DNA from: Ignavibacteriota bacterium
GTDB lineage: Bacteria; Bacteroidota; Ignavibacteria; Ignavibacteriales; Ignavibacteriaceae
Direction: 5' to 3'
DNA: 64,000 nt
NCBI GenBank assembly: GCA_013285405.1
Contig: CP053446.1
Location: 2,341,001-2,405,000 of the forward strand
Notes under the pieces: model-generated
What the model saw: only the letters and a program-made list of their open reading frames with translations
Databases searched by the model: none
What the model was told of the DNA's origin: nothing
Program-made: the position numbers and the translations under genes
In this document: piece by piece, positions 1 to 64,000 of the stretch
How positions within the stretch are numbered: position 1 is the first letter of the stretch
Layout of the letters: each line of letters begins with the position of its first letter

Positions 1-1
1 G

Positions 2-1885
2 AATGAGGAAGGGACTTCGTTGGTAATATTTATTTCTCCGCCCTGGTGGAAAACCTGGTGGGCATATTCTTCGTATGCTTTGATTTTTTCATTCACTTTG
101 TATGGAATCAGACGATATGAGATGAACAGGTTAAAACTGAAAGACAAGATAAAGCTTGATGAAGCTGTGCTTAAAGAAAAAGAAGAAACAGATAAAATGA
201 AATCGAGTTTCTTTGCAAACATCTCCCACGAATTCAGAACACCCTTGACATTAATTCTTGGACCTGCAGAAAAAATCAGTTCAAAAACTTCAGATGATGT
301 TATTAAAGATGCAAATATTATACAAAGGAATTCTCGTCGGCTTTTACAATTAGTAAATCAACTACTTGATCTTTCAAAGCTTGAAGCAGGTAAAATAAAG
401 CTTGAAGTTTCTAAGGGAAATATAGTTTCATTTGTAAAAGGAGTTGCTTTATCATTTGAATCATTAGCTGAATCTAAAGACATAAGCTTAAAGATACATT
501 CTGAAAAAGAATTTATTGAAATGTATTTCGATAAAGAGAAAATGATGAAAATATTGACGAATATATTATCGAATGCATTTAAGTTTACACCTGAAGAAGG
601 AGAGATTACAGTTTCGGTAGCCGTACAAAATGCTGAATATATTTCAGCATCTTATTCAAAGCTGGAGATCCCGAAACAAGTTCGGGATGACAACGTAGTA
701 GAAATAAAAATCAGAGATACCGGAATCGGAATAGCTCAGGAAGAAATTCCAAAACTCTTTGACAGATTTTACCAGGTTGACAGTTCGCACACAAGAGAAT
801 ATGAAGGAACAGGAATTGGACTTGCTCTTACAAAAGAATTAGTTGAATTGCATCACGGAAGAATAATTGTTGAAAGTGAAAAAGGAATTCCCGACAAAGT
901 CGGGACAGGCTGGACAGAATTCACTTTGCTATTTCCTCTTGGTAGAGAACATTTGTCCGAAGGACTCCTATCGGAGAAAGATGATGAGATTATCGAAGAA
1001 AAAATAGATGTCATTCTGAGTCCCAACGAAGTCGGGGCGAAGAATCTAGAATTGGTTGGAAATGATAAGAAAACAGATTCTTCATCGTCCGTCAGTAGCC
1101 GGACTCCTCAGAATGACAACGAAGTAAACGAGGACAAAACAATCATTCTTGTTGTTGAGGACAATTATGATATGAGACAGTATATCCGAGAATCACTTGA
1201 CGGAAATTATATGATCGAAGAAGCTGTTAATGGTGAACAAGGAGTTCGAAAAGCAGAAAAAATTATTCCCGATTTAATTATCAGTGATATGATGATGCCG
1301 AAGATGGATGGAAACGAATTAGTCAGGATTTTGAAGAATGATGAAAAGACAAGTCACATTCCAATAATATTACTTACAGCAAAAGCAGGACAAGAAAATA
1401 AACTTGAAGGACTTGAGATTGGTGCGGATGATTATCTTACGAAACCATTCGATATAAAAGAACTTCAGATAAGAATTAAAAATCTTATAAACATTCGAAG
1501 AAAATTACAGGAGAAGTTCAGCAAAATTGAAAATGATTTTCCTGTAGTTACAGGATTGAAACTCCAAAGTCTTGATGAGAAATTTCTTATCAAAGTAAAT
1601 GAAGTGATAGAGAAACATATCTCTGAAGAAGAATTCAGTATTGAGGAATTTGGGAAAGAAGTTGGGATGAGTAGATCTCAGTTCCACAGAAAATTTATAG
1701 CCATAACAGGAAAACCAGCCAGTATATATTTACGATCCGTACGATTATCCAGAGCTAAAAAAATGATTGAAGGAAAAACAGGAAATATTTCAGAGATTGC
1801 TTATTCTGTAGGTTTTTCCAGTCTGTCTTATTTTTCAAAATGTTTTAAAGAAGAATTTGGATACCCACCGAGCGATTTAGTATGA
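2..1885 (+). CDS. Hybrid sensor histidine kinase / response regulator with AraC output domain (5' truncated)
   Basis: Membrane-bound one-protein two-component system of the HTCS type. The frame is open to the window edge, and the first residues (S-P-P-W-W and a Trp-rich stretch) look like the end of a Y_Y_Y domain, so the sensor propeller lies outside the window. Counting from base 20: one membrane segment (about 12-30), HisKA with the phospho-acceptor His70 in NISHEFRTPLT, HATPase_c (NILSNAFKF, DTGIGI, GTGIGLA), a long linker, a receiver with the Asp in ISDMMMPKMDG (about 423) and Lys in LTKPF, then an AraC helix-turn-helix (about 515-618). In homologues such proteins activate nearby polysaccharide-use genes; the target here is not visible. 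The kinase region and the linker carry several palindromic DNA repeats read in frame. The domain call is certain, the ligand unknown. Confidence 0.93.
   Translation, partial: NEEGTSLVIFISPPWWKTWWAYSSYALIFSFTLYGIRRYEMNRLKLKDKIKLDEAVLKEKEETDKMKSSFFANISHEFRTPLTLILGPAEKISSKTSDDVIKDANIIQRNSRRLLQLVNQLLDLSKLEAGKIKLEVSKGNIVSFVKGVALSFESLAESKDISLKIHSEKEFIEMYFDKEKMMKILTNILSNAFKFTPEEGEITVSVAVQNAEYISASYSKLEIPKQVRDDNVVEIKIRDTGIGIAQEEIPKLFDRFYQVDSSHTREYEGTGIGLALTKELVELHHGRIIVESEKGIPDKVGTGWTEFTLLFPLGREHLSEGLLSEKDDEIIEEKIDVILSPNEVGAKNLELVGNDKKTDSSSSVSSRTPQNDNEVNEDKTIILVVEDNYDMRQYIRESLDGNYMIEEAVNGEQGVRKAEKIIPDLIISDMMMPKMDGNELVRILKNDEKTSHIPIILLTAKAGQENKLEGLEIGADDYLTKPFDIKELQIRIKNLINIRRKLQEKFSKIENDFPVVTGLKLQSLDEKFLIKVNEVIEKHISEEEFSIEEFGKEVGMSRSQFHRKFIAITGKPASIYLRSVRLSRAKKMIEGKTGNISEIAYSVGFSSLSYFSKCFKEEFGYPPSDLV
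667..692. repeat. Palindromic repeat inside kinase gene (CCCGAA/TTCGGG type)
   Basis: Arms ATCCCGAA (668-675) and TTCGGGAT (681-688) surround a 5-nt loop. It is translated as I-P-K-Q-V-R-D-D in the ATPase domain. The same element, with other stem bases, occurs at 12373-12399 and 46462-46483. Confidence 0.75.
890..904. repeat. Short palindrome inside kinase gene
   Basis: CCCGAC, a 3-nt loop and GTCGGG, read in frame as I-P-D-K-V-G-T just before the last strand of the ATPase domain. It looks like a short relative of the other in-gene palindromes. Confidence 0.5.
955..976. repeat. Palindromic repeat remnant in kinase linker
   Basis: A GTCCGAAGGACTCC-type sequence followed by CGGAG, read as L-S-E-G-L-L-S-E between the ATPase and receiver domains. 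The match to a repeat family is by eye only. Confidence 0.4.
1010..1048. repeat. Repeat copy in kinase linker, forward orientation
   Basis: Begins GTCATTCTGAG and ends GAAGAATCT, with an imperfect CCCAAC/GTCGGG hairpin inside. It is read as V-I-L-S-P-N-E-V-G-A-K-N-L. The copy at 1075-1117 has the same ends in the opposite orientation. Confidence 0.6.
1075..1117. repeat. Repeat copy in kinase linker, inverted orientation
   Basis: Begins AGATTCTTC and ends CAGAATGAC, the reverse complement of the ends of the 1010-1048 copy. It is read as a Ser-rich stretch followed by R-T-P-Q-N-D-N-E. The two copies form an inverted pair in a flexible, low-constraint linker. Confidence 0.6.
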
Positions 1886-1995
1886 AATGGGATAAAATTT
1901 CAATCTTTTGGGACATTGCTTATAACTACCCCCCACTCTAATTTCATTTATTTGCCTCCGTAATTTTTTTTCACAAATAATTTATGGAGGTTCTT

Positions 1996-3666
1996 ATGAA
2001 AAACTTTTTTTTGTTTTTCAGTTTCTTGTTCGTTTCGTTTTTGTTTCATTCAGTAATGGCTCAATCGGTGTGGATTCAGCAGAATGCACCCGGATTGCCT
2101 AATTCTCCTCAGCCACAGGTTATTTTTTCGCCTGTGAATGATAATGTCTGCTGGGGAAAAAACAGCAACAACTCACAATTTCTGCGAACAATCGATGGTG
2201 GAGATAACTGGACTGTTTCAACAGTTACAGGTGCTGCCGGATTAGAAGGTTCGAGCATTTCTGCTTTTGACGCTAATACGGCATGGATTGCAATGAATGA
2301 TCCTTCAAATGCAACAAGCGGTGGAATATTTGTAACGAACAATGGTGGTTCGATGTGGCTAAAACAAATTTCAGCTTTTCCAGGAGTAGGTGGACATCCA
2401 AATGTAATTCATTTCTTCGATCCTAATAATGGAGTTTGTGTTGGAAATCCAAGAGGCGGTTATTGGGAAATTTATACTACTACAAATGGTGGCACAAACT
2501 GGTTACGAGTTCCCTCAGCAAATATTCCTCCTCCATTAGCCGGTGAATTGGGAATAGAAAGTCCAAACATTAATTCAACGGCAACTTATTTCTGGTTTCC
2601 AACTCTTAGAAACAGACTATACAGAACAACTGATCAGGGTTATACGTGGACAGTCGCAGATAGTGTTACCGGCGGACCCAGCCAGATTGGTTTTGGGTTT
2701 GCATTCAAAGATGATTTGAATGGATTGGCGGCTGATTTTTACCCCAATAGTGTTATTTCAAAAACTACCGATGGTGGTGATTCATGGGTACCTATAAATC
2801 CGTACCCTTCGGGGCTAAATACAATATCTTCACTTTTTATTGTGTACAGACGAACAAATAACTCTTATGTCATCACTTCACAAACTGATCTTGGAGGAAA
2901 TCAAATGCAACCTGGTACTGCATATAGTGATACTTTTGGACAGAGTTGGACAGAAATCAGCAATATTTCATTAGGTCCGGCTGCATTTTTCGATTGCAAT
3001 ACAGGATGGGCTGGTGGAATAAATAATTTAATTTATAAATGGGTTACTGACTCTTTAACCTGTGAGGTTCCAGTAGAATTAATAAGTTTCAATTCTGCTA
3101 TAGATGGAAACAACATTCAACTTACTTGGCAGACGGCGACAGAAACAAATAATATGGGATTCGAAGTCTATCGAAATGGAAATAAGATTGCGTTTGTTGA
3201 GGGCAAAGGAACAACAACTGAACGGCAGGATTATTCTTTTACTGATAAAAATCTTCAGTCGGGCATTTATAATTACAGACTAAACCAGATTGACTTCGAC
3301 GGTACACAAGAGGTTGTTGGTGAGTTAACTGTATATCTAACATTACCGGAAGAATTCAGTTTAGAACAGAACTACCCCAACCCATTCAATCCAAGTACAA
3401 TAATAAAATTCACAATTCCTGTCACCCTGAGCGGAGTCGAAGGGTCTTTTGTAACACTGAAAGTTTATGATGTGTTAGGTAATGAAGTTGCAACTCTGGT
3501 GAACGAAGAAAAACCTGCAGGAAGTTATGAAGTCGAGTTTAACAGTCATTCTGACGAAGGTCAGAACCTGCCTGCCGGTAGGCAAGGTCTCTCAAGTGGA
3601 ATTTATTTCTACACTTTGCAAGCCGGAAATTTTACACAAACTAAAAAATTAATATTAATGAAGTAA
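1996..3666 (+). CDS. Secreted BNR/sortilin-type propeller protein with type IX secretion C-terminal domain
   Basis: Exported surface or secreted protein of unknown ligand. It has an N-terminal signal peptide ending M-A-Q, then at least five sortilin/Ycf48-like propeller repeats (DGGDNW, NNGGSMW, TNGGTNW, TDQGYTW, DGGDSW), a fibronectin-like segment (V-P-V-E-L-I-S-F) and a type A type IX sorting domain with NYPNPFNPST ending in KKLILMK. I start it at 1996 because a GGAGG lies 5 nt before that ATG; an in-frame ATG at 1984 would place the GGAGG inside the coding region. Two palindromic repeats are read in frame inside the sorting domain (3421-3446, 3545-3589). A terminator follows, so it is probably monocistronic. 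Confidence 0.85.
   Translation: MKNFFLFFSFLFVSFLFHSVMAQSVWIQQNAPGLPNSPQPQVIFSPVNDNVCWGKNSNNSQFLRTIDGGDNWTVSTVTGAAGLEGSSISAFDANTAWIAMNDPSNATSGGIFVTNNGGSMWLKQISAFPGVGGHPNVIHFFDPNNGVCVGNPRGGYWEIYTTTNGGTNWLRVPSANIPPPLAGELGIESPNINSTATYFWFPTLRNRLYRTTDQGYTWTVADSVTGGPSQIGFGFAFKDDLNGLAADFYPNSVISKTTDGGDSWVPINPYPSGLNTISSLFIVYRRTNNSYVITSQTDLGGNQMQPGTAYSDTFGQSWTEISNISLGPAAFFDCNTGWAGGINNLIYKWVTDSLTCEVPVELISFNSAIDGNNIQLTWQTATETNNMGFEVYRNGNKIAFVEGKGTTTERQDYSFTDKNLQSGIYNYRLNQIDFDGTQEVVGELTVYLTLPEEFSLEQNYPNPFNPSTIIKFTIPVTLSGVEGSFVTLKVYDVLGNEVATLVNEEKPAGSYEVEFNSHSDEGQNLPAGRQGLSSGIYFYTLQAGNFTQTKKLILMK
3421..3446. repeat. Palindromic repeat inside type IX sorting domain
   Basis: ACCCT (3424-3428) and AGGGT (3441-3445) bracket a GAGCGGAGTCGA core. 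It is read as V-T-L-S-G-V-E-G-S-F between two beta strands of the sorting domain. Confidence 0.65.
3545..3589. repeat. Composite palindromic repeat inside type IX sorting domain
   Basis: Two adjoining palindromes: TTCTGAC/GTCAGAA (3549-3566), then CCTGCCTGCCGGTAGGCAAGG-like bases (3567-3587). They are read as H-S-D-E-G-Q-N-L-P-A-G-R-Q-G-L. The second half belongs to the CCTGCCTGCC family also seen at 6195, 12423 and 14353. Confidence 0.7.
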
Positions 3667-3687
3667 AAAAACTTATCTTCTCAAATC

Positions 3688-3725
3688 AAACCCCTATCAA
3701 TATTTTTCGATAGGGGTTTGTTGTT
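3688..3725 (+). terminator. Rho-independent terminator
   Basis: Perfect 11-bp stem AAACCCCTATC (3688-3698) with GATAGGGGTTT (3709-3719), a 10-nt loop, then GTTGTTT. It closes the propeller protein gene. Confidence 0.85.
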
Positions 3726-3829
3726 TACCAGTTAGAAACTTTATCAACCGCTAATCAAATAAAAATAATGTTTCGGATTACATTTCTTAATTTCCTTTAA
3801 CATCAATTTTTAATTATTCGGAGGTTCAA

Positions 3830-4879
3830 ATGAAAAATCAGGTACAGTTATTAATTGGGGCAATTTTTCTTTTCTTTTTCTTCACACTTTCACTATCTGC
3901 ACAAAAAGATTTAACTCTTCCTGATGCAAGTCAACATGCAGTAGTTGTACAGCAAATAGGTATGTGTGAAATTAAAATCGACTATCATCGTCCTGGTGTG
4001 AAAGGACGAGAAGTCTGGGGCAAATTAGTTCCTTATAATCAGGTTTGGAGAGCCGGTGCAAATGAGAATACTACTATTTCATTTTCAAAAGATGTATTGA
4101 TCGATGGAAAAAATGTTCCAGCAGGAATTTATGGGCTGCATACAATACCGACTGAAAATGATTGGACAATAATTCTTAACAAAGACTATCGTGCTTGGGG
4201 AAGTTTCTTCTACAAAGAAGAAAATGATCTTATGAGATTTAATATAAGACCAGTATCATCTGATTTTCAGGAATGGTTGATGTACACATTTGATGAAGTT
4301 GCTCCTAATTCAGCTATTGTATCATTAAATTGGGAAAAACTTAAAGTTCCTTTTAAAATTGAAATTGATTTGCATAAACAAATGCTCGATGAGATGGCAA
4401 TTCAGCTTACTGGTATTCCGGGATTTTTCTGGCAAGGATGGAATCAGGCAGCTAACTACTGTTACATTAATGGATTAGCCCTTGAACAAGGATTAAAATG
4501 GGCAGATCATTCAATCGGAATAAACAAAAACGCAACAAATCTTTTTACTAAATCATTGATATTAACAGATCTGAATAAAACGGATGAAGCTGCTGAAATT
4601 AAAAATGAAGCTTTCAGTATAGCAACAGAAGCAGAAATGAATAATCTGGGTTATCAACTTATGAACGGTGGAAAAATTAATGACGCTCTCGAAGTCTTTC
4701 AAAAAAACACAGAACTATTTCCTGAAAGCTGGAATGTTTGGGATAGTCTTGCAGAAGGTTATATGAACAAAGGAGATAAACAGCAGGCAATTCAGTATTA
4801 TACCAAAGCGCTTGGTATGTCTCCTGAAAATCAGCACCAGAGAATTAATAACGCTTTAAGTCAGTTGACTGATAATTAA
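3830..4879 (+). CDS. Exported DUF2911 protein with TPR repeats
   Basis: Signal peptide (hydrophobic to about residue 24, then A-Q-K), a DUF2911 domain (about 30-175, with R-P-x-V-K-G-R-E-V-W-G and the conserved V-W-R-A-G-A-N-E), and a C-terminal TPR region (about 250-345). DUF2911 proteins are exported and common in Bacteroidota and relatives; no reaction is known. The start is supported by a GGAGG 5 nt upstream. It is flanked by a terminator on each side, so it is a single-gene unit. The family call is firm, the function unknown. Confidence 0.8.
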   Translation: MKNQVQLLIGAIFLFFFFTLSLSAQKDLTLPDASQHAVVVQQIGMCEIKIDYHRPGVKGREVWGKLVPYNQVWRAGANENTTISFSKDVLIDGKNVPAGIYGLHTIPTENDWTIILNKDYRAWGSFFYKEENDLMRFNIRPVSSDFQEWLMYTFDEVAPNSAIVSLNWEKLKVPFKIEIDLHKQMLDEMAIQLTGIPGFFWQGWNQAANYCYINGLALEQGLKWADHSIGINKNATNLFTKSLILTDLNKTDEAAEIKNEAFSIATEAEMNNLGYQLMNGGKINDALEVFQKNTELFPESWNVWDSLAEGYMNKGDKQQAIQYYTKALGMSPENQHQRINNALSQLTDN

Positions 4880-4906
4880 ATTTAAATTTTATTCTGTTCA
4901 ACATTG

Positions 4907-4950
4907 CGGGGACAAGCTGTTCCATCTGAGGCGGATTGTCCCCGTTTTTT
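4907..4950 (+). terminator. Rho-independent terminator
   Basis: CGGGGACAA (4907-4915) pairs with TTGTCCCCG (4936-4944), followed by six T. Confidence 0.85.
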
Positions 4951-5012
4951 ATATACAAAGATATCTTCAACATATAATTATATTTGTTGTTGAATGATAA
5001 ATAATCTAATCA

Positions 5013-5678
5013 ATGAACGACAACAATTCAATCGAACAGAAACCAGATGTTTCCAGATTACTAACACCGCTATTTTTTCCGATGGTATTATGGATTGTTC
5101 ATCTTGTCTCATTATTATTTAATGAGGATCTGAGCAAACTTGGTTTATTGCCGAGAAACTTAGCTGGTTTATTAGGAATAATTACTTCTCCACTTATACA
5201 TGCTGATTTTGCACATCTGATTTCGAACACAATTCCGTTGATTATTCTTGGATGGATAATATTTACTTTTTACAGAAAAGTTTCCTATCTGCTTTTTGTA
5301 TTTATTTATTTAATTACTGGTTTACTTGTTTGGATTTTTGCACGACCAGCTTATCACATAGGTGCAAGCGGAATTGTGTATGGTTTTGTAAGCTTCTTAT
5401 TTTTCAGTGGATTATTCAGGAAGGATAATATATCTATTGCACTGTCACTTATTGTAACATTTTTATATGGTGGGTTAGTTTGGGGAATAATTCCCGGTTT
5501 GGAAGGAATATCGTGGGAGTCGCACCTGTTTGGAGGAATTACTGGACTGATAGCAGCCTATCTTTTTAGAAAAATTGATCCCCCAAAACAGAAATATGAT
5601 TGGGAAGATGAACCGGATGATTTCAACATTAAAGATCTTGAAGTGTCATACGATCCTGAAAAAAATAAATTTGATTAA
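5013..5678 (+). CDS. Rhomboid-family intramembrane serine protease
   Basis: Integral membrane protease of 221 residues with about six membrane segments. The catalytic pair is visible: Ser119 in GASGIVYG and His171 in E-S-H-L-F-G-G. The N-terminal His-Asn motif (HADFAHLISN, about 63-72) is also present. A short acidic cytosolic tail follows the last membrane segment. No substrate can be inferred. It stands alone between a terminator and a repeat element, and there is no strong ribosome binding site. Confidence 0.88.
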   Translation: MNDNNSIEQKPDVSRLLTPLFFPMVLWIVHLVSLLFNEDLSKLGLLPRNLAGLLGIITSPLIHADFAHLISNTIPLIILGWIIFTFYRKVSYLLFVFIYLITGLLVWIFARPAYHIGASGIVYGFVSFLFFSGLFRKDNISIALSLIVTFLYGGLVWGIIPGLEGISWESHLFGGITGLIAAYLFRKIDPPKQKYDWEDEPDDFNIKDLEVSYDPEKNKFD

Positions 5679-5697
5679 TAAATTAACATTCAAGATT

Positions 5698-5795
5698 AGA
5701 GATGACATCTTTGTGCAGCAAATTCAGCTCTAATAATTTTTCTATGAAAATAATTTACAGGATATAGTTTGTTCACGAAAAAAGATGTCATCTTT
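5698..5795. repeat. 98-nt element with 15-bp inverted ends, copy 1
   Basis: AGAGATGACATCTTT (5698-5712) and AAAGATGTCATCTTT (5781-5795) flank exactly 68 nt. The arms match in 13 of 15 pairs, with a 12-bp perfect core. A second element with the same arms and the same 68-nt spacing but unrelated interior lies at 33334-33431. The right arm with its T-run may also act as a terminator. Confidence 0.65.
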
Positions 5796-5821
5796 TTTCT
5801 ACAATAATTAAGAGGAGTAAA

Positions 5822-6181
5822 ATGAAAAAGAGTGTACCCGAAACAAGAAAATACAGACTTGAGATGAACGATAAAATTCTTAACTCAGGTTTCAGAGATT
5901 TTAATAAATTTTTCGCGCTTGATAACAAAGCCTACATCGAAGGTGCATTACCTGTAAAGATGAAAGAACTGATGGGACTTGTCGGTTCTATGGTACTTCG
6001 GTGTAATGATTGCATTTTTTATCATATCGATCGTTCAATTTCTGAAGGCGCAACAAAGGAAGAATTACACGAAGCATTCAACATTGCACTGATTGTCGGA
6101 GGTTCAATTGTGATTCCACATCTTCGATATGCTTTTGAAGTGATGGAAGAGATTTACGTGGAGAAATCTGAGAAAGAGTAA
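5822..6181 (+). CDS. Carboxymuconolactone decarboxylase / AhpD-like protein
   Basis: Small all-helical protein of 119 residues from the CMD/AhpD family. The redox motif C61-N-D-C64 followed by H68 (C-x-x-C-x-x-x-H) is intact, which points to an AhpD-like alkylhydroperoxidase/disulfide reductase role rather than to lactone decarboxylation. An AGAGGAG lies just before the start codon. The amidohydrolase gene begins 42 nt downstream, separated by a perfect 20-bp palindrome. Substrate unknown. Confidence 0.85.
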   Translation: MKKSVPETRKYRLEMNDKILNSGFRDFNKFFALDNKAYIEGALPVKMKELMGLVGSMVLRCNDCIFYHIDRSISEGATKEELHEAFNIALIVGGSIVIPHLRYAFEVMEEIYVEKSEKE

Positions 6182-6194
6182 GAGTATGAATAAG

Positions 6195-6214
6195 CCTGCC
6201 TGCCGGCAGGCAGG
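6195..6214. repeat. Perfect 20-bp palindrome CCTGCCTGCCGGCAGGCAGG
   Basis: Lies in the short gap between the AhpD-like and amidohydrolase genes. The same core, with one change, sits inside the ABC-F gene (14353-14372) and related forms lie at 3567-3587 and 12423-12445. Confidence 0.85.
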
Positions 6215-6223
6215 AGTAAGAAA

Positions 6224-7570
6224 ATGAAGAAGAAAAAAAATATTCTAATCATTCCAAAAAAAATAGTAACAGCCGACAAAAAAGATTTAATTATTAAAAA
6301 TCAGGCTGTTGAAATCATTGATAACAAAATTTCTGCATTCATTCCGGTCGAAAAAATTGAAAAGCAAAATTTTGATGAAGTATATGATGCACGGAATCTG
6401 ACTCTTATTCCGGGATTTATACAAACCCACGTTCATCTCAGTCAAACGCTTTTCAGAGGATTAGCTGATGAATTGCCGCTTCTCGATTGGCTTCGATTAA
6501 AAATATTTCCATTTGAAAATGCACATGACGAAAATTCTCTGCAAACAACAGCACGACTTAGCATCAATGAACTTTTGATGTCCGGAACAACAACGCTGCT
6601 TGATATGGGAACTTTGCGTTTTGGTGAAATCGTTTTACAGGAGATGATCAATTCAGGGATTCGCGGCTTTTCCGGTAAATGTCTGATTGATCTGAACGAC
6701 CTTTATCCTGATTTTAAATCCTCAACAAACAATGAAGTAAAACAGATTACAAGCCTTGCAAAACAATTTCATAATTCAGCAGATGGAAGAATTAAATATT
6801 CTTTCTCACCGAGATTTGTTTTATCGTGTACCGAAAAACTTCTTAAAGAATCAAAAGAGATAATGAAAGATTTTCCGGGAAGTATTTATCATACACATTC
6901 ATCGGAAAGTATTGATGAGATTAATGAAGTGCGGAAAAGACTTCAAAAAGAAAATATTGAATACTTTAATTCAATTGATGTGCTGGATGATCGTACTGTT
7001 TTAGCTCATTGTATTCACACTTCTGATAACGAAAGAAAAATGTTAAAGGACAGAAATACAAAAATCGCGCATTGCCCATCGTCCAATTTAAAACTTGGTT
7101 CAGGTGTTGCACCGATTCCACAATATTTGAAGGAAGGAATTTCAGTTTCATTTGGTGCGGATGGTGCAGCGTGTAATAATAATTTCAGCATATTTAACGA
7201 AATGAGATTGGCTTCTCTGATCCAAAAACCGATTCATGGTGCGGAAGTAATGAATGCAAAAACAATTTTCAGAATGGCAACGATAGATGGCGCGAAAGCT
7301 CTTCATCTCGAAAATGAAGTTGGAAGTATTGAGGTTGGTAAGAAAGCAGATTTGGTTTTAATCGATCTCAATTCATATTCAAACTCATATTCTGATTCGG
7401 ATGATTCAGTTTATTCGGATATAGTTTTTTCATCATCAACTGAGAATGTAAAAAGTGTGATGGTTGATGGCAAGTGGTTAGTTAAAGATCGAAAATCAAG
7501 TATTTATGACCAGCAGAAATTAATTGCAGATGGTAAAGAAGAATTAAAAATGTTATTAAAAAGAATTTGA
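6224..7570 (+). CDS. Amidohydrolase, cytosine/adenosine/guanine deaminase type
   Basis: Metal-dependent hydrolase of the amidohydrolase superfamily, ATZ/TRZ and SAH/MTA-deaminase branch. Visible metal and catalytic motifs are HVHLSQT (about 70-76), HTHSSES (about 224), AHCIH (about 262) with P-S-S-N-L-K-L-G-S-G, and the Asp in G-A-D-G-A-A-C-N-N-N. The C-terminal V-G-K-K-A-D-L-V-L-I-D closes the beta-sandwich. It probably deaminates a purine-type compound, but substrate cannot be fixed by eye. It overlaps rdgB by one base (TGATG), which suggests a shared purine clean-up role. An odd Ser-Asp-Tyr-rich stretch lies near residue 385. Confidence 0.85.
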   Translation: MKKKKNILIIPKKIVTADKKDLIIKNQAVEIIDNKISAFIPVEKIEKQNFDEVYDARNLTLIPGFIQTHVHLSQTLFRGLADELPLLDWLRLKIFPFENAHDENSLQTTARLSINELLMSGTTTLLDMGTLRFGEIVLQEMINSGIRGFSGKCLIDLNDLYPDFKSSTNNEVKQITSLAKQFHNSADGRIKYSFSPRFVLSCTEKLLKESKEIMKDFPGSIYHTHSSESIDEINEVRKRLQKENIEYFNSIDVLDDRTVLAHCIHTSDNERKMLKDRNTKIAHCPSSNLKLGSGVAPIPQYLKEGISVSFGADGAACNNNFSIFNEMRLASLIQKPIHGAEVMNAKTIFRMATIDGAKALHLENEVGSIEVGKKADLVLIDLNSYSNSYSDSDDSVYSDIVFSSSTENVKSVMVDGKWLVKDRKSSIYDQQKLIADGKEELKMLLKRI

Positions 7571-8145
7571 TGAGACAGATAATATTCGCTTCAAAGAATG
7601 AAGGAAAAGTAAAAGAAGTCCGGCACATCCTGAATGGAATTAATGTTGAAATACTTTCTTTGAATGATGTCGGTTACACAGATGAAATTCACGAATCAGC
7701 CGACACTTTCGAAGGCAATGCAAAGATAAAAGCCGAAACCATTTATAATAAATATAAACTTCCAACAATTGCCGATGATTCCGGAATTGTTGCGTTACAA
7801 TTGGGAAATGAACCCGGAGTTTATTCTGCAAGATATGCCGGCGAGAATGCAACAGACAATGAAAATAATATCAAGCTTCTTGAAAAGTTAAAATCTTTTC
7901 CCCAACCTCACAGAGCAAAATTTATTTGTGCAGCGGTCTATTATTTTGGGACTGATTTTAAAATAACAATGGGCGAAATTAACGGTCAGATAATTAAAGA
8001 AGCTCGCGGTACGAATGGATTTGGTTACGATCCATTATTTTTACCTGATGGTTATGGTAAAACATCAGCAGAATTAGTATCGGAAATAAAAAATAAAATT
8101 AGTCACAGGTTTAAAGCTTTTAATCAGTTGAAAAAATATTTATGA
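7570..8145 (+). CDS. rdgB: Non-canonical purine NTP pyrophosphatase (RdgB/HAM1)
   Basis: Cytosolic house-cleaning enzyme that hydrolyses dITP, dXTP and ITP to the monophosphate and pyrophosphate. Hallmarks are ASKNEGKVKEV at the N-terminus, ADDSGI, PGVYSARYAG and GFGYDPLF. The length of 191 residues is normal. I use the ATG at 7570, whose A is the last base of the upstream stop (TGATG). A TTG one codon earlier is possible. The last 4 nt overlap the following lipoprotein start (ATGA), so these genes are translationally coupled. Confidence 0.95.
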   Translation: MRQIIFASKNEGKVKEVRHILNGINVEILSLNDVGYTDEIHESADTFEGNAKIKAETIYNKYKLPTIADDSGIVALQLGNEPGVYSARYAGENATDNENNIKLLEKLKSFPQPHRAKFICAAVYYFGTDFKITMGEINGQIIKEARGTNGFGYDPLFLPDGYGKTSAELVSEIKNKISHRFKAFNQLKKYL

Positions 8146-8903
8146 AAAAGATATTAGCATTTTTTCTGATTCTTTTACTTTTATTTTTTGCATGTAGTGA
8201 ATTAACCACTGAACCATTATTCAACAATGATCCAATTGATTTTTTTCCCAACAAGGATGGTAATTTTTATAACTACAATGTTTCATTATTTGATACAAAT
8301 GGGATAATTCTTCAAACTGGCACTCGAAAATCTGTTTATAACGGTGATACAATATTTTATGGAACGTCTTTCCAGGTTAAGTCTGATGTATTTGAATTAA
8401 CTAGTCTTCAAACAGAAAACAATTCTTATTTTAGAAAACACTCTTCGGGAGTCAATAACTGTAATACATTAGATTCAATTGGTTCTTACTATATTTTACC
8501 TGATTCATTGCGTAACAATTTCTCGCTTGCTTTAGAATATCCTTTCCTAAATGATTCGTTGGAAGTAAATCAAACTTGGCATGTATTTGAAATTTGGACG
8601 GACATTCCTCAAATTCAAATTTTTAATGTTGATGCTGAAGTCATATCATTAGACACACTTACAATCATTTTTCAAAATACAACACGAACCACGGAAGTTT
8701 TTAAAATCAGATATGATGCAAGGTTTACAACAAGCTTATATCAAACTCCGAAATTATTTGAAGTCAATGCATGGATTGCAAAAGGAATTGGATTTATTAA
8801 ATGGGAAGGTGATGCAAAGTTAATTAATTTCTTTGCAGGAGCTGAAATTTATCCCGTCAACACAACGGTTTCTGAAGAACTTGTTTCATTCAATGTTAAG
8901 TAA
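8142..8903 (+). CDS. Lipoprotein of unknown function, first of two tandem paralogues
   Basis: 253 residues with a lipoprotein signal whose acceptor Cys is at 18 (L-F-F-A-C-S). The mature part starts with T-T-E-P-L and has an N-terminal Y-x-Y strand followed by a T-G-T-R-K segment. The next gene has the same layout (T-S-T-E-P-L, S-G-T-R-N, Y-N-G), so the two arose by duplication. It overlaps rdgB by 4 nt. I recognise no family. Confidence 0.75.
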   Translation: MKKILAFFLILLLLFFACSELTTEPLFNNDPIDFFPNKDGNFYNYNVSLFDTNGIILQTGTRKSVYNGDTIFYGTSFQVKSDVFELTSLQTENNSYFRKHSSGVNNCNTLDSIGSYYILPDSLRNNFSLALEYPFLNDSLEVNQTWHVFEIWTDIPQIQIFNVDAEVISLDTLTIIFQNTTRTTEVFKIRYDARFTTSLYQTPKLFEVNAWIAKGIGFIKWEGDAKLINFFAGAEIYPVNTTVSEELVSFNVK

Positions 8904-8923
8904 TTGACTAATAATAATTCAAA

Positions 8924-9697
8924 ATGAAAATTATAAAGCAAATATTCTTCTTTAGTTTTTTATTACTGTTACTGATTTATTGTAATGACACTTCTACTGA
9001 ACCACTTCAACAAAATTATCTCGATAATTTTCCGGTGGGAATTGGTTCCTCTTATAAATATTCAGTTACTGAAAAAGATTCAAACGGCAACATTGTTCAA
9101 TCCGGCACAAGAAATATTTTCTTTTCCGGTTCAACAATTTATAATGGAATAAATTATACGACTCAGACAGATTCATTGGATTTTGAAAGTCAAAGTTCGG
9201 TGAGTTCTTATTTAGTTCGTAAATCTGAAACTGGTATTTTTTATGCAGTTGATACGAGCCAGGTTTCGCAACTAATTCCGGACACATTAAAACAATACGT
9301 AACACTTCGGAATGAAATGCAGTTATTGTTTTATCCACTTAAAACAGGCAGTAGCTGGAGTTTGTACAGAATAACTGCGGAAATTCAATCTGGTGTTGAA
9401 ATTAAAATTCTTGATGTGATCTCAAGTTTTGATAAAGCTGAACAGGTTGATTTAAATTTAATTTCAGGAATTATTAATGTTACTGCTCAAAAAGTAAAAT
9501 ACACTCTGGAATTATTTTCCGGGATTGGATCTCCACCTCAGACTTACTCTGCATTTATGTGGTATGTAGAAGATATTGGCTTAATAAAATTTGAAGGTAA
9601 TCAGTTTATTGTGAATATCGGTGAAGGTGGAATTTCTTTTGAACCTTCTTCAAATATCCTCACTCAAGAATTGATCGATTACAGTATTTCTGAGTGA
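8924..9697 (+). CDS. Lipoprotein of unknown function, second of two tandem paralogues
   Basis: 257 residues; the lipobox is L-L-I-Y-C with Cys20. It shares with the upstream gene the mature start T-E-P-L, the N-F-P-V-G-I-G-S-S-Y-K-Y strand, D-S-N-G-N-I-V-Q-S-G-T-R and the closing beta strands (I-G-L-I-K-F-E-G). It begins 20 nt after its paralogue, so they are probably cotranscribed. Likely periplasm-facing; function unknown. Confidence 0.75.
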   Translation: MKIIKQIFFFSFLLLLLIYCNDTSTEPLQQNYLDNFPVGIGSSYKYSVTEKDSNGNIVQSGTRNIFFSGSTIYNGINYTTQTDSLDFESQSSVSSYLVRKSETGIFYAVDTSQVSQLIPDTLKQYVTLRNEMQLLFYPLKTGSSWSLYRITAEIQSGVEIKILDVISSFDKAEQVDLNLISGIINVTAQKVKYTLELFSGIGSPPQTYSAFMWYVEDIGLIKFEGNQFIVNIGEGGISFEPSSNILTQELIDYSISE

Positions 9698-9705
9698 AGG
9701 TTACG

Positions 9706-9762
9706 CTTAGTGACTTTGTGCCTTAGTGGCAAAAAAATATTTATAGCCACAAAGACACTAAG
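9706..9762. repeat. Imperfect inverted repeat between convergent genes
   Basis: CTTAGTGACTTTGTG (9706-9720) pairs with the reverse complement of GCCACAAAGACACTAAG (9746-9762), with an 8-nt insertion on the left arm. Being between convergent genes it may act as a two-way terminator. Confidence 0.6.
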
Positions 9763-9773
9763 ACTCAAAGCAA

Positions 9774-10457
9774 TCACTTTTCCGCAATCACAACCTGAAC
9801 GATTCCAAAAGTAAGTCTGAATTTTTTTACAGATTTGAATCCCGCTTGTTTCAGCATATCAACCAGGTAAATTTTTTCATCAAATTCTTCAACTGAATTC
9901 GGCAGGTATTGATATGCAGTTTTATTTTTGGAAATAATTCCACCAATAAAAGGAAGTATTCTTTTAAAATAAAATTTATACAGTGTTTTGAAAATTATAT
10001 TTTGCGGCATCTGAAATTCAATGACAGTTGCTTTACCATTTGATTTCATAACCCGATAGAACGATTTAAATCCTTCCTGAATATCATAAAAGTTTCTGAC
10101 TCCAAATGCAACAGTTATATTTGTGAAAGTATTGTCAGTGAATGGCATTTGCTCTGCAGTCGTTTGAACTGTTTTCCCCTTTATCCAATCACTTTTTTTT
10201 GAGAAAAGCTGAAGCATATTTTGAGAGAAATCAGCACCAATAATTTTTCTCACACCCTGTTTGTAAGCTTCAATTGCAACATCACCAGTACCACAGGCAA
10301 CATCAAGCAAAAAACTTTCACTGCCGACTTTGCTAAGTTTCAGAGCTTTTCTTCTCCAGTATTTGTCAACGCCAAAACTTAATAGATGATTCAGAAAATC
10401 ATATCTGAAAGCAATTGAATCAAATATGTTTTTAACCTTGTTCTTTTTATCCTGCAT
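9774..10457 (-). CDS. ubiE: Demethylmenaquinone methyltransferase (UbiE/MenG)
   Basis: SAM-dependent methyltransferase for the last step of menaquinone (or ubiquinone) synthesis. The SAM motif V-A-C-G-T-G-D, the family motif F-G-V-R-N-F and V-I-E-F-Q-M-P are present. The N-terminus V-K-N-I-F-D-S-I-A-F-R-Y-D is typical. I prefer the ATG at 10457 (M-Q-D-K-K-N-K) because MenG proteins start there; an upstream ATG at 10484 would add nine residues. It points toward the tandem lipoprotein genes (convergent). Confidence 0.93.
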   Translation of the reverse strand: MQDKKNKVKNIFDSIAFRYDFLNHLLSFGVDKYWRRKALKLSKVGSESFLLDVACGTGDVAIEAYKQGVRKIIGADFSQNMLQLFSKKSDWIKGKTVQTTAEQMPFTDNTFTNITVAFGVRNFYDIQEGFKSFYRVMKSNGKATVIEFQMPQNIIFKTLYKFYFKRILPFIGGIISKNKTAYQYLPNSVEEFDEKIYLVDMLKQAGFKSVKKFRLTFGIVQVVIAEK

Positions 10458-10570
10458 AATATTTAATACCGATTGATCATACATCTATGCAAACATGCAC
10501 GCAATCTTGTATGAATGTTCGAGCTGTATATTTGTATGAAATTGACAACTAAAATAATCCTGACATTGTG

Positions 10571-11524
10571 CTAGTATTTTCCGTACTCAAATTCCGGTTT
10601 GCCAATCTTTCTTTGCCACCAGTTGAAAATGTATTTACCTGACCAAACTGCGAATATCATAAATGTTAATCCGCCAATTAAATCTATCACATAATGATAC
10701 CACAGATAAACGGTTGAAAAAATTAGTAGAGCTCCAACCGGAATAAAGAAAAATCTTGACCTGCTTTTTAAACGATAGGATAAATACATCACGATCAGTG
10801 TAATCATTGTATGTCCGCTGGGAAAAATATCACGCTGAACAACTTCTGCGGGATTTGGTGTACCGGCAGGAATCGATTCACCTGTATTTACGATTTCACG
10901 TAAAAAGTTTGTTAATAGAAGTCCTGGCAAATCCTGATTTATTGTATCGAAATTGTGTAGTGTAAATCTTGGACCGATTCCCGGCCAGATAAAATATCCG
11001 AGATATGACAGATAAAATCCGTAGATGACAACAAAAACTGAAAAATCCATCGCGACATAACGCTTCTTGCGCAAGAGGAATAATCCAAGTAAAATCGGAA
11101 GCAGATAAAAAATTCCATACACAATTTGTAAAATTTCAGTTAGCAATGGAGTTGAGATTTTCCAGAGCAGTTGTGTCGGGTCATTTCCGAAAAATAATAT
11201 TCTGTCGATGAGAATAAACATCTCGTCATGATCGTAGATTCTGATAGGCTGGATCATGAAATAAAGCTGCTTGAAAGTAATCAGAACAACCGGAACGATG
11301 TACCAGTAATGAGCTGCGTTCCAGAATTCATTATCATATTTCGATTCAAGGTATGCAAATAAAAATGAAATTAAAATAATGAACAAGTTTACTGCTATCC
11401 AAAATTCCCAGGTTTCAATTCTGTCACGATAGATTAAATGTACTACTGATAGAATGATGTAGAAGACTATAACAACAACGTCGAAAGCTTTAAGATGTTT
11501 AACGAACTGTTTGAATTTATCCAT
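10571..11524 (-). CDS. PAP2-family membrane phosphatase
   Basis: Integral membrane protein of 317 residues with about seven hydrophobic segments. The PAP2 motifs are F-P-S-G-H-T (about 228-233) and W-Y-H-Y-V-I-D (about 275), which supply the phosphohistidine and the second His-Asp pair. Members remove phosphate from lipid phosphates or undecaprenyl pyrophosphate, or move polar heads in inositol-lipid synthesis. Which applies here is open. It follows ksgA by 17 nt on the same strand, so the two are probably cotranscribed. Confidence 0.82.
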   Translation of the reverse strand: MDKFKQFVKHLKAFDVVVIVFYIILSVVHLIYRDRIETWEFWIAVNLFIILISFLFAYLESKYDNEFWNAAHYWYIVPVVLITFKQLYFMIQPIRIYDHDEMFILIDRILFFGNDPTQLLWKISTPLLTEILQIVYGIFYLLPILLGLFLLRKKRYVAMDFSVFVVIYGFYLSYLGYFIWPGIGPRFTLHNFDTINQDLPGLLLTNFLREIVNTGESIPAGTPNPAEVVQRDIFPSGHTMITLIVMYLSYRLKSRSRFFFIPVGALLIFSTVYLWYHYVIDLIGGLTFMIFAVWSGKYIFNWWQRKIGKPEFEYGKY

Positions 11525-11541
11525 TCAGAATATTACAGGGA

Positions 11542-12342
11542 TTACTTTCGGGTAAATCCGGGTGAAATTTTCTTGACATACTTTGCAAGTTGTATGAAAT
11601 CATCAACAACCAGATTCTCAGCACGGAGTGAAAGGTCAATACCCGAATTTGTAAAATCAATTTCGTGAAATATACTATTACCAAATGAATTTTTTAGGAT
11701 TTTTCTTCTGTTTCCAAACGATGCTTTTACAATTTGGATGAATAATTTTTTCTCTTCTTCTGAATTGCTGATATCTTTGAAGTTAATGTGAACTAATGCT
11801 GAATAAACATTTGGTTTCGGATAGAAAACATTAGGTGAGATTTTGAAACATAATTTTGTTTCAGTAAAGAATTTTAACACAACAGCCAGGATGCCGTAAT
11901 CTTTTGTTCCTTTATTTGCAATCATTCGTTTTGCAACTTCAAGCTGAACCATAAATACCGCATCGTGTATTAAATTATTATTTTCAATCAACTTAAAAAG
12001 TATTGGCGATGTTATGTTGTATGGAATGTTTCCAACGACACGAAATTTTTTCCCTGATGAAACTAATGCAGATATATCAGTTTCTAAAAAATCCTCATTG
12101 ATGAGTTGAAGCTGTGGAAATTTTTCTTTCAAATCACCGGCAAGTTTATTATCAATTTCAACTGCAATTATATTTTCGGTTACTGAAAGTAATTTCTGAG
12201 TTAAAGCACCATAACCAGGACCGATCTCAACTATCAGCTCATCATTCTGTGGATTTATTTCCTTTACAATTTTATTCAGGATGTTTTCATCCAGCAGAAA
12301 GTTCTGACCGAATCGTTTTTTGGGTTTGTTATGGATTTTCAT
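11542..12342 (-). CDS. rsmA: 16S rRNA dimethyladenosine transferase KsgA
   Basis: Dimethylates two adjacent adenines in the 3' terminal hairpin of 16S rRNA. Motifs are K-K-R-F-G-Q-N-F-L at the start, V-E-I-G-P-G-Y-G-A-L-T (SAM site) and N-I-P-Y-N-I-T (catalytic N-x-P-Y). I set the start at 12342 (M-K-I-H-N-K-P-K-K-R-F-G-Q). An in-frame ATG at 12405 would add 21 residues, but those come from a palindromic repeat (read as L-K-Q-V-Q-H-D-G) and have no counterpart in the family. Length 266 is normal. Confidence 0.95.
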   Translation of the reverse strand: MKIHNKPKKRFGQNFLLDENILNKIVKEINPQNDELIVEIGPGYGALTQKLLSVTENIIAVEIDNKLAGDLKEKFPQLQLINEDFLETDISALVSSGKKFRVVGNIPYNITSPILFKLIENNNLIHDAVFMVQLEVAKRMIANKGTKDYGILAVVLKFFTETKLCFKISPNVFYPKPNVYSALVHINFKDISNSEEEKKLFIQIVKASFGNRRKILKNSFGNSIFHEIDFTNSGIDLSLRAENLVVDDFIQLAKYVKKISPGFTRK

Positions 12343-12372
12343 TGTGACAAAAATAAGAAATTCTATCCAGCC

Positions 12373-12399
12373 GTCATGCTGAACTTGTTTCAGCATCTT
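12373..12399. repeat. Palindromic repeat upstream of ksgA
   Basis: ATGCTGAA (12376-12383), 5-nt loop CTTGT, TTCAGCAT (12389-12396), flanked by GTC and CTT. It has the same loop and flanks as 667-692 and 46462-46483, with compensated stem bases. Confidence 0.75.
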
Positions 12400-12414
12400 A
12401 AACAATAATCGTAG

Positions 12415-12456
12415 ATCCTGAAACCTGCCGTGCCGGCAGGCAGGTAAATTCAGGAT
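12415..12456. repeat. Nested palindrome: one repeat family inside another
   Basis: Outer arms ATCCTGAA (12415-12422) and TTCAGGAT (12449-12456) enclose an ACCTGCC...GGCAGGCAGGT palindrome (12423-12445). The inner part is the CCTGCCTGCC family. The arrangement looks like one element inserted into the loop of another. Confidence 0.65.
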
Positions 12457-12529
12457 GACAAACTCATAACTTTTTGATAAAAATCATTTTCTCTTTAGTT
12501 TTTCAAAAACAAAATAGGATTTATTCTAA

Positions 12530-13504
12530 ATGCACAGAGATTCAGTAATCAGCATTGATATGGGCGGAACGAAAGTTCTCGGCTGTGTTGTAAATTCAAA
12601 AGATGGAATAATCGCCCGCGTAAAAAAGCCAACGGATCCAACAGCTACAAGAAAAAAATATGTTTACCAGCTCGTTGAAGCAGTTTACGAGCTGATTGAA
12701 GAAACGCAAATCAGCAAGAAAAAAATAAAAGCCGTTTGTCTCGGAGTTCCGGGAACTGTTAATCCATTAACAGGAATAATTGGTTTAGCACCAAATCTTG
12801 GATTGAAAAATTTCAACATTAAAAAAATGCTGGAAGCTGAAATTCCTTTTCCTGTTTTAATTGAGAATGATGTTAACCTCGGTGCACTTGGGATAAAAAC
12901 TTTTGGTGTTGGGAAGAAATCAAAAAATATGCTTGCAGTTTTTGTTGGAACCGGGATCGGCGGAGGATTGATAATTGACGAAAAGATGTACCGCGGCTCA
13001 AATTATGTCGCGGGTGAAATCGGACATATGCTTGTCGAAAAGAACGGACCAAAATGCGGCTGCGGTAGAAAAGGCTGCTTTGAAGCGATTGCAAGCAGAA
13101 CTGCAATCGTAAATAAAATTATAAAAGATATTAAATCAGGTAAACGAAGTAAGCTATCGAAGTTGGTAAAATCGGGAGAGAGAATAAGAAGCAAGTCACT
13201 GTCTAATGCAGTAAAGTCCGGTGATAAAGTTGTCCGAAGAAGAATAAAAGAAGGATGCGAAGTAATTGGAGATACTCTTGCAAGTATTGCAAATCTTTTG
13301 AATCTCGATATGATCGTTCTCGGCGGAGGGATGATTGAAGCGCTGGATTTTTATATGCTTCCATTAATAAAAAAATCTTTTTCTGAACACGTGCTTAATG
13401 ATTCTGCCAGAGGTTTGAAAATTGTTGCCAGCAGACTTGCCGATGATGCCGCAGTTTACGGTGGTATTGCACTTGCTGAAGAGTTTTTGGGCGTGAGGGT
13501 TTAG
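12530..13504 (+). CDS. ROK-family sugar kinase (probable glucokinase)
   Basis: Cytosolic ATP-dependent hexose kinase of 324 residues. It has the N-terminal phosphate loop S-I-D-M-G-G-T-K, the catalytic E-N-D-V-N (about 112), G-T-G-I-G-G-G, E-I-G-H with the following ROK zinc motif C-G-C-G-R-K-G-C-F-E (about 176-185). These fit glucokinases that phosphorylate glucose at O6. It lacks the N-terminal helix-turn-helix of ROK repressors. Exact sugar is inferred. It stands divergent from ksgA across a repeat-filled gap. Confidence 0.87.
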   Translation: MHRDSVISIDMGGTKVLGCVVNSKDGIIARVKKPTDPTATRKKYVYQLVEAVYELIEETQISKKKIKAVCLGVPGTVNPLTGIIGLAPNLGLKNFNIKKMLEAEIPFPVLIENDVNLGALGIKTFGVGKKSKNMLAVFVGTGIGGGLIIDEKMYRGSNYVAGEIGHMLVEKNGPKCGCGRKGCFEAIASRTAIVNKIIKDIKSGKRSKLSKLVKSGERIRSKSLSNAVKSGDKVVRRRIKEGCEVIGDTLASIANLLNLDMIVLGGGMIEALDFYMLPLIKKSFSEHVLNDSARGLKIVASRLADDAAVYGGIALAEEFLGVRV

Positions 13505-13561
13505 TTGAAATCGGTTTGTTTGAAATAATTTGAAAATAACAATTATATAAAGTCTGATAAA

Positions 13562-13930
13562 ATGCTAACAAAAAAAGTAAAAGTAATTGCTAGTACTCTA
13601 GTAGTTTTATTATTTATAATAATATTTTTTGCTGTTCGTGAAAAGTATGAGAGCAATAGATTTAAGAATAACTTTATAGATTTCGATACGACCAATATTA
13701 TTGGAGAATTAGAATACGTTGCACTCGCATCACATGGTGTTGTTTTTAGAATTAAAGGAAATTCAAAGATGTTTATCTTTTATCCTCGAACGAGTGAGCT
13801 AAATAAAAATAGAATTTTTGATCATTTAGCGGAAAAAGGGGACACGATTATAAAAGGAAAATTTTCTGATACTCTTAAATTAATTAAAAATAGGAATAAA
13901 TATTTATACACATTCGATCAATTGAAGTGA
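13562..13930 (+). CDS. Small single-pass membrane protein, unknown
   Basis: 122 residues: a positively charged start (M-L-T-K-K-V-K), one membrane segment (about 9-25), then a soluble domain of alternating strands (G-E-L-E-Y-V-A, H-G-V-V-F-R-I-K-G, M-F-I-F-Y-P) and a C-terminal Y-L-Y-T-F. It resembles small beta-barrel (OB-like) soluble domains, but I cannot name a family. It is followed by the convergent ABC-F gene, 19 nt away. Confidence 0.6.
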   Translation: MLTKKVKVIASTLVVLLFIIIFFAVREKYESNRFKNNFIDFDTTNIIGELEYVALASHGVVFRIKGNSKMFIFYPRTSELNKNRIFDHLAEKGDTIIKGKFSDTLKLIKNRNKYLYTFDQLK

Positions 13931-13949
13931 TATTTAAGGGAATGAAACA

Positions 13950-15911
13950 TTAGCTAAACTCCCTCTCAACCTCCTCCAAACTCAAACTCACTTCTTCCCA
14001 TTCTTTAACTTTTTCATCAAGCGATAATTTCAATTCTTTGAGCTTTTCATTAAGCTCGCGTATCTGAGAGTGATTGTTATATGTGTCGGGATTAATAAGA
14101 ACTGCGTTTATTTTTTTAAGCTCCTGCTCAAGCTTGTGGATCTCTTTTTCAAGCTTTGCAAGCCGTTCCTTCAAATCTTTTGTGGCTTTGTATCTCTGAT
14201 TGCGTTTCTCGGCTTCAATACGTTTCTGTTCTTTGTGGGAAGATGTTTCGGTTGGATGTTCTTTTTTTGTAGATGAAACTTGTTCTGTTTCTTCGTTTCT
14301 CTTGTAGAGATAATATTCAATATCACCTTCGTAAATTTTTAAATTGCTCTGCCCTGCCTGCCGGTAGGCAGGACGAATATCAACAACTCTGTTCGCAATT
14401 GGTTTTAGAAATTCCACATCGTGGGAAACAAGTATCAGCGAACCGGAAAAATTAACTAATGCCTGCTGTAAAACTTTTTTGGATGAATAATCGAGATGGT
14501 TTGTCGGTTCATCGAGGATTATAAAATTGGAAGGAGAGAGCAAAATTTTTGCAAGTGCCAGTCTGCTTTTTTCTCCTCCGGAAAGAACTCCAACCTTCTT
14601 GAAAACATCATCACCGGAAAAAAGAAATGCACCAAGAAGTGATCGAAGCTGTCCGATTGTCTTCGCAGAACCTACGGAGTCTAAAGTTTCAATCAGATCA
14701 ATTTCTGGATTGAGAGAATCAGCAACATCCTGCGAATAATAGGAAATAATGTTATTGTGACCAGATATTTTTTCACCTTTATTGAAATCAATTTTTCCAG
14801 CTATGATTTTGGAGAGAGTAGTTTTGCCAGCACCATTTGGCCCGACAAATGCAATTTTATCTCCGCGATTCACTCTGAAATCAATTCCGTCAAACAGCTT
14901 CATCTCGCCGAAAGATTTCTGAATTCCTTTCAGTTCAACGTTAAAAACTCCACATGGTGGTGGATTTGGAAACCGAATGTTTACAGTTTCTTCATCATCG
15001 GGAATTTCAATCAGTTCAACCTTTTCAAGCTGCTTTATTCTGCTTTGCACTTGTCGGGCTTTTGTCGCTTTATAACGAAAGCGCTCGATAAACTTTTGAG
15101 TGTCTTTAATTTTTTTCTGCTGAATTTCCCTTTGATTAATCAGCATCTGGTCGCGTTCTTCTTTGTATTTCAGGTAATCATTCAGCTTGCCGTTGTATGG
15201 ATTTATTTTTCTTAAGAATATTTCCCATGTTCGGTTTGTGGTGAGATTCACAAAATTTTTATCGTGCGAAACAATTATCATCGATCCTTTGAAGCTTTGA
15301 ATATAACCGATTAGCCATTGAAGCGAATCAAGATCGAGATGGTTTGTTGGTTCATCAAATAGAAGAAGATCATTTTGAGCGATGAGAAGCTTTGCCATTG
15401 CTATTCGCATTTGCCATCCACCCGAGAATTCATCCGTAAGTCTTTTAAAATCTTTTTCTTCAAAGCCAAGTCCGGTTAAGATTTTTTCAATTTTATATTC
15501 TATACTGTAAGATTCGAGTTCTTCCAAACGAAGATGAACTTCACCAAGTTGATTAACGAGATCTTCCTTTTCTTCGTCGCTCGATGATGATTCAAGTTGT
15601 GCGATAATTTCTTTTTCTTTTTGATGAAGGGATTTGATATCCGAAAGTGCAGTGAAGACTTCATCAATTAAAGTTTTTCCGCGATGAACAACCTGATCCT
15701 GCGGGAGATAGCCGATAGTAATATTTTTCTGTTTATTGATTGATCCTGATTCGGGTTCAATTTCTCCGACAAGCATTTTCAGAAGAGAAGATTTACCTGT
15801 TCCGTTTGAACCGACGAGACAAATTTTATCGCCCGAATTGATTTTCAGGTTAACATTCTGGAAGAGATTTTCCCCTGTAAACTGAAGTGTGATATTCGAT
15901 AGATCAATCAT
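13950..15911 (-). CDS. ABC-F family ATPase (ribosome-associated, Uup/EttA type)
   Basis: Soluble protein with two ABC ATPase domains and no membrane part. Domain 1: G-S-N-G-T-G-K-S, F-S-G-G-W-Q, L-L-F-D-E-P-T-N-H-L-D. A charged interdomain linker follows (about 230-310). Domain 2: G-P-N-G-A-G-K-T, L-S-G-G-E-K-S-R, F-I-I-L-D-E-P-T-N-H-L-D. A C-terminal coiled coil (about 575-650) resembles Uup. ABC-F proteins act on the ribosome in translation. A palindromic repeat (14353-14372) adds about ten residues (R-P-A-Y-R-Q-A-G-Q) near residue 515, in the last strand region of domain 2. Length 653. Confidence 0.92.
   Translation of the reverse strand: MIDLSNITLQFTGENLFQNVNLKINSGDKICLVGSNGTGKSSLLKMLVGEIEPESGSINKQKNITIGYLPQDQVVHRGKTLIDEVFTALSDIKSLHQKEKEIIAQLESSSSDEEKEDLVNQLGEVHLRLEELESYSIEYKIEKILTGLGFEEKDFKRLTDEFSGGWQMRIAMAKLLIAQNDLLLFDEPTNHLDLDSLQWLIGYIQSFKGSMIIVSHDKNFVNLTTNRTWEIFLRKINPYNGKLNDYLKYKEERDQMLINQREIQQKKIKDTQKFIERFRYKATKARQVQSRIKQLEKVELIEIPDDEETVNIRFPNPPPCGVFNVELKGIQKSFGEMKLFDGIDFRVNRGDKIAFVGPNGAGKTTLSKIIAGKIDFNKGEKISGHNNIISYYSQDVADSLNPEIDLIETLDSVGSAKTIGQLRSLLGAFLFSGDDVFKKVGVLSGGEKSRLALAKILLSPSNFIILDEPTNHLDYSSKKVLQQALVNFSGSLILVSHDVEFLKPIANRVVDIRPAYRQAGQSNLKIYEGDIEYYLYKRNEETEQVSSTKKEHPTETSSHKEQKRIEAEKRNQRYKATKDLKERLAKLEKEIHKLEQELKKINAVLINPDTYNNHSQIRELNEKLKELKLSLDEKVKEWEEVSLSLEEVEREFS
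14353..14372. repeat. 20-nt palindrome inside ABC-F gene
   Basis: CCTGCCTGCCGGTAGGCAGG differs by one base from the intergenic copy at 6195-6214. On the minus strand it is read in frame as P-A-Y-R-Q-A-G. Confidence 0.8.
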
Positions 15912-15949
15912 TTGAAAAACATGGACGCAAATTTATTTTTTAAAATTGT

Positions 15950-15977
15950 CCCTCCCCTTTGGGGAGGGCAGGGTGGG
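15950..15977. repeat. G/C-rich palindromic repeat
   Basis: CCCTCCCC (15950-15957), TTT, GGGGAGGG (15961-15968), then CAGGGTGGG. It lies between two minus-strand genes and stands out against the AT-rich background. Confidence 0.7.
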
Positions 15978-15981
15978 GCCA

Positions 15982-18228
15982 TTATTCTCTCAGAACAGCA
16001 ACTTTACCAGTTACAACTTCATTGCCATCAGCATTAAAAGCAACAATTATATAAACGCCAGTATTTACTAATTCACCATTTTTGTTTTTTCCATCCCAGT
16101 AAGCGGTTCTTCCACCGGGAGAAAAAAATTGACTGACAAGAATTCCGTCTATAGTCAGAATTTTAATTTCTGTATCACGAATCAACCCATCAATAGTTAA
16201 AAGATTATTTCCACTTTTTATTTTATATGGATTTGGATAAACGAAAAGTTCATTAAAGCTTTCCAATGGTTTTATATATGGCGTTTCAAATGAAGTTAAA
16301 CCTTCATCAGTACCGACGTAAACTATTCCTTTGTTCTCATCAATTGCAATACTTCTGATAATATTGGAGAGTAAAGCACTGTTCTGTGCCGTGAAAGTAG
16401 TAATTAATCTTGAACCATCTGAATTTACTAAAAGCAATCCTTCATTTGTACCAATCCATTTTTGATTCAGTGGATCAACTGCAATTGCATTTATTGATTG
16501 CTGTCGAAGAACAAACACATTCGATATTCTAAGCGCAGAACTACCTGAAGTCGGGATTGCACTGGTATTTGTTATAATATTCACTCCGAGACTTGTTCCA
16601 ACCCAAACATCGCCTCTCCTGTCAACCACAACATCACGTATATCATTTTGATTTAATCCATCAGATGTAGTCAGGAAATCTGACCTATCATCCGCTGGAT
16701 CTTCGTAAGTTTTATTTTCATTGAAGTAGAATACTCCAAATCTTGAGTTTGATCCGTCAGTACAGCTATACCACTTTGTGTCGTATGGATCGATTGCAAG
16801 ATTCTCAATGCCTAATAATGTTCTACCCTGAGCAGCAGGAATTGTAAAATGATACCAGACACTATCCGGCGTTCTCATTGATAAAGTATTTCTGTCAACT
16901 GCCCAATAATTCAGTGCCCATAAATTATTTCGCGAGTCTTTCCCGAATCCGGTGACTACAACAAAATCCGGATTGCTTGGTATTCCCTGCATACCGGTAT
17001 TTGCTCTGTTAAAAAGTTTTTTGTTATCACCATTCACTTCGAGAAACCCATAACCCCAGCCGCCAAGATATGCGGTTGTTCCTGACGTGAAAGCATGATA
17101 AACAGCATTTGTTGGTAACTCAGGAGTGTTTGAAGCATTAAAATAATTCCAGTTTTCATTCTCGTAAGTATAATATCCAATCCCTGTAACATCTTTACCG
17201 CTTGCAGACCAAAGTTTACTGTTATCATCAACACTCATTGAAGGGAATTGATTAGCCGGTGGTGCATTCGGTGATACAAAATCACCGATCATTAAAGTGT
17301 TTAGAAAAAGTGTACCGTTTGTACTTGCGCATACATATCCAAGATTTTTTCCGAATTCAATTTTAGAAATTGATACCGCAGAGTTGTAAAGTACGCTAAG
17401 AGTTTGATTATAGTAAAGATATATATTCTTCTGTGCGAGAATAATTATTGAATCGCCGCTGATTTGAAAATCATTAATATTTATATTGGCTAATTCAGTA
17501 ATGAAATTATTCCAGATATTATTTTCGAACTTCGAGAAACCTTTATCAGTACTGACGATTAAATTTCCCTGGAATAATCCTGGTTTAAAAGTTTTGTTTG
17601 ATGGCAGTCCGTTACTACTTGAATAAACATTCCATGATTCAGGCGCTGAAAGGTTCGTTGCACCTGGTTTTTGAATTGCAACGCCCTGATCGGTGCAGAC
17701 ATAAAATAAACTATTCTTTACAGCACAATTGACTTTTGTGTTTGAAGCGAATGTTCCAAACTTGAAGAATGTATCGAAGAAAAGTAAGCTGCCGGAATTA
17801 ATTAATGAAACTCCAAAGTCCGAAGCTACTATTATAGTATCACCTGTTATAGAAAAGTCGTTTATTCTTTTGTTGATTTGATTTGAATTAAAGATATCCA
17901 GAATTACATCAAGACTACCTGTATCTTCGTTGTAGATATCAATTATTCCTTCAGCACTGCCAAACCAGATTCTGCCTGAGTTATCTTCAATAACTGATGT
18001 TAGAGAATTTCCCTTCAATCCTTCTGATTTATGCAAAGTTATAAACGTGTTTGATTCGGGTGTAAATTGAAATGCTCCGCCAGTTGCTGCACTCCAGATT
18101 TGATTGCCGCTTATTGCAACGTCCTGAACATTTTTGAGTGCGGTATAATTCTTCCAATTAATGAATTGCTGAGGCAGGGCAGTAGTAGTACAGAAATAAA
18201 CGATTAACAAAAAAAATAAAATTTTCAT
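15982..18228 (-). CDS. PorZ-like beta-propeller protein with type IX-style C-terminal domain
   Basis: 748 residues. A signal peptide (to about residue 19) is followed by a first propeller with repeats such as G-N-Q-I-W-S-A-A-T-G-G-A, G-R-I-W-F-G-S-A-E-G-I and D-T-I-I-V-A-S-D-F-G-V. A second propeller follows (G-D-V-W-V-G-T-S-L-G-V, K-W-I-G-T-N-E-G-L), then a sorting-type domain (V-Y-P-N-P-Y-K, R-T-A-Y-W-D-G-K-N, G-V-Y-I-I-V). The domain order matches PorZ, a surface subunit of the type IX secretion attachment complex that delivers anionic LPS. Generic two-component-type propeller proteins share parts of this, so the PorZ identity is moderate. Confidence 0.68.
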   Translation of the reverse strand: MKILFFLLIVYFCTTTALPQQFINWKNYTALKNVQDVAISGNQIWSAATGGAFQFTPESNTFITLHKSEGLKGNSLTSVIEDNSGRIWFGSAEGIIDIYNEDTGSLDVILDIFNSNQINKRINDFSITGDTIIVASDFGVSLINSGSLLFFDTFFKFGTFASNTKVNCAVKNSLFYVCTDQGVAIQKPGATNLSAPESWNVYSSSNGLPSNKTFKPGLFQGNLIVSTDKGFSKFENNIWNNFITELANININDFQISGDSIIILAQKNIYLYYNQTLSVLYNSAVSISKIEFGKNLGYVCASTNGTLFLNTLMIGDFVSPNAPPANQFPSMSVDDNSKLWSASGKDVTGIGYYTYENENWNYFNASNTPELPTNAVYHAFTSGTTAYLGGWGYGFLEVNGDNKKLFNRANTGMQGIPSNPDFVVVTGFGKDSRNNLWALNYWAVDRNTLSMRTPDSVWYHFTIPAAQGRTLLGIENLAIDPYDTKWYSCTDGSNSRFGVFYFNENKTYEDPADDRSDFLTTSDGLNQNDIRDVVVDRRGDVWVGTSLGVNIITNTSAIPTSGSSALRISNVFVLRQQSINAIAVDPLNQKWIGTNEGLLLVNSDGSRLITTFTAQNSALLSNIIRSIAIDENKGIVYVGTDEGLTSFETPYIKPLESFNELFVYPNPYKIKSGNNLLTIDGLIRDTEIKILTIDGILVSQFFSPGGRTAYWDGKNKNGELVNTGVYIIVAFNADGNEVVTGKVAVLRE

Positions 18229-18356
18229 TTTCTATCTCTCGATTGTGAGTTAAACGTAGAAACGTGCTAATCGTACCTTCAAAATATTTATGTATTTGTA
18301 ATTAAATGTTATAAAAAAAAATCAGGTTTGAAAGTCTAAAAAAAATAGCTCTGGTT

Positions 18357-19190
18357 TCATTCAATATTGCCGACAAGGCGGGTTCTCATAGTGTCAACCA
18401 CTTTAGCAGAAGTATAAAACCTGCCAAGATTTTCATCGTCCTCTCTTTTTCCACCATGAAAATCTGAGCCACCTGACTCGAGCAGAAAGTATTCATTTAC
18501 AATTCCCCGGTAAAATCTAACCTGCTCAGGTGAATGTGATGGATGGACAACTTCAATACCATCAACTCCAGCATCTATCAACTCTTTTATCAGGATTTCG
18601 GGCATATTTCCCGGATGTGCAATAAAAGATAATCCTCCAGCATCATTAATAATTTTAAATGCACTCTGCGGAGACAAATGAACTTTCTTTTCGTAAGCAG
18701 GGGCATGATTACCGATATATTTATAGAATGCTTCAAAAAAAGATTTGATCTGTCCCTTGGCAAGCAATGCTTGCGCAATATGAGGTCTGCCGATAGCAGA
18801 ATTTTTTGCGAATACAAGAACGTCATCAATTGTGATATCAAGACCGAGGATGTTTAACTTTTTAACCATTCTTATTGCACGCTTCAATCTCTCTTCTCTG
18901 AAGAAACTAAGATAGTGTTCAAGATCTTTGTTTTTGGGCTCAACAAAGTAACCAAGTATGTGAACCTCTGTATCTCTGATATCGGTGCTGATTTCGAGCC
19001 CGGGAATTACTTCAATACCATATTTTTTTGCGTGACTTATTGCTTCATTTATTGCGTTAACACTATCGTGGTCAGTAATACTAAGAATATTTATTCCCTG
19101 CTTATTAGCTTTATCAACTAATTGTTCTGGTGAATGATAACCATCAGAATAAAAAGTATGCATATGTAAATCAGTTTTTTCAACAGCCAT
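18357..19190 (-). CDS. PHP-domain phosphoesterase (RNase AM / nucleoside bisphosphatase type)
   Basis: 277 residues with the PHP metal motifs D-L-H-M-H-T, S-I-T-D-H-D, G-L-E-I-S-T, F-I-A-H-P-G and S-D-F-H-G. Proteins of this size hydrolyse 3',5'-nucleotide bisphosphates or 5' ends of RNA (YciV/RNase AM group). The insert with G-R-P-H-I-A is typical. It starts 5 nt after the stop of the Crp/Fnr regulator on the same strand, so the two form an operon. Confidence 0.85.
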   Translation of the reverse strand: MAVEKTDLHMHTFYSDGYHSPEQLVDKANKQGINILSITDHDSVNAINEAISHAKKYGIEVIPGLEISTDIRDTEVHILGYFVEPKNKDLEHYLSFFREERLKRAIRMVKKLNILGLDITIDDVLVFAKNSAIGRPHIAQALLAKGQIKSFFEAFYKYIGNHAPAYEKKVHLSPQSAFKIINDAGGLSFIAHPGNMPEILIKELIDAGVDGIEVVHPSHSPEQVRFYRGIVNEYFLLESGGSDFHGGKREDDENLGRFYTSAKVVDTMRTRLVGNIE

Positions 19191-19195
19191 TTTTA

Positions 19196-19885
19196 TCAGA
19201 GTCCATAAAGAGTTTTAAACTTTTCATATTCCACTATTCTTAGTTTTGAACCTTCAAGCTCAATCAATCCTTTCTTAGCAAAAGAATGAAGTGTCCGTGA
19301 TATTGTTTCCCTTGAAGTTCCTGCCATATTTGCTAATTCATGTTGAAATGGAAGTTTCTCAATTTCTACTACACCTTGTTTTATTTTCCCAATATCATCG
19401 GCAAGTTGAAGCAGAACCGTAGCCACTTTTCCCTCAGCATCCTTTAGTGAAAGTGCTTTAATTTTCATACCCGCAACTCTTAATCTTTGTGTCAATTCTT
19501 GCAAAAGTGCAATTGAAACTTCAGGATTATCTTCTAACAGCTTCAGGAAATCATTTCTTTGGATTATAAAAATTTTGGAATCTTCCATTGCCGTGGCTGT
19601 GGCTGATCTTTCAAGTCCGTCTAGAAGAGACATTTCACCAAAAAAATCTGATGGATTAAGAATGGAAAGGATTACTTCTTTGTCATTATCCTCTGAACTA
19701 ATTCTGGAAATTTTAACTTTACCGGAGATGATAATAAATAACGCTGTACCAGCTTCCTTTTCAGACAATATTATAGAATCTTTTGAGAAGTTTTGAACAG
19801 AACCCGAGTGGGTTAGTTGTAAAAGCGTTTCATCTTTTAATTCAGAAAAGATAGGAACACTCTTTAGAAATTCAGTTTTTTCCAA
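19196..19885 (-). CDS. Crp/Fnr-family transcription regulator
   Basis: 229 residues: a cyclic-nucleotide-binding beta-roll (about 12-125, with F-F-G-E-M-S-L-L-D-G and R-S-A-T-A), a dimer helix, and an HTH_Crp domain with M-A-G-T-S-R-E-T-I-S-R-T-L (about 185-200). The R-S-A-T-A phosphate cassette is kept, so it may bind a cyclic nucleotide. No N-terminal Cys cluster is seen, so it is not an Fnr oxygen sensor. It is the first gene of a pair with the PHP phosphoesterase. A hairpin (GGCTAAA/TTTAGCC, 19917-19935) lies about 30 nt upstream of its start. Confidence 0.88.
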   Translation of the reverse strand: MEKTEFLKSVPIFSELKDETLLQLTHSGSVQNFSKDSIILSEKEAGTALFIIISGKVKISRISSEDNDKEVILSILNPSDFFGEMSLLDGLERSATATAMEDSKIFIIQRNDFLKLLEDNPEVSIALLQELTQRLRVAGMKIKALSLKDAEGKVATVLLQLADDIGKIKQGVVEIEKLPFQHELANMAGTSRETISRTLHSFAKKGLIELEGSKLRIVEYEKFKTLYGL

Positions 19886-20036
19886 TTTTAATTCAACTTT
19901 TTCTTAATTGATGACAGGCTAAAATAGGTTTAGCCGCTCTGAAAATCAAATAAACTATCACTTATACGAAGCTGGATCGAAGCTGAAAATGAAGAATAGA
20001 CAGGTAGAAAAATCCAATAAGTTCTTCAGGATTAAA

Positions 20037-20067
20037 TTGATTTTTAACAAGCCTGTGTCTATGTTTG
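20037..20067 (+). promoter_or_regulatory. Promoter of ppiD-like gene
   Basis: TTGATT (20037-20042), a 17-nt spacer, TATGTTTG (20060-20067). It fits the Bacteroidota pattern TTG-N20-TAnnTTTG and places transcription start about 33 nt before the ATG at 20107. Confidence 0.55.
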
Positions 20068-20106
20068 TATCCTTATTTTTGAATTAAAAACGGAGATTTT
20101 TAAGTA

Positions 20107-22197
20107 ATGGGAATGATGGCTAAAATGAGAAACCTTGCACCCGTTTTCATAATTACAGTTGGTGCATTGTTTGTCCTCTTTATGGTGATTTCTGATTCGA
20201 ACGTACTAGAAGCTATTGGCGGCAGAACAAACGATGTTGGCTCAGTAAATGGAATTGATATTTCTTACCAGGAGTTTCAGGCAGCTGTTGAGCGACAAAG
20301 AGAACAACAAAAACAACAAACTGGCAATGACATTCCCGAAGAACAATTTGATCAGTTCAGAGATCAGGTATGGGAATCCCTGGTTACTGAAAAACTTATT
20401 GATCAGGAAGTTAAGAGATTAGGAATTACTGTTAGTGATGAAGAAATTAAAGATATCATTTTGGGTGATGATCCTCCGGCTTTCCTCAAACAGAATTTTA
20501 TTGATTCACTCGGTCAGTTTAATCGCGAATTATATGAACAAGCAATATTTGATCCACAGAACAAACAGGTTCTATTGCAGGCTGAAGAATCTGTAAGGCA
20601 AATGCAGTATAGAAAAAAACTGCAAAGTTTACTTGAAGCCGGCATTACGGTTAGTGAAGATGAAGTAAAAAGAAAATTCATTGAGCAGAATATTTCAATG
20701 GAAGGTAAGTTTGCATTATTTCCAAATGCATTATTTCCGGATTCGACATTCAAACCCACTGAAAATGATTTGAGAAAGTTTTATGATGAGAACCCTGATA
20801 AGTTTAAAATAAATGCGCAAAGAAAACTCTCTTATGTTCTCTTCCGCCACGAACCTTCGCATGCAGATAGCATGTTGGTAATAAAGAATCTTGAAAATGT
20901 TAAAAAAACTGCTGAGAACGACACATCAGATTTCAAATATTTCGCAGATATTTATTCTGAAACACCTTATTCAATAGACACATTAACAGCATCCGGTTTA
21001 TCAGATGAAGCTATAAATGAATTAAAGCATGCAAAGATTGGTTCGATAGTAGGACCGGTCCCTTCAAAGACTGGTGGTTATGCACTTTATCATCTCGTGA
21101 ATATAATTCCATCAAAAGATAAGTTTGTAAGAGCTTCACATATTTTAATTTCACAAATGGGAGATGATGCTGCAAATTTAGCTGAAGCAAATCGTATCTA
21201 TCAGGAATTAATTAATGGTGCTGATTTTAAACAGATGGCTATGAATAATTCAAAAGATCCTGGTTCCGCTAAAAATGGTGGTGATCTCGGCTGGTTTGGG
21301 AAAGGAATGATGGTTAAAGAATTTGAAGATGCAAGTTTTGGAGCCAAAGTCGGAGTTGTTCAAAAACCAGTTAAAAGTTCCTTTGGCTATCATATAATAC
21401 TTGTAACTGATGAATCAAACAGTAAATATGTGGTAGAGAAGATTACAAATTCAGTTACCGAATCTGCAGTTACACGCGATGCAAAATCTACGGCTGCAAC
21501 GGATTTTTCTTATCTTGCAAAAAAGAATGGTTTTGAAAAAGAAGCAGAATTAATGAGTTATACAATCCAGGAAAGTGGAAGCTTTACTATTAATAGTCCA
21601 TCAATCCCTGGTATCGGAGCTAATAAACGCCTTGTTGCCTTTGCATTTGAAAATGGATTGAATTCTATTAGTGAGGTTTACAAATTACCCAACGGTTTTA
21701 TAGTAGCAAAGGTTTCAGAAGTAATTGCCGAAGGTCTTGAAAAATTTGAAGATCAGCAGCCAAAAATCAGGCAGCTTTATGTTGTAGAAAAACAATTTGA
21801 AAAATCCCGCGAACTTGCTTTGAACGTGATGAAAAAAGCTAATAATAATATTGACAATGTTAACCAGATAGATCCCAGAATCCAGGTAGTTAATACTGGT
21901 AAATTCAATGCAGCGAGTTCAATTCCACTTCTTGGAAAAGACAATGCCGTAATTTTCACAGCGTTGTCTATGAAACCTGGTGAAACTTCCGAGCCAATAA
22001 AGGGATTACGAGGTTATGTTGCATTTCATCTGAACGAAAAAACAGCTTTCGATTCAACAGCATTCAATAATCAAAGTGCAACTCTTAGAAATTCTATCTT
22101 TCAGGAGAAAAAATCTGTTGCATTAAATACGTGGTTAACCAAGATTAAAGAAAATGCAGATATTGTAGATAACAGGTATATGTTCTTCGGTTATTAA
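20107..22197 (+). CDS. PpiD/SurA-like peptidyl-prolyl isomerase, membrane anchored
   Basis: 696 residues. An N-terminal membrane anchor (about 12-32) is followed by a SurA_N/PpiD chaperone domain, a first degenerate parvulin-like region, a clear parvulin domain (about 338-440, with R-A-S-H-I-L-I, D-P-G-S-A-K-N-G-G-D-L-G-W-F and F-G-Y-H-I-I) and a C-terminal chaperone part. The likely role is folding of proteins newly exported across the inner membrane. The gene has its own promoter and terminator. A second in-frame ATG three codons in is possible. Confidence 0.88.
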   Translation: MGMMAKMRNLAPVFIITVGALFVLFMVISDSNVLEAIGGRTNDVGSVNGIDISYQEFQAAVERQREQQKQQTGNDIPEEQFDQFRDQVWESLVTEKLIDQEVKRLGITVSDEEIKDIILGDDPPAFLKQNFIDSLGQFNRELYEQAIFDPQNKQVLLQAEESVRQMQYRKKLQSLLEAGITVSEDEVKRKFIEQNISMEGKFALFPNALFPDSTFKPTENDLRKFYDENPDKFKINAQRKLSYVLFRHEPSHADSMLVIKNLENVKKTAENDTSDFKYFADIYSETPYSIDTLTASGLSDEAINELKHAKIGSIVGPVPSKTGGYALYHLVNIIPSKDKFVRASHILISQMGDDAANLAEANRIYQELINGADFKQMAMNNSKDPGSAKNGGDLGWFGKGMMVKEFEDASFGAKVGVVQKPVKSSFGYHIILVTDESNSKYVVEKITNSVTESAVTRDAKSTAATDFSYLAKKNGFEKEAELMSYTIQESGSFTINSPSIPGIGANKRLVAFAFENGLNSISEVYKLPNGFIVAKVSEVIAEGLEKFEDQQPKIRQLYVVEKQFEKSRELALNVMKKANNNIDNVNQIDPRIQVVNTGKFNAASSIPLLGKDNAVIFTALSMKPGETSEPIKGLRGYVAFHLNEKTAFDSTAFNNQSATLRNSIFQEKKSVALNTWLTKIKENADIVDNRYMFFGY

Positions 22198-22215
22198 ACT
22201 AATATATCTTTAGCC

Positions 22216-22262
22216 AACCCTCTTTTCTGTTTAGAAGGATGAAAAGAGGGTTTTCTTTTTTA
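22216..22262 (+). terminator. Rho-independent terminator
   Basis: AACCCTCTTTTC (22216-22227) pairs perfectly with GAAAAGAGGGTT (22241-22252), followed by a T-rich tract. Confidence 0.88.
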
Positions 22263-22308
22263 AAGAAATTTTTAGATGTTCTTTCAGGTATCATTAAACT
22301 TTTTTTAA

Positions 22309-23025
22309 ATGATTAAATCATTTTTCATTCTGTCATTAATATTGAATTGGGTGTTACCTGTGTATGCTCAATTGGATTCAGCCAGTATTGGAATCGCAGT
22401 CAATGCTGTTTATACAACCTCGGCTGAAGTATTTTTGAATCCCAATTCATCAAATCCTGAAGTAAGGAATAAATCTACAACTTTTGAAAATATCTGGAGC
22501 TATGCTTTGGATGTTCGTTACAGATTTTCAAGTGAATTTTTATTGGGTTTAAATGTTGAATACATCAATACGACTTCGGTCTTACCTAACCTGACTGCAT
22601 TTATAGGAAATCAGGTTTTCGTTTTTGAAGTTGAAGATGGCTTCACTGTAATTCCAATTGAACTTACAGCTTACTATCATTTTCCATTTTCGACTGAAGA
22701 TTTCAAATTTATGATGGGTGGTGGACTTGGATATTACATTGGTGAATTCATTAGAAAATTTCAAGACGTCGAACTTGAAGTCACACAGCAAAAATTTGCA
22801 CTTGGAATGCATGTAACAGCATCAATTGATTACGTATTATATAAAAATATTTCTGCAAGATTTGAAATGAAATTTCGGGACCCTCAATACACAGTCGCAA
22901 GCAAATATTCTTCACCTCAGGTTATCTACCAGGGTAATGTAATCGATCTTCCAGAAAATGCATTCGATACAAAAGTTGATATTGACGGACTCACATTTAT
23001 TCTGGGATTTGTAATCAGCATTTGA
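22309..23025 (+). CDS. Outer membrane beta-barrel protein, unknown
   Basis: 238 residues. The signal peptide (about 1-20, ending V-Y-A-Q) is followed by alternating amphipathic strands (I-G-I-A-V-N-A-V-Y, Y-A-L-D-V-R-Y-R-F, F-L-L-G-L-N-V-E-Y, F-M-M-G-G-G-L-G-Y-Y), and the protein ends in strands I-L-G-F-V-I-S-I. This is the pattern of an 8-10 strand OmpW/OmpA-like porin fold. No specific family is recognised. It precedes aroK by 61 nt but a functional link is unlikely. Confidence 0.7.
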   Translation: MIKSFFILSLILNWVLPVYAQLDSASIGIAVNAVYTTSAEVFLNPNSSNPEVRNKSTTFENIWSYALDVRYRFSSEFLLGLNVEYINTTSVLPNLTAFIGNQVFVFEVEDGFTVIPIELTAYYHFPFSTEDFKFMMGGGLGYYIGEFIRKFQDVELEVTQQKFALGMHVTASIDYVLYKNISARFEMKFRDPQYTVASKYSSPQVIYQGNVIDLPENAFDTKVDIDGLTFILGFVISI

Positions 23026-23086
23026 TTTCACAGATCTTCATACTTTTATTATTCAAATAATAAAATATATTTTTGGTTTAATTCTT

Positions 23087-23626
23087 ATGAATAAAAAAAT
23101 GTATTATCTGACTGGATTTATGGCTGCCGGTAAAAGCACAATAGGACCAATACTCGCGAATACACTTGGATGGAATTTTTATGATCTCGATAGAGAAGTT
23201 GAATCTCAGGAAAAAATGAAAGTAGTTGAAATATTTGAAGCAAAAGGTGAAAATTATTTCAGGAAAGCGGAATCCGGGCTTTTAAAAAAATTATCTGAAA
23301 AAACTGAAGCGATCATTTCTCTTGGCGGCGGAGCAATTTCATCCGATGAAAACTTTAGAATCATAAAATCATCCGGAAAAATTATTTATTTGAAATCATC
23401 ACCCGAAATGGCATATCAACGATTGAGGTTTAAAAGAGACCGTCCTTCATTTATTTTTGAAGGTGAAGAAGTTCCTTCAAAAGAACAATTTATTGAGCGA
23501 ATTAATAAACTGCTCGATGAACGAAAAAAATATTATGAGCAAGCCGATTATATTATCGATACCGATAATCAAACGGTTGGTAAAACTGTTGATATCCTGG
23601 CAAAATACGTTATGAATCAATCATAA
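23087..23626 (+). CDS. aroK: Shikimate kinase
   Basis: Phosphorylates shikimate at O3 with ATP in the chorismate pathway. Walker A is G-F-M-A-A-G-K-S-T (about 9-17), D-L-D-R-E binds shikimate, F-R-K-A-E and L-G-G-G-A follow, and R-D-R-P forms part of the lid. At 179 residues it has the normal length. The next gene, aroB, starts 18 nt later, giving an aroK-aroB pair as in many bacteria. Confidence 0.95.
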   Translation: MNKKMYYLTGFMAAGKSTIGPILANTLGWNFYDLDREVESQEKMKVVEIFEAKGENYFRKAESGLLKKLSEKTEAIISLGGGAISSDENFRIIKSSGKIIYLKSSPEMAYQRLRFKRDRPSFIFEGEEVPSKEQFIERINKLLDERKKYYEQADYIIDTDNQTVGKTVDILAKYVMNQS

Positions 23627-23644
23627 ATAAATTTTCACACGATC

Positions 23645-24739
23645 TTGAAAAAAGTATTTGTCAAATCAAGTATTAAGAATTACCCGGTTTACATCGGTAA
23701 GAATTCGTTTGATTTGCTGCCTGAATTAATTATTGAATATTCTCTCAAGGGAAGGATATTTGTAATAATTGACAGAAAGGTTAACAAGCTTTTTAAAAAC
23801 GAAATAGAAAAGATTTATAAAACTATCTCTGATAAAATTCATTTCAGCGTTCTTACAGCTTCTGAAAAAACAAAATCTCTTGAAGAAGCTTCGAAAATTT
23901 ATTCTGCACTTTACAGGGAACAATTCGGAAAAGATACACTTTTGATTGCAATAGGAGGCGGAACAATTGGAGATCTTGCGGGATTTATTGCTTCCACTTT
24001 TATGCGCGGAGTTTCATTAATTCATATACCAACTACGTTGCTTTCTATTGTTGATAGTTCAATTGGTGGCAAAACAGGTGTGAATTTCAGATCAACAAAA
24101 AACTTAATTGGTACTTTTTATCAGCCTGACATTGTAGTCAGTGATACGAACTTTCTTAAAACGCTCACTGATGAAGAAATGATTTCAGGATTTGGTGAAG
24201 TTATTAAATATTCATATCTGACAGACAAGTGGTTTTACGATAAGCTTCTTTCCGCACCACGCTTATTAAATAATCCGACTGAAAATTTTCTTAATGAAGT
24301 AATTTTAGAGTGTATAAAAATTAAATCAGCAGTTGTGGCTCAGGATGAATTTGAAAAATCAGGATTGCGGAAAATTCTGAACTTTGGACACACCTTCGCT
24401 CATGCATATGAGGCTATTTCAGATTATAAAATTCCACATGGTAAAGCTGTTATTATCGGAATATTAAATGCATTGAATCTTTCTTACGAAGTGGGATTAA
24501 TTAACCAAAAGCAGTTAGATAAAATGATTGAGCTTCCACTTAAGTTCAAAGATGAGTTAAAAATAACTAATTTCGATGAAAATGATATTTACAGGTCAAT
24601 GCAATATGATAAGAAGAATAAAGGCGGAAAGAATCGTTTTGTTTTGATTAAAAATTTTGGCGAATTATTAGTTGATGTGGAAGCAAATAAGAATTCAGTG
24701 TTAAAGTCAATCAGAAAAACAAAGAAAGATTTGGTTTAA
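23645..24739 (+). CDS. aroB: 3-Dehydroquinate synthase
   Basis: NAD- and metal-dependent enzyme converting DAHP to 3-dehydroquinate. Motifs: G-G-G-T-I-G-D-L-A-G-F, the family stretch H-I-P-T-T-L-L and D-S-S-I-G-G-K-T-G-V-N, then L-N-F-G-H-T-F-A-H-A-Y-E with metal-binding His and K-x-D-K-K-N-K-G-G. It begins at TTG (M-K-K-V-F-V-K); the length of 364 residues fits the family. It is cotranscribed with aroK. Confidence 0.95.
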   Translation: MKKVFVKSSIKNYPVYIGKNSFDLLPELIIEYSLKGRIFVIIDRKVNKLFKNEIEKIYKTISDKIHFSVLTASEKTKSLEEASKIYSALYREQFGKDTLLIAIGGGTIGDLAGFIASTFMRGVSLIHIPTTLLSIVDSSIGGKTGVNFRSTKNLIGTFYQPDIVVSDTNFLKTLTDEEMISGFGEVIKYSYLTDKWFYDKLLSAPRLLNNPTENFLNEVILECIKIKSAVVAQDEFEKSGLRKILNFGHTFAHAYEAISDYKIPHGKAVIIGILNALNLSYEVGLINQKQLDKMIELPLKFKDELKITNFDENDIYRSMQYDKKNKGGKNRFVLIKNFGELLVDVEANKNSVLKSIRKTKKDLV

Positions 24740-24747
24740 AAGGGCAA

Positions 24748-24777
24748 CTGCCGGATTGTGAGGGCGAAACCCGGCAG
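24748..24777 (+). other. Hairpin after aroB
   Basis: CTGCCGG (24748-24754) and CCGGCAG (24771-24777), with an internal GGG-CGAAA-CCC alternative. It is followed by a weak T tract, so it may be the aroB terminator or a structured leader for the small reading frame at 24806. Confidence 0.45.
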
Positions 24778-24805
24778 CTTTGTGTGTCATATTTGGAGGG
24801 ATGCT

Positions 24806-24916
24806 ATGCTTAAACTATTTCGTTTTATAATTCTCAATATCAGTGCCACTGGTTTTTATATTGATTTTATACTTCTATTGCGTCAAACTGTAGATAAATT
24901 GATTTCAAGGAAATAA
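24806..24916 (+). CDS. Possible 36-residue membrane miniprotein
   Basis: ATG preceded by a TTGGAGGG (GGAGG 7 nt upstream), one of the clearest ribosome binding sites in the window. It encodes M-L-K-L-F-R-F-I-I-L-N-I-S, then aromatic and aliphatic residues and a basic tail (L-I-S-R-K). One short hydrophobic helix is plausible. It is too short to judge by codon use. Support is the binding site and the otherwise empty gap. Confidence 0.35.
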   Translation: MLKLFRFIILNISATGFYIDFILLLRQTVDKLISRK

Positions 24917-24962
24917 TTACCTGTAAATTGGTATTCGTATTTCCGAATGAACCTTTGTTGGA

Positions 24963-25133
24963 GTGATTTGTTATTTAAGAGATAGAAACCACGACAGATC
25001 TGGTCGAGAAATTCCGTATAGAGAAAGAGAAGTTAACGAAACGATAATAGCGCATTTGAATCAGCAATCCAGGAAACAGTGCATCGCAGTTTTTGTCGGT
25101 GACATTATTAAAATGGCGAGAGAAGATATGTAA
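24963..25133 (+). CDS. Possible small or degraded gene
   Basis: A GTG-started frame of 56 codons with a helix-like, charged product (R-E-R-E-V-N-E-T-I-I-A-H-L-N, then C-I-A-V-F-V-G-D-I-I-K-M-A-R-E-D-M). After its TAA the same frame stays open for about 40 more codons into the end of the kinase gene, reading S-K-A-D-R-I-L-Y-A-D-V-N-F. This could be a small gene, or the remnant of a longer one broken by a stop. I recognise no family. Confidence 0.28.
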   Translation: MICYLRDRNHDRSGREIPYREREVNETIIAHLNQQSRKQCIAVFVGDIIKMAREDM

Positions 25134-25208
25134 TCAAAAGCCGATAGGATTCTATATGCAGATGTTAATTTTATAGCAGATATCAATAAAAAGAATTCCA
25201 TAGAGAAA

Positions 25209-26408
25209 CTAACAACGCCTAAGAATTATTTTGAATGTAGTTCCTTCTCCGGGTAATGAACTTTTAACGAAAATTTTTCCACTATGATAACCCTCAATTA
25301 TTCTTTTTGATAGACTCAGTCCCAATCCCCAGCCTCGTCTTTTTGTGCTATATCCTGGTCGGAAGACGTCTTTTCTCCGTTTCATTTCAATACCTTTACC
25401 ACTGTCTTTAACTTCAACTTCAACATGATTTTTTGTTTGATGAACTAAAATTTCGATCTTACCGGTTACTCCTTCGATTGCATCGAGAGCATTCTTAATC
25501 AGGTTTTCAATTACCCATCCGAATAATTCCGGGTTTAATTCTGCGCACGCGTCTTCATCTCCGGAAATTTTAAGTTCTACGGATTTTCCTGTTTGCGGAA
25601 GTCGTCTTTCAAAATAGGATATAACCTGTTTAAGTTCCTCAATAACATTTTGCTTCGCGAGTTCAGGTTTTGCCCCGATTTTTGAAAATCTGTAAGTGAT
25701 TCGGTTAAGCTTTTCAACATCGCTACTAATCTCTTCTGAAATATCATTCACTTTATCCGGATCCTTATAATTAATTTTCAGCATTTCCAACCATCCCATA
25801 AGACTTGATATCGGAGTTCCAAATTGATGAGCCGTTTCCTTTGCCATCCCAACCCAGATATTACTTTGTTCTGATCGCTTGATGCTGCTAAAACTGATAT
25901 AACCAATAACGATAAACAAAGCGGCTATTATCAGTTGTATGTAAGGATAATATCTCAACTGTTCAATATGTTCGGAATCTCCATAGTGAATTTTATTTAT
26001 TATTATTCCCTCATATTTAACTTCAATGGGAGGATGAGCAGCATCCATTTCAACGATTTGTTCTGCAATAAAAATTTTAAATTGTTCAGCCGTAAGATTC
26101 GAATCAATGTCAATATTTCTAATATCCGTTCTGTTATAAACATTATTCTCAGCATCTGATTGAATGAGTGGGAAGTCTATAGGTTTTATGATATTATCAA
26201 AAAGGAAAGTTATATCAACATCCGGATTTGTTGTGTTAGCCAGGTATTCAATTCCTTTTGCGTAAAGTTCTACTATCTGTCGTTCTTTATCCTGCAGTTT
26301 TTGCACAACTGTCTGCGTATAGTAAAGAGTTCCAATTGCTATCAGAACTGCAATTATCAAAAGCACAATTTTCAGATTAACCGATGCGGGACCGCCAGAC
26401 ATTTTCAT
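25209..26408 (-). CDS. Sensor histidine kinase, membrane bound
   Basis: 399 residues: membrane segment 1 (about 12-30), a periplasmic sensor region of about 115 residues, membrane segment 2 (about 152-172), HisKA with the acceptor in E-T-A-H-Q-F-G-T-P-I-S-S (about 190) and HATPase_c (W-V-I-E-N-L-I-K-N-A-L-D-A, D-S-G-K-G-I-E, G-W-G-L-G-L-S-L). No response regulator lies next to it, so it is an orphan kinase here. Its upstream region on the same strand holds a strong hairpin with a U tract (26487-26559), which suggests control by early termination. Confidence 0.9.
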   Translation of the reverse strand: MKMSGGPASVNLKIVLLIIAVLIAIGTLYYTQTVVQKLQDKERQIVELYAKGIEYLANTTNPDVDITFLFDNIIKPIDFPLIQSDAENNVYNRTDIRNIDIDSNLTAEQFKIFIAEQIVEMDAAHPPIEVKYEGIIINKIHYGDSEHIEQLRYYPYIQLIIAALFIVIGYISFSSIKRSEQSNIWVGMAKETAHQFGTPISSLMGWLEMLKINYKDPDKVNDISEEISSDVEKLNRITYRFSKIGAKPELAKQNVIEELKQVISYFERRLPQTGKSVELKISGDEDACAELNPELFGWVIENLIKNALDAIEGVTGKIEILVHQTKNHVEVEVKDSGKGIEMKRRKDVFRPGYSTKRRGWGLGLSLSKRIIEGYHSGKIFVKSSLPGEGTTFKIILRRC

Positions 26409-26486
26409 AGAGCACCTTAAAAAGTTTATTTCACTGAGGTAAAATTAGAAAAAAGGTTAGTAATAATCTGTTGAAAATCTTTGAAA

Positions 26487-26559
26487 TAAAAAGCCCCGTC
26501 TGCTGAAAGCTGATACCACGGGTGGATAAATATCATCTTCCATACTTGCAGCGGAGCCT
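26487..26559 (-). terminator. Orphan hairpin/terminator in leader of kinase gene
   Basis: On the minus strand AGGCTCCGCTGC pairs with GCAGACGGGGCT (plus-strand arms 26548-26559 and 26492-26503), using a G-U pair that would be a C-A mismatch on the plus strand, and is followed by TTTTTATTT. No minus-strand gene lies upstream, so any transcript ending here must start in 26560-26737. It could be an attenuated leader of the kinase gene or a small RNA of about 75-150 nt. Confidence 0.5.
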
Positions 26560-26737
26560 AAAAATGTGTACAAATATTTTATTCGATTTAAAAATAGATA
26601 ATGCCCGACGAGATTTCACACCATAAATTTAGTTCAGATAATATTAGTTCTCCATTTAATAACATATAAATTAAAAAGATTCTTTCCTCAATAAGCCGTA
26701 AGTTTGTGGTACACTTTCTAAAAATTCAGGGACAAAA

Positions 26738-28810
26738 ATGACTGCTGTTTTCAATGATTACTTCTATCCAAAATCAATCTGTGTAGTTGGCGCATCTTCA
26801 AAGCCAAAATCACTCGGTTATGAATTAACTAAATCAATAAAACAATATGGCTATACGGGGAAATTATTTCTGATCAATCCAAAATCTGATGAAATCCTTG
26901 GATATAAATGCTATCCGACAATTGAATCAGTCAAAGAAAAAATAGATCTTGCAATAATTATGGTCCCAAAACAATTTGTTGAAGAATCAATTAAACAGCT
27001 TACTGACAAAGGAACAAAAGCTATGATTCTTATTACAGCGGGTTTTAAAGAAACAGGTAAGCAGGGTGAACAAGAAGAAAAAAGAATTTTAGAATTAGTA
27101 AAGAAATCAGACGCAAGAATAGTTGGTCCAAATTGTATGGGAATCATCAACACAATTCATGAAATAAAAATGAACGCTACTTTCGTTGCTGAAGAACCAC
27201 AAAACGGAAAGATGGCTTTCTGTTCGCAGAGCGGAGCAATCGGCGCAGCAGTTTTAAATTCATTGAGAGAAACTGATATAAAATTTTCTCAATTTATAAG
27301 TGTAGGGAATAAAGCTGATGTTACGGAAAATGATTTGCTTGAATATTGGGAGAAAGATAAAAATGTTAGTGTGATTACATATTACCTCGAAAGTTTTGAA
27401 GCAGGAGAAAAATTTATAAAATATTTTATCGATGAAAAGATTACCAAACCTGTAATTATCCTCAAAGGAGGTAGAACATCGAGCGGAATTAAAGCAGCGT
27501 CTTCTCATACCGGTGCGATGGGAAGCAGCGATAAAGTTGTTGATGCTGTACTTCACCAATTTGGAATCATCCGTGCTGATGATTTAAATGATATGTTTAA
27601 TACTGCTAAAGGTTTTGAAGATTTTCCGATGCCAAAAGGAAACAGGATTGCTGTTGTAACAAATGCTGGCGGTCCGGCTATTCTCACTGTTGATACTCTT
27701 GAAAAAAATAATTTAACTCTTGCTGAGTTATCATCAGAAACAAAATTGAAGCTAAGAGAAATTGTTCACCCGCAGGGAAGTGTAAACAATCCGGTTGATT
27801 TACTCCCCGGTGGTATAGCTGAAGAATTCAAACAGGTAAATGAAATTCTTGTGGAAGATAAAAATGTGGATGCAGTTATTTCTGTTTTTGTTGAACCAAT
27901 TATGGTTCCTGCAATTCCTGTAATAGAAGGAATCAATGAAATAGTGAAATATCCTTTTGGGAAAAATGTTAAACCAATTTTCCAGGTTGTAATGCCTTTA
28001 CCTGAATTTTGGGATCAGTATAGAAAAGAATCAAAGACAAAACGATCACTTTTCAAAAGATCAGAAGATCCTGCAGTCGTAATTGGAAATATGCTGAAGT
28101 TCAAAAATAAACAGGATAACAAAAACAGATTAATACCTGTCGAAACAAATATTGAAGGATTGAAATTTGAAGCCGGTAAATTTTTGTCGCAGGAAGAAGT
28201 AATTAAAATATCAGAGCACTACAACATTCCAATCGTTAAAACAAACCTGATGAGTTTAAATGATTTGAAGAGAGTAGATTTTAAATTTCCAGTGGTTCTT
28301 AAAGCCGTCGGCGAAAAAATTATTCACAAATCTGAACTAAAAGGTGTCGTGCTCAATATCAAAGATAAAAATGAGTTGATACATATTGCTGAATCAATGA
28401 TTAAATCATTCAATCAAAAAAAATTAAGTATAGAATCATTTCTCATACAACCGTACATCCATACAAAGTTTGAGCTTTTAGTTGGCGGTTTCCGAGATCC
28501 AAGCTTTGGTCCAATGATAATGTTTGGCTCCGGTGGTAAATACGTTGAGTTTATCGAGGATACAACAATTCGATCTGCGTACCTGAGTGATTATGATATT
28601 GAGGAAATGATAAACAATACGAAAATAGGAAAAATTATTCAAGGTGTGCGCGGTGAAATTCCTGCTGATATGAATAGAATCAAAAGCACTATAAAATCAG
28701 TTGCTCAAATGATGCTCGATCATAGAGAAATAATCGAGTGCGATCTTAATCCGCTTGTAGTTACGGATGATAATAATATCTTTGCAGTGGATATTAGAAT
28801 CAAATGTTAA
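26738..28810 (+). CDS. NDP-forming acyl-CoA synthetase (fused alpha-beta, acetyl-CoA synthetase type)
   Basis: 690 residues: CoA-binding Rossmann domain (about 5-130, V-V-G-A-S-S-K-P), succinyl-CoA ligase-like domains (P-N-C-M-G-I-I-N, F-C-S-Q-S-G-A-I-G and S-H-T-G-A-M-G-S-S), and a C-terminal ATP-grasp domain (about 470-690). It converts acyl-CoA plus ADP and phosphate to acid plus ATP, or the reverse. The phosphorylated His is probably the one in S-S-H-T-G-A. No GNAT acetyltransferase domain is fused, so it is not a Pat-type protein. A TAAGTTTG at 26699-26706 resembles the -7 promoter element but has no matching TTG upstream. Confidence 0.85.
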   Translation: MTAVFNDYFYPKSICVVGASSKPKSLGYELTKSIKQYGYTGKLFLINPKSDEILGYKCYPTIESVKEKIDLAIIMVPKQFVEESIKQLTDKGTKAMILITAGFKETGKQGEQEEKRILELVKKSDARIVGPNCMGIINTIHEIKMNATFVAEEPQNGKMAFCSQSGAIGAAVLNSLRETDIKFSQFISVGNKADVTENDLLEYWEKDKNVSVITYYLESFEAGEKFIKYFIDEKITKPVIILKGGRTSSGIKAASSHTGAMGSSDKVVDAVLHQFGIIRADDLNDMFNTAKGFEDFPMPKGNRIAVVTNAGGPAILTVDTLEKNNLTLAELSSETKLKLREIVHPQGSVNNPVDLLPGGIAEEFKQVNEILVEDKNVDAVISVFVEPIMVPAIPVIEGINEIVKYPFGKNVKPIFQVVMPLPEFWDQYRKESKTKRSLFKRSEDPAVVIGNMLKFKNKQDNKNRLIPVETNIEGLKFEAGKFLSQEEVIKISEHYNIPIVKTNLMSLNDLKRVDFKFPVVLKAVGEKIIHKSELKGVVLNIKDKNELIHIAESMIKSFNQKKLSIESFLIQPYIHTKFELLVGGFRDPSFGPMIMFGSGGKYVEFIEDTTIRSAYLSDYDIEEMINNTKIGKIIQGVRGEIPADMNRIKSTIKSVAQMMLDHREIIECDLNPLVVTDDNNIFAVDIRIKC

Positions 28811-28820
28811 AATTTTGTAA

Positions 28821-29870
28821 GTGAAACGCCGTAACTTCATTAAAACAATTTCCACCGCAGCTATTGCTGGCTCAATCTTTCCTGTTACTGCAAAAGATGA
28901 CAGAATTCTGCCAAATAAAAAACTTAAAAAGCCAGCAAGGTTAAAGAAGGGAAATACGATTGCACTCGTTACTCCCGGCAGTTACATCACTGATCAGGAA
29001 AAACAAGAATCAATTATCAACCTACAAAGTCTCGGGTTTAACGTAGTTTACACTGACAGACTGATGCAAAAAAATGGTTACTTCTCTGCGAATGACGAAG
29101 AACGTGCGAAGGATCTGAATGATATGTTTGAACGGAAAGATGTTCATGCAATAATCTGTGCGCGCGGAGGTTACGGATGTGCAAGAATATTACCTTATCT
29201 TGATTATGATTTGATTGAAGATAATCCAAAAGCACTGATTGGTTTCAGCGATGTTACTGCACTTCAATATGCAATTTTTAAAAACAGCGGATTGTTAACA
29301 TTTCACGGTCCGGTTTCAATTTCAACTTTCAGCAATTTTAGCGTTAAGAATTTTGAAAGTGTATTGATGAATCCAACTTTTGAGTTTGATCTTATGAATT
29401 CAACAACTGAAAATAATTATAATCCGTACGGAATTACTGTTATCTCAGAAGGCAAATCTGAAGGTAAGTTAATTGGAGGAAATTTATCAATTTGCGTTTC
29501 ACTTATTGGAACAGAATTCGACATAGATTATTCGGATAAGATAGTATTTCTCGAAGAGTTTATTGAAGAACCGTACCGTGTTGACAGAATGCTCACACAA
29601 ATGATACAGTCAGGTAAATTCGAAAATGCAGCAGGAATTGCACTTGGAGTTTTCAAGTTGTGTGAGCCAAATAAAAGTAATCCGGCTTTTCAGGGATCTT
29701 TTTCTTTGATGGAAGTTTTACAGGATAGGCTTGGGAATCTTGGAATTCCAGTTATCTACGGACTTTCATTCGGACACGTTGCTGATAAGTTTACTCTTCC
29801 TTTCGGCGGATATGCTGAATTGAATACGGAAACTAAAAGGCTAAAATTATTGGAACCTGCTGTTCAATAA
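28821..29870 (+). CDS. LD-carboxypeptidase, S66 family (LdcA/MccF), Tat-type signal
   Basis: Serine peptidase cleaving L,D bonds in murein peptides. The GTG start gives M-K-R-R-N-F-I-K with a hydrophobic stretch and A-K, a twin-arginine-like signal. The nucleophile is Ser143 in G-F-S-D-V-T-A-L; I-C-A-R-G-G-Y-G-C-A-R and F-H-G-P-V-S are family motifs, and F-L-E-E and S-F-G-H supply the Glu and His. At 349 residues it fits the family with an added signal. It follows the acyl-CoA synthetase by 10 nt. Classical LdcA is cytosolic, so the predicted export is a little unusual. Confidence 0.87.
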   Translation: MKRRNFIKTISTAAIAGSIFPVTAKDDRILPNKKLKKPARLKKGNTIALVTPGSYITDQEKQESIINLQSLGFNVVYTDRLMQKNGYFSANDEERAKDLNDMFERKDVHAIICARGGYGCARILPYLDYDLIEDNPKALIGFSDVTALQYAIFKNSGLLTFHGPVSISTFSNFSVKNFESVLMNPTFEFDLMNSTTENNYNPYGITVISEGKSEGKLIGGNLSICVSLIGTEFDIDYSDKIVFLEEFIEEPYRVDRMLTQMIQSGKFENAAGIALGVFKLCEPNKSNPAFQGSFSLMEVLQDRLGNLGIPVIYGLSFGHVADKFTLPFGGYAELNTETKRLKLLEPAVQ

Positions 29871-29999
29871 AATTTAAATCGTTTTATTAAAAATTTGAAA
29901 ATTACTTTTTCAACAACCTGTTAGTTTCAATTTTATTTTTAATTGTCTGTAGCATAGCTTTACAAGAATACTTAATATGATTTAAAATGGGAGAATAAA

Positions 30000-30536
30000 A
30001 TGCTCATAAAAAAAATATCACTTTTGTTCTTTGTAATTCTTGCAATGCAGGGATGTCTTGTATTTCATACTGTTTCTTATGAAATAAATCTTGAAGATGA
30101 AAATTCAGGCTCAGTTACTTTAAATATTTCTGATATCCGGTCAGATGCGGTGAATACTTCTGAACTTGAGGAAGACAAAAATCAGCTCTTTAATTTTATT
30201 CTCAAGAGCGATGATTTTATTGAACAGATGAATGTTGAAGGTAAATTTATTTCCGATCGAAAGTTATTTATTTCAGATGGTAAACTTGTAGGTAAATTAA
30301 ATTATTCTTTCGACGATATTTCGAATGTCGAAGGCATTGTTTACCAGGAACCGTTTTACTTCATCACAATTCCGCTTGAAGACAGTATTGTTTCTACAAA
30401 TGGTGAAATAATTACTTCCGAAAGTCATAAGAGAATAATGTGGGATAATACAATCAGAACATTGAAGTTTGAAATGTTTAGTACTGATGTTGAAAAGGGA
30501 AGTCTTGTTAAACTTACTCAGTATCTTGAAGAGTAA
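30000..30536 (+). CDS. Lipoprotein, unknown
   Basis: 178 residues with a clear lipobox (A-M-Q-G-C, Cys19). The mature region is rich in beta strands and acidic residues (E-I-N-L-E-D-E-N-S-G-S-V-T-L-N-I). The layout is that of small Bacteroidota-type lipoproteins of unknown function. It has no close neighbour on the same strand, and a weak G-rich ribosome binding site (GGGAGAATAAA) precedes the ATG. Confidence 0.7.
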   Translation: MLIKKISLLFFVILAMQGCLVFHTVSYEINLEDENSGSVTLNISDIRSDAVNTSELEEDKNQLFNFILKSDDFIEQMNVEGKFISDRKLFISDGKLVGKLNYSFDDISNVEGIVYQEPFYFITIPLEDSIVSTNGEIITSESHKRIMWDNTIRTLKFEMFSTDVEKGSLVKLTQYLEE

Positions 30537-30732
30537 TGATAGAATTTTGTTTATCGTGAATTGGAAATGTGTTCTGGTTAATCAGTCCCGGGTTTTTTTA
30601 AAAAATATATCGAATCATTATTAGCAAAATTCTGATCAGCGGGTTGCAGGAATATTTTTGGGTTATTGCAGTCGTCAATAACAAGAAATTGAAAAACTAA
30701 AACCATTTCACTTAAAACCAAGATCTAAACGA

Positions 30733-33198
30733 ATGTATGCTGAAATAGTATTTCCATTATCATTCCGTAAAACTTTTACATATCGGGTTCCGAAAGAACT
30801 TCAAAACCAGGCAAAAGTCGGAGTGAGGGCTGTTGCTCCATTTGGAAAAAGAACTTTGACCGGTTTTATAATAAGCAAACCAAAAGATGTTTCCATCAAA
30901 GAAGAAATAAAACAAGTAATTGATATCCTCGATGAAAAACCAATTGTTGATAAAGATGGATTTAAATTTTACGAATGGCTGGCTGATTATTATCTCTGCT
31001 CATTAGGAGAAGCGTTAAAACTTGCAGTTCCGTACGGCTCCGATATTGAATCAAAAAGAAAAATCATTTCTGATAAAACTGCTTCAGCACATCTTCTTTT
31101 AAAAGAAAAAAACAAATCTTCTACAAGAGCCAAAATTCTGACAGTCCTGTCGGAGAAGGAAGAAATAAGTCTTCAGCAGCTTCAGAAGATTGTAAAGAAA
31201 AAAAATATATACTCGACTCTCAGAACCCTTCAGGAAAATGGAGTTATTACTTTACTTGACAGTATTCAGAAAGCAAAAGTAAAACCGAAAACAGTTAATT
31301 ATGTTAAGTTGAATAAAACGACAGGCGAAGTTTATTCACTGTTTCCTGAAATTGAAAGACGTTCGCCAAAACAAATTAAGATTCTTTTAGAATTAGTTAA
31401 TGCGAAAGGAAAAGGTTTGCCTGTTGCTGAATTGCTTCACAAAACTTCATCCTCAAAATCTTCTATTGATTCACTTGCAGCAAAAGGAATTGTAAAGCTT
31501 TACGAACAGGAAGTTGACCGCAGATATGTTGAGCATTATAAAGAAGAGCAAACTAAGTTTCCACTTTCCGATAAACAATCTGAAGTTATAGCAGAAGTTG
31601 CGAAAACATTTTCTGAATCAAAATTTAAAACATACTTGCTTCATGGTGTTACCGGTAGCGGAAAAACGCAAGTTTATATCGAACTCACAAAAAAAGTAAT
31701 TGATCAAAATAAAACAGCATTAATTCTCGTTCCTGAAATTTCTCTTACACCGCAGATTACTTCACGCTTCTTCAACGTGTTTGGTGATGAAGTTACTGTT
31801 CTTCACAGCAGAATGTCACCCGGAGAAAGATTTGATTCGTGGCAAAGAATATTCAAGGGAAAATCGAAAGTGGTAATTGGGGCAAGATCTGCATTGTTCT
31901 CGCCGTTAAAAAATATCGGACTTATAGTAATTGATGAAGAACACGATGCAAGCTATAAGCAAGCTGATATGATACCAAAATATAATTCACGTGATTCAGC
32001 AATAATGCTTGGAAGCATTCTTGACTGTCCGGTTTTATTGGGATCAGCAACTCCTTCTGTCGAAAGTATGTACAATGCTAAAACAGGGAAATATACTCTG
32101 CTTGAACTTCCTGATAGAATTGATAACGCAAAACTTCCGGTTATTACTCTCGTTGATGTTAATAAGGAAAGAAAAAAGAAACGAATGGAAAATATTTTTT
32201 CCAAAACTCTGCTTGATAAAATTGAAGACAGATTAAAAAAAGGTGAAGGCGTTATCATTCTCCAAAACAGGCGAGGTTTTTCAACTCAAATTTACTGTAC
32301 TGATTGTGGTGAAGTTGAAATTTGTGATAACTGTTCGGTTCCGATGGTTTATCATATCAACAAAAATATTATCGAATGTCATTATTGTGGATTGATAAAA
32401 GATGTCCCCGGTGCTTGTACTCATTGCGGATCAATTCAAATAAAATATTTTGGAACAGGTACTGAAAGAGTTGAAGATGAACTTGAGTTTTATTTTCCCA
32501 ACGTTAAGATGAGCAGAATTGATTCTGATTCAATTACAAAAAAATCTGCATTAAGCAGATTGTTAATTTCTTTTGGAAATGGAGATATTGATGTACTCGT
32601 TGGGACGCAGATGGTCTCGAAAGGTCTGGATTTTTCAAGAGTAACTCTTGTTGGAGTTATTTCGGCAGAAACAACTTTATGGCTTCCTGATTTCCGGGCT
32701 GATGAAAGAACTTTTCAATTGCTCACACAGGTTTCAGGAAGAGCAGGCAGAAGTAAAAATCCGGGTGAAGTAATCATTCAAACTCAGAATGAAAAACACT
32801 TTGCACTTCAGATGGTTCTTAACAATAACTACAACGGATTTTATGAAAAAGAAATTTTAGATCGGGAAAAATTGGAATTTCCACCTTTTACAAGAATTGC
32901 GTTGATCGAAGCAAAAGATCAATCCAATGAAAAAGCAAAGGGTGCAATGAATGATTTCTATCACGAAATAAAAAAATATAAAAAGTGGTTAAAAATATCC
33001 TCTCCTACACCTGCAATAATAGCCAGACTCAAAGGGCTATTTCGTTATCAGATATTAATCAAATCATCGAGACAAACTGATCCAGGCGGGAAGATTTTAA
33101 GAAATTCAATTTTAAATTCTTATGTCGAGTTTAACAGGAAATCAAGATTCAAAGATGTGCGTTTGTTTTATGATATAGATCCGCAGAGCGTGATTTAG
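30733..33198 (+). CDS. priA: Primosomal replication restart helicase PriA
   Basis: 3'-5' DNA helicase that reloads the replisome at broken forks. It has the N-terminal 3'-DNA-binding domain (A-E-I-V-F-P-L, F-T-Y-R-V-P), Walker A G-V-T-G-S-G-K-T (about 305), DEEH box (about 400), an intact zinc-binding region with four Cys pairs (C-T-D-C, C-D-N-C, C-H-Y-C, C-T-H-C, about 522-565) and helicase motifs V-G-T-Q-M and Q-V-S-G-R-A-G-R. Length 821. The RAYT element lies directly downstream. Confidence 0.96.
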   Translation: MYAEIVFPLSFRKTFTYRVPKELQNQAKVGVRAVAPFGKRTLTGFIISKPKDVSIKEEIKQVIDILDEKPIVDKDGFKFYEWLADYYLCSLGEALKLAVPYGSDIESKRKIISDKTASAHLLLKEKNKSSTRAKILTVLSEKEEISLQQLQKIVKKKNIYSTLRTLQENGVITLLDSIQKAKVKPKTVNYVKLNKTTGEVYSLFPEIERRSPKQIKILLELVNAKGKGLPVAELLHKTSSSKSSIDSLAAKGIVKLYEQEVDRRYVEHYKEEQTKFPLSDKQSEVIAEVAKTFSESKFKTYLLHGVTGSGKTQVYIELTKKVIDQNKTALILVPEISLTPQITSRFFNVFGDEVTVLHSRMSPGERFDSWQRIFKGKSKVVIGARSALFSPLKNIGLIVIDEEHDASYKQADMIPKYNSRDSAIMLGSILDCPVLLGSATPSVESMYNAKTGKYTLLELPDRIDNAKLPVITLVDVNKERKKKRMENIFSKTLLDKIEDRLKKGEGVIILQNRRGFSTQIYCTDCGEVEICDNCSVPMVYHINKNIIECHYCGLIKDVPGACTHCGSIQIKYFGTGTERVEDELEFYFPNVKMSRIDSDSITKKSALSRLLISFGNGDIDVLVGTQMVSKGLDFSRVTLVGVISAETTLWLPDFRADERTFQLLTQVSGRAGRSKNPGEVIIQTQNEKHFALQMVLNNNYNGFYEKEILDREKLEFPPFTRIALIEAKDQSNEKAKGAMNDFYHEIKKYKKWLKISSPTPAIIARLKGLFRYQILIKSSRQTDPGGKILRNSILNSYVEFNRKSRFKDVRLFYDIDPQSVI

Positions 33199-33223
33199 TG
33201 AAAACTAAAACACAATAAAGAAA

Positions 33224-33254
33224 TGTGAGACTCACCTCTAAGGTGAGTCTCACA
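33224..33254. repeat. REP hairpin, left outer copy
   Basis: TGTGAGACTCACCT (33224-33237), loop CTA, AGGTGAGTCTCACA (33241-33254): a perfect 14-bp stem. Confidence 0.85.
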
Positions 33255-33333
33255 TAGAATTTGATATAACTCATTAGAAATGTCACTATTAAATTAATTA
33301 CTAACTGATGTTACGCAGAAAAGCAATTAGCAA

Positions 33334-33431
33334 AGAGATGACATCTTTATTTTTTATTAAATATTTAAACAAAAGTAACATTGACATTCCAATTTAAGTG
33401 CTTATTTAATCTATAAAAAGATGTCATCTCT
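33334..33431. repeat. 98-nt element with 15-bp inverted ends, copy 2
   Basis: AGAGATGACATCTTT (33334-33348) and AAAGATGTCATCTCT (33417-33431) are perfect reverse complements flanking 68 nt. It has the same arms and total length as 5698-5795 but a different interior. It is itself flanked by TTACGCA (33311-33317) and TGCGTAA (33437-33443). Confidence 0.7.
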
Positions 33432-33516
33432 CCATTTTGCGTAAGGTGAGTTACTAATGGATTCTGAGTAAACGGAATGTTAAGTTTTTAACTGAAGTAA
33501 AAACTTAAAGCAGAAA

Positions 33517-33545
33517 TGAGACTCACCTTAAAAGTGAGTCTCATA
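33517..33545. repeat. REP hairpin, inner variant copy
   Basis: ATGAGACTCAC (33517-33527) and GTGAGTCTCAT (33535-33545), loop CTTAAAA, followed by a decayed half copy (GGTGAGTTTCTCAT). It lies 31 nt before the transposase ATG. Confidence 0.8.
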
Positions 33546-33576
33546 TGGGGTGAGTTTCTCATTAAAATAAAAATAT

Positions 33577-34173
33577 ATGGCTAAAAGGAACGTAAAATTT
33601 TTAAAGGGAAGATGTTACCATATTTTTAATCGTGGAGCTAATAAAAGGAAAATCTTCTTTGAAGAAGAAAATTACGTTTACTTGTTGAAAAAGCTAAAAC
33701 ATTATGTTAAAAAATATGAATTTTCAGTTTTAGCTTATTGTCTAATGCCAAACCATTATCATTTTGTGTTAAGACAGGATGGTGATATTCCACTGAATAT
33801 TCCAATTGCTTTTTTATTCAATGGTTATACCAAAGCTGTGAATAAAAGGTATAACAGAACCGGAACTTTGTTTGAAGGAACATTTAAGTCAATAGAAGTT
33901 GAATATGCCAATTATTTGCTTGAACTATGCAGGTATATTCACAGAAACCGGGTTGATGATGGATTAGTAGAGCAAATTGAGGACTGGAAGTTCTCAAATT
34001 ATCTCGAATGGATTGAAAAGAGAAACGGAAGTCTGGTAGATTTGAAATTAAGGAATAAATATTTCAATAATGCAAGCAGCTATGAATCTTATGTTATAAA
34101 TTATAAATCCATTAAACGAGCAGTTAAAGGATTGCGTAAATATTTGCTGGAATTAGAAAGGAATAAAAAATAA
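33577..34173 (+). CDS. REP-associated tyrosine transposase (RAYT, Y1 HUH family)
   Basis: 198 residues, a single-domain IS200-like HUH nuclease. The metal-binding pair is His60 and His62 in M-P-N-H-Y-H-F-V-L, and the likely nucleophile is Tyr120 in C-R-Y-I-H-R-N. G-T-L-F-E-G-T-F-K-S is the RAYT signature region. Such enzymes nick single-stranded REP hairpins and are thought to spread them. It is full length and apparently intact. It ends 8 nt before the right hairpin. Confidence 0.9.
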   Translation: MAKRNVKFLKGRCYHIFNRGANKRKIFFEEENYVYLLKKLKHYVKKYEFSVLAYCLMPNHYHFVLRQDGDIPLNIPIAFLFNGYTKAVNKRYNRTGTLFEGTFKSIEVEYANYLLELCRYIHRNRVDDGLVEQIEDWKFSNYLEWIEKRNGSLVDLKLRNKYFNNASSYESYVINYKSIKRAVKGLRKYLLELERNKK

Positions 34174-34181
34174 AAACACAA

Positions 34182-34210
34182 GTGAGACTCACCTCTAAGG
34201 TGAGTCTCAC
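34182..34210. repeat. REP hairpin, right outer copy
   Basis: GTGAGACTCACCT, loop CTA, AGGTGAGTCTCAC: identical over 29 nt to the left copy at 33224-33254. Confidence 0.85.
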
Positions 34211-34231
34211 ATAAATAATCAACAAATAGAA

Positions 34232-35029
34232 TTACTGATTAAATCCTTGTAAAAATGGAACAGCTTGTGTTATCTGGAACCAGATAAATGCACCAATCAG
34301 CCAGACAGCAAAAACGAGTGCATAATATTTCCCGGTTGATTCGGATTTGTTCATCTTTGCAAATCCAATCGCAAGAATCGCATAAGCCCAAATACTTATC
34401 GGATCTATCTTTGATAAAACCCACCCTGTGATTGTGTTCTTATCACTTCCTATAAAGGATGCAACACTCGTATCCATCATTATCTTACCCATTAGCATTG
34501 TGAGAATACCTGCGATTACTATTTGAAGAATATTTATGTAAGCTGTTAACCCATTGGCAACTAATGCACCGGTAAAGGTTCCTTCTCCTTTAAGAATAAA
34601 TTTAATCAGCAGAAAATAAATTCCGGTAATGATAAAGAAGAAGATGAAACCAAATAAAAGTATCGGAATGACTGTAAATATCCAGCTCATCGGTCCTCTC
34701 ATATATGTGTCCATTGCATCAATCTGCTGATCAGCTTGTTCACGGGTTAGTGTTCCGTTTTCAACCATCTTTTCAATCCGATCAATACCTTGTTTCTTAG
34801 CTTCAAAATAAACTTCCTCGTTTGTCATTGCAAGGATTCTTACTAAAGATACTACAACAAAGAAAATAAGAATTGGGATTACCCAGTCTTTGTGCTTCGC
34901 AGCAAACTTTGAAGTGACTGAAAACATTCTTGCTGGCTCAGTAAATACTCCGATCATTTTATCGGAATGACTTAGTTCTCCGGTTTCCTGTTTTTGTTCA
35001 GGTGAGTTTATAGTTTCGTTTAGATCCAT
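34232..35029 (-). CDS. Yip1-family integral membrane protein
   Basis: About 265 residues. A short polar N-terminus rich in Glu and Gln is followed by five predicted membrane segments (around 50, 120, 160, 215 and 240). The pattern and the long cytosolic loop (E-V-Y-F-E-A-K-K-Q) resemble bacterial Yip1/DUF1282 proteins of unknown role. I prefer the ATG at 35029 because a GAGG lies 6 nt upstream; a GTG at 35041 is the alternative. It is convergent with the RAYT unit. Confidence 0.72.
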   Translation of the reverse strand: MDLNETINSPEQKQETGELSHSDKMIGVFTEPARMFSVTSKFAAKHKDWVIPILIFFVVVSLVRILAMTNEEVYFEAKKQGIDRIEKMVENGTLTREQADQQIDAMDTYMRGPMSWIFTVIPILLFGFIFFFIITGIYFLLIKFILKGEGTFTGALVANGLTAYINILQIVIAGILTMLMGKIMMDTSVASFIGSDKNTITGWVLSKIDPISIWAYAILAIGFAKMNKSESTGKYYALVFAVWLIGAFIWFQITQAVPFLQGFNQ

Positions 35030-35262
35030 TTCGAGCCTCACTAATTATTAAAAATTGTTAAACAAAACATATTCTATCTTTAAGCCAAAGGCAATAAATT
35101 TTTGCTGATTGGTAATTAAAAATGCTGCATGGTTTTTACACACTTGCTGTTTTAGAAAAATCATTTTGATTCACAAATTCAATTAAAATATGCCTGAGCA
35201 AAGTCCGCTATCATTTTGTAAATTTGAAGAGTAAATATTTACCAACCTTATCTGAGAAGAAT

Positions 35263-36645
35263 ATGAAACCAAAAACAATCATCGAACCATTCAAAATAAA
35301 ATCAGTTGAACCAATCCGTTTCACCACTCGTGATGAAAGAGAGAAAATTCTAACTAAAGCAGGTTACAATCCATTTATGATTCATGCCGATGATGTGCTG
35401 ATTGATTTGCTTACTGACAGTGGTACATCTGCAATGAGCGCAAAGCAATGGGCAGGAATAATGGAAGGAGATGAAGCCTATGCCGGTTCAAAAAGTTTTT
35501 TCCGTTTTGAGGATGCAGTAAGAAAAATTACTGGAATGAAATTTATTATTCCTACTCATCAGGGTAGGGCGGCAGAGAAAATTTTATTTTCGATTGTTGG
35601 AGGACCGGGAAAATATTTTCCGAACAACACTCACTTCGATACAACAAGAGCCAATATTGAATTTACAGGTGCTGAAGCTGAAGACTTACTAAATGAAATT
35701 GGAAAGCATCCGGAACAGCGGGCTGATTTTAAAGGAAATATGGATGTCGAAAAACTTGAAAAATTCATCAGGGAAAAAGGAGTAGAGAATATTCCACTGT
35801 GTATGATAACAGTTACAAATAACTCCGGTGGTGGACAACCGGTTTCTATGCAGAATATTCGTGATGTGAAAGATGTCTGTAAAAAATATGGTATCCCGCT
35901 TTTTCTTGATGCCTGCAGGTTTGCTGAGAATGCTTACTTCATTAAGAAAAGAGAAAAAGGTTATCAGGATAAATCTGTTTTGGAAATTGCACAGGAAATG
36001 TTCTCCTATGCTGATGGTGCAACGATGAGTGCAAAGAAAGATGCTCTTGTAAATATAGGAGGATTTCTCGCGCTGAATGACGAAAATCTTGCGATGCAAT
36101 CAAGGAACCTTCTTATTGTAACAGAAGGATTTCCAACTTATGGAGGATTAGCCGGGAGAGATCTTGAAGCAGTTGCTCAGGGTTTAGAAGAAGTTGTTGA
36201 TGAACATTATCTTGAATATAGAATTAGAAGCGTTGAATATTTGGGAGAAAGATTAGTTGCAGCCGGTGTTCCGATTATTGAACCACCGGGTGGTCATGCA
36301 ATTTATATTGATGCAAAAAGATTTGTCCCGAATATTCCTGCTGATCAATATCCGGGTCAGGCGATTGTTTGTGAACTTTATCTGGAAGGTGGAGTTCGTG
36401 GCGTTGAAATTGGTAGTGTAATGTTTGGTAAGTATGATAAGAATGGAAAACTTATTCCTGCAATGATGGAACTTGTAAGGCTTGCAATTCCAAGAAGAGT
36501 TTACACACAAAGTCATGTTGACTACTTAATTGAAATAATCATTGAAGTTTTCAAAAACAGAAATAAACTTAAAGGTTACAAAATAGTTTACGAAGCACCG
36601 ATGCTCAGACATTTCACGGCAAGGTTTGCACCAATTAAAAGTTAA
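35263..36645 (+). CDS. tnaA: Tryptophanase (beta-eliminating lyase family)
   Basis: PLP enzyme splitting L-tryptophan to indole, pyruvate and ammonia. The PLP lysine is Lys259 in M-S-A-K-K-D-A. The whole fold is close to both tryptophanase and tyrosine phenol-lyase (D-S-G-T-S-A-M-S-x-K-Q-W-A-G is phenol-lyase-like), but the residues that separate the two read as tryptophanase: Asp126 in H-F-D-T-T, Ile383 in V-E-I-G-S and His450 in L-R-H-F-T-A-R. I start at the ATG 35263 (M-K-P-K-T); a TTG at 35224 would add 13 residues. No Trp-containing leader peptide is seen upstream. Confidence 0.88.
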   Translation: MKPKTIIEPFKIKSVEPIRFTTRDEREKILTKAGYNPFMIHADDVLIDLLTDSGTSAMSAKQWAGIMEGDEAYAGSKSFFRFEDAVRKITGMKFIIPTHQGRAAEKILFSIVGGPGKYFPNNTHFDTTRANIEFTGAEAEDLLNEIGKHPEQRADFKGNMDVEKLEKFIREKGVENIPLCMITVTNNSGGGQPVSMQNIRDVKDVCKKYGIPLFLDACRFAENAYFIKKREKGYQDKSVLEIAQEMFSYADGATMSAKKDALVNIGGFLALNDENLAMQSRNLLIVTEGFPTYGGLAGRDLEAVAQGLEEVVDEHYLEYRIRSVEYLGERLVAAGVPIIEPPGGHAIYIDAKRFVPNIPADQYPGQAIVCELYLEGGVRGVEIGSVMFGKYDKNGKLIPAMMELVRLAIPRRVYTQSHVDYLIEIIIEVFKNRNKLKGYKIVYEAPMLRHFTARFAPIKS

Positions 36646-36650
36646 AAGAG

Positions 36651-36739
36651 TTCTCCGTGGTCCTCTGCGGTTCTTTGTGAACTCTGTGTAACCCCTTTAA
36701 AAAGAATTACGCAGAGAGCCACAGAGATTTCACTGAGAT
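36651..36739. repeat. Inverted repeat of the ACGCAGAG...CTCTGTG type
   Basis: CTCTGTGTAA (36682-36691) pairs with TTACGCAGAG (36707-36716), with one G-U pair, and further CCGTGG/CCACAGAG similarity lies outside. It sits between tnaA and the next gene. Confidence 0.55.
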
Positions 36740-36750
36740 AAATAATCACT

Positions 36751-37578
36751 ATGAAGCTCAAAAAAAAATACCGGTTTGATAACAAGAGACAGATATGGAG
36801 AATTATTCCCACTAACTCCGGTAAACTTATAATCGAAGAACGTGAATCTGAACAGAAACAAGTTTACTTCCATTGTATTGAGTTGACATCAGGTAAAAAG
36901 ATTTTGCAGGATTTTCAACTTGATGATAAATTCTGGGTAGGAATTGAATCTGTGAAAGATGACTATATCTATTTTCATAAATTTGCAAAACCAGATATGC
37001 CAAAACACAAAGGAATATTTGCCTTCGATATCAAAACAAAAAAAATATTCTGGGAAAATTCCAACCTGACATTTCAATTTATGTTTCGTGATAAAATGTA
37101 TGCATACGTTGAAGAATTCGGAGGTAAAAAATTCTTTGCTTTGAATCTGCAGGATGGAACGGTTGAAGATGAACTCGGCGATAACCCACTATTGATTAAT
37201 GAACTCAGAGACCAATCAATAGCTGACAATATCCCGGCTGGCTATTTATTTCCGGAAGTCTTCTCATCCGATTCATTGATTGAAAATAATACATTCGATT
37301 TGATTAGTTCACTGAAGACTGATTTTATGATTTCGGGTCAAATTGAATATTTACTGAAAAACGGGCTTCTGATGATGAGCTTTCATACAGTTAATGAAAA
37401 AGGAAAATTAAATAACATTTTCAAAGCAGTTGATTTATCCGGAAGAAAGTATATTTTAGAAGAAGTTTTGAATAAAGATACGAGTCTGTTTTTCACTGAT
37501 TCTTTCTTTGTTAAAGATGATTTTCTTTTTTTATTGTTCGGGAAAACAAGGCTCGAAGTTTATAATATTATATCCTGA
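36751..37578 (+). CDS. Hypothetical protein, DUF4905-like
   Basis: 275 residues, soluble, no signal peptide. It reads as repeated beta strands with aromatic ends (W-R-I-I-P-T, D-Y-I-Y-F-H-K-F, G-I-F-A-F-D-I, F-F-A-L-N-L-Q-D-G), consistent with a beta-propeller. It resembles DUF4905 of Bacteroidota, a moderate call by eye. Its stop overlaps the AMMECR1 start (TGATG), so it is cotranscribed with the AMMECR1 and MEMO genes. Confidence 0.6.
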   Translation: MKLKKKYRFDNKRQIWRIIPTNSGKLIIEERESEQKQVYFHCIELTSGKKILQDFQLDDKFWVGIESVKDDYIYFHKFAKPDMPKHKGIFAFDIKTKKIFWENSNLTFQFMFRDKMYAYVEEFGGKKFFALNLQDGTVEDELGDNPLLINELRDQSIADNIPAGYLFPEVFSSDSLIENNTFDLISSLKTDFMISGQIEYLLKNGLLMMSFHTVNEKGKLNNIFKAVDLSGRKYILEEVLNKDTSLFFTDSFFVKDDFLFLLFGKTRLEVYNIIS

Positions 37579-38153
37579 TGGGTATTGTTATGGAACTTTC
37601 AACTGATGAAAAAAAAATATTACTGCAAGCTGCAAGAGAATCCATTCTGCAGGAATTCAGTGAATGTGATGTGACAAAGATTGATTACAAAGTTTTTCCA
37701 AATCTTAAGATGCAATTAGGTGCTTTTGTTACTTTGCATATTGACAATCATCTTCGTGGATGTATTGGTTACATCATTGCACAAAAACCTTTATTCGAAA
37801 CTATTGTGGATGCGGCAAAACATTCAGCCTTTGGCGATCCAAGGTTTGATGAATTAAGCAGAGATGAATTTGATAAAATAAAAATAGAGATTTCAGTTCT
37901 CTCACCATTTGAACCTATCAAAAGTTATGATGAAATTGAAGTAGGAAAGCATGGGCTTTTATTAGAAGAAGGTGGAAGTGCAGTTCTTCTTCCACAGGTT
38001 GCGATCGAACAGAATTATAATCGATCTCAATTCCTGACAGCCCTTTGTCATAAAGCTGGTTTATATGGAAATTATTGGAAGGAAAGGATGTTAAATATAA
38101 AAGTCTTCACTGCTCTTGTTTTTTCTGAAGAAAAAATCGGAGGTAAAAAATGA
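37578..38153 (+). CDS. AMMECR1-domain protein (AmmeMemoRadiSam protein A)
   Basis: 191 residues matching the AMMECR1 family (L-R-G-C-I-G-Y, A-F-x-D-P-R-F, I-E-I-S-V-L-S-P, V-L-L-P-Q-V-A). In bacteria it is usually encoded with a MEMO protein and a radical-SAM enzyme, a trio of unknown reaction. The MEMO gene overlaps its end by 4 nt (ATGA). Translation may start at 37578 or at the ATG 12 nt later. Confidence 0.88.
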   Translation: MGIVMELSTDEKKILLQAARESILQEFSECDVTKIDYKVFPNLKMQLGAFVTLHIDNHLRGCIGYIIAQKPLFETIVDAAKHSAFGDPRFDELSRDEFDKIKIEISVLSPFEPIKSYDEIEVGKHGLLLEEGGSAVLLPQVAIEQNYNRSQFLTALCHKAGLYGNYWKERMLNIKVFTALVFSEEKIGGKK

Positions 38154-38971
38154 ATTATGTCAGACCTGCCCAGGTTGCCGGATATTTTTATCCTGCAAAT
38201 CCAGATAAATTGAAAAAAGATATTTCGCTGATGCTTGAGGTAACTAAATCCAAAAATGAAATTAATAATATTTTTGGAATCGTATCACCTCATGCCGGAT
38301 ATGTTTATTCAGGTAAAACAGCAGCACATGCTTATAATTTATTGAACGGAAAAAATTATAGACGAGTTGTTATAATTTCACCGAGCCATTCAGAATATTT
38401 CCCTGGCATTTGTATTTTTGAGGGTGATGCTTATGAAACGCCACTCGGTATTCTGAAAGTTGATAAAGAATTTCGTGAACTGTTTCTGACCGATGATGAA
38501 TTAATATTTAAAGGTTTTGAAGGTCACAGAAGAGAGCACGCATTAGAAGTTCAGCTTCCATTTTTACAATCCGTACTCAATAATTTTAAAATTGTTCCAA
38601 TAGTAATGGGTGATCAGTCGAAACTGAATGTTGATAAACTTGCAAAGAAACTTGCTGAGCTTTCTGATGATGAAACCTTGATTGTTGCCAGTTCTGATTT
38701 ATCTCACTTTTATTCCAAATCGCATGCTGACAGACTTGATTCAATTGTTGAAAAGCGAATAAGAGAATTTGATTTTAACAACCTTCAAACCGATCTTGAC
38801 ACTCATGTTTGTGAGGCTTGCGGCGGCGGACCAATAGTTGCACTAATGAAATCAGCAGACCTAAAAAACGTCAGACACTCATTGGTTCTGAACAGAAGCG
38901 ATTCGGGTGATGTTACAGGTGATAATAAAGAAGTTGTTGGATATTTGTCGGCAGTTTTTTATGGAGATTAA
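38150..38971 (+). CDS. MEMO1-family protein (AmmeMemoRadiSam protein B)
   Basis: 273 residues of the MEMO fold, related to class III extradiol dioxygenases. Possible metal ligands are visible: S-P-H-A-G-Y (about 45-50), H-R-R-E-H-A-L-E-V-Q-L-P-F and A-S-S-D-L-S-H-F. It overlaps the AMMECR1 gene by 4 nt. The radical-SAM partner is not in this window; the next gene encodes a Rossmann protein instead. Confidence 0.88.
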   Translation: MNYVRPAQVAGYFYPANPDKLKKDISLMLEVTKSKNEINNIFGIVSPHAGYVYSGKTAAHAYNLLNGKNYRRVVIISPSHSEYFPGICIFEGDAYETPLGILKVDKEFRELFLTDDELIFKGFEGHRREHALEVQLPFLQSVLNNFKIVPIVMGDQSKLNVDKLAKKLAELSDDETLIVASSDLSHFYSKSHADRLDSIVEKRIREFDFNNLQTDLDTHVCEACGGGPIVALMKSADLKNVRHSLVLNRSDSGDVTGDNKEVVGYLSAVFYGD

Positions 38972-38977
38972 TCAGGA

Positions 38978-39874
38978 TTGACTAAACAAAAAATTGCAAT
39001 TATCGGAGCCGGTAAACTTGCTTATTCAATAGTTTCCGCACTTATAAAATCAAAATACGATATCCAGATAGTAATAAGTAAAAAACTTTCATCTGCCAGA
39101 GTACTTTCGGAAAAATTTAAGATTCCACATTGCTCAAATTCTATAAAAAACATTTCTGCGGAAGTTAATGTTTTCTTTTTGACAGTTCCTGATGGAGAGA
39201 TAAAAAAAGCTGCTGAAAAGTTATCAAAATTGAAACGAGATTTTAGTAAGTCAATCTGCATTCACTTTTCCGGTGTTGAAAATATTTCCGTTCTGAACTC
39301 ACTTCGCAAGAAAGGTTGTGCAATTGGTTCAATCCATATAATCAGACCATTCCCATCAAAAAATATTGTTGATATCAGAAATTCACCGGCTTCAATAGAA
39401 ACAGAAAACAGACAGGCAAAATCTTTTTTGCTTCAGATGTGTAAAAAATTAAAATTGAAACCGCATTCAATAAATTCCGATGAAAAAGTTTTCCATCACC
39501 TTGCAGCAGTTCACAGTTCAAATTTTCTTGTTGGAAATTTATTTAATGCGTTCTCTCTGATAACTTCTGGAAATAATTTTCCAAAAAATATTCTCAGAAA
39601 AACTACTCAATCTGCTCTCGATAATGTTTTCAATTTATCTCCTGCAAAAGCTCTTTCTGGTCCGATAGATCGTGGTGATATTTACACAATAGAAAAACAT
39701 TTGGATACACTCGATGCTAAAATCAGAAAAGCAAAAAACAAGGATAAACTTAAAGTGATTCGGAAAAATTATATTGTTCAGTCTCTTAATTTGCTGGAGG
39801 TTGTAAAAGTAAAATACGGAAAGTTGAGTGAGAAACACAGGAAGATTGAAAAGCTGTTGAAGAACAAACTTTAA
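38978..39874 (+). CDS. Rossmann-fold DUF2520 protein
   Basis: 298 residues. The N-terminal NADP-type Rossmann fold has I-A-I-I-G-A-G-K-L-A-Y-S, followed by F-L-T-V-P-D-G-E-I, H-F-S-G-V and a C-terminal DUF2520 helical domain (H-H-L-A-A-V-H-S-S-N-F, G-P-I-D-R-G-D). The family is related to ketopantoate reductase/P5C reductase-like oxidoreductases; substrate unknown. It starts at TTG (AGGA just upstream), 6 nt after the MEMO gene, so it is in the same operon. Confidence 0.83.
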   Translation: MTKQKIAIIGAGKLAYSIVSALIKSKYDIQIVISKKLSSARVLSEKFKIPHCSNSIKNISAEVNVFFLTVPDGEIKKAAEKLSKLKRDFSKSICIHFSGVENISVLNSLRKKGCAIGSIHIIRPFPSKNIVDIRNSPASIETENRQAKSFLLQMCKKLKLKPHSINSDEKVFHHLAAVHSSNFLVGNLFNAFSLITSGNNFPKNILRKTTQSALDNVFNLSPAKALSGPIDRGDIYTIEKHLDTLDAKIRKAKNKDKLKVIRKNYIVQSLNLLEVVKVKYGKLSEKHRKIEKLLKNKL

Positions 39875-39889
39875 TAGTTTGGATTTAAT

Positions 39890-40879
39890 CTATTGAAGAA
39901 AATATACAGCAATTTCATAAATAATCATCGCTAAAACTGCTGATACCGGAATCGTTAGTACCCACGCCCAGATTAACTTATAAGTTACTTTCCATCTTAC
40001 TGCAGATAATCTTTTTGTTATTCCGGCTCCGATAATAGAGCCCGTAATTGTATGTGTTGTACTTACCGGAATGCCAGCTAATGCTGTTCCAAACAAAGTA
40101 ACTGCTCCGGCTGTTTCAGCGCTGAATCCTTCAAAGGGATGAAGCTTTGTTATTTTTTGTCCCATCGTTTTTACAATTCTCCATCCGCCCGAAAGCGTTC
40201 CCAATGCAATTGCTGCATAGCAGGATAAAACAATCCATAACGGAATTTCATCATGAACATTCAGATGTCCGGTGGAAACAAGCGCAACAAAAATAATTCC
40301 CATCATCTTTTGTGCATCGTTTGAACCATGCCCAAGACTATATGCAGCGGACGATATTAGCTGAAGTTTTCTGAAATATTTATCCACCGAATACGGATTC
40401 ATATTTTTACAGAGATGCAGTGTGATAATTGAAAAGAAAACAGAAGTTACAATTCCAACTAATGGAGCAATAAAAATAAATGCGATAATCTTTATTACTT
40501 CCGGAAGAAAAATTGAACCAATACCGGCTTTTGCAATTGCTGCACCAACAAAACCACCAACTAACGTGTGTGAAGAGCTTGAAGGAATTCCCCACCACCA
40601 TGTTAACAAGTTCCAGCCAATTGATGCAATTAGTCCGCTTCCGATTACTACCAGATCAACAACTTCTGGTCTGACAATTCCTTTTGCAACTGTATTTGCT
40701 ATGTGCAATCCCAGAACTAAAAAAGCGATGAAGTTAAAAAATGCAGCCCAGACAACTGCAACCTGCGGTGATAGCACCCGTGTTGATACTACAGTAGCAA
40801 TTGAATTAGCAGCATCGTGAAATCCGTTAATGAAATCGAATATTAACACTAAAATAATTATGATAACAACTTCATGCAT
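39890..40879 (-). CDS. PiT-family inorganic phosphate transporter
   Basis: 329 residues, about nine to ten membrane segments. The duplicated PiT signature is present: N-terminal F-D-F-I-N-G-F-H-D-A-A-N-S-I-A-T and internal H-G-S-N-D-A-Q-K-M-M-G, with S-T-T-H-T-I-T-G in the C-terminal half. It carries phosphate into the cell by cation symport. It follows the PhoU-like DUF47 gene by 51 nt on the same strand, the usual pairing. Confidence 0.92.
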   Translation of the reverse strand: MHEVVIIIILVLIFDFINGFHDAANSIATVVSTRVLSPQVAVVWAAFFNFIAFLVLGLHIANTVAKGIVRPEVVDLVVIGSGLIASIGWNLLTWWWGIPSSSSHTLVGGFVGAAIAKAGIGSIFLPEVIKIIAFIFIAPLVGIVTSVFFSIITLHLCKNMNPYSVDKYFRKLQLISSAAYSLGHGSNDAQKMMGIIFVALVSTGHLNVHDEIPLWIVLSCYAAIALGTLSGGWRIVKTMGQKITKLHPFEGFSAETAGAVTLFGTALAGIPVSTTHTITGSIIGAGITKRLSAVRWKVTYKLIWAWVLTIPVSAVLAMIIYEIAVYFLQ

Positions 40880-40930
40880 TAATTTTTTCTATGAGTATTG
40901 GTGAGGATAGAATTTTAATGTTTCTGCTTT

Positions 40931-41542
40931 CTATGAGTTCTTAATAAAAATTGAAAGAATGATGTTAGCCACCGATTGGCAGCGATCGGAAGTTCTTTCC
41001 AGCAGATCAAGTATTTCTTTTTTCTTTATGAGTTCAATAGCATCTTTCTCATTAGTGAAGAGACCTTGTATTGCATTCCGGTAAACCTGATCAGCTTCGG
41101 ATTCCAGATCTTTTACAGCTTTAATCTCATTAATCCGTTTTTCTTTTAAATCCTGGATTGCTGTGACAAGTTCCTGTACTTGTTTGTGGACAATAGCGGC
41201 GAGAATATCTGCATGCTGAATTTTTTTTGTTATGTTGAATGTTTCAATTCTTGCGGCAACTCCGAGCAGCATATCGCTTATATCATCCATTCTTTTTGCC
41301 AGAGCAAAGATATCTTCTCTATCGAATGGAGTAATAAAAGTTTTATTCAGCCTTTTAACAATTCTTGACGAAATTTCATCGCATCTTAGCTCTAATGGTT
41401 TAATATTCAGATAGTGATTTTTGTCGATAAGTTCATCAGCAAAAAGCTGCTCGGTGTATTTTGCCATTTGCTGTATGTGTGAAATCATTTCTCTGAAATC
41501 GTCATAATATTTTTCTTCTTTAGGCAGGAAGGCTTTGATCAT
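40931..41542 (-). CDS. DUF47 PhoU-like protein
   Basis: 203 residues, all-helical, with the acidic PhoU-like metal motifs (D-R-E-D-I-F-A-L, K-D-L-E-S-E-A-D). DUF47 proteins are encoded beside PiT transporters and are thought to regulate them. Here it is the first gene of the DUF47-pit pair. Confidence 0.9.
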   Translation of the reverse strand: MIKAFLPKEEKYYDDFREMISHIQQMAKYTEQLFADELIDKNHYLNIKPLELRCDEISSRIVKRLNKTFITPFDREDIFALAKRMDDISDMLLGVAARIETFNITKKIQHADILAAIVHKQVQELVTAIQDLKEKRINEIKAVKDLESEADQVYRNAIQGLFTNEKDAIELIKKKEILDLLERTSDRCQSVANIILSIFIKNS

Positions 41543-41695
41543 AATAAATCCATTTTTTTGATATGACTAAAATATTTTCATTCACATATAAATTGCTAAT
41601 GAATTTTTTAATTTAGTGTAAATATTTTATTAATTCTCTCACGATTCTTTGTTATATTCAAACCCGAATTTTTCAATTTATTAAAGGATCACATC

Positions 41696-43192
41696 ATCTC
41701 TAACAAGAATAACAACCAGGATAATTTATTAGAAAAAATCGTTTCTTTGTCGAAAAGAAGAGGATTTGTTTTTCAATCAAGTGAAATTTACGGCGGACTT
41801 AACGGCTGCTGGGATTACGGACCGCTCGGTGTTGAACTTCTGAACAACATTAAAAGTGAGTGGTGGAAAGCAATGACTTATCGCGAAGATATTGAAGGAA
41901 TTGATGCTTCTATTTTAATGCACCCGAGAGTCTGGGAAGCTTCAGGTCACGTTGAGAATTTTACTGACCCAATGATTGATTGCAAACAATGTAAAGCTCG
42001 ATTCAGACTTGATGTACTTGGCGATTCGTATGCCGATAAGAAAAAAGAAAAAGCAATTCAGGAGTTGAAAGAAAATTTAAAGTCAGATGAAAGACTTTTA
42101 AAATTAGTTGATGAAAAAATCAGTAATGCTGGTCAGGAAAATCCTTTCACTCTTTTACTTGAAGATGCAGAGATTTCAAAACTTCTTCTTGCACAATTGA
42201 ATTGTCCTCAATGCGGAAACAAAGGAACATTCACCGATGCAAGAAAATTCAATTTGATGTTTAAAACATTTATCGGACCGATGGAAGATAGTACAGCCGT
42301 TGTTTACCTCCGCCCGGAAACTGCACAAGGAATTTTTGTAAACTTTTTGAATGTGCAAGGATCATCACGACAAAAACTTCCTTTCGGAATTGCACAGATT
42401 GGGAAAGCATTCCGTAATGAGATAAATACAAAAAACTTTCTTTTCCGTACGCGCGAGTTTGAACAGATGGAGATGCAATACTTTGTTAAAGATGGTGAAG
42501 ACAAAAAATTTTATGATTACTGGAAAGCAGAAAGACTTGATTGGTTTAAAAGAATGGGAATGACTCCAACAAAATTACGTTACCACGATCATCCGGCTGA
42601 TAAGCTTGCTCATTATGCAAAAGAAGCTGTTGATATAGAATATGAATTTCCATTCGGATGGGGAGAGATTGAAGGAATTCACAACAGAACAAATTATGAC
42701 TTAAGCAGACACGAAGAGTTCTCCGGCAAATCATTAAAATATTTTGATGAGCAGACGAAAGAAAAATTTATTCCTTTCATAATTGAAACATCAGCAGGTG
42801 CAAGCAGATCATTTATGGCATTTTTAGTTGATGCTTATTATGAAGAAGAAGTAAATGGAGAGCTTCGCTCCGTTCTTAAATTCCATCCGAGACTTGCACC
42901 AATAAAAGCCGCAATATTTCCTCTTGTTAACAAAGACGGTATGCCTGAAATTGCAAGGAAGATTGAAACCGATTTAAGAAAATCTTTCAGAGTTTTTTAT
43001 GATGATAAAGGTGCTGTCGGCAGAAGATACCGCAGACAGGATGAAGCCGGAACTCCTTTTTGTATTACAGTTGATACACAAACTCTCGAAGATCAAACTG
43101 TAACCGTCCGTGAAAGAGATACAATGGTGCAGGAAAGAGTTGGGATTGATAAGTTGTCAATTTATTTGTTGAAAAAATTACATACTGCTTGA
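41696..43192 (+). CDS. glyS: Glycyl-tRNA synthetase (dimeric type), probable ATC start
   Basis: Class II synthetase charging tRNA-Gly; alpha2 type as in eukaryotes and many bacteria. Motifs: [31 protein letters not shown], and the C-terminal anticodon domain. Normal homologues begin with L-E-K-I-V-S-L-x-K-R-R-G-F. Here that sequence extends upstream of the first possible TTG (41747) with no ATG, GTG or TTG in frame. An ATC at 41696, 7 nt after AAAGGA, gives the expected length. A frameshift or base error in the assembly is the alternative. Confidence 0.9.
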
Positions 43193-43193
43193 G

Positions 43194-44357
43194 ATGAAAT
43201 TAATTAGTTTAATTGTATTTTTGACTTTTATAATATTTCAGGTCCCCATTCTATCAAAACCCAGCTACGATTCACTCGTTAAAGCAGGCATAAATCAAAT
43301 CTACAGTATAAAATTTACTGAAGCAGAAAAAACATTTCTCTTTTTACAAAAAGAATATCCGAAACATCCGGCGGGAAAATTCTTTTTTGCCATTATTGAC
43401 TGGTGGAAAATAATTCTTTCAGAAGAAAATGAAGAGCAGGATGAAAGATTCTACGAAAAGATCGAGGAGACGGTTGATTTCTGCGATGATATTCTTGACA
43501 AAGATCCCAATAATGTTGACGCACTTTTCTTCAAAGGTGGTGCGATTGGTTTCAGGGGAAGGTTACGGGTTATGCGCGAAAGCTGGTTCGCTGCTGCTGA
43601 TGATGGACGTGAAGCTTTACCCTTAGTTGAGCTTGCACACAAGCTCGATCCGGATAATGTTGATGTAAAGCTTGGTTTCGGAATTTACAATTATCTTGCT
43701 GCCGTAATCCCAGATAAATATCCAATAATAAAACCAGTGATGATGTTCTTTCCAACAGGCAACAAGGAACTTGGACTTAAGCAATTAAAAGAAGCAGCAA
43801 ACTATGGAAAGTATTCAAGCTATGAAGCTAAATACATACTCGTTACTTTCTTCTATTATTTTGAAAACGATGCAAACTCGGCGGAGCTTTATACGAAACA
43901 GCTTGTTGAATTATTTCCTGATAATCCTGTATTTGAGAGATGGCGGGGAAGAATAGCAGTAAAAAAAGCTGAATGGGAAACAGTAGATAAAATCTTCAGA
44001 AACGTTCTTAATAAAGCCGATAAAAATCTGGTTGGATACAACACTCCAATGGTAAGAAGAGAAGCGAATTATTATGTTGGTAATATTCTTAAGAACAAAG
44101 GTGAGTTAACTGAAGCTTTTTCTTATTATAAAAAATGTATTGAAGAATCTAAAAAAATTGACGAAGATAAAGCATCCGGTTTCAGAATTAATGCAACTCT
44201 TTATTCAGGAAATATTATGGAAACACGCGGTAAAAATGATGAAGCAAAAAAATATTATAACGCTGTGCTTGATATGAGGGAGTTTCAAAACTCACACACA
44301 CTTGCCGAAACTTATCTCGATAGGATAAAAAATTCAGAGAAGCAGGGAAATAAATAA
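43194..44357 (+). CDS. Exported TPR-repeat protein
   Basis: 387 residues. The signal peptide (about 1-20) is followed by TPR-like helical repeats through the whole length (A-E-K-T-F-L-F-L-Q-K-E-Y-P, D-P-N-N-V-D-A-L-F-F-K-G, G-E-L-T-E-A-F-S-Y-Y-K). It may be a periplasmic scaffold. It begins one base after the glyS stop and is probably cotranscribed. No specific partner can be named. Confidence 0.75.
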   Translation: MKLISLIVFLTFIIFQVPILSKPSYDSLVKAGINQIYSIKFTEAEKTFLFLQKEYPKHPAGKFFFAIIDWWKIILSEENEEQDERFYEKIEETVDFCDDILDKDPNNVDALFFKGGAIGFRGRLRVMRESWFAAADDGREALPLVELAHKLDPDNVDVKLGFGIYNYLAAVIPDKYPIIKPVMMFFPTGNKELGLKQLKEAANYGKYSSYEAKYILVTFFYYFENDANSAELYTKQLVELFPDNPVFERWRGRIAVKKAEWETVDKIFRNVLNKADKNLVGYNTPMVRREANYYVGNILKNKGELTEAFSYYKKCIEESKKIDEDKASGFRINATLYSGNIMETRGKNDEAKKYYNAVLDMREFQNSHTLAETYLDRIKNSEKQGNK

Positions 44358-44384
44358 ACTTTATTAAGTCGGTTTATTGTGGTG

Positions 44385-44461
44385 TCAGATTAGGGACAAG
44401 CCGGAATGACAATCACACGATCAGGAACAGCGAACAGATTCCGGACAAGCTGGAATGACAT
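44385..44461. repeat. Two decayed palindromic repeats in direct orientation
   Basis: CAGATTAGGGACAAGC...GGAATGAC (44385-44410) and CAGATTCCGGACAAGC...GGAATGACAT (44435-44461) are clearly related. Both resemble the GTCATnCC...CTTGTnCGG repeat family seen elsewhere in the window. Confidence 0.6.
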
Positions 44462-44473
44462 CTGGTTGAATAA

Positions 44474-45409
44474 TTAAATCGATGTTGCCAAACCTATCCT
44501 GTGCATTGCACCGATTGAACCCATTGATGAGTATCCGTAGTTAAAAATGTATTCGGATATTTTAACACCAAGTCCGCCGTTGAATCCGGCAATACCTGCA
44601 GAAGATCCAACTTTCAAATCTGAACGAGCTTCATTATCATAACCAAATCTCAAAGTAAAAATCTCACTAAGGTAGAACTCCGCACCAACAGTAAAACCCT
44701 TCAGATGCTGGTAAAGTTGATCACGGTCTTTATTAAGCTGATGGAAATCAAGTGACAAACGAACCGGAAGATTCTCAAGTCTTTTTGAAACACCAATTGT
44801 GATATCAAGCGGAAGATCCTCTTTTGTATCAACGTATGAAGAAAGCTGTGTTCCGAGATTGAGTACAGTTGCTGCAAGATTCATTTTTTGGTTTGGAATT
44901 TCATAATTAACTCCGAAATCAAGACCAATTGCACTTGATGATTTATCCTCAATGCTCGAGTAAATTACTTTTGCATTTGCACCATAATAAAAATTCTCAG
45001 TGAATTCATTTGTGTAGCCAAGGATAAAAGCGAGTTCACCTGCGCCAAACTCACCAGTCTTGTTTCCGAATTCGTCAGCACCATCGAATGTTCCATAGTT
45101 GATATATTTAACGGCAGTTCCGAATCTGCCGATGTTTTCAAATTCTGTTGAGTAAGCTAAGCTGAAAAGATTGATATCCATCAGGTGTTTTACAAAGGAA
45201 AATGAAACAGGATTTTTTTCAAGGAAGCTCATACCAGCAGGATTGTAGAAGAGAACATCAACATCATCGTTATTTGTAGAAAAGCTTCCGCCAAGTGCTG
45301 CTGCTCGGGCGCTCATATCAATATTCATAAATCTGTATGTATCTTGCCCAAAAGCGATTGAGCCTGCTAAAACAAAAATGATAAAAAGCGATGAAAGTAT
45401 GGATCTCAT
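44474..45409 (-). CDS. PorQ/PorV-family outer membrane protein
   Basis: 311 residues. After the signal peptide (to A-F-G-Q) comes Y-R-F-M-N-I-D-M-S-A-R-A-A-A-L-G-G-S, D-D-V-D-V-L-F-Y-N-P-A-G-M and a series of beta strands ending R-I-G-L-A-T-S-I, as in PorQ/PorV, 14-strand barrels of the type IX secretion attachment complex. PorQ anchors PorZ at the surface, so it could work with the propeller protein at 15982-18228. A GGAG ribosome binding site precedes the ATG. PorQ versus PorV cannot be settled by eye. Confidence 0.75.
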   Translation of the reverse strand: MRSILSSLFIIFVLAGSIAFGQDTYRFMNIDMSARAAALGGSFSTNNDDVDVLFYNPAGMSFLEKNPVSFSFVKHLMDINLFSLAYSTEFENIGRFGTAVKYINYGTFDGADEFGNKTGEFGAGELAFILGYTNEFTENFYYGANAKVIYSSIEDKSSSAIGLDFGVNYEIPNQKMNLAATVLNLGTQLSSYVDTKEDLPLDITIGVSKRLENLPVRLSLDFHQLNKDRDQLYQHLKGFTVGAEFYLSEIFTLRFGYDNEARSDLKVGSSAGIAGFNGGLGVKISEYIFNYGYSSMGSIGAMHRIGLATSI

Positions 45410-45550
45410 TTAAACTCCTTGAAAAATGCTGTGTCTATTTAAGGATTATAGCAAATAAAGGCAAGGGGAGAAAGAATGGATAAGTAATAATTTATAATGT
45501 ATCACAAAGAATTATGAAACCCATAATAAATATAGTCATCTCACAATATG

Positions 45551-45581
45551 TTGAAACGAAACTTTTCACAGCTTAGATTTG
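45551..45581 (+). promoter_or_regulatory. Promoter of htpX
   Basis: TTGAAA (45551-45556), a 17-nt spacer, TAGATTTG (45574-45581). It has the same architecture as the promoters at 20037 and 58694. Expected start about 19 nt before the TTG codon. Confidence 0.6.
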
Positions 45582-45606
45582 TTTCCACATTTAAAAAGGA
45601 GAAAAA

Positions 45607-46443
45607 TTGAACGCGGTTAAAACAGTATTCTTAATGACATTAATGATGGCTCTTTTCCTGTTTATCGGCTATTATCTTGGCGGTAACACGGGAATGACCA
45701 TCGCTTTATTATTTTCATTACTTATAAACTTCGGTTCGTTCTGGTTTTCGGATAAAATTGTTCTTGCGATGTACAGAGCAAAAGAAGTCAATCGTGAATC
45801 AGCACCAAAGTTTTATGATATGGTTGAAAGATTAGCACAGCAAGCTAATCTTCCGATGCCTAAAGTTTATTTGATAAATGATCCAACTCCGAATGCGTTT
45901 GCAACAGGAAGAAGTCCGCAGAAAGCAGCAGTCGCAGCTACAACTGGAATTCTACAAGGATTAAGCAACGATGAACTTGAGGGAGTAATGGCTCACGAAC
46001 TTGCGCACGTGAAGAACAGAGATACATTGATCAGTACAATCGCAGCAACACTTGTCGGTTCGATTTCTTACATTGCTCAAATGGCGGGATGGGCAATGAT
46101 GTTTGGCAGAAGTGATGACAGAGAAGGCGGAGGATTTGGTGGATTAGTTCTTTTGATTTTATCCCCGATTATGGCAATGCTTCTACAAATGGCTATTTCA
46201 CGTTCACGTGAATTTTCTGCAGACAGAGGTGGAGCAGAGATCACCGGAAATCCATTAGGACTTGCTTCTGCACTTACAAAAATTTCAAGAGGAAATCAAA
46301 TGAAGCCTGTTAATCATTCGGACCCGGCAACGGCACATATGTTTATTATCAATCCGTTAGCTGGTGGTGGAATTTCAAAATTGTTTTCAACTCATCCTCC
46401 AACTGAAGAGAGAATTAAAAGATTGCAGGCAATGGTTAGGTAA
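45607..46443 (+). CDS. htpX: HtpX-family membrane zinc protease
   Basis: 278 residues of the M48B family, inner-membrane protease for damaged membrane proteins. Four membrane segments and the zinc motif H-E-L-A-H (about 135), with Glu in S-R-E-F-S-A-D (about 200), are visible. The TTG start is supported by a GGAG just upstream and by its promoter. A second M48 protease lies at the right edge of the window. Confidence 0.93.
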
Positions 46444-46461
46444 TGTATAATTAACAATCTT

Positions 46462-46483
46462 GACCTGAACTTGTTTCAGGATC
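46462..46483. repeat. Palindromic repeat, CTTGTTTC type
   Basis: ACCTGAACTTGTTTCAGGAT: arms CCTGAA and TTCAGG with loop CTTGT. Same family as 667-692 and 12373-12399. Confidence 0.7.
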
Positions 46484-46495
46484 AAATTTAGAATT

Positions 46496-46560
46496 AAAAG
46501 CTGTCAGATTCCGGACGACCTGTCTGCCGAACAGGCGGGGCTGGATTGACAGCTTTTGTA
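46496..46560 (+). terminator. Terminator-like stem with a palindrome in its loop
   Basis: AAAAGCTGTCA (46496-46506) pairs with TGACAGCTTTT (46547-46557), followed by GTATTT. The 40-nt loop holds a CCTGTCTGCCGAACAGGCGG palindromic repeat (46529-46548 region), as if an element had landed in a terminator loop after htpX. Confidence 0.6.
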
Positions 46561-46643
46561 TTTCATACAAAAAACAAGTATCGAGTATTCAGCATCAAGA
46601 ACGTCTTGAAACTCTTAGCCATTCTGTGGATATTTGCAGCGTA

Positions 46644-47276
46644 ATGCAAATTAAGTTTGTGAATAAATATTTTCTTCGCATAGTGCGATTTTCCTTCCTG
46701 TTATCAATCCTGATTTCTTCTTTAAATCTAATTGCCCAAAAAAAAACTAATCTGGAAATTTTTTACACATTGACTGATTCGCTTGTAGATAAAATCTGCT
46801 CTGAACTTCCACAGTCAGAAAAAAATCTGCTTCTTAGATTAAATCTTGGTCAAAGCTACTCCCTGTTCTCGAACAATATCAAAGAAAGATTTAAAAGTAA
46901 CGGAAAGGAAATTCTTCAACTTTCATCGGGTGATTTGGACAATCCTGAAATTAATATTGTATTGGAAGGTGCTGGAGTTGAATACGGTGAAATGTTCAGA
47001 GATGGCTGGTTTGGTACACATTACATTCAACGCTACTCCACAATTTTCGGAAATTATTTTAATACTTTCTCAGGAGGCAAAAAAACAGAATTTGAAATTA
47101 CTAAACTCGATACTGTAAAAGTTGAAGATCTGAAATATCTTGAGAACGAATCTTTTCCATTCACAAAAGGAACTATTCCATCAGAACCATTTCTATCCGG
47201 ATTTGCAGAACCATTAATTGCAATCGGGACTGCTGCTGCGGTTATTGTGTTGTTCTTCACTGTGAGAAGTGAATGA
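46644..47276 (+). CDS. Hypothetical exported protein
   Basis: About 210 residues. The signal sequence (R-I-V-R-F-S-F-L-L-S-I-L-I, ending I-A-Q) is followed by a soluble alpha/beta domain with no family I recognise, then a C-terminal hydrophobic helix (P-L-I-A-I-G-T-A-A-A-V-I-V-L-F-F) and R-S-E. I start at the ATG 46644 because a GTG at 46626 would place six extra residues before the signal. Confidence 0.6.
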   Translation: MQIKFVNKYFLRIVRFSFLLSILISSLNLIAQKKTNLEIFYTLTDSLVDKICSELPQSEKNLLLRLNLGQSYSLFSNNIKERFKSNGKEILQLSSGDLDNPEINIVLEGAGVEYGEMFRDGWFGTHYIQRYSTIFGNYFNTFSGGKKTEFEITKLDTVKVEDLKYLENESFPFTKGTIPSEPFLSGFAEPLIAIGTAAAVIVLFFTVRSE

Positions 47277-47346
47277 ATGATTTTACCTTTGAAGCAACTT
47301 CAATTATAGCTAATATTGTCTGTTATTTTTTGAAATCAAAACACTT

Positions 47347-48117
47347 ATGAGAAAATATCCATTATTATTTATAACACTTTTAGCAATTGTTTGGGGATGT
47401 AGTTCGACCCGCGATCTTAGCAATCTGTCAGCAGATGACAGATTAAAATATGCTATGCAGCTTTATCAGGAAGAAGATTTCGAAACCGCAGCTACTGAAC
47501 TCGAAGCTCTGCTTCTTCAATATCCGGGAAGCAGTATTGTTGATGATGCTCAATATTATCTTGGCTTATGCAGATTTTTTCGTGAAGAATATATACTTTC
47601 TGCGTATGAGTTCAGCAAGCTGATAAAAAATATGCCAGCAAGTGAGTTAGTCGCAGATGCTCAGTTTATGCTTGCTGAAAGTTATTATGAACTTTCACCG
47701 GATTATACACTCGATCAAAAATATACTAAGAAAGCAATAGAAGAGTATCAGGCTTTTGTGGATTTCTTCCCGTTGAATGACAAAGTTGCACAGGCTGAAA
47801 CTAAAATTTCTGAAATGAATGATAAACTCGCACGCAAAGAATTTACGATTGCAAGTATTTACGAGAAGATGGATTACTATACTGCTTCACTAAAATATTT
47901 TGATGCAGTCGTTGAAGTTTACCACGATACACAATATGCACCTTTAGCACTTTATCGCAAAATAAAATTACTTATGGACAGAGAGAGAGAAGACGAAGCT
48001 TTGAAAGAGATGAGAAAGTTTGTTCGTATGTATCCTGATGATGAACATTTCAAAGAAGTGAATGATTTAAAAAATTCACTCGAAGCAAAACTTAAAGGAG
48101 GCTTTTCCACTAATTAA
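47347..48117 (+). CDS. bamD: Outer membrane assembly lipoprotein BamD
   Basis: 256 residues. The lipobox W-G-C-S-S is followed by TPR repeats (D-R-L-K-Y-A-M-Q-L-Y-Q-E-E-D-F-E-T-A, Y-P-G-S-S-I-V-D-D-A-Q-Y-Y-L-G, A-I-E-E-Y-Q-A-F-V-D-F-F-P). This is the BamD layout of the BAM complex that inserts beta-barrel proteins into the outer membrane. Its stop and the next ATG share a base (TAATG). Confidence 0.9.
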   Translation: MRKYPLLFITLLAIVWGCSSTRDLSNLSADDRLKYAMQLYQEEDFETAATELEALLLQYPGSSIVDDAQYYLGLCRFFREEYILSAYEFSKLIKNMPASELVADAQFMLAESYYELSPDYTLDQKYTKKAIEEYQAFVDFFPLNDKVAQAETKISEMNDKLARKEFTIASIYEKMDYYTASLKYFDAVVEVYHDTQYAPLALYRKIKLLMDREREDEALKEMRKFVRMYPDDEHFKEVNDLKNSLEAKLKGGFSTN

Positions 48118-48590
48118 TGAACGTCAGGAAAGTTAGTGAATCTCAGATTACGATGACCGAGCTGGTTCTTCCTCATCATACTAATCAGTTAGGAACCCTG
48201 TTCGGCGGACAATTGATGTATTGGATAGATATGTGTGCTTCACTTAGTGCCGAAAAAATTACCGGACGAGTTTGTGTTACTGCTTCAGTTGATAAAGTAG
48301 ATTTTCTTCATCCTGTAAAACTTGGCGATGCTGTTACACTTCTTTCATCAGTTAACAGGGTTTTTAATACTTCGCTGGAAATCGGAGTAAAAGTATTTGC
48401 ACAAAACTTCAAAGAGGGTACGGTTAAACATACTAATTCAGCTTATCTGACTTTTGTAAATGTTGATCAGCAAGGTAAGCCTGTTAAAGCAGTAGAAGCT
48501 GTACCGGAAACAAATGAACAAAAAAGACGATTTAATGAGGCGCTCATCAGGAGAGAAAATAGGCTCAAAAGCAGATCTGTTGAAAAATAG
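48117..48590 (+). CDS. Acyl-CoA thioesterase (hotdog fold, YciA/BFIT type)
   Basis: 157 residues with a hotdog fold. The active-site region H-T-N-Q-L-G-T-L-F-G-G-Q-L-M-Y-W-I-D matches the YciA-type acyl-CoA thioesterases. The cytosolic enzyme hydrolyses acyl-CoA; the substrate length is not known. It overlaps bamD by one base and the following exported protein by a few bases. Confidence 0.87.
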   Translation: MNVRKVSESQITMTELVLPHHTNQLGTLFGGQLMYWIDMCASLSAEKITGRVCVTASVDKVDFLHPVKLGDAVTLLSSVNRVFNTSLEIGVKVFAQNFKEGTVKHTNSAYLTFVNVDQQGKPVKAVEAVPETNEQKRRFNEALIRRENRLKSRSVEK

Positions 48591-50676
48591 TTTCATTTTA
48601 TTTTTTTTATTATTTCAAACTCTATCCTTCAGCCAGGTTCCGATTAATGGATTTTGTTTTCGGAATGATTACACAATTCCCAAAGGTTATAATCAAATTA
48701 TTTCTGCTGATCTGAATTTAAATGGCAGAAGTGAATTAATCCTGTATTCACCTGCACAAAAACATATTGGTGTACTATCAGGTATGCCTGAAGACACGGT
48801 ATTCAATGATTTGGAAACAAAATTTGAAATCTTTCAACTTAAACATCTGAAGAATAAAACAAGCTCAAATAATCTTTTTGCTGTTGTAGAGCGCAAGCAA
48901 AGAAAAATTTCAGTGGTTAATATTTATGTTGACTCCATATCAGGAAAGCTGGCAGAGATTTCGTTCGATTCATATCCTGAAAATATTGTTACAGGTGATA
49001 TTGATTTGAATGGCATTGAAGAGATTCTCGTCTATGGAAGCGGGTTTGATGGGCTCTCACTGCTTTATAGAGCTGAAGATGGAATAGGTGAAAGAAAAAT
49101 TGTAACCGGTACAAGTTTCAGTGAAGCTGTCTTTATTGATTTGAATGATGATGGATATCCGGATGTTGCTGCATTTGATATTCTTGATAATTCTCTTCGG
49201 TTCTTTTTAAATAATACGAAAGGTGTTTTTCGTGCAACGCGTACAATCCCGTACTCCGAAAAAATAAAATCGCTGGAAAGTTATGATCTGAACAACGATG
49301 GTTTTGCAGAAATTATTTACGCAATAAATAATCAGTTAGAAATTTTGTATGGTGATTATCAATCTGCCTTTAACCAGAAGAAAGTTCTGAAACTTGGTGA
49401 TAAACCTGTTTCACTATTAATTGGTGATTTTAACGGTGATAAATATCCTGGCATTATCTATTTAGTTTCAAATGGTATTTTGAATGTAACTATTGGTAAA
49501 AATGGTTTGGAATTTTTTGAACCGATTCATTTGTTAAAGGAAACTTCATTACTGGCTTTCACAAGGTTTAAATCTGAATCTAAAAATCACATTGCCTGTT
49601 TAACTCAGGAAGGAGAGCTTATCCTTTTCAGTTCAGGATATTTTAACGGGCAGGATCAGAATATTTTTTTTGCTATTGAAGCTAATACAGTAAAAAAATT
49701 TGATTTTGAAAATGATGGCATCCCCGATATAGCAGTAGTTGATAAATATGATAACCTTTTAAAGTTAATCCTGAACAATTCTGCTGCAGTACCAACAAAA
49801 TATTATTCAATCCCGTTAGCCGAAGATCACAGTGAAATTCTTATTGATGAATTTTTCAGCTTCAGAAAAATTTTTTATTGCTATTCAAAAGGAGCTCCGC
49901 TGCTTGAAGTGTTCAGATACAATTTCAGAACTGATAAATTAAACAGGAAGCAGCTTTATGCACCGGGAGAATTGCTCGATGTAGCTTTCCAGCGGATTGA
50001 CAGTTCTTTCGTGAATATTTTTGTATTGTATGAGAAAAATGCAAAAATGTATTTGGGAAAATTTGAAAATCGTGATGTAAGTATAACTTTCAAAGAATAT
50101 CCTTTTATTGACAGGAATGTGATTGCCGCCGAACTTTTCATAACAGATGAACCTGTTGTTTACTATTGGAAATCCGAAAATGATAAGCTTGAATTTAATT
50201 CGGCTGTAATCAAATCCGGTCCGCACGAATTTAAAACGCATTTAATAGTACCAAAGACAAGTGAAACTCAGGTTGATCTGTATGGAGCAGATTTTTACGA
50301 CAATGAATATCCATCCGTAGTAAGCGTAGTTCAAAGTGAAAGTGAAGAGTATTTAATTGTAGTCACCGCAGGCAGTGTGGATATATCCAAACAAATAAGA
50401 GAATTTAGTGGAAATAATAAACTTAAATTTGGACGTGCATTTTTTGGTGAAATCTCAATTAAAGGGATTATTAATTTTACAGTAAATAGTTCTAATGATA
50501 ATTATATTTACAAACTGATTTATCGGCAGATTGATAAAGCATTTTCACTAAAACAAATCATTAAAGCTGAAAATGTGTCTGATTACTTTTTCGCAAGACT
50601 CGATAAGAAAAATTATTTTTTAGTTTATTCAAATAATAAAGAAGGCTGCATATCAATAAAATCACTCAAAAAATAA
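48580..50676 (+). CDS. Exported FG-GAP/VCBS-repeat protein
   Basis: About 698 residues. After the signal peptide come at least six FG-GAP-like calcium-loop repeats: D-L-N-L-N-G-R-S-E, D-I-D-L-N-G-I-E-E, D-L-N-D-D-G-Y-P-D, D-L-N-N-D-G-F-A-E, D-F-N-G-D-K-Y-P and D-F-E-N-D-G-I-P-D. It is probably a surface propeller. The frame is open 66 nt further (ATG 48514), but TTG 48580 gives a clean signal peptide (K-N-S-F-I-L-F-F-L-L-F) and only an 11-nt overlap with the thioesterase gene, so I prefer it. No sorting domain is evident. Confidence 0.78.
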   Translation: MKNSFILFFLLFQTLSFSQVPINGFCFRNDYTIPKGYNQIISADLNLNGRSELILYSPAQKHIGVLSGMPEDTVFNDLETKFEIFQLKHLKNKTSSNNLFAVVERKQRKISVVNIYVDSISGKLAEISFDSYPENIVTGDIDLNGIEEILVYGSGFDGLSLLYRAEDGIGERKIVTGTSFSEAVFIDLNDDGYPDVAAFDILDNSLRFFLNNTKGVFRATRTIPYSEKIKSLESYDLNNDGFAEIIYAINNQLEILYGDYQSAFNQKKVLKLGDKPVSLLIGDFNGDKYPGIIYLVSNGILNVTIGKNGLEFFEPIHLLKETSLLAFTRFKSESKNHIACLTQEGELILFSSGYFNGQDQNIFFAIEANTVKKFDFENDGIPDIAVVDKYDNLLKLILNNSAAVPTKYYSIPLAEDHSEILIDEFFSFRKIFYCYSKGAPLLEVFRYNFRTDKLNRKQLYAPGELLDVAFQRIDSSFVNIFVLYEKNAKMYLGKFENRDVSITFKEYPFIDRNVIAAELFITDEPVVYYWKSENDKLEFNSAVIKSGPHEFKTHLIVPKTSETQVDLYGADFYDNEYPSVVSVVQSESEEYLIVVTAGSVDISKQIREFSGNNKLKFGRAFFGEISIKGIINFTVNSSNDNYIYKLIYRQIDKAFSLKQIIKAENVSDYFFARLDKKNYFLVYSNNKEGCISIKSLKK

Positions 50677-50681
50677 TTCTA

Positions 50682-52403
50682 TTGGGAATATTAGTTATTA
50701 TTCTCTTTTCATCAAATTCTTATTCACAAAATTTGGATCGTAATCAGCTTGATTCACTTTATCGTAAATTTCTACAGTTGAGAGCGCCTGAATTATTACC
50801 TCAAACCGAAAAAACTTCTGAGCTAACACTTGAAGATAGAAAATGTGGATTTATTGTAGTAAATGATGTGAAAGCGAATTTTGATTTTTTCACCACTGAA
50901 CAGCAAAATCTATTAAAAACTTTTCTAACCAGACCAACAACTCTGCAAACAAGTGTTGTTTCTCCATCAGGTTTATTCAGAATTCATTATGACTCAAGCG
51001 GAACTAACAGACCAAACTATTCAAGCGGACTGACAGTTGACCAAAATGTTGCAGAAGTAGCAAACGCACTTGATTCAGCCTACAGATATCAAATTGATTT
51101 TCTTGGTTTCCTTCCTCCTCCTGCTGACAACAATGCTGGTGGTGATTCGAAATATGATGTTTATATAATTAATCAAGACAACAGTGTTTATGGTTATACT
51201 GAATGGGAAAATAAAGTCGGTCCCGTAAACTGGATTTCGTTCATGGTTATTGATGATGATTATGCAGGATATTATTCAACTGGACTTAATGGAATGAAAG
51301 TAACAGTTGCTCACGAGTTCCATCATTCAATTCAATTGGGAAATTATTCTGTATTTAATGGGACAAATCCGTACAGATCTTCCGATACTTTTTTTTATGA
51401 ACTTACTTCAACCTCGATGGAAGAATTTGTTTATGATGATGTGAATGATTATTACGCTTATATGGATTCATATTTCCGCAGACCATTTACTGCTCTCCCA
51501 AATCAGAATGGATATAACATTGCCATCTGGAATCTGTATTTAGTTCAAATGTTTGGACAGGAAACTGGATTTGGAATATTGAAAAGACAATGGGAATTAA
51601 TTCCGAACATGGCAGCTATTCTTGCAATCAATCAAAGTCTGAATGAAGCAGAAACATCATTTCCCAGAGAGTTGAACAAATTTGGAGTATGGACTTACTT
51701 TACAAGTTTCAGATGGAATCCTGATCCACAAAAAGCATTCGAAGAGGGAAATAGTTATCCATTGGTCATACCAACTTTTACAATTCAGTTCCCATCTGTT
51801 CCACCGGATATGAAGTCAGCACCGACAGCCAACAACTTTGTTAAATTTAATATCTCATCAAATAGTGACACGTTAGTTGCGATAATAACTAATGCAGACG
51901 CCTCAGCAGCAAATGCAAACCCTACTCAATTATTTGATTTTCAGTACACACTATTTAATGACCCCAACAGCGGACAAAGAGAATTAACATCCGAATACTC
52001 TTCAACTTTTTCAGCTAGCAATCCTGGTTATTGGGCAGTTTCTGAAGTTCTCAATAATCAATTAATAAGAGAAGATAGTCTTATTATTCCTCCTGCAAGT
52101 AATCTCACGTATGCATATCCAAACCCGTTTAACTATAAATCGAATTTATTGAGTTCGCCATCAGTATTCATTCCGGTTGAAGCTTATGTTGGCGAAACTG
52201 TGGATTTAAATATTTATTCAACCGATATGCAATTGATTTACAGCCGGGAAACAATTATTCAAATTCTTCCTGGCGGGCAGGAAGGAATTAGCTGGAACGG
52301 AATGGACGATAATAACAACAAGCTTGCTTCAGGTGTTTACATTTACGTGATTAAAAAAGGGGATGAGGTTGGAAAAGGAAAAGTAGTAATCTTCAATGAG
52401 TAA
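50682..52403 (+). CDS. Exported putative zinc metalloprotease with type IX-like tail
   Basis: 573 residues. A zinc-protease motif H-E-F-H-H is present (V-T-V-A-H-E-F-H-H-S-I-Q, about 205-215), with an M-E-E-F-V-Y-D-D helix behind it, as in MXAN_6640-like putative metalloproteases. The C-terminus has Y-P-N-P-F-N and G-V-Y-I-Y-V-I, a type IX-style tail. The nearest usual start is TTG 50682, giving a short signal without a basic start. An ATC at 50652, 6-7 nt after AAGAAGG, would give I-N-K-I-T-Q-K and a normal signal peptide. It overlaps ccmA by 8 nt. Confidence 0.75.
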   Translation: MGILVIILFSSNSYSQNLDRNQLDSLYRKFLQLRAPELLPQTEKTSELTLEDRKCGFIVVNDVKANFDFFTTEQQNLLKTFLTRPTTLQTSVVSPSGLFRIHYDSSGTNRPNYSSGLTVDQNVAEVANALDSAYRYQIDFLGFLPPPADNNAGGDSKYDVYIINQDNSVYGYTEWENKVGPVNWISFMVIDDDYAGYYSTGLNGMKVTVAHEFHHSIQLGNYSVFNGTNPYRSSDTFFYELTSTSMEEFVYDDVNDYYAYMDSYFRRPFTALPNQNGYNIAIWNLYLVQMFGQETGFGILKRQWELIPNMAAILAINQSLNEAETSFPRELNKFGVWTYFTSFRWNPDPQKAFEEGNSYPLVIPTFTIQFPSVPPDMKSAPTANNFVKFNISSNSDTLVAIITNADASAANANPTQLFDFQYTLFNDPNSGQRELTSEYSSTFSASNPGYWAVSEVLNNQLIREDSLIIPPASNLTYAYPNPFNYKSNLLSSPSVFIPVEAYVGETVDLNIYSTDMQLIYSRETIIQILPGGQEGISWNGMDDNNNKLASGVYIYVIKKGDEVGKGKVVIFNE

Positions 52404-53040
52404 TTACTCAATCCAATCTCAAAATCTTTCCAAACTCTTCGGAAGAAGATTAATTTTTAAAGACATTAATTTTAATTGGATGGAGAATGGAATCTTTGGA
52501 ATCTCAGGTCCAAATGGTTCAGGAAAATCTACTCTAGTAAAAATTGTTGCCGGACTCATTAGTGCTTCATCAGGCAAACTGATTCATAAAAATTCAATTG
52601 GCGAAATAATTCCGGAACAGATTCATAATCATATCGGTTTTGTTTCTCCCTATTTGGTTTTATACGAAGAATTTTCTGCGTGGGAAAATTTGAAAATATT
52701 TTCACAGATCCGTGGAGTTCCATTTAATGAGGAGCGAATATTATTTTATTTAAAACAATTTTTGCTCGATTCAAGAAAAAATGATCTTGTAAAAACCTAT
52801 TCATCGGGAATGAAACAGAGGTTGAAATTCATTTTTGCTTTAATGCATTCTCCTGAAGTTCTGATTTTTGATGAACCAACTTCCAATCTTGATGAAGAAG
52901 GAAAAAAAGTTGTGTACGATATTGTTCGAGAAGAAGGAAAATCAAGAATCGTTGTAATCGCTTCAAATGAAGAACGGGATTTAGAATTGTGCCACGAAAA
53001 AATATTATTGGAAAATTTTAAAACAATAGAACGCAGGTGA
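52396..53040 (+). CDS. ccmA: ABC transporter ATP-binding protein, CcmA (cytochrome c maturation)
   Basis: 214 residues, the ATPase of the haem-handling CcmABCD complex. Walker A is G-P-N-G-S-G-K-S-T, the signature is Y-S-S-G-M-K-Q-R, Walker B is L-I-F-D-E-P-T-S-N-L-D. The assignment as CcmA rests on ccmB, ccmC and ccmE downstream. It overlaps the upstream metalloprotease gene by 8 nt. Its last codons (E-R-R-stop) lie in the left arm of an inverted repeat. Confidence 0.88.
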   Translation: MSNYSIQSQNLSKLFGRRLIFKDINFNWMENGIFGISGPNGSGKSTLVKIVAGLISASSGKLIHKNSIGEIIPEQIHNHIGFVSPYLVLYEEFSAWENLKIFSQIRGVPFNEERILFYLKQFLLDSRKNDLVKTYSSGMKQRLKFIFALMHSPEVLIFDEPTSNLDEEGKKVVYDIVREEGKSRIVVIASNEERDLELCHEKILLENFKTIERR

Positions 53041-53096
53041 CGCAGATTTTAAAGATCAGCGCAGATCTGCTCAATCAGCGTAATCTGCGTTCTATT
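53025..53096. repeat. Inverted repeat spanning the ccmA stop codon
   Basis: AATAGAACGCAG (53025-53036) and CTGCGTTCTATT (53085-53096) are perfect 12-bp arms, with inner ACGCAGATT/AATCTGCGT and a further GCAGATCTGC palindrome. The element supplies the end of ccmA. Confidence 0.7.
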
Positions 53097-53119
53097 AAAA
53101 ATTAAAAAAATATACAAGA

Positions 53120-53779
53120 TTGAAACCATACTCATTATTTAAAAAAGATTTTCACTCAGAGATGAGAACTCGTTATGCGATAAACTCGCTAGCGATGTTT
53201 ATCATTGTTGCCATTAGTGTTATTCTTTTCTCCATCGGGAATGAAACCATAACTGAAAGTTTAACCGGCGGACTTTTCTGGGTCGTAATTTTCTTTACCG
53301 CAATGTCCGGACTTTCAAGAGCTTTTGTTTCTGAGGAAGAAAGAGGAACAACTCTCACACTTCAACTAATTGCTTCTCCTTCCACAGTATTTTCCGGCAA
53401 ACTGATTTTTAATCTGATTCTCGTCTTTTGTATGAACTTAGTAATTGCCATTCTCTATTCAGCGTTGTTCGAAAAGTTCGTTATTCAAAATTTTCCTCTT
53501 TTCTTATTAACGTTTATACTTGGAAATATTGGACTTGCTGTTTCATCAACTATTATTGCTGCCATTATTGCAAAAGCTGGTGCAAAAGGAACTCTTTATC
53601 CCGTTCTCTCATTTCCGATTTTATTACCTTTGATTCTTACCTGTGTACAATTAACTTTGTTCTCAATCGATGGTACAAGCTTTGAAGAATCTAAGTTTGA
53701 ATTAGCAATAGTTGTTGGTTACGATGTAATTATGCTTACCGCATCTTATATGTTGTTCGATTTTATATGGAAAGATTAA
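53120..53779 (+). CDS. ccmB: CcmB haem exporter membrane subunit
   Basis: 219 residues with six membrane segments, the permease partner of CcmA (E-E-R-G-T-T-L-T-L-Q-L is the CcmB-type coupling motif). TTG start. It lies between ccmA and ccmC in the operon. Confidence 0.88.
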   Translation: MKPYSLFKKDFHSEMRTRYAINSLAMFIIVAISVILFSIGNETITESLTGGLFWVVIFFTAMSGLSRAFVSEEERGTTLTLQLIASPSTVFSGKLIFNLILVFCMNLVIAILYSALFEKFVIQNFPLFLLTFILGNIGLAVSSTIIAAIIAKAGAKGTLYPVLSFPILLPLILTCVQLTLFSIDGTSFEESKFELAIVVGYDVIMLTASYMLFDFIWKD

Positions 53780-53811
53780 CCAATTTCACAGGATTTTTGA
53801 ACAAATAAATT

Positions 53812-54537
53812 ATGATCTGGAAAATTCTATTATTCTTACTTTTAGCATTTGTATCAATAGCAGGAATTGCATTTCCAATTGTTGAGAAACCGAGTGCGTG
53901 GTACGAATTTCCATTCATTCCCGGGCTTGAAGAAAACGCAAAAATTATATTCTTTCACGTTCCGACCGCATGGCTTACAGTGATTGCTTTTCTTATGTCA
54001 ACAATCTTCAGTTTCAGATATCTTAGAACTAAAAATCTTGATGAAGACGCAAAAGCATATTCAGCAGCTCAGCTCGGTATGATTTTCTGTATTCTTGCTA
54101 CTGTTACTGGTGCCGTTTGGGCAAAATTTGCATGGGGACAATTCTGGAGCTGGGATCCAAGACAAACAAGTATCTTTGCGATTTTATTAATCTATGGAGC
54201 TTTGTTTGCTCTACGTTCTTCAATTGAATCTGAAGATAAAAGAGCAACACTTTCTTCAGTCTATTCATTGATAGCTTTTGTAACAGTTCCATTTTTTATA
54301 TTCATTATGCCGAGGATAATGAAAGGGCTTCATCCGGGATCAATACCAACAAATCCAGGTGAAGAACAAGTTAGCCCGGTAATAGATTTTAAAATGAATT
54401 CGAATATGCAGTTAATATTTTTCCTTTCATTAATTGGGTTTACAGTTTTATACTTTTGGATGTGGAGAGTTGGTTACAGATCAATAATCATTAAAGATAA
54501 ACTTAATAAACAATTAACCGGTCAATCAGCAAGTTAA
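53812..54537 (+). CDS. ccmC: CcmC haem-handling protein
   Basis: 241 residues with six membrane segments and the tryptophan-rich haem motif W-G-Q-F-W-S-W-D-P-R (WWD domain). It presents haem to CcmE. It lies directly upstream of ccmD. Confidence 0.92.
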   Translation: MIWKILLFLLLAFVSIAGIAFPIVEKPSAWYEFPFIPGLEENAKIIFFHVPTAWLTVIAFLMSTIFSFRYLRTKNLDEDAKAYSAAQLGMIFCILATVTGAVWAKFAWGQFWSWDPRQTSIFAILLIYGALFALRSSIESEDKRATLSSVYSLIAFVTVPFFIFIMPRIMKGLHPGSIPTNPGEEQVSPVIDFKMNSNMQLIFFLSLIGFTVLYFWMWRVGYRSIIIKDKLNKQLTGQSAS

Positions 54538-54549
54538 TTAGGAGATATT

Positions 54550-54702
54550 TTGGACGGTCTATATAATTTTTTGCAGGACAATGCTATCTATATTGTGATG
54601 ATAATTGTTCTTATAGTTTGGGTTGGAATATTTTTCTATATGTTCACACTCGATAAAAGATTAAAAAATATTGAAAAAGAATTAAGCGGAGATAAAAAAT
54701 GA
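54550..54702 (+). CDS. ccmD: CcmD-like small membrane protein
   Basis: 50 residues from a TTG codon with a GGAGA just upstream. It has one membrane helix (A-I-Y-I-V-M-I-I-V-L-I-V-W-V-G-I-F-F-Y), then a basic tail (D-K-R-L-K-N-I-E-K-E-L). Size, topology and place between ccmC and ccmE are those of CcmD, which holds CcmC and CcmE together. Its stop overlaps the ccmE ATG (ATGA). Confidence 0.8.
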   Translation: MDGLYNFLQDNAIYIVMIIVLIVWVGIFFYMFTLDKRLKNIEKELSGDKK

Positions 54703-55085
54703 AAAATAAATATGTATTCGGCGGAATTATAATCGCGGTTTTTCTTGTGTTGATGGGTTATTTATTTACTCAAAGTAATATTGAGTACGTTGATGATTTC
54801 AACAAGGTGATGTCAACAGAAAAAACTGTAAAAGCAACAGGAAGCTGGGTTAAAGAAAAGAATTATCAGATCAACAATCAGAGTAAAACATTCTCTTTCG
54901 TGATGAGTGATCACAATGGAAAACAGATGAATGTAGTTTATGAAGGCACAATTCCTAATAACTTCGAAAGTGCAACAAGTGTTGTCGTAACCGGTAAATA
55001 TCAAAACGGTTATTTTCACGCAAAGGACATTCTAACTAAATGTCCAAGCAAATATGAAGAGCAGACTACAAACTCATCATTATAA
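54699..55085 (+). CDS. ccmE: CcmE haem chaperone, CxxxY variant
   Basis: 128 residues, an N-terminal membrane anchor (about 6-24) and an OB-fold. Classic CcmE binds haem through the His of an H-x-x-x-Y motif. Here that position is Cys115, in C-P-S-K-Y (Tyr119). This Cys variant is known from a minority of Ccm systems that lack CcmG and CcmH, and neither gene is seen in this cluster. Confidence 0.9.
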   Translation: MKNKYVFGGIIIAVFLVLMGYLFTQSNIEYVDDFNKVMSTEKTVKATGSWVKEKNYQINNQSKTFSFVMSDHNGKQMNVVYEGTIPNNFESATSVVVTGKYQNGYFHAKDILTKCPSKYEEQTTNSSL

Positions 55086-55094
55086 AAGTTTAAA

Positions 55095-55379
55095 ATGGAA
55101 AAGTCAAAATTTGTTTTCACAGGAATTGTATTAAAGGATGGTTCAGCATTCAGTTCGCTATGTATTGAGGTTGATGTTGCATCGGAAGGAAAGAATATAG
55201 CCGAAGCAAAGAAAAATTTGTTTGAAGCTGTATCTTTATATATTGAATCTGCCATTGAAAATAATTTACCTGTACTGCGACCTGTTCCTATAGAAGGAAA
55301 TCCATTATCACAGTCTCCCGAAAAAATTGTTGAAAAATTTCCACTTAAAATAAACTTTTCAGTGAAGGCGTATGCCTAA
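55095..55379 (+). CDS. hicB: HicB-like antitoxin
   Basis: 94 residues resembling the HicB N-terminal fold (F-T-G-I-V-L-K-D-G, S-L-C-I-E-V-D-V-A-S-E-G, E-A-K-K-N-L-F-E-A-V). It is followed, with an 8-nt overlap, by a HicA-like gene with a frameshift. The pair sits between ccmE and ccmF. The antitoxin frame is intact, so it could still regulate or be a relic. Confidence 0.75.
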   Translation: MEKSKFVFTGIVLKDGSAFSSLCIEVDVASEGKNIAEAKKNLFEAVSLYIESAIENNLPVLRPVPIEGNPLSQSPEKIVEKFPLKINFSVKAYA

Positions 55380-55589
55380 ACTTCCTGTTGTAAAACCGGA
55401 AAGATTGATTAAAGCGCTTAAGAAAATTGAATTTATTGTGATTAGACAATGGGCAGCCACGTTCAGCTAAAGAAAGGAAATTTACTCGTTACTGTTCCCG
55501 TTCATAACAAGGACTTAAATCCAACCACGCTAAAATCAATTTTACGACAGGCAAGAATTTCGATTGATGAATTAGTTGAGATTTTGTAG
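55372..55589 (+). pseudogene. hicA: HicA-like toxin, frameshifted
   Basis: The first 26 codons read like HicA (M-P-K-L-P-V-V-K-P-E-R-L-I-K-A-L). At 55450-55452 the frame slips: a one-base deletion before G-S-H turns the expected frame into a stop at 55468. In the +2 frame the rest of HicA continues (G-S-H-V-Q-L-K-K-G-N-L-L-V-T-V-P-V-H, then a tail to 55589). The catalytic His lies after the slip, so the toxin should be dead, unless the base is an assembly error. Confidence 0.78.
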
Positions 55590-55652
55590 TAATAATAATT
55601 TTGCCAGGTAACTTAAATTAAAAATCAGCATATAACATAGATCGAGGAATCA

Positions 55653-58079
55653 ATGGTAGGAAGTATAATACTCACACTTGCGCTTGCATTCAGCATTATA
55701 TCAATGATAATGTATTTCCTGAATTATCGTGGATATACCAACACACTTAATTATGGAAGAATCGCATTTCACGGAATGGCTGTTCTGGTCATTTCTGCTT
55801 CCGTGTTTTTATGGTATTCAATTTTAACACACCAGTATCAATATCAATACATTTACAGTTACAGTAATAATGCACTGAGAAATCTTGGACTTTTCCAGCT
55901 CGCTTCTTCATTTTGGGGAGGGCAGGAAGGAAGCTTTATGCTATGGCTATTAATGACTTCGATAGTTGGGATAATTCTTCAGTCATATACTTCTAAAAGA
56001 GGTGATCTCGAACCACGCGTAATGGCTGTTTTCACTTTGGCAACATCATTCTTACTTGTAATGGTTTCACCATGGTTTAAAAATCCTTTTGAATATATCT
56101 GGATGAACCCGACATTCATAAAAATTGAACATCTCAATTCAAACCTTTTTAATCTTCCTTTCATCCAGCAATTTTATTTTACTGATCAAAGTACGAATCA
56201 GGGATTTATAAAAATTGATTCACAATTTGCTTCACTGCTAACTCAAGCAGGATACTCAATGAATCAATTCATCATAGATGGCAAAGGATTGAATCCTCAA
56301 CTATTAAACTTCTGGATGCAGATTCATCCACCCATTTTGTTTGCAGGATTTTCAATGGCAACTGTTCCATTTGCTTTCGCAATTGCTGCATTGATGAAAA
56401 ATGATTACAGAGATTGGGTAAGACAGGCATTCCCATGGATGCTGGCTGGAATGGGAATACTTGGTTTAGGAATTATGCTTGGTGGTTACTGGGCTTATGA
56501 AATGCTTGGTTGGGGTGGTTATTGGGCATGGGATCCGGTTGAAAATTCAAGTTTGATTCCGTGGCTTGTTGGTGTTGCAGGAATTCACACTTTACTTGTT
56601 CAAAAGAAAAGTCAGGCAAAAGGTGGAATTGGTAAATACGCAAAGACTAATTTATTCTTATGCGTACTTACTTATGTACTGGTTCTTTACAGCACATTTT
56701 TAACGAGAAGCGGTGTACTCGGTGATGCTTCTGTTCATTCTTTTGTTGATCCGGGAATGATCGTTTATTTCTTCCTCGTATTATTTATGGGAACATTTTT
56801 GTTTCTTGGAATTGGTATGATTATTTACAGATGGAAAACTTTAAACGAAAATATTAAAGATGAAGAAAGTATTCTTTCCCGTGAACTCGCGCTTTTCACT
56901 GCAATGATTGTATTAATTGCTTCAGCAATAATTGTTCTTGCCGGCACTTCTGCACCTCTTTTTGGGACTTCAGTCGATACAGCCTTTTATAACGAAATGC
57001 ATCTTCCTCTAGTAATTATAATAATGTTCTTAAATGGAATTAGTTTACTGATCAAATGGCAGAGATCAGATGCAAATGAACTTATAAAGAAATCGACTTA
57101 TGCAGCAGTTGGTGCTGTTTTATTTACGATGATGCTTGTGATATTTGGTGGAGTCAGTGAAATAATGATAATAATACTTTCACTCACAACTTCATTTGCA
57201 CTTTTTGTGAATCTTGATATCGCAATAAAAATTGTAAAAGGCAATATGAAAATGCTTGGTGCTTATGTTGCACATACCGGAATTGCTTTGTTTATACTTG
57301 GAGTAATTGGTTCGGCAGTTTACAGCCAGGAAGTTACAGTAGAACTTGTAAAAGGAAAACCCTCGACAGCTTTTGGTTATGAATTAACATTCACTGAAAT
57401 TTATCCCGTTGAGAATAATACAAAGTATGCATTCAACGTAGATGTCAGAAAAGATAACTCAGTTTATACAATTGCTCCGGTGATGTATAGGAGCGATTTC
57501 AATAATAGTATAGTTCGTGAGCCTGCAATTCTTACTCTACTTACAAAAGATATTTATTTCGCTCCTCTTGGTTATGATGATGGCAGCCAGATGAATACCC
57601 AGCACTCACATAATCATATTTCACTCGAAAAAGGCGGCTCGACGGAGTTTGACGGAACAAAAATAACTTTTACAAAATTCGATATGGCTGCTGAAACAAT
57701 GCAATTAATGAGTGAAGGAAAAGATTTCCAAATGGGTGCAGTAATAGAAATAGAAAAGGATGGAAAGAAGGTAGAAACTGAATTAATCAGAAAATTAACT
57801 AATGGTCAGGTCGAATTTACTTCATTCGAATCAAAGGATATGAATTTAAAAATCGAATTAGAAAATCTTTCAGCAGGCAATATTGATATTGCAGTATCTT
57901 CGCTTAATGGTAATGAAACTACAAACCAAATTCAGCAAACCCAATCTGAAGAGGTATTAAGTGTTTCAGCAAGCATAAAGCCTTTTATAAATCTCGTTTG
58001 GGTTGGTGTTGTGGTGATGGTTATCGGTTTCTTTATTGCAATGACAAGAAGGCTGAAGGAATCGAAGATAATTTCCTGA
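55653..58079 (+). CDS. ccmF: CcmF haem lyase component
   Basis: 808 residues, about 14-15 membrane segments, the haem lyase that attaches haem to apocytochrome c. The haem-binding W-G-G-Y-W-A-W-D-P-V-E-N motif is present, with conserved His residues in Q-I-H-P-P and others. A long C-terminal periplasmic domain follows. A terminator closes the operon 22 nt later. Confidence 0.93.
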   Translation: MVGSIILTLALAFSIISMIMYFLNYRGYTNTLNYGRIAFHGMAVLVISASVFLWYSILTHQYQYQYIYSYSNNALRNLGLFQLASSFWGGQEGSFMLWLLMTSIVGIILQSYTSKRGDLEPRVMAVFTLATSFLLVMVSPWFKNPFEYIWMNPTFIKIEHLNSNLFNLPFIQQFYFTDQSTNQGFIKIDSQFASLLTQAGYSMNQFIIDGKGLNPQLLNFWMQIHPPILFAGFSMATVPFAFAIAALMKNDYRDWVRQAFPWMLAGMGILGLGIMLGGYWAYEMLGWGGYWAWDPVENSSLIPWLVGVAGIHTLLVQKKSQAKGGIGKYAKTNLFLCVLTYVLVLYSTFLTRSGVLGDASVHSFVDPGMIVYFFLVLFMGTFLFLGIGMIIYRWKTLNENIKDEESILSRELALFTAMIVLIASAIIVLAGTSAPLFGTSVDTAFYNEMHLPLVIIIMFLNGISLLIKWQRSDANELIKKSTYAAVGAVLFTMMLVIFGGVSEIMIIILSLTTSFALFVNLDIAIKIVKGNMKMLGAYVAHTGIALFILGVIGSAVYSQEVTVELVKGKPSTAFGYELTFTEIYPVENNTKYAFNVDVRKDNSVYTIAPVMYRSDFNNSIVREPAILTLLTKDIYFAPLGYDDGSQMNTQHSHNHISLEKGGSTEFDGTKITFTKFDMAAETMQLMSEGKDFQMGAVIEIEKDGKKVETELIRKLTNGQVEFTSFESKDMNLKIELENLSAGNIDIAVSSLNGNETTNQIQQTQSEEVLSVSASIKPFINLVWVGVVVMVIGFFIAMTRRLKESKIIS

Positions 58080-58101
58080 ATTGAATTTCAATAAAACTAA
58101 T

Positions 58102-58130
58102 TGCCCCGGAAATTAACGGGGCATTTTTTT
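58102..58130 (+). terminator. Rho-independent terminator of the ccm operon
   Basis: TGCCCCG (58102-58108), 8-nt loop, CGGGGCA (58117-58123), seven T. Confidence 0.88.
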
Positions 58131-58149
58131 GTACTAATTATTATCAAAA

Positions 58150-58175
58150 AAAAACCGGCTTCAAGCGAAGCCGGT
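58150..58175 (-). terminator. Terminator on the minus strand with no gene upstream
   Basis: ACCGGCTT (58154-58161) and AAGCCGGT (58168-58175). On the minus strand the hairpin is followed by nine T. No minus-strand gene is seen to the right, so it could end a small RNA or simply protect the ccm operon from antisense reading. Confidence 0.5.
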
Positions 58176-58693
58176 ATATGGTGGTTGTGGTTGAGTCGAG
58201 ATAGGAAGAGTTAAAATTTTTTCCGCAGTTAATTTGTCATTTAATATTAGTTGTAAGTAAAAGTTATTCTTCATATCTCAACTGACATGCCATCGGTGGG
58301 TATGAATAGAATTTTGTCTCATTTAGCGAGTTGAAAAAGTCAGTTTTGGCGGAGTACACAAATTCATTTGGAAAAGGAAAAATATTTATTGAGAAAAGTT
58401 TTATTATGAGATGATAGAATTGTCGTCATGATAAATCCTTCCTGTAAATATTACGAAGAAGAATTTTTGATAGAGAATATTTTGGTGAAAAATAATTCTG
58501 TGAAAAAACCTCGTCGAAATTGACGTGAATATTTTTAAAAAACAGAAATCAAAAAGTGCTATTTATACTTCTCTCCCAAAATTTTTATTAACAAAATCAG
58601 GAACTTGAATCCTTCAATAAAGTGAATGCACTTCACGAAATAAAAACTTAAAATTGATTCAAAATGCACGAAGAAATCAACCTAAAAGAATTC
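58176..58693. other. Gap without visible gene
   Basis: No reading frame with a credible start and length is seen on either strand. The sequence is AT-rich with no clear repeat. It separates the ccm operon from the tRNA-Asn promoter. Confidence 0.5.
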
Positions 58694-58724
58694 TTGACAT
58701 ATGTTAAATGAGTCGTTAAATTTG
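58694..58724 (+). promoter_or_regulatory. Promoter of tRNA-Asn
   Basis: TTGACA (58694-58699), a 17-nt spacer, TAAATTTG (58717-58724). It fits both the sigma-70 -35 box and the Bacteroidota -7 element, and sits about 20 nt before the tRNA. Confidence 0.72.
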
Positions 58725-58743
58725 TCCCTCAATTTCAAAGAAT

Positions 58744-58817
58744 TCCGCAGTAGCTCAGTTGGTTAGAGCACCTGACTGTTAATCAGGGAGTCGTAGGTTC
58801 AAGTCCTACCTGCGGAG
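58744..58817 (+). tRNA. tRNA-Asn (GTT)
   Basis: Cloverleaf of 74 nt. The acceptor stem TCCGCAG (58744-58750) pairs with CTGCGGA (58810-58816), discriminator G. D arm AGCTCAGTTGGTTAGAGC, anticodon loop CT-GTT-AA with GTT at 58778-58780, T arm AGGTTCAAGTCCT. CCA is not encoded. Confidence 0.97.
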
Positions 58818-58819
58818 CT

Positions 58820-58850
58820 AATATCCGGTAGTTGCCGGATATTTTATTTT
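58820..58850 (+). terminator. Terminator or hairpin directly after tRNA-Asn
   Basis: AATATCCGG (58820-58828), loop TAGTTG, CCGGATATT (58835-58843), then a T-rich tract. The stem core TCCGG...CCGGA recurs at 59115-59130. Confidence 0.8.
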
Positions 58851-58866
58851 AAATAAAACAAGAAAA

Positions 58867-59112
58867 ATGTATTACACTTACGCTTTGTATTCACGGAAAT
58901 ATGATAAGATATATGTTGGCTCAACATCTGACATAGACAAAAGAGTAGCTAACCACAACGAAGGAAAATCAAGATACACAAAAAGTTACATACCGTGGGA
59001 ATTGATTTACTATGAAGAATTTGTGACAAGATCGTCAGCTATGAAAAGGGAGAAGGAATTGAAGACACATCAGGGAAGAGATTTTATAAGGAAGAAAATC
59101 TCAGTTGGTTAG
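58867..59112 (+). CDS. Small GIY-YIG nuclease, tRNA-associated
   Basis: 81 residues with a single GIY-YIG domain: Y-T-Y-A-L-Y (GIY position), then I-Y-V-G-S-T (YIG position), R26, H-N-E-G-K (Glu) and a C-terminal basic helix. It is close to the UvrC-N/YhbQ-like small nucleases. The last three codons and the TAG stop lie inside a copy of the tRNA-Asn D arm (59100-59114). It lies 49 nt after the intact tRNA-Asn, between the tRNA and its broken copy. Confidence 0.86.
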   Translation: MYYTYALYSRKYDKIYVGSTSDIDKRVANHNEGKSRYTKSYIPWELIYYEEFVTRSSAMKREKELKTHQGRDFIRKKISVG

Positions 59113-59150
59113 AGTCCGGCAGATGCCGGATTAATCAGGGAGTCGTAGGT
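59100..59150 (+). pseudogene. Broken tRNA-Asn copy split by a palindrome
   Basis: CTCAGTTGGTTAGAG (59100-59114) equals tRNA-Asn 58754-58768, and the 20 nt at 59131-59150 equal 58779-58798. Between them the anticodon stem bases are replaced by a 16-nt hairpin, TCCGGCAGATGCCGGA (59115-59130). The ends of the tRNA are missing, so it cannot be functional. Confidence 0.88.
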
Positions 59151-59155
59151 CGAAG

Positions 59156-59172
59156 ATTCGGCAATTGACGAA
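59156..59172. repeat. Degenerate TCCGG-type hairpin
   Basis: ATTCGGCAATTGACGAAT, a decayed version of the TCCGGCA/TGCCGGA hairpins at 58824-58839 and 59115-59130. Confidence 0.4.
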
Positions 59173-59293
59173 TTCTTCCGAAGGAATCCATTTGAAATAG
59201 TGTTGTTTGCTGAAATTAATTATCAGTTTATATTCCCGATTGTATATTTTAAACCTTGTAACACATTCTAAATTATAAATTCAAATTTTAGAA

Positions 59294-60328
59294 ATGACTA
59301 ATCTAATTACCGGTATAGTTTACGATCCCATTTTCTTACAACACGATTTTCATGGTCATCCTGAAAACTCCGCAAGGCTAAAGTCTATCATCACAACATT
59401 AAAAGAAAAAGGATTATTACAGGAACTTGCACAGGTAAAATCCCGGCAAGCTGATTTTAATGAAATAAGACTCTGTCATACAAAAGAATACATTCAATAT
59501 GTAAAAAGTTTTTGTGAAAAGGGCGGAGGTTATCTTGATCCGGATACCTATTCAACCAAATATTCTTTTCTCGCTGCTGCAACTGCCGTAGGAAGTTCGA
59601 TTGATTTAACTAAGAATGTAATCAATGGAAAATTAAAAAATGGATTTGCACTGCTTCGTCCTCCCGGACACCACGCACTTTCAAATCGTGCAATGGGATT
59701 TTGTTTATTTGGTAACATTGCAATCGCTGCAAAATTTGCTTTGACTCAAACAGGAATAAATAAAATTGCGATAGTTGATTTCGATGTTCATCACGGAAAT
59801 GGAACCCAGGCACTTGTCGGTGATGATCCAAATATTCTTTTCATTTCATCTCATCAATATCCTTTTTATCCAGGTACCGGTTCAATAAATGAAATTGGAT
59901 CAGGCGATGCAGAAGGAACTATTTTAAATATTCCTTTGCAAGCTGGAGTTGGTGATGAAGGATTGAAAATTGTTTATGAAGAGGTTGTAATTCCTTCCTT
60001 GGAAAGATTCAAACCTGATTTAATTTTAATATCTGCCGGTTACGATGCTCACTGGAAAGATCCACTTGCAAATCTTGATTTAAGTCTTGTTGGTTTCAAT
60101 TGGATATCAAAACAATTAATTAATTTTGCAAAAAATATTTGCGGTGGAAAAATAATTTTCTTTCTGGAAGGAGGATATGACCTTGATGTATTAAGTTATG
60201 GTGTAACTAATACAATTCGCAGGCTTCTCGGAATTGATGAATTTGAAGACCCAATTGGTAAATCAAATCAAAATGAACCTGATATTAAAAAACTCATAAA
60301 AGAACTAATAAAGATTCATAATCTTTAA
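59294..60328 (+). CDS. Histone-deacetylase-family protein (acetylpolyamine/AcuC type)
   Basis: 344 residues, zinc-dependent deacetylase fold. Motifs: R-P-P-G-H-H-A (catalytic His pair), D-F-D-V-H-H-G-N-G-T (zinc Asp and His), S-A-G-Y-D-A-H (Asp and second metal region), F-L-E-G-G-Y-D. Bacterial members deacetylate acetylpolyamines, acetyl-CoA synthetase or other small targets. The acyl-CoA synthetase at 26738 is a possible but unproven target. Single gene. Confidence 0.88.
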   Translation: MTNLITGIVYDPIFLQHDFHGHPENSARLKSIITTLKEKGLLQELAQVKSRQADFNEIRLCHTKEYIQYVKSFCEKGGGYLDPDTYSTKYSFLAAATAVGSSIDLTKNVINGKLKNGFALLRPPGHHALSNRAMGFCLFGNIAIAAKFALTQTGINKIAIVDFDVHHGNGTQALVGDDPNILFISSHQYPFYPGTGSINEIGSGDAEGTILNIPLQAGVGDEGLKIVYEEVVIPSLERFKPDLILISAGYDAHWKDPLANLDLSLVGFNWISKQLINFAKNICGGKIIFFLEGGYDLDVLSYGVTNTIRRLLGIDEFEDPIGKSNQNEPDIKKLIKELIKIHNL

Positions 60329-60338
60329 TTGAATTCAC

Positions 60339-61112
60339 TCAGGCAAATAAATCTGTAATAGCATTTTCATCTTCAAAATAGCAATGAATAAATTCGGCTT
60401 TTTCATTGTCCACTGCGCAAGCACCATAAATCGCATTACTTAATTTGAAAACTTCAATAAATAAATCTGCAGACTGCTTCTTCAAATTTACTTTGTATTT
60501 ATAGGATTCGTCAGGTTTCAATTCTTTCAATTCCACATCAAAATCCTTTAGTGAGAATGAAAGTCCCATTCCGAATAATTTAATTACAGCTTCCTTTGCT
60601 GTCCAGCAGGAATAAAATCCATCACGCAATTTATCAGCTGGAAAAGAAAACAGGTTATCAAATTCCGAATTAGAAAAAAATCTTTTTGCGATCCTGAGAT
60701 GGTCTTTCGATAGATTCATTAACTCTATATCAATCCCGATTTGGCTATTGATAATAAAACCGATACTTAAAAAGTTTTTAGAATGAGAAAGATTAAAGTG
60801 AAGATGCGTGCTGTTCCCATCAATTGCTAACGATGGCTTACCGAAATTATTAAAGACAAATTTAATTTCCTTTGCTGGAATCGATGTATAAATACTGACA
60901 AAATTTCTTAACAAACCTCTGTTGATAATGAACCAGTATTTATCTCTGTTAAAATAAAATTTACCGGCTCGGATTAATTCTTCACGGGATAAAATACTTT
61001 TGAACTTATCAATCAGATTAAGATATTTATTCAGATCGAAATTCCAGATGTGAGCTTCATTTTCACCAAGCCGGATTTCCTTGTTATTGAGTTTATAAAT
61101 TCTTTTCTTCAT
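60339..61112 (-). CDS. 4'-Phosphopantetheinyl transferase, Sfp type
   Basis: Transfers phosphopantetheine from CoA to carrier proteins. Sfp-type motifs: G-I-D-I-E-L-M (about 129), F-F-S-N-S-E-F, and W-T-A-K-E-A-V-I-K with the catalytic Glu and Lys. I start at the ATG 61112 (M-K-K-R-I-Y-K-L), because the upstream frame to 61226 adds 38 residues unlike the family. Convergent with the HDAC gene. No polyketide or NRPS gene is seen in this window, so the target carrier is unknown. Confidence 0.85.
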   Translation of the reverse strand: MKKRIYKLNNKEIRLGENEAHIWNFDLNKYLNLIDKFKSILSREELIRAGKFYFNRDKYWFIINRGLLRNFVSIYTSIPAKEIKFVFNNFGKPSLAIDGNSTHLHFNLSHSKNFLSIGFIINSQIGIDIELMNLSKDHLRIAKRFFSNSEFDNLFSFPADKLRDGFYSCWTAKEAVIKLFGMGLSFSLKDFDVELKELKPDESYKYKVNLKKQSADLFIEVFKLSNAIYGACAVDNEKAEFIHCYFEDENAITDLFA

Positions 61113-61247
61113 TTGTGCTAATCTAATAAATATTCGAAGAACAGATTCAGTTTTATTGTTTTGAAGCTGAATTAATAAGTAATTCTTGTTAATGTTATTT
61201 ATTTTTGCTTCGAGAATAATCATCAATTATTAATTAAGTATAATTAA

Positions 61248-62054
61248 ATGAGAAAAATATTTCTGGTTTTCATTTCGGTCTGTGCATTCTTTTTATTTTA
61301 TCGCTGTGGTGACAATACGCCGTCAGAGAATAAATTAAAGTATGAAGTAGTGAAGTATGAAAAACAATCTGCGGGATGTGATAGTCTGCGGGAGGATAAT
61401 TGTGCAAAAATAAAAATTGAATTTCCGGAGATAACTGAATATGAGAATGAAACAATAAAAAATAAAGTCAACAAATCAATTGAAAACCTGTTCTCTTCAA
61501 GCGGTGAAGATGGAGCAGCTTCAATTGATTTTAATTCTCAGATGGAGATATTTATAAACGATTATGAATCATTTATGAAGGAATTTCCGGATGCCTTTCA
61601 ATCGTGGTTTATTGAAAGATCAGGTGAAGTTAAATTTAACAAAGAAAATATTTTCTCTATTGATTATATGGAATACTCATATACTGGCGGGGCTCACCCG
61701 AATACTTACGTAACTTTTAAAAATTTTCTTCTGACTAACGGTGAAGAAATTTCTCTTGATGAAATTATTTCTGAAGATAAACAGCAGGAGTTAACAAAAA
61801 TTGCAGAAGCCGAATTCAGAAAAATGAAAGAGCTTTCGCCTGATGCTGATCTTGGTCAGGCGGGATTCTGGTTTGAAAATAATAAGTTTTATCTGAATGA
61901 TAATTTTTTGATTGGCGACAGCAGTCTTGTATTTTACTATAACAATTATGAAATTACTGCGTATGCTTTTGGTCCGACTGAACTGACAATACCTTATTCA
62001 GAATTAAAATCTATTATAGACAATAAGAGCGTACTTTATAAGTTAGTTAAATAA
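61248..62054 (+). CDS. DUF3298/DUF4163 lipoprotein
   Basis: 268 residues with lipobox L-F-Y-R-C-G, Cys21. The DUF4163-type N-terminal region leads into a DUF3298 domain (Y-T-G-G-A-H-P-N-T-Y, G-x-E-I-S-L-D-E-I-I, A-F-G-P-T-E-L-T-I-P-Y). The family includes RsiV-like extracytoplasmic domains. The role here is unknown. It lies 28 nt before the zinc-ribbon gene. Confidence 0.82.
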   Translation: MRKIFLVFISVCAFFLFYRCGDNTPSENKLKYEVVKYEKQSAGCDSLREDNCAKIKIEFPEITEYENETIKNKVNKSIENLFSSSGEDGAASIDFNSQMEIFINDYESFMKEFPDAFQSWFIERSGEVKFNKENIFSIDYMEYSYTGGAHPNTYVTFKNFLLTNGEEISLDEIISEDKQQELTKIAEAEFRKMKELSPDADLGQAGFWFENNKFYLNDNFLIGDSSLVFYYNNYEITAYAFGPTELTIPYSELKSIIDNKSVLYKLVK

Positions 62055-62082
62055 TTGATGAAAAATTAAGTGAACCAACTAA

Positions 62083-62493
62083 ATGCTCTGCCCCGTTTGT
62101 AATAATCCAATGATCGTGCTCGAGTTAGAGCAAGTGGAAGTTGATTACTGTACAAACTGTGCAGGAGTCTGGCTTGATGCAGGCGAGCTGGAACTGCTTC
62201 TTGAATCGCATGAAGAAAGAAACAGACTAATCAATTTGTTTAAAGAAGCTGAAGCTGTAAATGAAAAAAGCCACAAGTGCCCAATCTGCAGAAAGAAAAT
62301 GATAAAAGTTGAAGTTGGTGAGAAAGGAAAAGTTGTAGTTGATAAATGCAAAAAGAATCACGGGATCTGGTTCGATAAAGGCGAACTTCAAAAAGTCGTT
62401 GAGTTCGGATCTGTGAACAAAGAAAATAAAATAATTAATCTTTTAAAAAATATGTTTGAAAATTCATCCCAAAATAATGGAGGTAATAAATGA
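62083..62493 (+). CDS. Double zinc-ribbon (zf-TFIIB) protein
   Basis: 136 residues with two zf-TFIIB-like motifs: C-P-V-C...[11 protein letters not shown] and C-P-I-C-R-K-K...[16 protein letters not shown]. The second motif has His where the last Cys would be. Probably a zinc-binding adaptor of unknown role. It overlaps lemA by 4 nt (ATGA), so the two are coupled. Confidence 0.85.
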
Positions 62494-63044
62494 CCGGTTT
62501 AATTATCGTAATCATTGTGATCGCAGTGGTTGTATTGTTTGTGATTTCGATGTACAACTCGTTAATTCAGTTGAGGAACAGGGTAAAAAATGCCTGGTCG
62601 CAGATCGATGTTCAATTAAAAAGAAGACACGATCTTATTCCGAACCTTTTAGAAACTGTAAAAGGTTATATGAAGCACGAACGCGAGATTATGGAGAACA
62701 TTACAAAATACCGAAGCCAGGCAATGGATGCCGGAACAGTTGGTGAAAAAGCACAAGCTGAGGGTTTACTAAGCGGTGCTCTTGGGCAACTTCGTGTTCA
62801 GGTTGAAAATTATCCGGACTTAAAAGCAAATCAAAATTTTCTTGCGCTGCAAGAAGAACTTACTTCAACTGAAAATAAAATTTCGTATGCAAGACAGAGT
62901 TATAACGATCAGGTATTATTTTATAATAATAAGATTCAGATGTTTCCATCAAACATTATTGCGGGAATGTTCAAGTTTATGCAGGAAGAATTTTTCCAGG
63001 TTGAAGATGCAAAGGAAAAAGAAGTACCAAAAGTTAGCTTCTGA
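62490..63044 (+). CDS. lemA: LemA-family protein
   Basis: 184 residues. The N-terminal membrane helix (about 3-22) is followed by the LemA coiled-coil core ([40 protein letters not shown]). It is commonly encoded next to M48 proteases, as here. Role unknown. Confidence 0.9.
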
Positions 63045-63264
63045 AAATTTAGTTCTTTGTTTGTTGGTTTTTAGTTTTGGTTTAGAAGTTTTCGGTTATG
63101 TCTATTAGTTTCTACTTATTGGTTACCAGAAACAAAAACAGGCAACTAATAAACTATGACTATTAACAAATAACTAATAACTAAATAATTAAACACAGTA
63201 TGCAATCATTAAAACATTCATCTATACAATTATATGGACAAAAGTTTTTTGGAGCAATTAACTG

Positions 63265-64000
63265 ATGTGGGAACTTATACAGTCCAATAGAAGAAAATCG
63301 CTGATACTTTTTATTTCTCTTGGAATCACATTATTACTTCTGGGATATTTTTTTGGAAGTGCATATTACGCTGATGGCGGTGGGTTCATCGGAATCTTCT
63401 TTGCACTTGTGATCTGGGGAATACTTTCACTCATAAGTTACTTCAGCGGAAGTAAAATACTGTTAGCAGTAAGTGGTGCAAAAGAAGTTACAAAAGATGT
63501 TCATCCACAACTATTTAATGTAGTTGAAGAAATGAAAATATCTGCGGGACTTCCTGCTATGCCAAAAATTTATATCATGAATGAAACTGCACCGAACGCT
63601 TTCGCAACGGGTATCAAGCCAGAAAATAGTGCAGTTGCTGTTACTGCTGGCTTGCTTGCAAGATTGAACAGGGATGAACTGCAGGGAGTTATTGCTCACG
63701 AAGTTTCTCATATAGTCAATCGCGATGTTATGTTTATGACTTTTGCAGGAATTATGCTTGGAAGTATTGTTTTAATCTCTGAAGTTTTTCTAAGAAGTCT
63801 TTGGTTCGGTGGAGGAAGATATAGTTCAAAATCTTCAAAGAGCAGTGGACAGGGACAATTGATAATTATGATCGTTGCAATTGCATTCGCAATACTTGCG
63901 CCGATACTTGCTCAGCTTCTTTACTTTGCAATTTCAAGAAAGAGAGAATATTTAGCAGATGCATCAGCAGTTCGTTATACAAGATATCCCGAAGGACTTG
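63265..64000 (+). CDS. M48-family (HtpX-like) zinc protease, 3' truncated
   Basis: Membrane protease; the frame is open to the right edge of the window (about 245 residues seen). Two membrane segments (about 14-30 and 45-63), then I-A-H-E-V-S-H-I-V-N-R-D (H-E-x-x-H, about 144-148), and the third ligand region R-K-R-E-Y-L-A-D-A. It forms the usual pair with LemA. It is distinct from HtpX at 45607. Confidence 0.9.
   Translation, partial: MWELIQSNRRKSLILFISLGITLLLLGYFFGSAYYADGGGFIGIFFALVIWGILSLISYFSGSKILLAVSGAKEVTKDVHPQLFNVVEEMKISAGLPAMPKIYIMNETAPNAFATGIKPENSAVAVTAGLLARLNRDELQGVIAHEVSHIVNRDVMFMTFAGIMLGSIVLISEVFLRSLWFGGGRYSSKSSKSSGQGQLIIMIVAIAFAILAPILAQLLYFAISRKREYLADASAVRYTRYPEGL

Follow-up and report, generated by a model that had tools for sequence, protein, structure and literature searches.

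In Pseudomonas fluorescens SBW25, REPINs are composed of inverted REPs with 71 bp between the GI 16-mers, and the length of the spacer appears to be the critical feature (Bertels and Rainey, 2011, PMC3116915). REP dimers of the GTAG and CGTC families are also known and, in the available sections of the paper describing them, some lie within larger palindromes (A. variabilis, H. neapolitanus; Di Nocera and co-workers, 2013, PMC3733652). Excerpts of a third source report some RAYT subclasses that lack the GT[AG]G foot, and describe TnpAREP subclass 2.6, of Bacteroidetes, as having atypical structures, a HuH to Tyr distance of ~82, and the motifs WQ and YIH[QN]NP (PMC6006769). A fixed spacer length combined with a free sequence is, as far as these excerpts go, already described for REPINs and REP dimers, and the kind of system is known because this literature describes length-critical spacers.

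We consider it very likely that the inverted repeat found twice in the window (the whole stretch of 64,000 nt analysed here) is a REPIN-like REP doublet, usually situated inside a DDE-type MITE and cognate to one RAYT subgroup. The doublet would consist of two AAAGATG[A/T]CATCTTT palindromes, separated by a spacer of fixed length and fast-evolving sequence.

Arms and spacing in the window, the genome and its relatives

Both copies in the window have GATGACATC arms, and direct reading confirmed the observation of the sequence-only reading that exactly 68 nt separate the arms in each. The arms are complementary at 14 of 15 positions in copy 1 and at 15 of 15 in copy 2. The window holds four exact occurrences of GATGACATCTTT and five with one mismatch (0.82 expected with one mismatch allowed). 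One copy had also been placed in the left flank of a RAYT unit; this is copy 2, which forms a MITE nested upstream of the window RAYT gene (33577-34173). The features are as follows.

5698-5712, plus strand: copy 1 left arm, the AGATGACATCT palindrome with flanking AG/TT
5713-5780, no strand: copy 1 interior of 68 nt; pairwise match not significant, weakly matched by the MITE profile from which own-genome rows were left out
5781-5795, minus strand: copy 1 right arm
33298-33304, no strand: copy 2 left target duplication, TTACTAA
33305-33317, plus strand: copy 2 left terminal inverted repeat, CTGATGTTACGCA
33318-33335, no strand: copy 2 spacer of 18 nt, long (L) side
33336-33346, plus strand: copy 2 left REP arm, AGATGACATCT (15-nt arm, 33334-33348)
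33347-33418, no strand: copy 2 interior, measured between the 11-mers (from one 15-nt arm to the other it is 68 nt)
33419-33429, minus strand: copy 2 right REP arm (15-nt arm, 33417-33431)
33430-33437, no strand: copy 2 spacer of 8 nt, short (S) side
33438-33450, minus strand: copy 2 right terminal inverted repeat, reverse complement CTCACCTTACGCA
33451-33457, no strand: copy 2 right target duplication, TTACTAA
33577-34173, plus strand: window RAYT gene (Y1_Tnp, E 1.6e-9), which has different palindromes of its own; nested in its upstream flank is copy 2

Across the own genome, a single contig of 3.86 Mb, AGATGACATCT has 44 matches, compared with 2 for a reversed-pattern control. These correspond to 27 sites of AGATG[A/T]CATCT, of which 26 are doublets when the partner is allowed up to two mismatches; the remaining site is a single arm within a gene. 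The start-to-start distances fall into three sharp classes of 18-19 nt (11 sites), 36-38 nt (7 sites) and 83-84 nt (8 sites). In 3000 trials with random positions, 625 had such a partner no more than 120 nt away; chance could therefore account for a few mismatched partners, but not for the clustering. The fixed spacing seen in the window thus holds within each class when tabulated genome-wide, but the long class is accompanied by two others, at 18-19 and 36-38 nt. By ORF calling, 22 of the 27 sites are intergenic (15 between tandem, 5 between convergent and 2 between divergent genes), and 5 overlap an ORF; in two of these cases the ORF is a RAYT reading frame beginning in the arm. Five of the eight long doublets, copy 2 among them, are identical in their interior, and the eight therefore represent four different interiors. 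For one site of the medium class (554902; L041 near 1003, L257-L259), three of five congener loci were viewed: G037 has a medium doublet with a different interior, and the other two carry no exact arm and, judged by eye, have different hairpins there.

Among 80 genomes of the family, long doublets were found in 9 (the own genome included), with 54 copies after removal of repeats of the same place. The length between the outer ends of the 11-mers is 92-95 nt in 48 of the 54, in a searched range of 78-108 nt, and the interior measures 65-72 nt in 17 of 18 clusters, even though the sequences can no longer be aligned pairwise; the earlier impression that the distance is kept far more tightly than the interior sequence is borne out by both counts. 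The 11-mers are preceded by AG and followed by CT over the 54 copies, and no general GT[AG]G, the foot canonical for REPs, was seen in the flanking positions. Copies were retrieved by exact arms, and the perfection of the arms is thus partly ascertainment. No orthologue of the copy at 2577179 was found in five congeners. In a public genome collection the pattern occurred in 55 stretches, mostly from Ignavibacteria or unplaced Bacteroidetes bins by title. The few matches in other Bacteroidota (Rudanella, Flavobacterium, bins) had lengths scattered from 78 to 104, and some of them are overlapping short doublets, which makes this a loose control.

Pairs of another palindrome, AACCTCSGAGGTT, spaced at 82-88 nt were found in G060, G078 and one contig of G059 (L270, L275, L166, L278-L289). 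Several of these pairs lie inside the same kind of TTACGCA-ended MITE, and in G059:C114 the palindrome also forms an array adjoining a different RAYT.

The MITE around the long doublet

The flanks of the long doublets contain TAACTSAYSTTACGCA inverted ends on both sides in 33 of the 54 copies, on one side in 14 and on neither in 7; only 1 of 300 shuffled flanks reached 12 of 16 positions. The 47 copies with ends were kept as the MITE set and the 7 without were left out. Arm-to-end distances are asymmetric and constant, with 16-19 nt on one side and 7-8 nt on the other in 33 of 33 copies. Outside the ends a TTANTAA-like 7-mer is fully identical on the two sides in 21 of 33 copies, and its central 3-mer is identical in 23 of 33 compared with 192 of 1056 cross-pairs. 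At some sites non-consensus letters also match (for example, TAAGGAT on both sides), which argues for a duplication of 7 bp rather than 3. In most cases the long doublet forms the core of a MITE of ~146 bp that ends in TTACGCA inverted repeats and is bordered by a 7-bp duplication, TTANTAA.

In copy 2, TTACTAA stands on both sides, which delimits the element to 33305-33450 (146 bp). Its inverted ends, the matching duplications and the five identical cores at different sites show that this MITE moved recently as a whole. The sequence-only reading had argued against a decayed transposon, but copy 2 is an intact MITE, and the interiors of its family were found to align as those of an ordinary MITE would. 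The enzyme would be a DDE transposase of IS701/IS4 type, as no gene lies next to the same end except the 106-residue N-terminal relic of an IS701-type transposase, which adjoins one TTACGCA end (L141, 1130-1450; near 166.3 kb of the own genome). This relic, the best candidate, matched NF049921 with E 8.8e-32 and 110.8 bits (cut-off 250). No intact autonomous DDE partner with the same ends was present among the loci examined; an IS701/IS4-like source element is predicted to carry CTSAYSTTACGCA ends and to make TTANTAA duplications.

Total MITE length was considered as the conserved quantity and rejected: among 15 TIR-bounded elements without these arms, the ends are 134-139 apart in only 5, and 76-354 apart in the remainder. 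Two MITEs of the relative G028 (L266, L267) have both ends and a single arm, as if precisely the interior with one arm had been lost or had still to be inserted. Other TTACGCA-ended elements (L143, L149, L268, L269, L272, L273) carry a GACGGGGCATGCCCCGTC-type hairpin instead.

Copy 1 lies between what we take to be a rhomboid-like gene and a carboxymuconolactone-decarboxylase-like gene. These flanking genes are adjacent in the congeners G034, G035 and G038, with ~20 nt from the stop to the ribosome-binding site and no arm; the same intergenic gap measures 143 nt in the own genome, and queries with this site gave no match in G036 and G037. Copy 1 (5698-5795) is probably the same doublet inserted at this place, with outer ends that can no longer be recognised; a search for inverted ends around it found none. 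The link of copy 1 to the MITE beyond the arms is weak.

How far the interiors are related depended on the method used. Pairwise tests separated them into 24 groups, with copy 1 alone in one of them and without a significant match (best uncorrected p 0.035). When 41 distinct MITE-borne interiors were oriented by their long and short sides, the concordant orientation scored higher in 120 of 153 cluster pairs, a result reached by 3 of 20000 flip permutations. Pairwise identity did not separate the orientations (67.1 vs 66.3 per cent for concordant and discordant pairs) because the alignments are free to gap, and only the alignment score does so. Judging from these scores, the MITE-borne interiors are distant homologues with a consistent polarity. 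The claim that the interiors are unrelated thus stands for copy 1 in pairwise comparison, but not for the MITE family.

A profile built without own-genome rows matched copy 2 over its full length in the window (E 1.3e-25) and also copy 1 (E 1.5e-10), the next match having an E of 1.8. An interior-only nhmmer model returned 0 matches even to true members, and a test with shuffled interiors or flanks was used instead. For copy 2, 0 of 200 shuffled interiors and 0 of 200 shuffled flanks scored as high; for copy 1, the counts were 4 of 200 and 3 of 200, uncorrected for the seven elements tried. For two other own-genome copies without ends, 88 of 200 and 66 of 200 interior shuffles scored as high, which amounts to no signal. 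These results suggest that copy 2 is a plain family member and copy 1 probably a worn one.

The RAYT subgroup and the fixed length

Searches of the 80 family genomes gave 35 RAYT matches, and 30 loci were examined, the remaining five including the window RAYT. In the five closest RAYTs among the 30 loci (the own genome's two and those of G043, G078 and G022, from four genera), AGATG[A/T]CATCT doublets are present on both sides of the gene; in the other 25 loci no arm was found, even with one mismatch. The two own genes, at 1.80 and 1.86 Mb (L039, L040), are near-identical, with a short doublet 5' and a medium doublet 3', and both copies have the same in-frame stop ahead of the YIHANP motif. 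The homologues in G043, G078 and G022 are intact and scored 63-66 bits against NF047646 REP_Tyr_transpos (NCBIfam), under the cut-off of 80. Proteins of the subgroup carry NHFH and a Y---NP motif in the form YIHSNP or YIHANP; in L225 the residues are H68, H70 and Y130, with LFQ. Many genomes with the long class have no close RAYT. These loci identify the arm as the REP palindrome belonging to one RAYT subgroup.

The RAYT gene of the window has an arm within 250 bp upstream, but solely in the MITE nested there, copy 2; the palindromes that flank the gene itself are GTGAGACTCACC. Upstream of this gene, palindromes GTGAGACTCACC...GGTGAGTCTCAC are seen at 33223-33255 and 33516-33546, and the MITE of copy 2 has its nested position in the stretch that separates the two. 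It had been suggested that the transposase of the RAYT unit moved this copy. For the window RAYT this is unlikely because the ends and duplication of copy 2 are DDE-type and the RAYT paired with the palindrome is another one, located at 1.80/1.86 Mb and interrupted by an in-frame stop in each copy.

Alternatively, the long doublet could be an ordinary MITE, with arms that are subterminal IS-derived parts, a length kept by common descent and a RAYT link that is a coincidental capture. We hold this possible but lean against it. The homologous interiors with consistent polarity agree with it, as do a spacing that is conserved element-wide and the existence of TIR-bounded elements with other cargo. 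However, the same arm also makes doublets of 18-19 and 36-38 nt at sites without such ends, it brackets one RAYT subgroup in four genera, and the 65-72 nt are kept in 17 of 18 clusters despite divergence beyond pairwise recognition.

We therefore return to the REP doublet cognate to a RAYT subgroup, whose arms would pair as a hairpin in single-stranded DNA and would be, or have been, recognised by the RAYT. The AAAGATGACATCTTT doublet would then be the putative substrate of the cognate RAYT, and the spacer would be free in sequence while its length is held by the geometry of the hairpin or of transposition. Common descent is part of the answer to the fixed length but may not be all of it: a length constraint beyond descent may hold because nearly all clusters (17/18) fall within 65-72 nt and the AACCTCSGAGGTT pairs within 82-88 nt.

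An element with two engines, in which the MITE is spread by a DDE transposase acting on the outer ends while a RAYT (Y1) inserts or removes an 83-nt unit of spacer plus one arm, seems to us unlikely. If it were true, L266 and L267 would represent the empty form, and the AACCTCSGAGGTT doublets in the same kind of MITE would represent different RAYTs sharing one chassis. The single-arm state of L266 and L267 is expected if 83 nt were lost or gained, whether by recombination between the near-repeat arms or by a RAYT.

The sequence-only reading had proposed an RNA structure as one basis for the fixed distance, for example a terminator, a stabiliser or a small RNA with a fixed loop. Both copies do fold better as RNA than shuffled sequences (z -4.6 and -5.9), but this stability is due to the arms, as the interiors alone gave z +0.7 for copy 2 and z -2.0 for copy 1. 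The RNAalifold consensus, from an alignment of 42 of the 43 distinct sequences (one of the near-identical L099 pair was left out), pairs just the 15 arm positions; one pair of the 15 covaries, both of its sides being altered in 9 of the 42 sequences. No conserved structure was found inside the arms, and an Rfam scan of the window matched solely a tRNA gene (58744-58817). A structured RNA is accordingly quite improbable. Folding as single-stranded DNA likewise paired the arms of each copy (z -3.1 and -4.4), with no other consistent pairing. Least probable is a pair of operators, with a regulator dimer on each palindrome and a selected loop of ~83 bp: each arm is itself palindromic, the spacing is tight and, at 10.5 bp per turn of the DNA helix, the loop is near 8 helical turns, but the classes of 18-19 and 36-38 nt are not integral turns, the sites lie in varied contexts rather than before one gene set, and the copies are mobile and patchy (9/80 genomes).

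Comparison with known REP systems

The REP/RAYT picture is extended by these elements to Ignavibacteria, and they are a clear example of a REP doublet incorporated in a DDE-type MITE, with the same geometry in several genera. The portions of the open literature covered contained no report of such elements in Ignavibacteria, nor of a REP doublet that has three spacing classes and lies nested within a DDE-type MITE. Three classes of one arm, together with a second arm at near-equal spacing, allow one to ask what sets the length of REPIN spacers. If only the known reading holds, the value lies mainly in the annotation and in a caution against taking constant spacing around a variable interior as a sure sign of an RNA or a regulatory loop.

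Within the excerpts of PMC6006769, the proteins resemble TnpAREP/RAYT class 2 in the HuH motif NHFH, the Y---NP context (YIHSNP) and the REP-like structures that flank the gene. Assignment to subclass 2.6 was rejected against the same excerpts, the HuH to Tyr distance being ~60 residues here vs 82 and LFQ standing in place of WQ. From the GTAG and CGTC dimers, as they are described in the sections covered of Di Nocera and co-workers (2013), the elements differ in having no GTAG or CGTC tag and in an enclosing element with inverted ends and a target duplication, which is thus itself mobile. The REPINs of SBW25, in the account given by the excerpts of Bertels and Rainey (2011), are alike in their two inverted REPs, fixed-distance spacer and tie to a specific RAYT; in contrast to them, the elements described here have near-perfect palindromes as arms without a GT[AG]G foot, three distance classes, a low copy number and a long class nested in a DDE-type MITE.

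Follow-up and report, generated by a model that had tools for sequence, protein, structure and literature searches.

A small GIY-YIG nuclease gene between tRNA-Asn and its broken copy points to a family of homing-like cassettes at tRNA and other conserved bacterial genes

Why would a gene for a very small nuclease lie between an intact tRNA gene and a broken copy of the same tRNA? The question arises in a 64,000-nucleotide stretch of the chromosome of an Ignavibacteriota bacterium (CP053446.1, positions 2,341,001 to 2,405,000), the whole of which is called the window here. All parts of the locus are on the forward strand. An intact tRNA-Asn(GTT) gene, the presumed target, occupies positions 58744 to 58818 (ARAGORN; Rfam tRNA, 74.5 bits). 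It is followed by its intrinsic terminator, ATATCCGGTAGTTGCCGGATAT plus a T-run (58821 to 58850, with the hairpin at 58821 to 58842), and by a gene for an 81-residue, single-domain, Slx1/UPF0213-like GIY-YIG nuclease (58867 to 59112; PF01541, E = 2.9e-17), the sole ORF between the tRNA gene and the remnant, where no integrase gene is present. The remnant starts inside the nuclease gene. Its first block, CTCAGTTGGTTAGAG (59100 to 59114), is an exact 15-nt match to tRNA nt 11 to 25, so that letters of the tRNA copy form the C-terminal residues and the TAG stop codon of the nuclease. A 16-nt palindrome, TCCGGCAGATGCCGGA (59115 to 59130), then replaces tRNA nt 26 to 35, the second block, TTAATCAGGGAGTCGTAGGT (59131 to 59150), matches nt 36 to 55 exactly over 20 nt, and an imperfect 27-nt palindrome (59152 to 59178) occupies the T-loop position. 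T-loop inserts were also found in other tRNA remnants, and position 26 to 35 of the tRNA-Asn remnant carries a different palindrome in other genera. ARAGORN, the PF01541 match and the exact repeats thus confirm the anatomy that an earlier note had described for this locus, the nuclease gene ending in the tRNA copy included.

A histone-deacetylase-like gene (59294 to 60328) marks the right flank. In two genomes of the same genus, G030 and G348, the site is empty: tRNA-Asn, which differs from that of the window by 1 nt, stands directly before this gene, and both nuclease and remnant are absent. In the occupied state of the window the tRNA is complete. The earlier note had counted the first TCCGG hairpin among the element's own parts. 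We rejected it as a part of the cassette, as it is the ordinary terminator of tRNA-Asn; the TCCGG look common to both hairpins is no cassette mark, because the terminator at the same spot in the empty-site relatives differs in sequence.

Judged by its sequence, the nuclease is a member of the GIY-YIG superfamily nearest to the Slx1/UPF0213 branch. Residues Y5, Y16, G18, R26, and E62 are invariant in 11 paralogues of its own genome, and H30 is conserved too. Profile matches gave E = 3e-14 for UPF0213 (1zg2) and E = 2e-8 for SLX1; I-TevI (E = 0.005) and UvrC (0.31) are far weaker matches than the 1zg2, 1ywl, and SLX1 chains, and the group I intron homing endonuclease family TIGR01453 reached 19.8 bits, below its cut-off of 56.05. 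The dN/dS ratios, taken from the closest pairs only, those with measurable dS, range from 0.15 to 0.21, which shows that the nuclease genes are kept as proteins by purifying selection.

Pattern and family searches of the window's own genome yielded 20 PF01541 matches, with 11 small loci besides two long proteins. Six of these small loci adjoin tRNA-Asn, tRNA-Asp, tRNA-Ser, tRNA-Leu, tRNA-Ala, and tmRNA, respectively. Five tandem copies of the GIY-YIG gene with a 315-nt period are found at tRNA-Asp, three with a 316-nt period at tRNA-Ser, and two at tRNA-Leu, where an insertion-sequence-like stretch lies between array and tRNA. The copies have the same palindrome, indicating that tandem arrays, which are common, stem from duplication rather than from repeated insertion. 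Two forms of the cassette can be defined: the 3'-type, with intact tRNA, gene, and remnant in this order, and the 5'-type, with remnant, gene, and intact tRNA. As a side observation, the stretch that divides the two-copy array from tRNA-Leu in locus L071 (about 2900 to 4300) resembles an insertion-sequence transposase.

Within the family, 57 of 61 genomes have GIY-YIG matches, and within the phylum 199 of 297 genomes do, representing 107 of 141 genera. Most of the 60 fetched family loci adjoin a tRNA, and 51 of 64 loci in the phylum sample lie within 400 nt of a tRNA or tmRNA, all 51 on the same strand; these fractions describe a subfamily and not all GIY-YIG genes, since most members behind the search profile were tRNA-associated and the loci fetched were those with the best scores. 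As a control, 0.4% of randomly drawn 250-nt intervals had a same-strand tRNA no more than 300 nt away. The pooled family and phylum set comprises 106 small GIY-YIG loci within 450 nt of a tRNA or tmRNA on the same strand (68 of the 3'-type and 38 of the 5'-type; 102 at a tRNA), with orthologous loci among those counted, which are not independent. A search for the tmRNA clade in 84,980 species genomes retained 80 loci, most of them within 400 nt of tmRNA, tRNA-Ala, or another tRNA and always on the same strand. The hosts of this tmRNA/tRNA-Ala clade are Pseudomonadota (mainly Bradyrhizobium, at tRNA-Ala(GGC)), Myxococcota, Cloacimonadota, Nitrospirota, Synergistota, Verrucomicrobiota, and others, and its members are mostly without long remnants. 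In many Bradyrhizobium species (L316 to L376), the gene was seen about 100 to 270 nt past tRNA-Ala(GGC), on the same strand. A phage or plasmid origin was also considered and rejected, matches in phage and plasmid records being few and weak, and close ones rare.

The remnants correspond to the neighboring tRNA. A distal own-tRNA remnant of at least 11 nt is present at 95 of the 102 tRNA loci, compared to 2.9% with tRNAs of mismatched isotype, and one of at least 15 nt at 81 of 102, compared to 0.1 expected with mismatched tRNAs. The gene overlaps the remnant in 27 of 60 3'-type cases, and 19 of 37 5'-type remnants end in the anticodon loop, at -3 to +6 nt relative to the first position of the anticodon. 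Stems of at least 6 are formed by 45 of the 73 insert or replacement tracts in remnants (shuffled mean, 2.2; maximum, 6; 200 shuffles). The earlier note had proposed looking in relatives for small GIY-YIG genes near tRNAs, together with tRNA fragments and hairpins, and they are there. It had also left room for chance, with a hairpin falling into a duplicated tRNA beside an unrelated gene. Nothing beyond the single locus taken alone speaks for this explanation, which is refuted by the recurrence in family and phylum, the own-tRNA remnants, and the palindromic tracts, and which we hold to be next to impossible. At two loci (L177, 1269 to 1342; L158, 1757 to 1841) ARAGORN calls palindrome-broken remnants as tRNA genes, so such remnants may be misannotated in public genomes.

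Are the palindromes themselves the mobile unit? If so, the invaders of dispensable tRNA copies would be short hairpin elements, with the GIY-YIG gene as their helper or a passenger, as RAYT is for REP. This would account for the 20 exact sites of palindrome type TCCGGCANNTGCCGGA that a pattern search found in the window's own genome, versus 0 for the reversed pattern, for the 31 of 73 tracts that are pure insertions, and for tRNA-less GIY-YIG genes lying between palindrome-like arms. However, the tract position is isotype specific across families (Asp, nt 51 to 59; Asn, 23-25 to 34-36; Arg, 22/23; 5'-type Ser, 21/22; Met, 56-58 to 62), and the inner letters of the palindromes at these positions differ with complementarity kept, which fits part of a cassette better than independent hits. 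Moreover, the tmRNA/tRNA-Ala clade stays at tRNAs even though it is mostly without remnants. Mobile palindromes are thus quite improbable as the main explanation. One palindrome, TCCGGCAATTGCCGGA, was noticed by eye at about 1501 to 1516 of L028 and L038, apparently in frame in a coding sequence like a C-terminal sorting domain.

In a tree of 76 proteins, which rests on a short alignment and has many forks without resolution, tRNA-isotype labels need 30 changes, compared to a shuffled mean of 56.6 (0 of 200 shuffles as low), and Asp, Met, Cys, tmRNA, and Ser(GGA) form single clades. Genus labels need 52 changes, a comparison that is indicative only, as the label sets differ in size. The nuclease clades therefore follow tRNA isotype, but vertical inheritance at conserved loci with repeated loss could cluster them likewise.

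Another question is where the nuclease goes when no tRNA is nearby. The earlier note had held that relatives away from any tRNA would speak against a tRNA-targeted element. Such relatives exist, but most of those closely examined lie inside other conserved genes. Three tRNA-less loci of the phylum sample are in RNase P RNA genes (RF00010), with the GIY-YIG gene between complementary arms. At L243 and L252, an extra copy of the 5' end of a gene for an NAD-dependent dehydratase is followed by the GIY-YIG gene and then by the complete dehydratase gene, and a separate GIY-YIG clade (L122, L134, L232, L247, and L255) interrupts tyrosine-recombinase ORFs (PF00589). Other tRNA-less hosts are four-helix-bundle-like or transposase-like ORFs, assigned by reading and with no Pfam match. 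Some details of these loci were recorded as well. The arms inside RNase P RNA are CCCCGCACATAAC and GTTATGTGCGGGG (L245, L246, and L272, at about 1020 to 1760 and 1500 to 2150), an arrangement resembling an ORF in a loop of this RNA; the two dehydratase 5' ends of L243 differ; the recombinase-interrupting clade mostly has arms such as CCCCGTGAGAT and ATCTCACGGGG; and at L076 and L143 the gene lies between the arms ACCCCGTCAAAT and ATTTGACGGGGT in a four-helix-bundle-like ORF.

These hosts also bear on an explanation at the RNA level, by which the nuclease or a tRNA-like leader acts on tRNA molecules, either as an anticodon-nuclease-like toxin or in mRNA processing through the remnant. Isotype-matched clades agree with it, as do remnants that are joined to the gene and form its leader or tail. 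Non-tRNA DNA targets, protein genes among them, do not; the relatives with solved structures are DNA nucleases, and no other Rfam family was convincing at the remnants examined. We assign this explanation a very low probability.

Occupied and empty states can be compared within the family at the tRNA-Pro(CGG)-yajQ site, where 8 of 19 genomes are occupied, 9 are clean empty, and 2 (G055 and G020) have a palindrome-bearing remnant without nuclease. The same tRNA-Pro is occupied in both 5'-type and 3'-type forms. Relatives without the insert, a comparison that the earlier note had suggested, are thus available here as well as at the window locus. That note had also taken a tRNA fragment without nuclease and hairpins as a sign of an old duplication. 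Remnants without nuclease are indeed present in G055 and G020, but since they bear palindromes and are set among occupied and empty relatives, they fit decayed cassettes. In one genus, tRNA-Pro differs at 13 of 76 positions between G026 (three copies) and G045 (empty), although the flanks agree at 185 of 201 nt upstream (92%) and at 428 of 495 in yajQ; the tRNA-Pro of this pair looks replaced. Such replacement or recoding of the target is not general, because tRNA-Pro of genus g3 reads alike in occupied and empty genomes and the window tRNA-Asn is nearly the same in both states. A cleave-and-rescue scheme, with the rebuilt tRNA fully recoded and so immune, was accordingly rejected as a general rule: the allele change is seen only in G026/G045, and remnants are identical to the intact tRNA over long stretches.

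Could the nuclease instead be an old host gene? An Slx1-like gene for repair or copy-number control of tRNA loci, inherited vertically and often lost, might leave remnants as by-products of local tandem duplication. The Slx1-like sequence, purifying selection, and tandem arrays are in line with this, and isotype clades are equally expected from vertical inheritance at conserved loci. Harder to reconcile with it are the mixture of occupied and clean empty sites at one conserved locus and within one genus, the two forms at the same tRNA-Pro, the insertions in genes for RNase P RNA, recombinases, and a dehydratase, and the spread over many phyla, and we consider a host gene unlikely.

The locus probably belongs to a family of minimal, free-standing cassettes of the homing type, which settle at conserved genes and restore those that are essential. 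This reading fits the anatomy, the pattern of gain and loss, the target-matched lineages, and the conserved-gene targets. The recurrence, own-tRNA remnants, and empty sites also support the homing or tRNA-targeted element proposed in the earlier note. In such a cassette, the nuclease would cut the conserved gene to which it is matched in a chromosome that lacks the cassette. Repair templated by a copy that has the cassette would insert a tRNA half together with the nuclease gene, so that an incoming half and a resident half would again make a complete tRNA, and the other resident half would be displaced to the far side. There the palindrome may remove the cut site, stop the displaced half from competing as a tRNA, and hinder loss by recombination between the two halves, and unequal exchange between repeats would then make arrays. 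Self-cutting must somehow be avoided, since the rebuilt tRNA would still bear the cut site. Several points count against homing: isotype clades could also come from old vertical inheritance with repeated loss, arrays come from duplication, the tmRNA/tRNA-Ala clade mostly lacks long remnants, and the profile was derived mainly from tRNA-associated members. A broader proposal, for which we see somewhat less than an even chance, is that these are widespread mobile one-gene elements of bacterial chromosomes that rebuild their target and disable the displaced part by their own palindrome, each lineage being adapted to a single essential RNA gene, be it that of tmRNA, of RNase P RNA, or of one tRNA isotype.

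The layout recurs in many bacteria, at many different tRNA genes as well as at those for tmRNA and RNase P RNA, and points to a little-noticed family of homing-like cassettes that leave their targets working. If this is true, a gene of about 80 residues without a partner protein settles in the most conserved genes of the cell in many phyla, each tRNA type having a nuclease lineage of its own, and provides a natural set of small nucleases with differing tRNA-gene specificities. It would also account for a class of misread tRNA-like fragments and of tandem repeats at tRNA loci, and would open to experiment the question of how a homing nuclease lives beside its rebuilt target without cutting it. 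No description of a bacterial family of small GIY-YIG genes lodged at tRNAs was found in the literature searched, most subscription journals being outside the search.

Known systems share single features with these cassettes. Integrative elements at tRNA 3' ends rebuild the tRNA and leave a partial copy as a repeat; the cassette differs from such islands as a one-gene unit without integrase, with 5' and 3' forms and many breakpoints at the anticodon loop. A mitochondrial element of Allomyces carries its own C-terminal atp6 piece and a GIY-YIG ORF, and is alike in that, on entering, it rebuilds the target gene and pushes the resident part aside, but its target is a mitochondrial protein gene, with no tRNA or isotype series. 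The gene 60 system of phage T4 is viewed as a cassette. It has a homing endonuclease beside its target, in which a non-coding insert is thought to protect against the nuclease (PMC5009743); in that system the ribosome bypasses the insert, which lies within the working gene, whereas here the insert is in a displaced copy and the working tRNA is clean. The Slx1/UPF0213 proteins are nearest to the window nuclease by sequence but unlike it in being known as structure-selective repair nucleases; the part of the superfamily survey consulted (PMC1564403) reports a GIY-YIG domain inserted in an HsdR gene and absent from a close homologue, and does not mention an association of GIY-YIG with tRNA genes. 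The nearest analogue is SegB of T-even phages, a free-standing GIY-YIG homing endonuclease enriched beside tRNA genes of many isotypes, which drives tandem amplification of tRNA segments via a short stretch of homology that the 5' region of the tRNA shares with the 3' region of segB (PMC13096335). The likeness lies in a free-standing GIY-YIG gene beside tRNAs. Unlike the phage gene, the cassettes are chromosomal and isotype matched, encode a single domain of about 80 residues of the Slx1/UPF0213 type, and come with palindrome-broken tRNA remnants and with RNase P RNA and tmRNA among their targets.
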